Positions 1 to 32,696 of a DNA stretch of 32,696 nucleotides are shown in pieces. The stretch lies in IMG/VR virus record IMGVR_UViG_3300027747_003096, positions 1 through 32,696 of that record; one strand, 5' to 3'. The position numbers and the translations under genes were made by a program. A model generated the notes under the pieces. It was not told the DNA's origin, ran no database searches, and was given only the letters and a program-made list of their open reading frames with translations. The DNA comes from a virus. Position 1 is the first letter of the stretch; the number at the start of each line of letters is the position of its first letter.

Positions 1-1
1 T

Positions 2-880
2 AATTTTAGAAATGGATCATCAAAAGATAAAAATGGATTTGTAATTCAGTTTTATCACGTGCCAACAATTCGCAAATCATTAGAAAAGAGCAATCTCTTA
101 AGCCATGCTACTTTTAAGGCTTTTATTACATCTTTTAGCGATAATTTTAAAATAAATTGGAACGAAAAAGAAACGATGGGACGCATGGATTCAATCCAAA
201 CATTTAAAAATACAAAAAGAAATATAAGTATTTCATTTGAAGCCCCAGCCAATTCCAAACAAGAAGCTCTTGAAAATTTTTATGAACTAGAAAAACTGAT
301 TATGATGCAGTATCCGGTTTATGAAAAAGTTGATATTCAATTAATTTCCAGTAATTTATCAACAGAAAATACACAGCTATCTTCAAGTACTGGTACTCAA
401 GTATCTGCTAGCGCCACACCTGTCACTCAAGCATCTGCTAGCGCACCACGTGTTGATAGAGATAATGCAGCAGCGGTTGCTGCTACACAAGAAAGTGCGA
501 TATTAAATATGGCTAACGGTACTGGCCGTTTCATGAGTTCTCCTCCACTAATATACGTAAAGTTTAAAAACTGGATTGGTAACGGAAAAAACTTCTCTGC
601 CGAATCTGATGTTAGTGATTCGCTTGTAGTTACTTTAAGTGAAGTATCGTTTAAGCCAGATTTAGATAGTGGTGTTTTTATTAATAATGGGTTTTTGGTA
701 CCAATGCTTTTTACTGTTGATTTAAATATGACCGTAATACATACCACTGAACTCGGATGGACAAAGGATAAATCAGATCAATACTTATTTGGCGAAGGAA
801 AGGCTAGTGAAATAGATCCAAAAACTAAAAAATATCCATCTTTCCCATATAATATCAATACAACTCTGGTTGATGAATAA
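2..880 (+). CDS. tail/baseplate structural protein (tail-tube junction-like), 5' end outside window
   Basis: The reading frame is open from base 2, so the gene probably begins before the window; a GTG at 59 is in frame but has no ribosome site, and the residues before it read as ordinary protein. Residues around GRMDSIQTFKNTKR, then an ISISFEAPA strand and a helix ending in MMQYPVYE, resemble a module I associate with phage tail-tube/baseplate junction proteins (T4 gp48/gp54-like roles). That assignment is from memory of the motif. A Ser/Ala/Thr-rich linker of about 45 residues, built partly from a 30-bp repeat, separates this module from a C-terminal beta-rich domain. It sits directly before a gp53-like gene, which fits a baseplate block. 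Confidence 0.6.
   Translation, partial: NFRNGSSKDKNGFVIQFYHVPTIRKSLEKSNLLSHATFKAFITSFSDNFKINWNEKETMGRMDSIQTFKNTKRNISISFEAPANSKQEALENFYELEKLIMMQYPVYEKVDIQLISSNLSTENTQLSSSTGTQVSASATPVTQASASAPRVDRDNAAAVAATQESAILNMANGTGRFMSSPPLIYVKFKNWIGNGKNFSAESDVSDSLVVTLSEVSFKPDLDSGVFINNGFLVPMLFTVDLNMTVIHTTELGWTKDKSDQYLFGEGKASEIDPKTKKYPSFPYNINTTLVDE
395..444 (+). repeat. 30-bp tandem repeat coding a Ser/Ala linker
   Basis: Two 20-base units (395-414 and 425-444) differ at one base and have a 30-bp period, so they encode a ten-residue repeat, TQ(V/A)SASA. The frame is kept. This is linker expansion inside a structural protein; copy number could vary by slippage. Confidence 0.8.
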
Positions 881-882
881 TT

Positions 883-1224
883 ATGGCATATACAAGATAT
901 AGAAATAGATTTAAATTTAGAAATGAAAATGAATTATATAATGAACATTTCAAAGATAGAGATGTTAAATATATTAATCAATTTACAACACCACAACTTG
1001 GATATGTTGACGCAACTCAGTTTTCTAAATTACAAATTTCTTCGCATATTTGGACAGCTGGAGATAGATTATATAAATTAGCTGATGAACACTATGGTAA
1101 TTCTGAGTTATGGTGGGTTATTGCTTGGTTTAATAAAAAACCAACAGAAGCACATTTTCAAATTGGGGATCAGGTTTTGATCCCGAAACCTCTTAACAAA
1201 GTCTTAGAATTAATGGGTGTTTAA
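883..1224 (+). CDS. baseplate wedge protein, gp53-like with LysM-like fold
   Basis: A 113-residue protein. The second half reads SSHIWTAGDRLYKLADEHYG, then NSELWWVIAWFN and a strand ending QVLIPKP. This is the LysM-type pattern (WTAGDRLY, YG, WW.IAWFN, G..V.IP) used by phage baseplate wedge proteins such as T4 gp53. In T4 this protein joins adjacent wedges; the same role is inferred. The gene starts two bases after the upstream stop and ends two bases before the next ATG, so the block is translated together. The basic N-terminus (RYRNRFKFRNEN) has no recognised domain. Confidence 0.72.
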   Translation: MAYTRYRNRFKFRNENELYNEHFKDRDVKYINQFTTPQLGYVDATQFSKLQISSHIWTAGDRLYKLADEHYGNSELWWVIAWFNKKPTEAHFQIGDQVLIPKPLNKVLELMGV

Positions 1225-1226
1225 TT

Positions 1227-4055
1227 ATGACAGTATCAGGTAGCACAGACTCGATTACAGAACCAAAAGTTCTTGATGAGCAAGGCATCCTCCTTTTCAA
1301 CTTGTTAGAGCTTACAAAAGGAAGAACCGAGTATGGTATTCAAAATACCAACTTTAATAAAGATCCTACTAGTATGCCGAACATAAATTCGGTCATAAAT
1401 AATACTAATGGTAGCGATACGCTATTGCCGAGTGTTTGCTTAATTGATACAAGAGATCCAAGCAGTTTTTTAAATCTACTAAAAGGAGATCCAGAACGAA
1501 ACGATATTCTACTCAGAATGTCATCTTTTGAACTCTCTAGTTTGGTACCAGTTGTCAGACTTTTTAAAATTTTTAGAAATCCTTCAAAAGAGGAAATTGT
1601 TTTAGAATTGCCATTTGAAACAAAAGCAACAGGAATTGATGACATTTTCAAGAATGGTGCTGGTCGAGGCACCGGCGCCGGTATTACTTCTTTCCAATGG
1701 AAACAAAACCCAAAAAATGAAGCTGCAGCGTCGACATACAAAGTTAATTTAAATCTACATTTACAGAATGTTCAAGAATTCTATAAATCAAGAAATTCTG
1801 TAATGCTTGGTAACACTATTTTAGATGTTTCTATACAAGATTTGTTATACCAAAGAAAACAATGGAGAATGGAAACAAACGAGGGCACAGCAACTTACAA
1901 TCCTGATGATTATATTATAAAAGTTATTGTCGGATGGGAAATAAGTGATGGCGGATTAGAAAGTCTAAAAAACAACAATAGTCGACAAGATGTTGATCTA
2001 TTTTTAAGTGCCATCAAAAACCAAAAAGAGGTTCTTTATCTTAATTTCGTAAGTCACACAATTGAATTTAATGACGATGGTTCAATTGATTTAAATATTG
2101 ATTTTATTGGTAGAGTAGATGCCGGTATCAATAATATCGAATTTTCAAATGTTCTAACAATTGGTAGAGCATATGAACAACAAGTTCAAGAACTAAGAGA
2201 TCAAATCAATAAAATCAATTCAGAAAATAAAGAATTAGAAAAACAAGATGTTCAACAACAGGCACAACTTGGAGCCGTCAGTCGTTTTTTCAACAAGCTT
2301 GGTGTTAATGATACTGACGCAAGAAACAAATTACAAGAAAATGAAAAAGTTGTCCAAGACCTCCAGACAAAATTAGATTCTACCATACAAGCTTCAAAAA
2401 AAGTTAAATTTAATTATCTTGCTACCAAGATGCTTCAAAAAAAACAAATACATCTTTTCTCATACGATGAAAAAGTTATTGAACTGTTATCTAAGATGAG
2501 AGGTGTTGTTAATTTTGCCGATCCAACAAATGTTAAAAGTATTGAAGAATTACGCGCCAGACAACAAGAAGTTAAAGATGCCCAAAAAGAAGAGCAGGAC
2601 AATTTAAAAGCAAAAGCGAAAGAAACAGGCGTAAATAGTACTTCTCCTGTCGGAACAGTTTCAAGTGAGACATTAAACCCAAAACAAAGAGAAGAATTAA
2701 AAAAAACAAGTGGCTCGCAAGACGTTTCGAAAACACAGCCAACAAGAGGTGCCGGTGATCAAGCAAGAGCTGCAGCGAGCGCCGGCGCCGACAAAGACAC
2801 TCAAGAAGCAAATGATAAGATGTATGATCTGATACTTGGTGGCAATTTTGAAAGTAAAACAAACGTTCCAAGAGGAAGAAGAGAGTTTCCATTCTTCTAT
2901 TTCAGTTCTCTTATTGATGCTCTTATCGATCCAATAATGGATACAAATAAGAAAAATCCAAACTTTATTAATAAAAAAACTAGAGTTATTCTTGGTCCAA
3001 TGACAATAATTGACTATGGTAGTATTCAAGATAATGGACAAGTTTATCGTGTTTTCGAAAGTACAGAAGCAGAACAGCAAGATAAACCCAAATATGTAAA
3101 AGTTTATAATGGTAAACCTGTTACAATAAACATAGGTGATGTACCAATTTCATTAAGAGAATTTACGCGCTGGTTTAACGAAAATATTGTTAATAAAAAT
3201 ATTGACAGAATGACATTAAATGATTTCGTATCTTCATTGATTAATGATCTGGTACTCTCGGCTATTACAAATCAGGTATATACATATGCTCCTAAGCAAA
3301 AAGCCAGATTAGCGATCGATAATTTTACTTCTATTTGTAACCCAAGCAATGAAATAGCATTTTCTTATAATTTATTTAAATATGGCTGGGGTTCTGATGT
3401 TTATAAAGGCTTGCTACCAGGACCGGGAGGAGGCTTTAGAATTGCGCAGACTGCCTTAGAATCTTTGAGAACAAGAGGTGAAGACGCGGAGAAGGATCAC
3501 GATCCAAAGAGTGCTGGCTTTTTACCTAGAAAAGACTATATGGTTATCTATTGCGTAAATGACGCACCATATGAAAGAGTTGGTAATTACGAAAAAGATA
3601 AAAAAGACGGTATTTTACATATATATCCAGGAGAATCAAGAGGATTGGTAAGAGATCTTAAATTTTCTCGTATCGACAAGCCGCACCGCCGGGCGGACAA
3701 CATTATAGCCGGCACAACTGGTGGTCAGGGTGTTTCAAAGATTATAAGAGAAAAATATAATGTATCTCTAGAAATGTTTGGTAATACTATAGTTCAAGCT
3801 GGTACATATATTTATATTATGCCGTATTATGGTGGAGATGCTGGAGTTTATGAAACTTCGCAGATTTTAAGAGAGATTGGGCTTGGAGGTTATTATACTA
3901 TAACTGAAGTAGATAATGTTGTTGAAGTAGGCGATTTTAAAACTTCTATTAGAGGAGCTTGGTCAGCTTTTGGCGATGGCACTGTTAATGATGGTGATAA
4001 AGAATTTGGTCCTGTTCCAAACGGCGTTGTACCAGAAAAAGGTGTATTACAATGA
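1227..4055 (+). CDS. large baseplate hub-like structural protein with coiled coil
   Basis: A 942-residue protein of mixed makeup. Residues about 1-310 are beta-rich; about 315-400 form a coiled coil (repeated QELRDQINKINSENKELEK-type heptads), followed by a second charged helix and a low-complexity Ala/Gly/Thr linker near 480-530. The C-terminal region (about 540-930) ends with a strand series around GGYYTITEVDNVVEVGDFKT and IRGAWSAFGD. That ending resembles the C-terminal strands of hub proteins of the gp27/gpD type, where a carrier protein ends in a 'TEV...F.T.I.G.W' pattern. The hub role is inferred from this motif and from the gp53-like neighbour. The stop overlaps the next ATG (ATGA). 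Confidence 0.5.
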   Translation: MTVSGSTDSITEPKVLDEQGILLFNLLELTKGRTEYGIQNTNFNKDPTSMPNINSVINNTNGSDTLLPSVCLIDTRDPSSFLNLLKGDPERNDILLRMSSFELSSLVPVVRLFKIFRNPSKEEIVLELPFETKATGIDDIFKNGAGRGTGAGITSFQWKQNPKNEAAASTYKVNLNLHLQNVQEFYKSRNSVMLGNTILDVSIQDLLYQRKQWRMETNEGTATYNPDDYIIKVIVGWEISDGGLESLKNNNSRQDVDLFLSAIKNQKEVLYLNFVSHTIEFNDDGSIDLNIDFIGRVDAGINNIEFSNVLTIGRAYEQQVQELRDQINKINSENKELEKQDVQQQAQLGAVSRFFNKLGVNDTDARNKLQENEKVVQDLQTKLDSTIQASKKVKFNYLATKMLQKKQIHLFSYDEKVIELLSKMRGVVNFADPTNVKSIEELRARQQEVKDAQKEEQDNLKAKAKETGVNSTSPVGTVSSETLNPKQREELKKTSGSQDVSKTQPTRGAGDQARAAASAGADKDTQEANDKMYDLILGGNFESKTNVPRGRREFPFFYFSSLIDALIDPIMDTNKKNPNFINKKTRVILGPMTIIDYGSIQDNGQVYRVFESTEAEQQDKPKYVKVYNGKPVTINIGDVPISLREFTRWFNENIVNKNIDRMTLNDFVSSLINDLVLSAITNQVYTYAPKQKARLAIDNFTSICNPSNEIAFSYNLFKYGWGSDVYKGLLPGPGGGFRIAQTALESLRTRGEDAEKDHDPKSAGFLPRKDYMVIYCVNDAPYERVGNYEKDKKDGILHIYPGESRGLVRDLKFSRIDKPHRRADNIIAGTTGGQGVSKIIREKYNVSLEMFGNTIVQAGTYIYIMPYYGGDAGVYETSQILREIGLGGYYTITEVDNVVEVGDFKTSIRGAWSAFGDGTVNDGDKEFGPVPNGVVPEKGVLQ

Positions 4056-5281
4056 AAAAAATGGATTTAAATTCGGAAGAACCATTGATGGATGTATCGG
4101 CAGATCCAGTCGGTACAAACACAAATACTTCTTTAGCCTCTTATTATCAAGAAAAGCTCTATGAAATGAAGGCTTTTACACATCCTCTTTATTCTGACAA
4201 TAAGCCTATTAATATAATTTATGAAAAACAATTTTACGGAAGAGTTAATCTAGCCCATCTTCCGGTAATCACAGACTCTACTAAAATGAAATCCATGATG
4301 GATGGCAAAGGAAATGAAATAAGTCTACAAAATTTCGTATTTGATGCTTATAGAGATTTTATTTCTTATTGGGATTATCTTAAGAAAATAAATAAAGCTT
4401 CTAAAAGCGGGATTATACAGACAGTAAACGCCAAATTTGCTTCATTGAATGCCGGTAGAATGTATTTTTATTATATGAGTAGTCTGTTCAAGAGTATTGA
4501 AGATTATATAGAAATAAAGAAAATAAAAATTAAAAGCTTTAATGATTTTGTCGTTCAATTTATAAACTATGTTGATGCTGTGACACCCGCAACTCCAATC
4601 ACATTTTCCAGCTACATTGGATCACGATTGGCAGATCCACTTATATCTGGTTTGTGTTTTGATGTTAACTTGTTTGATGCTTCCGACGATGGATTCAAAT
4701 ATTCAACCTTCTTACAAGATCCAAATTATGCTTTGTTTAAAAAAACAGCAATGAAATTTGGATTTATTCCAGATAAACAGGTTCCTTGGAGATTATGGGC
4801 AGATATTGATTCACCAGCAATGAAACCGTATATGGATGCTTATCAATTATCACAAGATAACATCTATGATTTAAATTATATTACAGCAGACAGTTATGAT
4901 CTTGAATTGGTAAGATTTTATTTATTACAATTTTATAATACTCATATTTTGAATACTGGAACCCTAATAGAGCCACAATTTAAAATATGCGAAAAAACTG
5001 GCGCTACAATTGTAAATTACAAATACATAGAATTACAATTTATAAATACTGAAAACGTTCAAAATAAGCAATTTGATGACTTATTCATGAAACTTTATGT
5101 TTATGTGAAAGCAAGAGAAAATAATTACGGTTGGGATAAATCAAAATTCGAACACGTCGTCTCAAACTTTATTCAAATTAAAGAAGCCCTTGACATGTCT
5201 GCCGGGATGAAGTATATTCGACCCTTGGTTAAAGTACCGTCGGTTGCCCCCCGGCAACAACGGAACTTCCGTTTTTATTGA
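4052..5281 (+). CDS. unknown structural-block protein
   Basis: A 409-residue soluble protein that I do not recognise. It starts in a 4-base overlap with the upstream hub-like gene and so is very likely co-translated with it. It is rich in Tyr, Phe, Asp and Asn, with helices around 80-180 and no membrane segment or signal peptide. Position suggests a baseplate or tail component. Its last 30 codons carry a promoter (5190-5218) and two tandem hairpins (5243-5273), so the end of this gene is also the junction between the structural and replication units. Confidence 0.55.
   Translation: MKKMDLNSEEPLMDVSADPVGTNTNTSLASYYQEKLYEMKAFTHPLYSDNKPINIIYEKQFYGRVNLAHLPVITDSTKMKSMMDGKGNEISLQNFVFDAYRDFISYWDYLKKINKASKSGIIQTVNAKFASLNAGRMYFYYMSSLFKSIEDYIEIKKIKIKSFNDFVVQFINYVDAVTPATPITFSSYIGSRLADPLISGLCFDVNLFDASDDGFKYSTFLQDPNYALFKKTAMKFGFIPDKQVPWRLWADIDSPAMKPYMDAYQLSQDNIYDLNYITADSYDLELVRFYLLQFYNTHILNTGTLIEPQFKICEKTGATIVNYKYIELQFINTENVQNKQFDDLFMKLYVYVKARENNYGWDKSKFEHVVSNFIQIKEALDMSAGMKYIRPLVKVPSVAPRQQRNFRFY
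5190..5218 (+). promoter_or_regulatory. sigma70-like promoter for the polymerase unit
   Basis: TTGACA at 5190-5195, a 17-bp spacer, then TATATT at 5213-5218. It lies inside the end of the structural gene, 70 bases before the polymerase start. Unlike most promoters here it has no TGn extension. Predicted transcripts begin near 5225, just before two hairpins. Confidence 0.6.
5243..5277 (+). terminator. tandem hairpins followed by T-run
   Basis: The first stem is GTTGCC/GGCAAC (5243-5248 with 5253-5258, CCCC loop). The second is AACGGA/TCCGTT (5259-5264 with 5268-5273), followed by TTTATT. It probably terminates the structural operon. It lies downstream of the 5190 promoter as well, so it could also attenuate polymerase transcription. 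The T-run is imperfect. Confidence 0.55.
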
Positions 5282-5288
5282 GGGCTTC

Positions 5289-6467
5289 GTGTCTTTTATT
5301 ACTCTTGATGATAAAGAATGGTGTAAGGGTATTTACACCGATGGAAAGCTTTACTTTAACAAGTTTCCAAAAGACCTAAAACAAACTTGGAAATACAATC
5401 CAGTATTTGATGATGGTGAGATCGACTTCGCTCATCTTTGGTGCGAGGGTAAATCTATTGAACAGGTTTGTCCAGAAGAATTAAAGCCTCAACTTGATCT
5501 CTACAACAAGAAGCTTGACGCTTTTTCACGTTCTTTTGGTGAAGCAAAAGTCGATCTTAATGATAATTGCTTTTTTGATCTTGTTCCACAGCAATTTCTT
5601 TTAGAGTTTTGTGATCTAAAAAGCAAGATTGTTGATAGTGTTTTTGTAAATTATCCCAGATCTATCAATTATAAATTCTACTTAAAACTTGAAAAATTGA
5701 TCTGTAAGATCAGATCAAGAAAACTAAAATTAGATCTAAAAACAAAAGATCTAAATAGGATCTTAAAAACAAGAGAATTTATTAAATCACTACAAAACTA
5801 TTCAAGTTCTATTAGTTACAATCAGTTTGGTACTAAAACAGGTAGATTAAGTACTCAACCAAAAAGTTTTCCGATCTTAACTATGAATAGCGATTACAGA
5901 TCAATTGTAAAACCAACAAATAACCAGTTTGTTGAAATCGATTATAATGCTGCAGAAGCAAGAACATTATTGGCTCTTGCTGGAAAGGAACAACCAGAAC
6001 AAGACTTACACGATTGGAATGCTAAAATTTTGGGTATCAGCCGTGAACAAGCGAAGAAGGGATTATTTGCTTGGCTTTATGGTTCAAGGAATGAGGAATA
6101 TTCCAAGTTCTCAGATATCTTTAATATCAAGAGTGTCCTAGACAAATTTTATGATGGCAAAGTTGTCCAGAATCCTTTTGGTAGAAAAATTGAAGCAGAT
6201 CCATTCCACGCCTTAAATTATTTGGTACAATCTACAACTTCTGATATGGTTTTAAGGCAGATATTGAAAGTTGATGAATACTTAGATAATAAGAGCAGTT
6301 TTGTTTCTTTTATTATTCACGATGCCGTATTTTTGGATACTACCGATAATGAACGAGAGATCATTAGAGAGATTGCTAGCATTATGGCTAACAATGATTT
6401 TGGTGTGTTTCCTGTTAACGTATCTATTGGAAAAGACTTCGGATCAATGGAAAAGATTAAAATCTAA
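5289..6467 (+). CDS. family A DNA polymerase without exonuclease domain
   Basis: A 392-residue protein with the family A polymerase core: TKTGRLST (residues about 180-187), motif A VEIDYNAAEARTL (catalytic Asp near 217), motif B REQAKKGLFAWLYG (about 251-265) and motif C IIHDAVF (about 342-348, catalytic His-Asp). The GTG at 5289 follows GAGGG in TTGAGGGCTTC; a TTG at 5244 is in frame but lies within the hairpins. Family A phage polymerases such as T7 gp5 are about 700 residues with a 3'-5' exonuclease; here the N-terminal 170 residues show no exonuclease motifs. It is either a gap-filling/repair polymerase or a reduced replicase. A second, family C polymerase lies at the end of the window. 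Confidence 0.88.
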   Translation: MSFITLDDKEWCKGIYTDGKLYFNKFPKDLKQTWKYNPVFDDGEIDFAHLWCEGKSIEQVCPEELKPQLDLYNKKLDAFSRSFGEAKVDLNDNCFFDLVPQQFLLEFCDLKSKIVDSVFVNYPRSINYKFYLKLEKLICKIRSRKLKLDLKTKDLNRILKTREFIKSLQNYSSSISYNQFGTKTGRLSTQPKSFPILTMNSDYRSIVKPTNNQFVEIDYNAAEARTLLALAGKEQPEQDLHDWNAKILGISREQAKKGLFAWLYGSRNEEYSKFSDIFNIKSVLDKFYDGKVVQNPFGRKIEADPFHALNYLVQSTTSDMVLRQILKVDEYLDNKSSFVSFIIHDAVFLDTTDNEREIIREIASIMANNDFGVFPVNVSIGKDFGSMEKIKI

Positions 6468-6485
6468 GATTATGTGGTGGAAAAA

Positions 6486-7328
6486 GTGAATATTGTAGCA
6501 TTAGGCAATGGCGGTATTCGTATTGCGCAGATGTTTGAGAAATATGAACAATACGAAGTTTATAAAATAGGAACAAATGAGCAGGATGGTGAAAGAAGTA
6601 GGAAAATGCCTACTTTTTCTAATCCAGAAGAATATGAAAATAAGTGTCCTGATTTCTCCGATTTCTTCGAAGACATTCAGGATGAAGTAATGTTTGTAAT
6701 GGTTGGTTCAAGTGAGATAACAGGTGCTTCACTTGCTGTCTTACAGCAATTATCACATTGTAAGATTACTGTCCTTTATATAAGGCCAGATATTAGTTTG
6801 TTATCACAAAAACGTTTCTTACAAGAAAAGGTAACGTTTAATGTATTTCAGGAATATGCCCGTTCAGGTTTGTTCCATAAGTTATATCTATTAGATAATT
6901 CAGTATTAGAAACTGTTGTTGGTGAGACACCATTAAGCCAATATCACAAAAAATTAAATGAGCTGATCTCTTCAACGATTCATATGATTAATGTTTATAA
7001 ACACGTTGAACCGATCCTCTTGACAGACGCAGAAATTCCTGCTATAAGCAGGATCGCCACATTCGGTATCTCAGATCCAAAGACAGGAAAAGAAAACCTG
7101 TTTTACAATTTAAGTAACGTAACAAATAAATTTTATTATTTCTCAATGAGTAAAAATGTCTTGGAGAAAGACGGAAAACTTCTTCAAAAAATTAAAGGTC
7201 AAGTAAAAGAAAAATTGGGTGATGAAATGGAAGGCGGTTTCGGTGTTTACCAAAACGAATACACCGAAAATTATGTTTATGTTGAAGCGCACACCCACGT
7301 TTTACAAAATTTGAACTTCGGCACTTGA
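6486..7328 (+). CDS. divergent FtsZ/tubulin-superfamily protein
   Basis: A 280-residue protein read from GTG at 6486, with GGTGG five bases upstream; GTGs at 6474 and 6477 are alternatives. The order of elements follows FtsZ: first strand NIVALGNGGIRIAQ (T1-like loop), KIGTNEQDG (like INTDxQ), MFVMVGSSEITGAS followed by KITVLYIRPD (T4-like loop then strand), a long segment LYLLDNSVLETVVGETPL plus helix (like IPND.LL....TPL), ILLTDAEIPAISRIATFGI (like the helix before the C-terminal subdomain) and a terminal FGVYQNEYTENYVYVEA strand pair. The GGGTGTG loop is not conserved, so GTP binding may be lost. Position after the polymerase and before SSB suggests early expression. The assignment is from pattern order, not a search. 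Confidence 0.5.
   Translation: MNIVALGNGGIRIAQMFEKYEQYEVYKIGTNEQDGERSRKMPTFSNPEEYENKCPDFSDFFEDIQDEVMFVMVGSSEITGASLAVLQQLSHCKITVLYIRPDISLLSQKRFLQEKVTFNVFQEYARSGLFHKLYLLDNSVLETVVGETPLSQYHKKLNELISSTIHMINVYKHVEPILLTDAEIPAISRIATFGISDPKTGKENLFYNLSNVTNKFYYFSMSKNVLEKDGKLLQKIKGQVKEKLGDEMEGGFGVYQNEYTENYVYVEAHTHVLQNLNFGT
7020..7048 (+). promoter_or_regulatory. possible internal promoter
   Basis: TTGACA at 7020-7025, a 17-bp spacer ending in TGC, then TATAAG at 7043-7048, inside the tubulin-like gene. It fits the extended -10 pattern seen elsewhere, but it lies in coding sequence 300 bases before a better promoter (7325), so it could be chance. Confidence 0.35.
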
Positions 7329-7353
7329 CAAGCAAAGTGATCTGTGGTAAGAT
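7325..7353 (+). promoter_or_regulatory. sigma70-like promoter for SSB
   Basis: TTGACA at 7325-7330 overlaps the stop codon of the upstream gene; a 17-bp spacer ends in TGG, then TAAGAT at 7348-7353. The leader to the SSB start is about 60 bases and ends with CGGAG before ATG. The TGnTAAGAT form recurs at 9396 and 18756. Confidence 0.72.
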
Positions 7354-7418
7354 GCCAATGCGGTTGACTGATGACCGTGTATTAACTCGGCCAATTAAGG
7401 CTGTAACGGAGAAACACA

Positions 7419-8162
7419 ATGGCTATTGATATTTCAAAAATGCGTAACAAGCTTGATGCCCTAAAAGGTGGCGGTAAAGCACAGAATGCTAAGTTTTGGT
7501 CCCCACAAGAGGGAACTCAAACAATCCGAATTCTACCAACAAGTGATGGTGATCCATTTAAATCTTACTTCTTCCACTATGGATTTGGTAAGGAAAGCAT
7601 CCTTTGTCCAAAAGGTAACTTTGGTGATCCCTGTCCAATCTGCGATTTCGCAGCTAAACTCTACAATGACAAAGATGAAGAATCGCGTGAACTAGCTTCA
7701 CGAATTGTCAAGAAGCAGCGTTTCTTCTCGCCTGTTCTTATTCGTGGTGACGAGAAAGAAGGACCCAAGATTTGGGGTTACAGCAAGTCAACCTACCAAT
7801 TCCTTATTGAGACTGTTCTAAATCCTGAATATGGCGATGTAACAGATCTTGAAGAGGGTGTAGATATTGATCTTGAGTATGGCAAGAAGTCAGGTAAAAA
7901 ATTCCCTGAAACAAAGCTAACTCTAAAACGCCGTTCAAGTCCAATGTGTAAGGATATGGATCCAGATTCTTGTAAAGATATTCTTGCGCGTATTCCAGAC
8001 TTTGATAAGCTTCACAAGCGCCGTCCTCTTGAAGAAATCAAGGTTCTTCTTGAACAGTTCCTTAATGGTACAGAAGGTGCCGAAGCTGATGATAGTGAGG
8101 GTGTAACTAAATTTGATGAGGCATCAAGTGTAGACGCAGCCCTTAAATCTCTACGAGATTGA
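7419..8162 (+). CDS. single-stranded DNA-binding protein, gp32-like
   Basis: A 247-residue protein that coats single-stranded DNA during replication and recombination. The N-terminus (MAIDISKMRNKLDALKGGG) is the basic self-association region, followed by the OB-fold core with a zinc site: His53, Cys63, Cys72, Cys75 (H.GF...LCPKGN...PCPIC). T4 gp32 has the same H-C-C-C order at 64, 77, 87 and 90. Acidic residues rise towards the C-terminus (EGAEADDSEG), the usual protein-interaction tail. It has its own promoter and is closed by a strong terminator, so it is a single-gene unit, as expected for a highly expressed SSB. Confidence 0.88.
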   Translation: MAIDISKMRNKLDALKGGGKAQNAKFWSPQEGTQTIRILPTSDGDPFKSYFFHYGFGKESILCPKGNFGDPCPICDFAAKLYNDKDEESRELASRIVKKQRFFSPVLIRGDEKEGPKIWGYSKSTYQFLIETVLNPEYGDVTDLEEGVDIDLEYGKKSGKKFPETKLTLKRRSSPMCKDMDPDSCKDILARIPDFDKLHKRRPLEEIKVLLEQFLNGTEGAEADDSEGVTKFDEASSVDAALKSLRD

Positions 8163-8182
8163 TGTTAGACTAACAAACGAAG

Positions 8183-8216
8183 GGAACCGGTATATTAATT
8201 TGTACCGGTTCCTTTT
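8183..8216 (+). terminator. rho-independent terminator after SSB
   Basis: Ten-bp stem GGAACCGGTA (8183-8192) with TACCGGTTCC (8203-8212), followed by TTTTCTT. The start of the recombinase gene is 16 bases further on, so read-through probably supplies it. Confidence 0.85.
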
Positions 8217-8231
8217 CTTATAGGAGTGTAT

Positions 8232-15793: not shown

Positions 15794-17593
15794 ATGACAA
15801 AATTGGCTAATGGCATCGTCGTTGATTTAGGGCGAGATAGTTTGTTTGATGAACTTGGTTTAAAAAGACTAAAAGAGTCATATATGACTGATGATGAAAC
15901 ATCACCACAGGAGCGTTTTGCTTTTGTGTCAAAACAGTTTTCTTCTAATGAAGAGCACGCTCAAAGACTGTATGAATATTCATCAAAACACTGGCTATCT
16001 TATTCAACACCAATTTTGTCCTTTGGCCGTTCAAAGAAGGGCTTACCAATCAGCTGCTTCCTAAATTATATGGAAGATTCAGCTGATGGTCTTGTTGACA
16101 CATTAAGTGAAACAAATTGGCTATCAATGTTGGGTGGTGGTGTTGGTGTCCATTTAGGAATTCGTGCAGCTGATGCCAAATCAACTGGCATCATGCCACA
16201 CTTAAAAATTTATGATGCCTCGTCATTAGCTTATCGTCAAGGTAAGACACGTCGTGGTTCATATGCTGCATATCTTGATATCAGTCACCCCGATATTATT
16301 CAGTTCCTAGAAATGCGTAAGCCAACCGGTGATCAGAATATGCGTTGCCTTAATTTGCATCACGGTATCAATATTACAGATGACTTTATGCAAATTATTG
16401 AAAAGTGTATGGTTGATCCAAAAGCTGATGATTCTTGGCATTTGCGTGATACAAAAACAGGTGCTGTTCGTGAAACTGTTTCTGCCAAAGAACTTTGGCA
16501 ACGTATTATCGAAATGAGAATGCAGACCGGTGAACCATATCTTTGCTTTATTGATACAGCAAATAATGCTTTACCAAAACATCTAAAAGACCTTAATTTA
16601 AAAATTAATGGCTCAAATCTTTGCACAGAAATCTTTTTGCCAACAAATCAAGAACGAACAGCAGTTTGTTGTCTTTCTTCCCTAAATTTGGAATACTTTG
16701 ATGAGTGGAAAGATGATAAGCTCTTTATTAAAGATGTTGCCGAAATGCTCGATAACGTATTAACTTACTTTATTGATAATGCTCCAGATGCAATTAGTAG
16801 AGCCAAACACTCAGCAGAACGTGAACGCTCAATTGGTGTTGGTGCATTAGGATTCCACGCATATTTGCAAAAGAAGAATCTACCATTTGAAAGCGCATTA
16901 GCTAAATCAGCCAATATGCGTATTTTCAAACATATGAAGAAGCAACTAGATGGTGCCAATACACAATTAGCAGATGAACGTGGTGCTTGTCCAGATGCAT
17001 ATGTCGCCGGTCTTAATCTACGCTTCTCACATATGGTCGCCGTCGCTCCAAACGCATCAAGTTCGCTTATAATGGGCAATACCTCACCAAGTATCGAACC
17101 ATATCGTGCAAACGTTTTTAGACAGGATACATTGTCAGGTGCATCAGTTTATAAGAATAGATTCCTTGATAAAATCTTGCAAAAGAAGTGTGCTGAGTTG
17201 GGATTAGATATTAGTGAAGTATGGGCATCAATTATTGCAAATGATGGTTCAGTTCAACATTTAGAATGGTTAGACGATGATACAAAAGATGTTTACAAGA
17301 CAGCAGTTGAAATTGATCAACGTTGGGTAATTGAATTATCAGCAGATCGTCAAGAACATATTGACCAAGGACAAAGCGTAAACGTATTCTTCCGCCCAGA
17401 TGTAAATATCAAATATCTTCACGCAATTCATTTTATGGCCTGGAAACAGGGTCTAAAATCACTTTATTACTGCCGTAGTGATAAGTTGCGTAAAGCCGAT
17501 AGAGTTGGACAGAAGGTTGAACGCAAGAAGATTGAAGACGAGATTGATATGAAAAAGTTAGCAGAAGGCGATGAGTGTCTAGCTTGCACTTGA
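15794..17593 (+). CDS. nrdA: class I ribonucleotide reductase, large subunit
   Basis: A 599-residue catalytic subunit reducing ribonucleotides to deoxyribonucleotides with NrdB. Key residues: LPISCFLN (first redox Cys, about 87), SNLCTEIF (Asn-Cys-Glu active site, about 274-281), VCCLSSLNL (second redox Cys, about 291) and SLYYCR (tyrosine pair of the radical path, about 556). The C-terminus CLACT holds the thioredoxin-accessible cysteines. It starts near FDELGLKRLKESYM, with no room for the 90-residue ATP-cone of E. coli NrdA (761 residues), so dATP shut-off is probably absent. ATG 15794 follows TGGAG. nrdB is 13 bases downstream. Confidence 0.95.
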   Translation: MTKLANGIVVDLGRDSLFDELGLKRLKESYMTDDETSPQERFAFVSKQFSSNEEHAQRLYEYSSKHWLSYSTPILSFGRSKKGLPISCFLNYMEDSADGLVDTLSETNWLSMLGGGVGVHLGIRAADAKSTGIMPHLKIYDASSLAYRQGKTRRGSYAAYLDISHPDIIQFLEMRKPTGDQNMRCLNLHHGINITDDFMQIIEKCMVDPKADDSWHLRDTKTGAVRETVSAKELWQRIIEMRMQTGEPYLCFIDTANNALPKHLKDLNLKINGSNLCTEIFLPTNQERTAVCCLSSLNLEYFDEWKDDKLFIKDVAEMLDNVLTYFIDNAPDAISRAKHSAERERSIGVGALGFHAYLQKKNLPFESALAKSANMRIFKHMKKQLDGANTQLADERGACPDAYVAGLNLRFSHMVAVAPNASSSLIMGNTSPSIEPYRANVFRQDTLSGASVYKNRFLDKILQKKCAELGLDISEVWASIIANDGSVQHLEWLDDDTKDVYKTAVEIDQRWVIELSADRQEHIDQGQSVNVFFRPDVNIKYLHAIHFMAWKQGLKSLYYCRSDKLRKADRVGQKVERKKIEDEIDMKKLAEGDECLACT

Positions 17594-17606
17594 ATGGAGA
17601 AATAAA

Positions 17607-18581
17607 ATGCCAAAGAAAAAATTAAAACTAACTGATGAAAGACCATATTTTCGGCCATTCAATTATCCTTGGGCATTTGAAGCTTTTAAACAAAGTGAAC
17701 AAATGCACTGGTTATGGACAGAAGTTCCACTTTTGGAAGACGTAAAAGATTGGAAGAACACTCTTTCAGATAAAGAGAAACAATTCCTTACACACATCTT
17801 TCGTTTCTTCACACAAGCCGACGTTGACGTTGCTGGTGGATATGTAAAGAATTATCTGCCACACTTTCCACAGCCTGAAATTCGTATGATGTTGAGTTCA
17901 TTTGCTGCAAGAGAAGCAATTCATATTGCAGCTTATTCTCACCTTATTGAAACAATTGGTATGCCAGAGGCAACATATAATGAATTCCTTCAATATGATG
18001 CGATGAAAGAGAAACACGAATACTTTACAAACTTTTCAGAAAAAGATGAAAATAGTATTGCTCAACAAATTGCAGCATTTTCTGCCTTCACAGAAGGAAT
18101 GCAGTTGTTCTCAAGTTTTGTCATGTTGCTTAACTTTGCTCGTAATGGTAAAATGAAAGGAATGGGTCAGATTATTGCTTGGAGTATCTCAGATGAAACA
18201 CTTCACGCAGAAAGTATGATTAAACTGTTCCGTGAATTTATCTCAGAGAATAAGCATATCTGGACAGACCAATTAAAGAGTGAAATCTATACAATTGCTA
18301 CCAAAATGGTAGAATTAGAAGATAAGTTCGTTGATCTTGCTTTTGCTATGGGCGATATGGAGCGCTTAACAAAAGACGAAGTAAAGCAGTATATTCGTTA
18401 CATTGCAGATCGTAGACTTATTATGTTGGGCCTAAAAGGCATATTCAAAGTGAAAAAGAATCCACTTGATTGGGTTGATGGTATGCTTGGTGTCACACAT
18501 AGTAACTTCTTTGAACAAAAGGTTACAGACTATGCGAAAGGTGCTTTAACGGGTGATTGGTCATCTGTTTGGGCAGAATGA
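17607..18581 (+). CDS. nrdB: class I ribonucleotide reductase, small (radical) subunit
   Basis: A 324-residue ferritin-like subunit that makes the tyrosyl radical used by NrdA. Metal ligands appear in order: Asp in ADVDVAGGYV (about 71), AAREAIHIA (Glu-x2-His, about 99-107), EGMQLFSS (about 168) and SDETLHAES (Glu-x2-His, about 196-204). The radical tyrosine is the one in AYSHLIE, immediately after the first Glu-x2-His. The start (ATG 17607, TGGAG upstream) is unambiguous. Length is a little under that of E. coli NrdB (376) but typical of phage enzymes. It ends 10 bases before the GroES-like gene. Confidence 0.95.
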   Translation: MPKKKLKLTDERPYFRPFNYPWAFEAFKQSEQMHWLWTEVPLLEDVKDWKNTLSDKEKQFLTHIFRFFTQADVDVAGGYVKNYLPHFPQPEIRMMLSSFAAREAIHIAAYSHLIETIGMPEATYNEFLQYDAMKEKHEYFTNFSEKDENSIAQQIAAFSAFTEGMQLFSSFVMLLNFARNGKMKGMGQIIAWSISDETLHAESMIKLFREFISENKHIWTDQLKSEIYTIATKMVELEDKFVDLAFAMGDMERLTKDEVKQYIRYIADRRLIMLGLKGIFKVKKNPLDWVDGMLGVTHSNFFEQKVTDYAKGALTGDWSSVWAE

Positions 18582-18591
18582 AAGGCTTAAA

Positions 18592-18891
18592 ATGAGTTGG
18601 ACAGCAAAACCGCTGAATAAGCGTATTCTATTAGAAAAAGTTGAATTAGATTTATCAGAAACAAAAGTCGGCAACTTTAATTTTATCGTGCCGACTGAAC
18701 AAAAAGCTATTAAGTATGAGTTCTTCAAGGTGCTTGACATTTCCGACGACTGTGATAAGATGATCGGGAAGCTAGCGCAGGGCGATCTGGTGGTTTCCGA
18801 AAATGCCACGCCTATTGGTAAATTCGGAGCGAAAGAGTTATTTCTGTCACCAGAAACCGCTATTTCTGCTATTATAAAGGAGAATGTATGA
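18592..18891 (+). CDS. GroES-like co-chaperonin (gp31-like)
   Basis: A 99-residue protein from ATG 18592 (AAAGG upstream). The order matches GroES: KPLNKRILLEKVE (like RPLhDRViVkr), a mobile-loop-length segment with a hydrophobic tip (VGNFNFIVP), EFFKVLDIS (like GEVLAVG), QGDLVVSEN (like VGDIVIF) and KELFLSPETAISAIIKE (like EVLIMSESDILAIV). T4 gp31 replaces GroES to fold the phage capsid protein; the same is inferred here, with the host GroEL as partner. It follows nrdB. The chaperone call is from pattern order and length, not a search. An internal promoter drives the next gene. Confidence 0.6.
   Translation: MSWTAKPLNKRILLEKVELDLSETKVGNFNFIVPTEQKAIKYEFFKVLDISDDCDKMIGKLAQGDLVVSENATPIGKFGAKELFLSPETAISAIIKENV
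18734..18761 (+). promoter_or_regulatory. sigma70-like promoter inside the GroES-like gene
   Basis: TTGACA at 18734-18739, 16-bp spacer ending TGA, TAAGAT at 18756-18761. It would drive the gene at 18888, which ends in its own terminator, forming a one-gene unit. Confidence 0.6.
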
Positions 18892-19172
18892 GCAACAACA
18901 CAAATATTTCGCCACTTGATCAGGAAGATAAGAAGCTTACGAAAGAAGATCACGTTCAAAACTATGTAAAGGCTCTCGATCAAACGATTCGTGCTATGGA
19001 GCCGTTTCGCGAACATCTTAAGGATTTGAAGCGTAGTTATGTTGAGAATGAATGGCTTTCGCGTGCTGAAATGTCGGCTGTTCTCAAGGCTTATCGTAGT
19101 TTGAAGAACGATGAAGACTTGGGTGAAATTCAGCACTATGTCGATGTAATCAAAAAGGGCGTTGTAGTCTGA
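18888..19172 (+). CDS. small helical protein, possibly DNA-binding
   Basis: A 94-residue protein, ATG 18888 after AAAGGAG. Nearly all helix: KALDQTIRAMEPFREHLKDL, then KRSYVENEWLSRAEMSAVLK and AYRSLKNDEDLGEIQHYVDV. The coil plus the 'K..Y....WL....AVLKAYRSLK' pattern recalls GapR-type (DUF2312) DNA-binding proteins, which also have a long coil and a compact helical end. This is a weak resemblance. Its own promoter and terminator and slightly higher G+C than neighbours suggest strong early expression. Other possibilities include small transcription or DNA-binding proteins of T4 type. Confidence 0.45.
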   Translation: MSNNTNISPLDQEDKKLTKEDHVQNYVKALDQTIRAMEPFREHLKDLKRSYVENEWLSRAEMSAVLKAYRSLKNDEDLGEIQHYVDVIKKGVVV

Positions 19173-19178
19173 AATCAT

Positions 19179-19204
19179 AAGCCACCTTAACGGGTGGCTT
19201 TTGG
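19179..19204 (+). terminator. rho-independent terminator
   Basis: Stem AAGCCACC (19179-19186) with GGTGGCTT (19193-19200), TTAACG loop, then TTGG. It closes the 18888 unit. Confidence 0.82.
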
Positions 19205-19228
19205 TTTATGTGTCCATTAATTATATTA

Positions 19229-19555
19229 ATGGATAATGTCTTAACTCGTCCCCTATTTGAGAAAGGCGATTTAGTATCATTTGTAGGATACAAGCCGCGC
19301 CATTTTGTCTATGGTAGTTTTAAAAAGAAATGGGAAAATAAACTTGGTGATCTTGGTTGTCCTATAAAGCAGAAAAGTTCCATATTTCTCGTTTTAGAGG
19401 CAGTTAAGGCGAAAGATCTTTTTAAGAAAGTTGTTCATAGCGATTTATCATCAAAAGATAATGGTTATGTTGTCGTATCTCAAAAAGATGGCTTACTTTA
19501 CTTTGTTTACGAAAACGAAATAAGATTTCTAGAGGTTAACGATGGGAATGTTTGA
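19229..19555 (+). CDS. SH3-like small protein
   Basis: A 108-residue protein read from ATG 19229 (an in-frame ATG at 19208 sits at the terminator and is less likely). It begins FEKGDLVSFVG, then GSFKKKWENK, SIFLVLEAV, YVVVSQKDGLLYFVYENEIRFLEV. The 'GDLVSF ... V..V....G..Y....E...LEV' pattern is shared with genes at 20385, 24425, 24658, 29048, 29416, 29588 and 29891. Such small beta barrels are common in phages and their roles are unknown. It overlaps the next gene. Confidence 0.6.
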   Translation: MDNVLTRPLFEKGDLVSFVGYKPRHFVYGSFKKKWENKLGDLGCPIKQKSSIFLVLEAVKAKDLFKKVVHSDLSSKDNGYVVVSQKDGLLYFVYENEIRFLEVNDGNV

Positions 19556-19868
19556 TACTGTAAAGTGTGAATACGCTTTGCCAGAAAAGTTTGCTAAATA
19601 TCAAAATGAGCTTTTTCAAACAAAGAGCTTGATTTGTGCGATGGATATCTATAAACTCACAAGCAATGGTGAATTGTGGTGGGTAGCAAATGAGTTTTCT
19701 GATGATGAAGATTCACCTAAGAAGCCACCAGAAAAAATGGATTTAACTGGCGAATTGCGCTTCTATCATTGGGATACAGAAGAGGATTTGTGGGCTGAAT
19801 TCATCGCATTGTTCGTTAACGGCAAGATGATATATTTTAATCAGGATGGAAAGAAAAGTGACCTTTAA
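19542..19868 (+). CDS. conserved phage protein of unknown function
   Basis: A 108-residue protein. It starts MGMFDTVKCEYALP and continues FQTKSLICAMDIYKLTSNGELW, TGELRFYHW, LWAEFIALFVNGKM. I recognise this as a widespread small phage protein (MGMFDTI.CE.PLP, FQTKSL, tGEi.FY, W.EF.a.F..G), but no function is known to me. It overlaps the genes on both sides. Confidence 0.7.
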   Translation: MGMFDTVKCEYALPEKFAKYQNELFQTKSLICAMDIYKLTSNGELWWVANEFSDDEDSPKKPPEKMDLTGELRFYHWDTEEDLWAEFIALFVNGKMIYFNQDGKKSDL

Positions 19869-20388
19869 AATTCTGAATATCAAGAAGAACAAAAAGAGGA
19901 ATAACAGTTACTTCTTTATTGAAGTTGTATTCTCGCATTCAGGAGAACACGACAAAGATTTCCACTTTGGTTATCTTGACAAGTATTTTAAAGCAGTTGC
20001 TATGATTGATCGTCAGAAATATGAGGATCATTATAACAACTTGCCTGAAGATGATATGTATTTTGAAGATATTGAGGGAACTGAGTTTTCAACTCTTAAA
20101 TTTAAAAGTGAAAGTCCATATGACCTTGGTTACTGTAAAACCATGGATTGTATTGGCGGCGATAGTATTCAGAAGCTTGAAGATGGAATTTTTAAGTATT
20201 CTCAATATATCTCTTCTAATTATATTACAGAGGGAGCTGTCAAACAGCTAAAAGAAATGAAAGAGCACCAAGAAAAAGGTATTTGCCGATATGGTGATTA
20301 TCCAGATCAAGTTGGCGCATTTCGTAGCGGAGATCCATTTCACGACTTTATTGGTATTTTGGAAACTCTTGACAGATTTTGGGATTGA
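19858..20388 (+). CDS. unknown protein
   Basis: A 176-residue protein from GTG 19858, chosen because GGAAAG lies suitably upstream; an ATG at 19846 is in frame but too close to its AGG. It starts VTFKILNIKKNKK, has strands SYFFIEVVFSHSG and FHFGYLDKYF, and an acidic middle (LPEDDMYFEDIEGTEFS). A His-rich core and a C-terminal segment EIHSGDPFHDFIG-like (FRSGDPFHDFIGIL) suggest a compact alpha/beta fold. No family recognised. Confidence 0.5.
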   Translation: MTFKILNIKKNKKRNNSYFFIEVVFSHSGEHDKDFHFGYLDKYFKAVAMIDRQKYEDHYNNLPEDDMYFEDIEGTEFSTLKFKSESPYDLGYCKTMDCIGGDSIQKLEDGIFKYSQYISSNYITEGAVKQLKEMKEHQEKGICRYGDYPDQVGAFRSGDPFHDFIGILETLDRFWD

Positions 20389-20609
20389 ATTTACAGGTTG
20401 GGGATCTAGTAGAACTGTATAATAGACCGCATGTTCCAGCGGAAGAAAAATATATTACAGAAGAGTCAGAAAGACCCCAATCAGGTTTAGGAATAGTTTT
20501 AGACGTTATTGGTATTCATGGCTATGCCAAAATTTGGGTGTTTGAACCATCTTTATTTTTTGGTTGTGATGTGGTAATAAGAAGATTCGATGATATGAGG
20601 AAATTATGA
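20385..20609 (+). CDS. SH3-like small protein
   Basis: A 74-residue protein from TTG 20385 (TTG 20379 is an alternative). It reads LQVGDLVELYN at the start, then GLGIVLDVIGIHGYAKIWVF and VVIRRFDDMRKL at the end. The GDLVELYN...GIV.DV core matches the gene at 29588 (GDLVEIFN...GVIIDV). It overlaps the next ATG (ATGA), so it is coupled to the gene at 20606. Confidence 0.5.
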   Translation: MNLQVGDLVELYNRPHVPAEEKYITEESERPQSGLGIVLDVIGIHGYAKIWVFEPSLFFGCDVVIRRFDDMRKL

Positions 20610-20980
20610 ACAACGAAGAAAAGAAAGAATTAATTCTTAAATTTATTAATGGTCCACTTAAAGAATATCTCGATGGTGAGATTTCTTTTAGCAGATTTAA
20701 AGAATTAATTAATGAAGCTTGTGGCACTGATTTTTCATACAGCGAACTTTATCCATCATACCTTTTCAATCTAGAAGTAGCACAGAAAACGGCTATCATA
20801 GATATTAAAGCAATCAGACAACCACAAGAATTATCAGATTTTGATCAAAAGATGAGAATTTGTCACCAATATGGTCTTTGTATTCAAAAAGATATCGACT
20901 TGTTTATGTGTGGCACCTGCGAGGTTTGTCCAAGAACAAAAGAACAATCAGTAGCTTTCAAGAAAGGCGAGCTTAAATGA
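20606..20980 (+). CDS. unknown protein with C-terminal cysteine cluster
   Basis: A 124-residue protein. The first 90 residues are helical (EKKELILKFINGPLKEYLDG, RFKELINEACG). The C-terminal region has CHQYGLCIQ followed by MCGTCEVCPRT, giving four closely spaced cysteines that could bind zinc. Not recognised. It starts in a 4-base overlap with the previous gene. Confidence 0.5.
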   Translation: MNNEEKKELILKFINGPLKEYLDGEISFSRFKELINEACGTDFSYSELYPSYLFNLEVAQKTAIIDIKAIRQPQELSDFDQKMRICHQYGLCIQKDIDLFMCGTCEVCPRTKEQSVAFKKGELK

Positions 20981-21546
20981 AACAAGAACTTGAAGAACAG
21001 CTTTACAACAAATATCCAAAACTTTTTATTGAAACTAAATTACCGCCTACACAAAGCTGCATGTATTTTGGAATAGAGTGTGGTTCTGGTTGGTTTGATA
21101 TTGTTGACAGAATGTGTAGTCTTATTCAGCACCATATTAACGAAACTCGTCGTTCTGCTGTTTATGTAAAAAGATATAATCGTGCCCTTAAACAAGCTAT
21201 TGGCGGAAACGATAGAAATTTGCGTTTTTTTTATGGAAATCGTTTAGGGCATAAAGAACAATCTGTTGAAGAATTTATAAAAAAAGATCTTGAACGAAAA
21301 GAATTTCGCCAATTTCATAGAGAAATTCCAACACAGTTAGTTTTCACACAAATTAAAGAGAAATTTGGAACACTTACTGTATATTCTGCCGGTGGCGATG
21401 AATACTGCCGTGGAGCTATTGATATGGCAGAAGGATTAAGTTCACGAATTTGTGAAGATTGTGGAAATCCCGGTAAGATTCGTCCCGGTGGCTGGATTAG
21501 AACGCTTTGTGATACTTGTGATTTAGAAAGGAAGCCAAAGAAATGA
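20977..21546 (+). CDS. conserved phage protein with zinc-ribbon end
   Basis: A 189-residue protein. ECGSGWFDIVDRMCSLIQ near residue 35, FTQIKEKFGTLTVYSAGG near 130, AEGLSSRICEDCGNPG and GGWIRTLCDTC at the end. This order is that of a widespread phage protein of unknown function with a Cys4 zinc ribbon (CEDC, CDTC). Its role is not known to me. It is coupled to neighbours by ATGA overlaps on both sides. Confidence 0.68.
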   Translation: MKQELEEQLYNKYPKLFIETKLPPTQSCMYFGIECGSGWFDIVDRMCSLIQHHINETRRSAVYVKRYNRALKQAIGGNDRNLRFFYGNRLGHKEQSVEEFIKKDLERKEFRQFHREIPTQLVFTQIKEKFGTLTVYSAGGDEYCRGAIDMAEGLSSRICEDCGNPGKIRPGGWIRTLCDTCDLERKPKK

Positions 21547-21971
21547 GCACATACTACGTTAAAAAAGGTCGTAAATATGTTCCTATTGCCGAAGATAGGA
21601 CTTGGGATACAATTCCTCTGGGTCATCATATTGTGTCAGTAAATCCGGGATTAACTTCTTGGAAATTCCGTATTTCTCCTGAACTCGCTGGTGTTGAAGC
21701 GGCTTTGAGGATTGTCAAAGAAGCCATGGTTGAACGAATGATTAAGGTGAATGAAATGAAAATTTCACCAAAGCATTATCCAGAATACTTGCGACCAAAA
21801 GTAGAAAGGGCGTTTGAATCTTGGAAGCAAATTATGGGTGTTGATATTCCACTAGCTTTTCAAGGTGTCTCGATGAGTGATATTGTTGAAGCAGGAATCG
21901 AAGCCCTAAAAGAAGAACAAATCCTAAATAAAAAGGAAGGTCCAGTTCAGCTCGACCTATTTAATAAGTGA
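21543..21971 (+). CDS. unknown protein
   Basis: A 142-residue protein. It begins STYYVKKGRKYVPIAEDRTW and IPLGHHIVSVNPGLTSWKFR, then is helical, with a long amphipathic segment (GVEAALRIVKEAMVERM) and an acidic tail (EEQILNKKEGPVQLDLF). Not recognised. It lies in the coupled gene series of this stretch. Confidence 0.5.
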   Translation: MSTYYVKKGRKYVPIAEDRTWDTIPLGHHIVSVNPGLTSWKFRISPELAGVEAALRIVKEAMVERMIKVNEMKISPKHYPEYLRPKVERAFESWKQIMGVDIPLAFQGVSMSDIVEAGIEALKEEQILNKKEGPVQLDLFNK

Positions 21972-22306
21972 AACTTTTTTATGGTATCTTAATAAGTGTT
22001 TGTGCTCATGTATTGTCTTTTTGTCAATTACAGGGACAATTTAAGATACCTTTTTTAAAAGAAAATGTATGGGCAGTTGTAGCACTTGGCATACCAATAT
22101 CTTTCCTCTTTGTTTATTCGGTAAAATTTATGGTAGCACATTATGATGGTGAAATTTGGCCATCACGTTTGATTGGTTTCTCTATTGGAACAATCATTTT
22201 TACTGTGTTATCACACTTTGTTTTTGGTGAAGCAATAAGCTTAAAAACTGGTATTTGTATCGCTCTGTCTGCTAGTATCCTTTTAATTCAACTATTTTGG
22301 AGATAA
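21968..22306 (+). CDS. four-TM membrane protein (DMT/EmrE-like fold)
   Basis: A 112-residue protein from GTG 21968, with four hydrophobic segments: about 1-20 (FYGILISVCAHVLSFCQL), 34-53 (VWAVVALGIPISFLFVYSV), 66-88 (SRLIGFSIGTIIFTVLSHF) and 94-111 (TGICIALSASILLIQLF). The last half (W.SRLIGFSIG..IF...S...FGE...LKTG.CI.L....LLIQL) has the look of small drug/metabolite-type transporters, seen in phages with unknown function. A holin role is possible since M15 and GH24 lysins follow, but nothing in the sequence proves it. Confidence 0.62.
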   Translation: MKLFYGILISVCAHVLSFCQLQGQFKIPFLKENVWAVVALGIPISFLFVYSVKFMVAHYDGEIWPSRLIGFSIGTIIFTVLSHFVFGEAISLKTGICIALSASILLIQLFWR

Positions 22307-22307
22307 C

Positions 22308-22421
22308 ATGGAAAGCACTGGACTCTTGATTCTCGCAGGTTCTATTATTATTAGCTTGCCTCTTTGGTTTATTGGAATTGCTATTAGCGTTTATATTGAA
22401 AAAACAACAAAGAATATGTAA
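22308..22421 (+). CDS. small single-TM protein
   Basis: A 37-residue protein with GGAGATAAC before ATG 22308. The hydrophobic segment GLLILAGSIIISLPLWFIG gives one membrane span; the end (EKTTKNM) is charged. It sits between the 4-TM protein and the M15 peptidase, so a lysis-accessory role is possible but unproven. Confidence 0.6.
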   Translation: MESTGLLILAGSIIISLPLWFIGIAISVYIEKTTKNM

Positions 22422-22428
22422 TTATAAT

Positions 22429-22851
22429 ATGAATTTAAGTCAACATTTTACATTAGAAGAGATGACGAAATCTCAAACCGGTGCTCGTAAGGGCATCGAT
22501 AATACTCCCGGACAACAAGAAATAGAAAACCTAAAACAGCTTTGTGAAAATGTTTTAGAGAAGATAAGAATCCACTTTGGAAGACCACTGAACGTTAATA
22601 GTGGCTACCGTGGTCCAGCTTTAAATAAAGCTATTGGTGGAGCAAAAAACAGCCAGCATATGACCGGTCAAGCAGCAGATATTGAAATTGCTGGAATAGA
22701 TAATAAAATCTTGTTTTGCTGGATTAAAGATAATATGGAATTTGACCAGTTGATCCTAGAATATTATAAAGAAGGTACTCCGGATAGTGGCTGGGTTCAT
22801 GTTTCTTGGAATTCACAGGGTAATAGAAAACAAGTATTAAAGATTGATTAA
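22429..22851 (+). CDS. M15-type peptidase endolysin (D-Ala-D-Ala carboxypeptidase family)
   Basis: A 140-residue peptidoglycan peptidase from ATG 22429. MNLSQHFTLEEMTKSQTG, GRPLNVNSGYRGPALN, SQHMTGQAADIE and GWVHVSWN follow the M15A pattern: His and Asp of H.TG.AAD, and the final His of WVHVSW are the zinc ligands. It cuts peptide cross-links in the host wall; phages use it as an endolysin or tail-associated hydrolase. A TTG-extended start at 22372 would overlap the small TM gene and is rejected. No signal peptide, so export would need a holin or be through the tail. Confidence 0.8.
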   Translation: MNLSQHFTLEEMTKSQTGARKGIDNTPGQQEIENLKQLCENVLEKIRIHFGRPLNVNSGYRGPALNKAIGGAKNSQHMTGQAADIEIAGIDNKILFCWIKDNMEFDQLILEYYKEGTPDSGWVHVSWNSQGNRKQVLKID

Positions 22852-22870
22852 CAAATCTGTCTGTATCATA

Positions 22871-22902
22871 TAAACCTACCTTTACAGGTAGGTTTATATT
22901 TT
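22871..22902 (+). terminator. rho-independent terminator
   Basis: Ten-bp stem TAAACCTACC (22871-22880) with GGTAGGTTTA (22887-22896), TTTACA loop, then TATTTTT. It separates the M15 and lysozyme genes. Confidence 0.85.
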
Positions 22903-22969
22903 GAAAAAGTTAATATTATTGTTATTCTTAACCATATTTATAAAGAGCGATTCATTGGAGATTTTAAAT

Positions 22970-23434
22970 ATGGCAGAGAAAATAACAAAAGTTTCAAAAG
23001 AAGCATTAGAACTTATAAAGAAGTTTGAAGGCTTCTGTGCTCAACCTTATCTTTGCCCAGCGGCGTGTTGTACTGTCGGCTACGGATCAACTTTTTACGA
23101 AGATGGAACAAAAGTAAAATTAGATGATCCACCAATTACAGAAGAAAGAGCTACACAGCTTCTTCAAAACGTATTAAAGACATTTGAAAAGCACGTCGAC
23201 TCTTATACAAGAGATGATATAACACAACACCGGTTTGATGCTCTTGTATGCTTTGCTTATAATGTTGGTGTAGGCTCTTTAAAATCCTCTACACTGCTTA
23301 AACTGGTAAATACCAATCCAAGTGACCCACTAATCAAGAACGAGTTCCTAAAATGGAATAAAGCTGCTGGAAAGGTATTAAAAGGGCTAACAACTCGCAG
23401 ACAAGCAGAAGCCGAACTATATTACAAACAATAA
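22970..23434 (+). CDS. GH24 phage lysozyme (endolysin)
   Basis: A 154-residue lysozyme that cleaves peptidoglycan glycans. Catalytic start: LIKKFEGFCAQPYLCPAACC then TVGYGS, with Glu and the Cys-type position of the P21/T4-like GH24 set (E-x8-C-x5-T). FNALVCFAYNVG-like (DALVCFAYNVGVG) and TRRQAEAELYY are the usual later motifs. ATG 22970 has TTGGAG upstream. An in-frame TTG at 22901 would add 23 residues with a very hydrophobic stretch (LILLLFLTIFIK), which would act as a signal or SAR-type anchor, but it abuts the terminator T-run and has no ribosome site. Confidence 0.88.
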   Translation: MAEKITKVSKEALELIKKFEGFCAQPYLCPAACCTVGYGSTFYEDGTKVKLDDPPITEERATQLLQNVLKTFEKHVDSYTRDDITQHRFDALVCFAYNVGVGSLKSSTLLKLVNTNPSDPLIKNEFLKWNKAAGKVLKGLTTRRQAEAELYYKQ

Positions 23435-23442
23435 GAGCTAGC

Positions 23443-23471
23443 TTGACAAGCCGCTAGATCCGTGCTATGCT
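23443..23471 (+). promoter_or_regulatory. sigma70-like promoter
   Basis: TTGACA at 23443-23448, 17-bp spacer ending TGC, TATGCT at 23466-23471. It begins just after the lysozyme stop and serves 23492 onward. Confidence 0.7.
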
Positions 23472-23491
23472 TACAGGCAAGGCACGGATTT

Positions 23492-23695
23492 ATGCGTTTA
23501 AATAATATGTTTTTAGAAAACCAAATCGCCCATTTACAAAAAGCAGTTAATGAATTGCTATATTTTGTAAACGTGGCACAAGTCACCACTTCACACCTAA
23601 TTCAAGATGGCGATGTTATTGGTGATGGCATTTATTCAGTTAAAGAACTGAAAGCTCTCTCGGAGCAACTTTTAGAAAAGTTTGATAACAAATAG
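23492..23695 (+). CDS. small unknown protein
   Basis: A 67-residue protein from ATG 23492, chosen because the earlier in-frame start lies in the promoter -10. Helical: LENQIAHLQKAVNELLYFVN, SVKELKALSEQLLEKF. The GDGIYSVKEL loop between helices is the only distinctive part. Not recognised. Confidence 0.5.
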   Translation: MRLNNMFLENQIAHLQKAVNELLYFVNVAQVTTSHLIQDGDVIGDGIYSVKELKALSEQLLEKFDNK

Positions 23696-23739
23696 AATAA
23701 CTAAAATAATACTGCCTATTTAAGTTAGGAGATTTTAAA

Positions 23740-24432
23740 ATGAAACTATTAATTGAAAATTGGAAGAATTATACAAAGTTATTAACTGAAAGTAGTCTAT
23801 CAAGACTCCATAAGCATATGATGGAACACGACTGTATTATTATATCTGCTTACAGAAACGATCCACTTGATAATTCAAAATGCCCCGACGAAGTTAGTGA
23901 TTTTAGTAGTTTACAGACTGACGACACCGGTCGCGAGAGAACAACAAAAGAAATCAACAAAATGCGCAGTTCACAACTAAAAGCAATTCTTTTGGATGAT
24001 GCTCATGGCGTAACAGAAGTTCTAGGTTCATATATTGAAAACTTCACAAAACCAGAAGCAGTTGAAGTAAAAGAAAGAAGCCTTTTTGTTGTTAATTTGA
24101 CAGATGATCCAAATTTCTTAAATATGCTTTCACGACTTGGTAGAACTTATTGCCAAGATTCAATTCTTTTTATTCCAAAAGGTGGAAAAGGAGCATATCT
24201 TCTTGGCACAAACGATAGTGAATTTCCAGGTCTAAATAACAAAGTTGAAGTTGGTGATTTTAAGGGTGGAAGTGAAGCAGAATTTATGACACGAGTTGGT
24301 GATCGTCCCTTTGCCTTTAAAGAAAGCAAAGAACAAGAACTTCAACTTGAAACCTTTTCAGGTTTGAGTAGAACAGAAAAGATGGCTGTTCGCTCTATGG
24401 CAAAAAACGCCAGAAAGCTATTTAGTGAATAA
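23740..24432 (+). CDS. conserved phage protein of unknown function
   Basis: A 230-residue protein, ATG 23740 after TAGGAG. The start MKLLIENWKNYTKLL is a form common at the beginning of phage structural or accessory proteins. CIIISAYRNDPLDN, LDDAHGVTEVLGSYIENF, VKERSLFVVNLTDD, RTYCQDSILFIPKGG and VGDFKGGSEAEFMTRVGDRP are conserved-looking blocks that I know from many large phages, without a function. It may be a small alpha/beta enzyme, given Arg-Asn-Asp near the N-terminus and GSY motifs, but nothing more can be said. Confidence 0.6.
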   Translation: MKLLIENWKNYTKLLTESSLSRLHKHMMEHDCIIISAYRNDPLDNSKCPDEVSDFSSLQTDDTGRERTTKEINKMRSSQLKAILLDDAHGVTEVLGSYIENFTKPEAVEVKERSLFVVNLTDDPNFLNMLSRLGRTYCQDSILFIPKGGKGAYLLGTNDSEFPGLNNKVEVGDFKGGSEAEFMTRVGDRPFAFKESKEQELQLETFSGLSRTEKMAVRSMAKNARKLFSE

Positions 24433-24661
24433 AAATATTCCTGTTTATTCCACCGGTGATTTAGTAGAATGTATTCTGGCATCAGATCAGAATCTTTATA
24501 TCAAAAAACGTTTTGTTGGAAAAATTGGTATTGTCTTGAAGAGAATGTGCGCAGAAGATGGTGTTCTTTCTTCAAGTAACATGTATACAGTTTATATAGA
24601 CGATACTTTTGTGAGTCTTCACGCACTTGATATGAAACTCCTCTCAGGAATTCAACCATGA
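24425..24661 (+). CDS. SH3-like small protein
   Basis: A 78-residue protein from GTG 24425, overlapping the upstream stop. YSTGDLVECILAS at the start, GKIGIVLKRM in the middle and TVYIDDTFVSLHALDMKLL at the end match the small-barrel family here (GDLV...GIV...L). Linked to the next gene by an ATGA overlap. Confidence 0.55.
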   Translation: MNKNIPVYSTGDLVECILASDQNLYIKKRFVGKIGIVLKRMCAEDGVLSSSNMYTVYIDDTFVSLHALDMKLLSGIQP

Positions 24662-24834
24662 AGTATAAAGTTGGTGATCTTGTTACTAGTAGATGGGGAA
24701 ATATAGATAAACTTGGTTATATTGTTGATATCAATAAGGTATCACAAACGATAACAACAGTTTTCTTTGAAGATACTAAGTTTGAATTCAAGCATACTTT
24801 TTCTTATTTTGATTTATATTATAAGGTATTATAA
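24658..24834 (+). CDS. SH3-like small protein
   Basis: A 58-residue protein from ATG 24658. MKYKVGDLVTSRWGNIDKLG, YIVDINKVSQ, TTVFFEDTKFEF. The MKYKVGDL start is the same as that of the gene at 29891, so the two are close relatives. It is short for the family but complete, with the stop three bases before the next ATG. Confidence 0.55.
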   Translation: MKYKVGDLVTSRWGNIDKLGYIVDINKVSQTITTVFFEDTKFEFKHTFSYFDLYYKVL

Positions 24835-24837
24835 CAA

Positions 24838-25011
24838 ATGGACAACTACCAATATCGTGAACTAAAAGATGCTATCAAACGAATTGATGAACTTGAAGAA
24901 CAGATCAATAAACTAAAACAACTTATTTTGGATTCAACACATTCAAGTGGTCATTTTCAATTGAATAGCAGTAATGAAAGTTTCTTATATACGAAAGTTG
25001 GTGATGAGTGA
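24838..25011 (+). CDS. small coiled-coil protein
   Basis: A 57-residue protein from ATG 24838. Residues about 5-32 form a coil (RELKDAIKRIDELEEQINKL); the end is polar (SSGHFQLNSSNES). Not recognised. The stop overlaps the next gene. Confidence 0.5.
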   Translation: MDNYQYRELKDAIKRIDELEEQINKLKQLILDSTHSSGHFQLNSSNESFLYTKVGDE

Positions 25012-25688
25012 AATATCTTCTACAATCCGGCAGAGTAATGGAAGAAGAAAAACGACATATTACTTCTGCCATCAAGTATCCATACTTCTGGTCATCATAT
25101 GACGAACTAAAACTGTTTCAGAACAGTGAACTTGTTGTTCCAGTTGGAAGTGTTGAGTTTGTAAAGAAGTATTGCTTATTGAACGATATAACGCTTCCTG
25201 ATAATATTTCTTATCCATCCGAACTAAAAGGTTTCCTAAATAGAAATGTTTGGAGTGGAGTTTATGGGGAAGTAAAAGAAAACCAGTTTTGTAAGCCAAA
25301 GAATACAAAGAGTTTTACAGGTGGGATTAGAGCAGATATTGAAGAAGTCGTAAATCCAGAACAACCTGTTTGGATTTCAGATAAAGTTTGCTTTTCTTCT
25401 GAGTGGAGATTTTATATCCTTAATAAGAAAATCCTTGGATATTCAAGATATGATAGTGGGGATGATAAAGCGCAGCCAAATGTAAAAACCGTTGAAGAAA
25501 TGATCAGTGTTTATCTTTCATCTCCTGTTGGTTATTCTATTGATATCGGTTATGTTGATGGAAAAACAACTCTCGTTGAAGCAAACGATGGCTGGTCTTT
25601 GGGTTTCTATCGTTGGGGAAATATGAAGGGTGAAGATTATATCAAACTGATTACCGCTCGTTGGTTAGAAATTGTGAGGAACAAATGA
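25008..25688 (+). CDS. R2K-family ATP-grasp protein
   Basis: A 226-residue protein from GTG 25008. The N-terminal half holds the substrate region (VPVGSVEFVKKY); the C-terminal half has the ATP-grasp core: EWRFYILNKKILGYSRYD, YSIDIGYVDGKTTLVEANDGWS, where the last Glu and Asn bind magnesium. I associate this set (EWR.YI, SRYD, ID.G...EANDGWSLG) with the R2K ATP-grasp domains found in phages and conflict systems. ATP-grasp enzymes join amines or carboxylates using ATP; a peptide or protein tag is the usual product in this clade. The substrate cannot be read. Confidence 0.68.
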   Translation: MKYLLQSGRVMEEEKRHITSAIKYPYFWSSYDELKLFQNSELVVPVGSVEFVKKYCLLNDITLPDNISYPSELKGFLNRNVWSGVYGEVKENQFCKPKNTKSFTGGIRADIEEVVNPEQPVWISDKVCFSSEWRFYILNKKILGYSRYDSGDDKAQPNVKTVEEMISVYLSSPVGYSIDIGYVDGKTTLVEANDGWSLGFYRWGNMKGEDYIKLITARWLEIVRNK

Positions 25689-25750
25689 ACACAACAACCA
25701 ACCAACTATTATTTAACTGGATATTAGAAAAACACGGAGAAGGTAAGTGA
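25685..25750 (+). CDS. 21-residue peptide gene, possible
   Basis: ATG 25685 overlaps the ATP-grasp stop by four bases and reads MNTTTNQLLFNWILEKHGEGK. It overlaps the next GTG by 4 bases (GTGA). The unbroken coupling supports it, but length is too short for a firm call. Confidence 0.35.
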   Translation: MNTTTNQLLFNWILEKHGEGK

Positions 25751-25977
25751 AAGATCGTTTTCAAGATCAACCTTGGTATATTAAACTTTGGCGATTAAGA
25801 TGGTATATTCCAGTGCCATATCAAACAGTAAGAATTTATCTGGCAAATAGAAAAAAGATAGATAAAGATTTATATTTTGCTTATAGTCTTGCTATGGGTG
25901 AAGCTCATTATAAAATGAAATGGCTTTATTCTTTGGAAGAAGCCAAGAAACTATTAGAAAATAAGAGGAAGAAATGA
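25747..25977 (+). CDS. small conserved phage protein
   Basis: A 76-residue protein from GTG 25747 with GGAGAAGG upstream. DQPWYIKLWRLRWYIPVPYQ near the start, LANRKKIDKDLYFAYSLAMG and HYKMKWLYSLEEAKKLL: rich in Trp, Tyr, Lys and Arg. Similar short proteins occur in T4-like phages, with no function known to me. Basic and aromatic enough to bind nucleic acid or membrane, but unproven. It overlaps the thioredoxin gene by 4 bases. Confidence 0.5.
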   Translation: MKDRFQDQPWYIKLWRLRWYIPVPYQTVRIYLANRKKIDKDLYFAYSLAMGEAHYKMKWLYSLEEAKKLLENKRKK

Positions 25978-26264
25978 AAACAGTTACAGATAAAAGTGAA
26001 ATAGTTGGAAATTGTCTTGTTAAGTTTGGTGCTACTTGGTGTGGCCCTTGTAAAGCAGTTAAGCCAGTTTTAGAGAAGGTCGAAAATACAACAGGCGTAA
26101 CTGTGTTTGATGTAGATATTGATGAAAGCTCACAGATTGCTGAAGAATTTGGTGTTCGCTCTGTTCCAACGGTTTTTGCCTTAAAAGATGGTCAGCCTGT
26201 TGGTATGATCGTTGGAGCAAAAGGCGAATTTGCCTATCTTGATTTGATTGAAAAGCTTAAATGA
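25974..26264 (+). CDS. thioredoxin
   Basis: A 96-residue thioredoxin. WCGPC active site at about residues 22-26 (FGATWCGPCKAVKP), conserved cis-Pro in VRSVPTV (about 63-69), and a VFDVDIDESSQIAEEFGV strand/helix before it. It can reduce the C-terminal cysteines of the NrdA at 15794, closing the deoxynucleotide pathway. Length is slightly short of the usual 105-108 residues but all core elements are present. It overlaps the previous gene by 4 bases and is followed by ThyX. Confidence 0.92.
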   Translation: MKTVTDKSEIVGNCLVKFGATWCGPCKAVKPVLEKVENTTGVTVFDVDIDESSQIAEEFGVRSVPTVFALKDGQPVGMIVGAKGEFAYLDLIEKLK

Positions 26265-26271
26265 GGAAAAA

Positions 26272-26955
26272 ATGAAAAGCATTGAACTGTATGGTGATGG
26301 TATTGGTAAAGTAGAATTAGTTGATAGTGTTGGAAATGATCTAACGATTGTCAATAGTGCGCGTGTAAGCTTTGGCGTTCATCAAGAAGAACTTAATGAT
26401 AAAGACAGGAAACTGATTCGTTATCTTATTAAACACAAGCATACATCAACGCTAGAACATTGTTTTGTAACCTTTCGTGTAAAGGTTCCATTATTTATTC
26501 GTTCACAGCATCATCGCCATCGCACTTGGTCATATAACGAAATTTCTCGTCGTTATACTGCTGAAAAAATGGAATTTTATCAACCAAACCAATTTCGCAC
26601 ACAACACAAAAACAATCGTCAAGCAAGTAACGAAAATGAGCTAATTAATCCAGTTATTGACGGTAAAGATGCTAATCAGCTCGTTTCGGAACATCACCAA
26701 CAAAGTTTAGAGCTCTATAATAAATTAATGGAATCTGGGGTTTGTCGTGAGCAAGCAAGAGGAGTATTACCACAAAATCTTTATACCGAATACTATGCTT
26801 CAGCAAACTTGAATAATATTCTCAAGTTCATTGAATTACGTTCTCATGAAGGAGCACAATGGGAAATAGTTCAAGTTGCTAATGCTATGTTAAAAATAGT
26901 TCAGCAACTTTTTCCAGAGACTATGGCTGCTTATAATGAAGTAAGAAATTCGTGA
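26272..26955 (+). CDS. thyX: flavin-dependent thymidylate synthase
   Basis: A 227-residue enzyme methylating dUMP to dTMP with methylene-THF, FAD and NADPH. The signature RHRTWSYNEISRRY (RHRxxSxNxxSxRY, about residues 82-95) is intact, with LIRYLIKHKHTSTLEH before and ARGVLPQNLYTEYYASANL plus LRSHEGAQWEI after, as in family members. ATG 26272 is preceded by AGGAAAA; an earlier TTG at 26248 overlaps the thioredoxin end and is rejected. It works with NrdA/B and the deaminase to supply dTTP. Confidence 0.95.
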   Translation: MKSIELYGDGIGKVELVDSVGNDLTIVNSARVSFGVHQEELNDKDRKLIRYLIKHKHTSTLEHCFVTFRVKVPLFIRSQHHRHRTWSYNEISRRYTAEKMEFYQPNQFRTQHKNNRQASNENELINPVIDGKDANQLVSEHHQQSLELYNKLMESGVCREQARGVLPQNLYTEYYASANLNNILKFIELRSHEGAQWEIVQVANAMLKIVQQLFPETMAAYNEVRNS

Positions 26956-26971
26956 AATCTACTTTCGGGCT

Positions 26972-27754
26972 ATGATAAAACTGGACAATATTGTAATCGG
27001 TGGTAATTTAAAAGCATTACAATTTGCTCTCAAAAAAGGCTATCCAATTCTGTATAAGGAGTTGGATTTGCCTTTTGAGTTTGATTATTTGGATGATAAC
27101 TTCTCAAAACGAGATTATCAAGAATATATTGCTTTCCTGCTTTCAATGGCAGGATTAAACTATTTTGGAGACAAGATAGAAAATATTTCTATCAAAGATG
27201 ATATTGTTAAAGTAACTGGTAAAAGAGCGTGGACATATGAATTCCAGTGTAAGAACATTCACGATTTCACAGTAAATGAAAATGCTTATGATGGCTTATA
27301 TCAAGTAATTGACTGGATTAATGTAAGAAGCTGTGGCCATCATTCGCTCAATCATATTGATAGTGAAGATAGTTTTGTTCAGAAGATTCTTTTTTATCCC
27401 TCGCAAAGACAAAACAAATCAAAATTGTATTTTCAATCAGATGTTGAGTATGAGAAAATACCAAAAGATCTTGTTTGTTTGTCTTTCTTGACAAAACAAG
27501 AATTGCTTGATGAAGGACACGGCGAAGTTTATTCAAGATTAAAGGCAGTTCAGATGATGAAGGACGCAGGATTAAAAGGTAAAAAGGTTGGCTTCTCGTC
27601 AACAGGCAAACCAAGCACCGCTCCAATAAAATTAGAATTTGACAGACGCGAGGTAAAATTTTTTGATTCCAGCCCTGTTTTCGTCGATTTAACAAGTGAA
27701 AACAAGTATGTTAGAACTGTTTTAAAGCAGATGTATAAATGGAAGAAGAGTTAG
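26972..27754 (+). CDS. Rossmann-like phage protein, unknown function
   Basis: A 260-residue protein from ATG 26972. The start LDNIVIGGNLKALQFALKKG, GYPILYKELD looks like a dinucleotide-binding strand-loop-helix (IVIGGN) followed by a strand. The rest includes GLYQVIDWINVRSCGHHSLN and SSTGKPSTAPIKLEFDRREV. I recall relatives as conserved proteins in large phages, of unknown role. It overlaps the nucleotidyltransferase-like gene by 16 bases, so the two probably act together. Confidence 0.5.
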   Translation: MIKLDNIVIGGNLKALQFALKKGYPILYKELDLPFEFDYLDDNFSKRDYQEYIAFLLSMAGLNYFGDKIENISIKDDIVKVTGKRAWTYEFQCKNIHDFTVNENAYDGLYQVIDWINVRSCGHHSLNHIDSEDSFVQKILFYPSQRQNKSKLYFQSDVEYEKIPKDLVCLSFLTKQELLDEGHGEVYSRLKAVQMMKDAGLKGKKVGFSSTGKPSTAPIKLEFDRREVKFFDSSPVFVDLTSENKYVRTVLKQMYKWKKS

Positions 27755-28710
27755 AAGAAAATCCGGTAAGTTATAAGAACAAATTTCACTTGGCAGGCAT
27801 TATACCAATTGCCACACAGCCATTGGATTTTGGTATGCCTTGGCATGAAAGCTTGATGCCATTAGCACCAAATTATCTTGCTTTTGAACGCTCGATATAT
27901 GAATGTGCTGTTGCAGGTTGTGAAACAATTTGGATTGTCTCGCACCGTGAAACAACGCCACTTTTAAGACACCGTTTGGGTGATTGGATTTATGATCCTG
28001 TTATAAATCCATCTATTCGACGTAAATATAGTCAACGATTCAATCAGCAATTCAAGCAAATACCCATTTACTATGTGCCGATTCATCCAAAAGATCGTGA
28101 TGTGCGTGACGGTCTTGTTTGGTCTATTTTTTATGGCATAAGAAAAGCATACCACATTTCACACTATTTTAGTAAATGGGTAACACCAAACAAATATTAT
28201 GTTTCATTTCCATATTCTGTTTATACAGCAGGTGGTTTAAAAGAAAAACGTTTGGATATATCAAGCAAACAAAGCCATTTCCTAGAAACACCAGACGGTA
28301 AAACAATTCGTGATGGCGCTCTTGTTGGTTTCTCTCTTGATACAAATGAATATGTTGGCTACTTGAAGAATTTTCGAGAACACGAAAAATTATTGTGGAA
28401 AAACGGTGAATGGAAAAACGGCAAGTTTATTGGTGAAAAGCTTCCAACAGGTGAAAGATACACAGGCAGATTTATTAAGCCAGAACAGGTTTTTCATACA
28501 GCACCAGTCACAGAAGAAAACACAATAAAACTTAAATGGCATAATGACATAAGCACTTGGGATGGTTACTGTAAGTTTCTTGGTTCAGGGAATAAGCGTT
28601 TAATAAAGCGACCAACATTTGGTTTTGAATACCACGAATTTAACCCAATCGGGGTTGATAATGAAATAGAAGTTGGCACGGATGAGGTTGACGAGGAAAA
28701 AGAACCGTGA
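27739..28710 (+). CDS. nucleotidyltransferase-like protein (GT-A fold possible)
   Basis: A 323-residue protein. AGIIPIATQPLDFGMPWHES, NYLAFERSIYECAVAGCETI, WIVSHRETTPLLRHRLGDWI, then VRDGLVWSIFYGIRKAY. The order resembles a sugar-nucleotidyltransferase start (IIP.A......P...PLaPN...E...Y....AG...IWIV). I recall such genes in large myoviruses without a proven product. The C-terminal half (residues about 200-323) has repeated LLWKNGEWKNGKF strands and an acidic end (VDEEKEP). A Rossmann-like partner precedes it. The acidic tail region carries the promoter of the next unit. Confidence 0.5.
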   Translation: MEEELEENPVSYKNKFHLAGIIPIATQPLDFGMPWHESLMPLAPNYLAFERSIYECAVAGCETIWIVSHRETTPLLRHRLGDWIYDPVINPSIRRKYSQRFNQQFKQIPIYYVPIHPKDRDVRDGLVWSIFYGIRKAYHISHYFSKWVTPNKYYVSFPYSVYTAGGLKEKRLDISSKQSHFLETPDGKTIRDGALVGFSLDTNEYVGYLKNFREHEKLLWKNGEWKNGKFIGEKLPTGERYTGRFIKPEQVFHTAPVTEENTIKLKWHNDISTWDGYCKFLGSGNKRLIKRPTFGFEYHEFNPIGVDNEIEVGTDEVDEEKEP

Positions 28711-28716
28711 TAGAAT
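28688..28716 (+). promoter_or_regulatory. sigma70-like promoter
   Basis: TTGACG at 28688-28693, 17-bp spacer ending TGA, TAGAAT at 28711-28716, overlapping the end of the upstream gene. About 40 bases of leader with GAGGAA before ATG 28764. Confidence 0.62.
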
Positions 28717-28763
28717 GGGATTCCGCTAGAATCTGTGCCTAATTATTTAAAGAGGAATAACGT

Positions 28764-29072
28764 ATGACACTTGATTATCAGGCAATTCGAAAAATGACAA
28801 AAGAAGTTTCAACTGTTAAGAAACAGGAAGTTCCTTTGACAGAAAAAGAACTAAAACGAGTTCAGTATTATATTGAAGATATTGAATACAATGTTTTAGG
28901 ACTAGCGGAAGCAGGAAAAGATAAGTTTTCATACGATTGTTCCAAGTTGTCACAAAAGATGTTTCAGGAACTAGCGGTCCAGTTTAAGAACAAGAATCCA
29001 TTATTTTACGTAACAACAAATTCTGTTACACAATTACTTACTGTTGAATGGCACGGCAAAAACGAAGCTTAA
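28764..29072 (+). CDS. small unknown protein
   Basis: A 102-residue protein, ATG 28764 after GAGGAATAA. The first half is helical (TEKELKRVQYYIEDIEYNVL); the end has alternating strands (PLFYVTTNSV, QLLTVEWHG). Not recognised. It overlaps the next gene by 25 bases. Confidence 0.5.
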   Translation: MTLDYQAIRKMTKEVSTVKKQEVPLTEKELKRVQYYIEDIEYNVLGLAEAGKDKFSYDCSKLSQKMFQELAVQFKNKNPLFYVTTNSVTQLLTVEWHGKNEA

Positions 29073-29419
29073 AATTTGAAGTTGGTGATATTGCCATCTA
29101 TTCAAAGCCAAGAGATTTGGATCCACAACACGTAGACCAATATGCGCCATATTGGATGATTCGTTTACGTTATGCTCGTCCTTTTTACATGGAAGAGGCA
29201 AATAACGTTGGAATCATAATGGAAGTTTACCCTTCACAAGACATTTTTCTTCAAAGAAGAAAAGAAAATAATGTGTATATCTGGTATTCACAGCAGACAG
29301 GTAAAGAATACATAATGTTCGAAGGTGAGTTGACAACCGGCGAGGAGTATGCTACGATGGGATCCTACACGGACAGCTTCCTAGCAGATCCATTTAAGAA
29401 AAAGGCGCGAAATAAATGA
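29048..29419 (+). CDS. SH3-like small protein
   Basis: A 123-residue protein from ATG 29048. FEVGDIAIYSKP at the start, NNVGIIMEVYPSQD in the middle, then VYIWYSQQTGKEYIMFEGEL, which is shared with the gene at 29891 (GYIWYSQVDGKEY). A longer central insert separates the first strand from the rest. The start is not near a clear ribosome site; coupling to the upstream gene is likely. It contains the promoter at 29330. Confidence 0.58.
   Translation: MARQKRSLKFEVGDIAIYSKPRDLDPQHVDQYAPYWMIRLRYARPFYMEEANNVGIIMEVYPSQDIFLQRRKENNVYIWYSQQTGKEYIMFEGELTTGEEYATMGSYTDSFLADPFKKKARNK
29330..29358 (+). promoter_or_regulatory. sigma70-like promoter
   Basis: TTGACA at 29330-29335, 17-bp spacer ending TGC, TACGAT at 29353-29358, inside the 29048 gene. 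It could drive the genes from 29416 through the dnaE fragment and SH3-like gene. Confidence 0.6.
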
Positions 29420-29619
29420 AAATCGGTAGTCTAGTCTTTATCAGGGCCACCCAATTTAAAAATCACGTCGGCCTAATTGTGTGTGAAAAAAATCCCGATC
29501 TACCAATTAATCATATTATGAAGTTTTATACTGTTCTGACGGGTGATCGCCAGCTCGATTTTCTAGCGTCTGAATTGGAAGAAGTGGATGAAAATTGGCG
29601 ATCTAGTAGAAATCTTTAA
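29416..29619 (+). CDS. SH3-like small protein
   Basis: A 67-residue protein from ATG 29416 (4-base overlap). KIGSLVFIRATQF, HVGLIVCEKN, KFYTVLTGDRQLDFLASELE. GS replaces the usual GD, but the strand order is kept. It overlaps the next gene by 32 bases. Confidence 0.52.
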   Translation: MKIGSLVFIRATQFKNHVGLIVCEKNPDLPINHIMKFYTVLTGDRQLDFLASELEEVDENWRSSRNL

Positions 29620-29803
29620 TAGTCGTGAGAAATATTCACCAATGACCGAAAGATTCGGTGGAACTATTGGTGTTATCATTGACGTTGTTAAAGTCACAAC
29701 ATTTGCTGACAATTCAGCACCAGCACAAAAATTCGTTGTTCTGTTACAAGATAAGCAGCGCGAATACTGGTTTGACGAAGTAGAACTCAAAGTAATCAAC
29801 TAA
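29588..29803 (+). CDS. SH3-like small protein
   Basis: A 71-residue protein from ATG 29588. KIGDLVEIFNSREKYSP, GTIGVIIDVVKVTTF, KFVVLLQDKQREYWFDEVEL. Best member of the family: GDLVEI, GVIIDV, E-Y-W-F, EVEL. It is followed after 11 bases by the dnaE 5' fragment, whose ribosome site is ACAGGAG. Confidence 0.55.
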   Translation: MKIGDLVEIFNSREKYSPMTERFGGTIGVIIDVVKVTTFADNSAPAQKFVVLLQDKQREYWFDEVELKVIN

Positions 29804-29814
29804 CAGGAGTTAAA

Positions 29815-29886
29815 ATGACTGAACGTGTTAAGTCCGTGATTCCGTTTGTGAATCTTCACGGACATTCTACCTTTTCTATTAGGTGA
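29815..29886 (+). pseudogene. orphan 5' fragment of the dnaE-type polymerase
   Basis: ATG 29815, with AGGAG upstream, gives 23 residues and a TGA at 29884-29886. It reads VKSVIPFVNLHGHSTFSIR, the start of a PHP domain (H-x-H-S-x-F-S). The full gene, 1.2 kb downstream, starts with a related N-terminus (FVGLHAHSGFS) and then continues. The fragment stops at almost the same place at which the full copy is interrupted, i.e. just after the metal-binding motif. It is best explained as the old 5' end of dnaE, cut off when the SH3-like gene, the endonuclease and a second N-terminus were inserted. Confidence 0.7.
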
Positions 29887-29890
29887 GTAA

Positions 29891-30148
29891 ATGAAATACA
29901 AAGTTGGTGATCTTCTTCTTATAAAAGATATTCGTTTTAGTTCTCTCTCTCACCTTCCCCTTCCCCTTCCCCCTCGCCCTCTCCCTCGCCTTCACCCTCT
30001 CCTTTGTCTTAATAATACACTTGGTATTATTACCGAAGTTGAAGAAAGTTCAACAGAAAAATATAATGGTTATATTTGGTATTCACAAGTTGATGGGAAA
30101 GAATACTATTTCTATGAAGACGAAGTTGATGGTGAGGTGATTAGTTAA
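29891..30148 (+). CDS. SH3-like small protein with proline-rich insert
   Basis: An 85-residue protein from ATG 29891. MKYKVGDLLLIKDIRFSS, then a Pro/Leu-rich insert of about 24 residues (HLPLPLPPRPLPRLHP), then NNTLGIITEVEESSTEKYNG and GYIWYSQVDGKEYYFYEDE. The insert is coded by a 70-base pyrimidine tract that breaks the barrel between its first strand and the GII strand. The MKYKVGDL start matches the gene at 24658, the end matches 29048. It begins five bases after the dnaE fragment. Confidence 0.55.
   Translation: MKYKVGDLLLIKDIRFSSLSHLPLPLPPRPLPRLHPLLCLNNTLGIITEVEESSTEKYNGYIWYSQVDGKEYYFYEDEVDGEVIS
29941..30010 (+). repeat. pyrimidine tract (CT/CCTTCC-type) within coding sequence
   Basis: Sixty-five of 70 bases on the plus strand are C or T, with CCTTCCCC-type repeats (about 29953-29971) and CCCTC repeats after. 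This contrasts with the A/T-rich neighbours. Such tracts are slippage-prone and could form triplex DNA. Confidence 0.8.
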
Positions 30149-30161
30149 ATTAATTTAGTAC

Positions 30162-30190
30162 TTTACACACCCATAGAAAAGTTATATCAT
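30162..30190 (+). promoter_or_regulatory. promoter overlapping the endonuclease leader hairpin
   Basis: TTTACA at 30162-30167, a 17-bp spacer, TATCAT at 30185-30190; no TGn extension. A start near 30197 would fall at the end of the 5' arm of a hairpin, ACTACT TACTC (30191-30201) with GAGTA (30205-30209) and AGTAGT (30217-30222), whose 3' arm covers part of the AAGGAG ribosome site. Read-through transcripts would carry the whole hairpin; promoter transcripts would lack its 5' arm. Confidence 0.55.
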
Positions 30191-30224
30191 ACTACTTACT
30201 CTATGAGTATGTAAGGAGTAGTGT

Positions 30225-31028
30225 ATGATAAAAAATGTAAATTCGGATCTTTCTCACAAAAGACAGCAAGCAAGACATAAAATTTGTAAAAATTGTAATA
30301 TTGAATTTTGTTCTATAACTCCAACTGGATATAGAACTCCCAAATATGTTTGTTGTACAAAAGAATGTGCGAATTCTTTAATGACTGAAAAAAGAATGGC
30401 AAATAATTCTTATGTGAGAACCGAAGAAGCGAAAAGAAAAGAATTTGAGACAAGAAAATTAAAAAATCCTCAATATGGAGAAAAACAAAAACTTCTTTTA
30501 CAAAAAAGAGAAGCAAGAGGTCTTAATAAATACGACAAGACAAAATATTCACATTGGGCACAAGTACCAGAAAATAAAGAATATCTAAAAAATATTCTTA
30601 AAAATAAAGTTGTTTCTGATGCATCAAAAAAATTGATGAGTTTGAGTAGAAAAAAGTTATTACAAGAAAATCCTTCACTTATATATTCAAGTGCTAATGG
30701 TGGTAAAAGAAAGGATTTAAACGATTTCTATTTTAGAAGTAATTGGGAAGCAAACTACGCCAGAATATTAAATGAATTAAAAATTGATTGGGAATATGAG
30801 AAACATTCGTTTTTACTATCAAATGGAACTCATTATACTCCCGACTTTAAAATAAGTGATAATAAGTTCGTAGAATTAAAAGGATGGTTTGATGATGATT
30901 CAAAAGTCAAAATTGAATTGTTTATCAAAGAGTATCCGCAGTACGAACTTGACTTGATAGACGAGGAGAAGTATTATACTCTCCGCAACCTGTTTAAACA
31001 CAAAATTTCTAACTGGGAAGGAAGATAA
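30225..31028 (+). CDS. PD-(D/E)XK homing-type endonuclease with zinc-binding N-terminus
   Basis: A 267-residue protein, ATG 30225 after AAGGAG. An N-terminal Cys set (ICKNCNIEFC...YVCCTKECANS) is a probable zinc finger. A long basic middle (about 70-150) follows, then the nuclease core: YFRSNWEANYARIL, DWEYEKHSF, YTPDFKISDNKFVELKGWFD. That order (E..., PDF, ExK) is that of phage PD-(D/E)XK endonucleases such as cyanophage F-CphI and of related free-standing enzymes. It is more A/T-rich than the polymerase gene it precedes and sits between two partial copies of the dnaE start, a typical mobile position. It is not in frame with dnaE, so it is not an intein. Confidence 0.72.
   Translation: MIKNVNSDLSHKRQQARHKICKNCNIEFCSITPTGYRTPKYVCCTKECANSLMTEKRMANNSYVRTEEAKRKEFETRKLKNPQYGEKQKLLLQKREARGLNKYDKTKYSHWAQVPENKEYLKNILKNKVVSDASKKLMSLSRKKLLQENPSLIYSSANGGKRKDLNDFYFRSNWEANYARILNELKIDWEYEKHSFLLSNGTHYTPDFKISDNKFVELKGWFDDDSKVKIELFIKEYPQYELDLIDEEKYYTLRNLFKHKISNWEGR
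30949..30977 (+). promoter_or_regulatory. sigma70-like promoter for dnaE
   Basis: TTGACT at 30949-30954, 17-bp spacer, TATTAT at 30972-30977, in the endonuclease 3' end. The dnaE start at 31031 follows with GGAAGGAAG. It lacks a TGn extension. Confidence 0.5.
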
Positions 31029-31030
31029 AA

Positions 31031-32696
31031 ATGACTGATACAAATGAGAAAGGAGGTTCCAAGGAAAGGCTCGTTTCGCGTATTAAGTTCGTCGGACTTC
31101 ACGCACATTCGGGCTTTTCCTAATGGAACCATTTTTGATGGTCTTGGCTATCCAGACGAACATATGGATTTTGCCTATGAAAATGGAATGGATGCTCTTG
31201 CCCTAACAGATCACGGCACTTGTGCGGGGCTTTCGTATCAGGTTCTTCACGCACAAAAGTTGAAGGAGAAAGGAATTAACTTCAAGCCAATCTTTGGTGT
31301 TGAAGCTTATTTCCATCATTCTATCGCAGAATGGAAACAGATCAAGGAAAGCCAAAAGGTTGCCAAGAAGGCAGCAAAGGCTGACGAAGAAGAAGTAACA
31401 CTCACAGTTGAAGATGAGGGTGAATCAAAGACTTCAAACAAGAATGTCCTGAATAAGCGTCGTCACCTTGTTCTTCTGGCGCAGAACCAAACAGGTCTAA
31501 ATAATATTTTCACCCTGATTTCAAAGTCATATCAGGGCGATAACTATTATCGTTTTCCTCGTATTGATTACGAGATGCTGAAAGAGTATAATGAAGGCAT
31601 TATTGCGTCTTCTGCGTGCCTTGGAGGCATTTATGCTGGTGACTATTGGGAAAACTACGAAAGTGGCCCAAAAGTCATTCTAGACGCTATGCGAGAGACA
31701 ACCAAGAAGATGATGGAAATCTTCGGTGATCGTTGGTATGGCGAACTTCAATGGAATGATTCCAAAGACCAGATGATGTTGAATAAGTATATTATTCAGC
31801 TTTCTGGTGAATTTGGTTTCAAGACCATTTCAACAGCCGATTCACACTATCCACGTCCTGAAATGTGGAAGGACCGTATTCTTTACAAGAAGATCGGTTG
31901 GCTGAACAAGAAAGATGCTGACAAGGTGCTTCCAGCTTCTGTTGATGAAGTTGGTTATGAACTATATCCAAAAAATGGTGATCAGATGTTTGCGTCATTT
32001 GAACACTATTCAAAGATTCACGATATGACGTTTGACCGTGAAGTGGTTCTTCAATCGCTTCACGAAGCACATAATATTGGCATGAACCGTATTGAAAGTT
32101 TCTTGCCCGACAATACAGTTAAACTTCCAACTTTCGTTGTGCCAGAGAATTCAACTGCTGACGATGAATTGCGTCGTCTTTCTCTTGTTGGTCTTGCGAA
32201 TCTAAAACTGCGTGCTCAAAAGAAGCAGGAAGAATATACTGCTCGTCTTGAACGTGAACTTGATGTAATTAATCAAAACAAGTTTTCGCAATACTTCCTT
32301 ACAATGAAAGCTATTGCTGACAAGGCAAATCAATCTATGATCAGTGGTCCCGGTCGTGGTTCGGGCGCTGGTGCTCTTGTATCCTATCTTCTTGGTATTA
32401 CACAGATTGATCCGATCAAGTGGGAACTTCAATTTGAGCGTTTTATGCGTTCAAATCAAAAGGATTATCCCGATATCGACTTTGACGTCGCCGATCCAAT
32501 GACTCTTAAAGAAACTCTTATTAAAGAGTGGGGTATGGATAAGGTTGCGCCAATCACAAACTGGAATACCCTACAACTTAAATCGCTTATCAAGGATATT
32601 AGCAAGTTCTACGAAATTGAATTCTCCGAGGTCAATGATGTAACAAGCAAAATGATGCTTGAAGCTACACCACTTGCCAAGCAGAAGAATGGCATC
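31031..32696 (+). CDS. DnaE-type (family C) DNA polymerase, broken near its 5' end; 3' end outside window
   Basis: ATG 31031 (GGAAGG upstream) codes 30 residues ending FVGLHAHSGFS, the PHP metal motif, then hits TAA 31121-31123. The +1 frame carries on without a stop from 31131 (IFDGLGYPDEHMDFAYENG, ALALTDHG) to the window end. Removing exactly ten bases, 31121-31130, gives HAHSGFS-IFDGLGYP, which is how I remember phage relatives; a plain +1 shift would leave three extra residues. Later motifs: PGRGSGAGALVSYLLG and PDIDFDVAD (two catalytic Asp, near 32470-32492). The full polymerase is over 1000 residues in known cases. So either recoding/bypassing restores the frame, the product starts elsewhere, or the gene is damaged. 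Confidence 0.78.

Follow-up and report, generated by a model that had tools for sequence, protein, structure and literature searches.

The 3′ end of the phage contig analyzed here carries a dnaE gene that starts twice, and the second start is itself broken off by a stop codon, which raises the question of how this arrangement came about and how such a gene could still be expressed as one protein. The contig, hereafter called the window, is the IMG/VR virus record IMGVR_UViG_3300027747_003096, positions 1–32,696. Judged from sequence comparison, we assign a probability of roughly 0.8 to the following answer: a homing cassette has split dnaE and supplies it with a replacement 5′ end, and the divided gene would stay translatable by programmed bypassing. 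The architecture, the stubs, the empty alleles, the recurrence of the element, the pattern of stop and landing codons, and the covarying hairpin are, at the level of sequence, demonstrated.

Architecture of the Locus

All elements of the locus lie on the plus strand. It begins with an orphan stub, the old 5′ end of dnaE (29815–29886; 23 codons with the translation MTERVKSVIPFVNLHGHSTFSIR, followed by a stop), whose ATG at 29815 is preceded by a CAGGAG ribosome site and which corresponds to the beginning of a phage dnaE as far as the PHP metal motif. Its homology to dnaE stops near the ATT at 29878–29880, the presumed position of a cut that is itself inferred. The left end of the insert is occupied by a small SH3-like open reading frame (29891–30148), a passenger that looks like a paralogue of an upstream gene (29048–29419) and that remained without match in a Pfam search. 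It is followed by the gene for a free-standing PD-(D/E)XK nuclease of 267 amino acids (30225–31028) and, from the ATG at 31031, by the replacement dnaE 5′ end (31031–31120; 30 codons, MTDTNEKGGSKERLVSRIKFVGLHAHSGFS), whose differences from its counterpart in another virus (L006) are biased towards third codon positions. In addition to the PHP motif LHAHSGFS, the replacement end encodes an N-terminal extension; it closes with the take-off codon TCC (31118–31120). Directly after this codon stands TAA (31121–31123), the beginning of a 10-nt gap (TAATGGAACC, 31121–31130), the last triplet of which, ACC, is the presumed landing triplet. The dnaE body (IFDGLGYPDEHMDF…, 31131–32696) resumes 10 nt on, at ATT 31131, in the +1 phase; it encodes the PHP and polymerase NTPase domains (Pfam PF02811 and PF07733; PHROG 405) and is truncated by the end of the contig, and in L002, a contig identical to the window, it forms an intact ORF of 1120 amino acids.

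An earlier note on this DNA had described a 23-residue dnaE start with its own ribosome site ending at the PHP motif, then an SH3-like gene and a PD-(D/E)XK endonuclease, then a second, different dnaE start interrupted in the same codon region. The translation and the CAGGAG site, the two ORFs with the PF05367 match of the nuclease, and the positions of ATG 31031 and TAA 31121–31123 bear out each of these elements. The key feature of the locus is the recoding element of stop plus gap with its conserved hairpin; the significance of the interruption had been missed in that note.

The same architecture is found in three further contigs (L002, L003, and L004). The stub recurs in L002 and in L003, where it has a single synonymous change despite diverged neighboring genes; in L004 a shorter remnant, consisting of the first codons only, is fused to the SH3-like gene (MAQRKTSKIK-YQVGELLL). 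Since architecture and stubs recur in this way, the arrangement in the window is neither a product of chance nor an assembly error.

The Nuclease

The nuclease matches the Pfam family PF05367 (Phage_endo_I) with 32.4 bits at a cut-off of 29.1. It consists of a Cys-rich N-terminal part, a middle domain, and a C-terminal domain resembling T7 endonuclease I, and the residues D207, E217, and K219 are invariant in alignments of homologues. An AlphaFold model (pLDDT 80.9, pTM 0.44) was matched by Foldseek to T7 endonuclease I (E 2.4e-3) and to I-Bth0305I (E 6e-3), with a probability near 1 in either case. A scan with the nuclease alignment yielded about 24 homologues matching over most of the length, and these are located immediately 5′ of dnaE wherever the contig continues. 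No full-length relative was found among the cultured phages of INPHARED, and bacterial genomes gave distant relatives only. The codons for the C-terminal WEG(K/R) read GGGAAGG, from which we infer that in most members the end of the nuclease gene may provide dnaE with its ribosome site. A hairpin over the ribosome site of the nuclease gene in the window was not significant (z −0.9).

A Stop Codon and a Short Gap after One Serine Codon

The interruption is not confined to the window and its closest relatives. Another virus, L006, whose DnaE is 62% identical, has a 5′ end of this kind and is interrupted in the same way (TCC TAATGGTGCC ATT), without stub and without nuclease; the interrupted copy of dnaE must therefore be expressed on its own. 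A search for stop codons standing after HSGFS revealed four more dnaE lineages interrupted at the same codon (L131, L132, L134, and L136), three of which have a homologous nuclease directly upstream.

These observations bear on the alternative, already raised in the earlier note, that an intron spanning about 29882–31130, or some other form of RNA processing, joins the stub to the body or removes the gap. It would account for a stub ending at the very codon where the body resumes; in most viruses, however, the stub stops short of that codon. In L006, L228, L134, and L263 the gap is present but neither a stub nor a nuclease was detected, so that the interrupted copy must work alone, and gaps of 5–12 nt are below the size of any known self-splicing intron. 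A search of Rfam for a group I or group II intron core, relaxed E-values included, gave no match. RNA processing of this kind can hardly be upheld, and the homing cassette with a bypassed gap remains the preferred reading.

About 200 dnaE loci were surveyed for a gap that directly follows the Ser codon of H-x-H-x-x-(F/R)-S, and 24 distinct loci were found to have one. The gap is strongly associated with the nuclease: 20 loci combine it with an adjacent nuclease gene, 10 have the nuclease only, 4 the gap only, and 160 neither (Fisher p = 3e-16). It is not obligatory, because ten nuclease-bearing dnaE genes are without it. The 15 distinct gap sequences have lengths of 5, 6, 7, 8, 9, 10, 11, and 12 nt and thus cover all three phases; not all of these variants are independent. 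Every one of them follows directly upon TCN and has a stop codon (TAA, TAG, or TGA) as its first triplet. Likewise, all 15 end in a triplet with at least two of its three positions in agreement with the take-off Ser codon; in 8 this triplet is a full Ser codon, and in the window ACC agrees with UCC at 2 of 3 positions. The landing match averages 2.07 over the 15 variants versus 0.4–0.67 at neighboring offsets, and none of 200,000 random draws reached the value obtained for 14 families. Some of the landing matches could descend from a duplication of TCN made during repair.

From undivided relatives such as L058, which reads HSGFSIFDG, it follows that skipping exactly the gap would restore the ancestral protein. 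The competing proposal closest to this one retains the cassette and has the window dnaE translated by programmed +1 frameshifting at UUU_UCC_UAA_U, with the addition of three residues (GFS-NGT-IFDG). In the window, L006, L132, and L144, indeed, no stop closes the +1 frame across the gap; UUU_Ynn is reported to be especially prone to +1 shifts in bacteria, and UCC_UGA is the usual shift site of antizyme (PMC5009743). The copy in the window, taken alone, fits a +1 shift too, because ACC matches UCC at only two of three positions and the +1 frame is open. The gaps of homologous elements at this codon, however, fall in all phases, some of them with stops in the +1 frame, and both the landing-triplet match and the ancestral length of the product would be left unexplained. 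The +1 frame is closed by stops in L131, L136, and L145, and L166 contains two in-frame stops; neither a simple frameshift nor readthrough can serve these four loci, because stops block the frame that would be needed. Frameshifting was accordingly rejected as a general explanation, the gap lengths spanning all phases and the +1 frame being closed in several variants, and for the window it is retained as an improbable but not dismissible possibility.

Two other lineages (L216/L302, L301, and L303) have longer gaps of 38 and 42 nt, located three codons earlier, after HAHS. Here, the stop follows directly upon TCG, the landing is TCG to TCG and TCG to TCA, and a strong hairpin lies inside the gap. 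A second in-frame stop in L303 speaks against readthrough, which was discarded on account of phase-0 gaps with double stops (L166 and L303).

It could further be argued that the gapped gene is dead, or that termination and re-initiation yield two polypeptides; an ATG is found two codons past the gap in L131 and L136, and split genes are tolerated by T4-like phages (PMC2988022). Across the family, however, there is no conserved start codon in the vicinity of the gap, and a dead gene is contradicted by coding constraint, which acts on both sides of the gap, and by bodies that are long, intact ORFs. A dead or split gene would also give no reason for the conserved hairpin, the stop, and the landing pattern, and this explanation is thus judged very unlikely compared with bypassing of the gap.

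The Hairpin and the Internal GGAG

In the gapped genes, the take-off region pairs with the part of the N-terminal extension situated 57–70 nt upstream, mostly in helices of 10–14 bp. Such a helix is significant in 17 of 19 gapped genes versus 4% of 170 ungapped ones (p = 1e-12), and RNAfold, applied from position −82 to the end of the gap, gave a mean z of −5.3 for gapped versus +0.33 for ungapped genes. In nuclease-bearing dnaE genes without a gap the fold z is about 0; the hairpin is therefore tied to the gap rather than to the nuclease. The hairpin of the window (31055–31130) has a predicted energy of −38.8 kcal/mol (RNAfold; z −6.09 against dinucleotide shuffles); its 5′ arm (31055–31073) pairs with 31110–31121 and 31124–31130, which places the take-off codon and nearly the whole gap in the 3′ arm.

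L006 keeps all 19 helix pairs of the window, two of them by exchanges in both partners and two as G-U pairs. The gap of the two viruses would read NGT and NGA in the +1 frame, and one change is synonymous in that frame, as would be expected from +1 frameshifting; compensation within the hairpin, however, explains the gap differences as well. Over 13 families, compensatory changes occur at 9 of 12 hairpin pairs, with a covariation of 0.483 versus 0.186 in shuffled alignments, of which none out of 500 reached the observed value. In this alignment the arms were registered by hand, which favors pairing; the helix and fold-z tests with their ungapped controls therefore carry more weight than covariation. 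Without such registration, RNAalifold found no more than a weak consensus in the alignment, because the 5′ arms sit at differing distances.

An internal GGAG, located in the window at 31052–31055 within AAAGGAGG, is present 66–80 nt before take-off in 15 of 15 gapped genes tested, where 4.1 would be expected from the amino acids; ungapped genes have it in 6 of 169 cases.

Stubs, Empty Sites, and Mobility

Of 30 loci with the nuclease, 12, the window among them, have upstream of it a stub that breaks off at the same PHP codons, and such stubs recur in many lineages. The control gave 2 of 164 loci; one of these two, in L072, is a genuine stub adjoining another homing nuclease. The stubs end at the PHP codons as HSTF|, HTG|, HDGFSI|, or HTGR|, and L156 has two of them in tandem. 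In L072, a GIY-YIG/NUMOD3 nuclease occupies the same place; the locus has a stub and an SH3-like gene homologous to those of the window, joined by the same junction, and a replacement dnaE end without a gap. In L155 and L166, the stub lies 1.1–1.2 kb upstream and shares 91% identity with the 5′ end of dnaE in the respective sister virus, where the gene is undivided; the stub ends at the PHP codons, its homology stopping 7–13 nt before the body.

Sister pairs of a gapped and an undivided dnaE are L155 (gap plus nuclease)/L222, L166/L242, L148/L243, and L136/L223. On a tree of DnaE bodies, obtained by a quick method, the gapped state requires at least 17 changes and the presence of the nuclease at least 18; the tree, like the codon statistics, is based mostly on metagenomic contigs. 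According to the tree, L155/L222, L166/L242, and other pairs, the nuclease is sporadic among near-identical viruses at one target site. The earlier note had read the locus as a footprint of homing and had suggested a comparison with relatives lacking the endonuclease; near relatives with an undivided dnaE and no nuclease do exist, and together with the recurrent stubs these empty-site relatives support that reading. Its intron alternative fares badly against the Rfam result and the interrupted, stub- and nuclease-free dnaE of L006.

Where a dnaE gene has the nuclease but no gap, the codons at the site are mostly changed (HDTFS, HMHSTYS, SHFS, and HNHCTFS). In the simplest account, the nuclease would target the PHP coding site, which would become immune through either a gap or altered codons. 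L282, which combines a more distant nuclease with an unaltered HSGFS, is not readily accommodated by immunity of this kind. A special recoding of the replacement end was considered and rejected: stub and replacement share 1–5 of 9 codons, and unrelated dnaE genes share on average 3.3 for the same peptide. Deliberate recoding is not shown, because the codons of stub and replacement are no more different than those of unrelated dnaE genes.

Proposed Mechanism

The PD-(D/E)XK nuclease would cut dnaE where the PHP motif (H-x-H-S-G-F-S | x-F-D-G) is encoded. Repair would insert at the cut the nuclease gene, in the window along with the SH3-like passenger, and a complete replacement dnaE 5′ end, with the old 5′ end remaining as a stub. 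The replacement end, by its differing sequence and by 10 nt with a stop at the target, would protect the cassette's own site from cutting. On the mRNA, the ribosome would pause when the P site is occupied by the Ser codon UCC and the A site by the stop codon; the peptidyl-tRNA-Ser would detach and re-pair at the end of the gap, which would give …HSGFS-IFDG…, that is, the ancestral protein with the junction peptide HAHSGFSIFDGLGYPDEHMDF. The hairpin may re-form behind the ribosome and thereby pull the mRNA through, pushing the ribosome across the gap. In the gapped genes take-off occurs at codon 26–35, which would leave the N-terminal extension in the exit tunnel; no test of the nascent peptide has been made. 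Cleavage, immunity, bypassing, and the mechanics of bypassing are all inferred, and there are no protein, ribosome-profiling, or cleavage data. That the loci represent a widespread phage family which homes and replaces, with stop-plus-gap immunity, a hairpin-driven hop, and many origins at the same codon, is the wider interpretation that we would favor, with some reserve.

Relation to Known Systems

Bypassing as a kind of recoding is already known, as is the case of mobA and gene 60 of T4, with which the dnaE elements share a stop directly after the take-off codon and a matching landing codon (PMC3014915, PMC5009743, PMC11194080), an mRNA hairpin upstream of or around take-off, an adjacent homing nuclease, an insert thought to be protective against cleavage, and a gene divided by a nuclease. 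In the T4 case, sliding is reported to be guided by hairpins that arise behind the ribosome (PMC11194080), and a protective role against the neighboring nuclease has been proposed for the 50-nt insert (PMC5009743). Unlike T4, with a topoisomerase gene, an HNH nuclease, Gly as take-off, and a gap of 50 nt, the present elements involve dnaE, a PD-(D/E)XK nuclease, Ser take-off, and gaps of 5–12 nt (38 and 42 nt in two lineages). Further differences are that the 3′ arm of the dnaE hairpin holds the take-off codon and the gap, that many lineages are concerned, and that the cassette supplies a duplicate 5′ end and leaves the old one as a stub.

Several short inserts bypassed by ribosomes are likewise known as byp elements from mitochondria of Magnusiomyces capitatus (PMC8211752); unlike these, the dnaE gaps occur in phage, at a single target codon, with a linked nuclease gene. 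The position of the nuclease beside a conserved replication gene, its sporadic distribution, and the interrupted gene resemble the free-standing homing endonucleases of T-even phages and nrdA/mobE of Aeh1 (PMC2988022). Other than in Aeh1, the dnaE cassette brings a replacement 5′ end, and dnaE therefore again encodes one protein. The C-terminal nuclease domain is, by profile and fold search, like T7 endonuclease I (PF05367) and the catalytic domain of the homing endonuclease I-Bth0305I, which lack the added Cys-rich N-terminal and middle domains and the position directly 5′ of dnaE. In logic only, the combination of a nuclease with a replacement of the broken essential gene is that of engineered home-and-rescue and Cleave-and-Rescue drives (PMC7968924, PMC7951863); unlike those, the dnaE cassette is natural, belongs to phage, replaces the 5′ part only, and has a recoding gap.

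The following features are new to the extent that this could be checked: the gene, the nuclease, the short gap embedded in a hairpin, the replacement 5′ end with its stub, and the recurrence. Bypassing in a phage DNA polymerase III was not found in the literature searched, from which subscription papers were largely absent, and novelty thus remains unproven.

Implications

Knowledge of programmed bypassing has hitherto been based on T4 gene 60, the textbook phage case, and on yeast mitochondria. More than 15 natural gap variants in one gene provide comparative data on hopping, namely, on the requirement for a stop, the rules of landing, and the role of the hairpin. Gene callers would label gapped dnaE genes as frame-shifted or truncated. 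The dnaE family lends support to the idea, put forward for T4, that bypassed inserts originate as a defense against a neighboring homing nuclease, and the natural pairs of empty and invaded alleles make this proposal testable.

Accessory features of the gapped genes

A GGAG motif is located at positions 31052-31055 of the window and is found at the same place in all gapped dnaE genes tested, that is, those with a short stop-codon-initiated insert at the PHP motif; this conserved motif lies approximately 8-15 nt 5' of the 5' arm of the predicted mRNA hairpin, while its reading frame varies. Longer bypass-like gaps of 38 and 42 nt, accompanied by a strong hairpin, occur in the related viral loci L216 (identical to L302), L301, and L303, where they are placed three codons 5' of the short-gap position. 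At L216 and L301, the long-gap loci for which upstream sequence was examined, an adjacent nuclease is absent. Additional interruptions, apparently inteins, are present in the dnaE of L136 (approximately 11640-13300). Besides dnaE, the phage of the window carries a family-A-like DNA polymerase ORF (window 5244-6467), recognized by eye from the translation.

Upstream genes and possible repeated invasion

The SH3-like gene of the window includes a low-complexity repeat of the CTTCCCCTCGCC type (29945-30002), the length of which differs among L002, L003, L004, and L072. In L004 (4767-5018), a dnaE-start remnant is joined in frame to this gene (MAQRKTSKIK-YQVGELLL). L072 contains a GIY-YIG/NUMOD3 homing nuclease about 1.2 kb 5' of dnaE; ahead of it lie an orphan dnaE 5' end (stub) and an SH3-like gene, both of which have homologues in the window. 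Thus, the same dnaE site is occupied by two unrelated nuclease families in L072 and the window. In L156, two stubs follow one another 5' of the nuclease, at -2017 and -1161 from the dnaE body, as if dnaE had been invaded twice.
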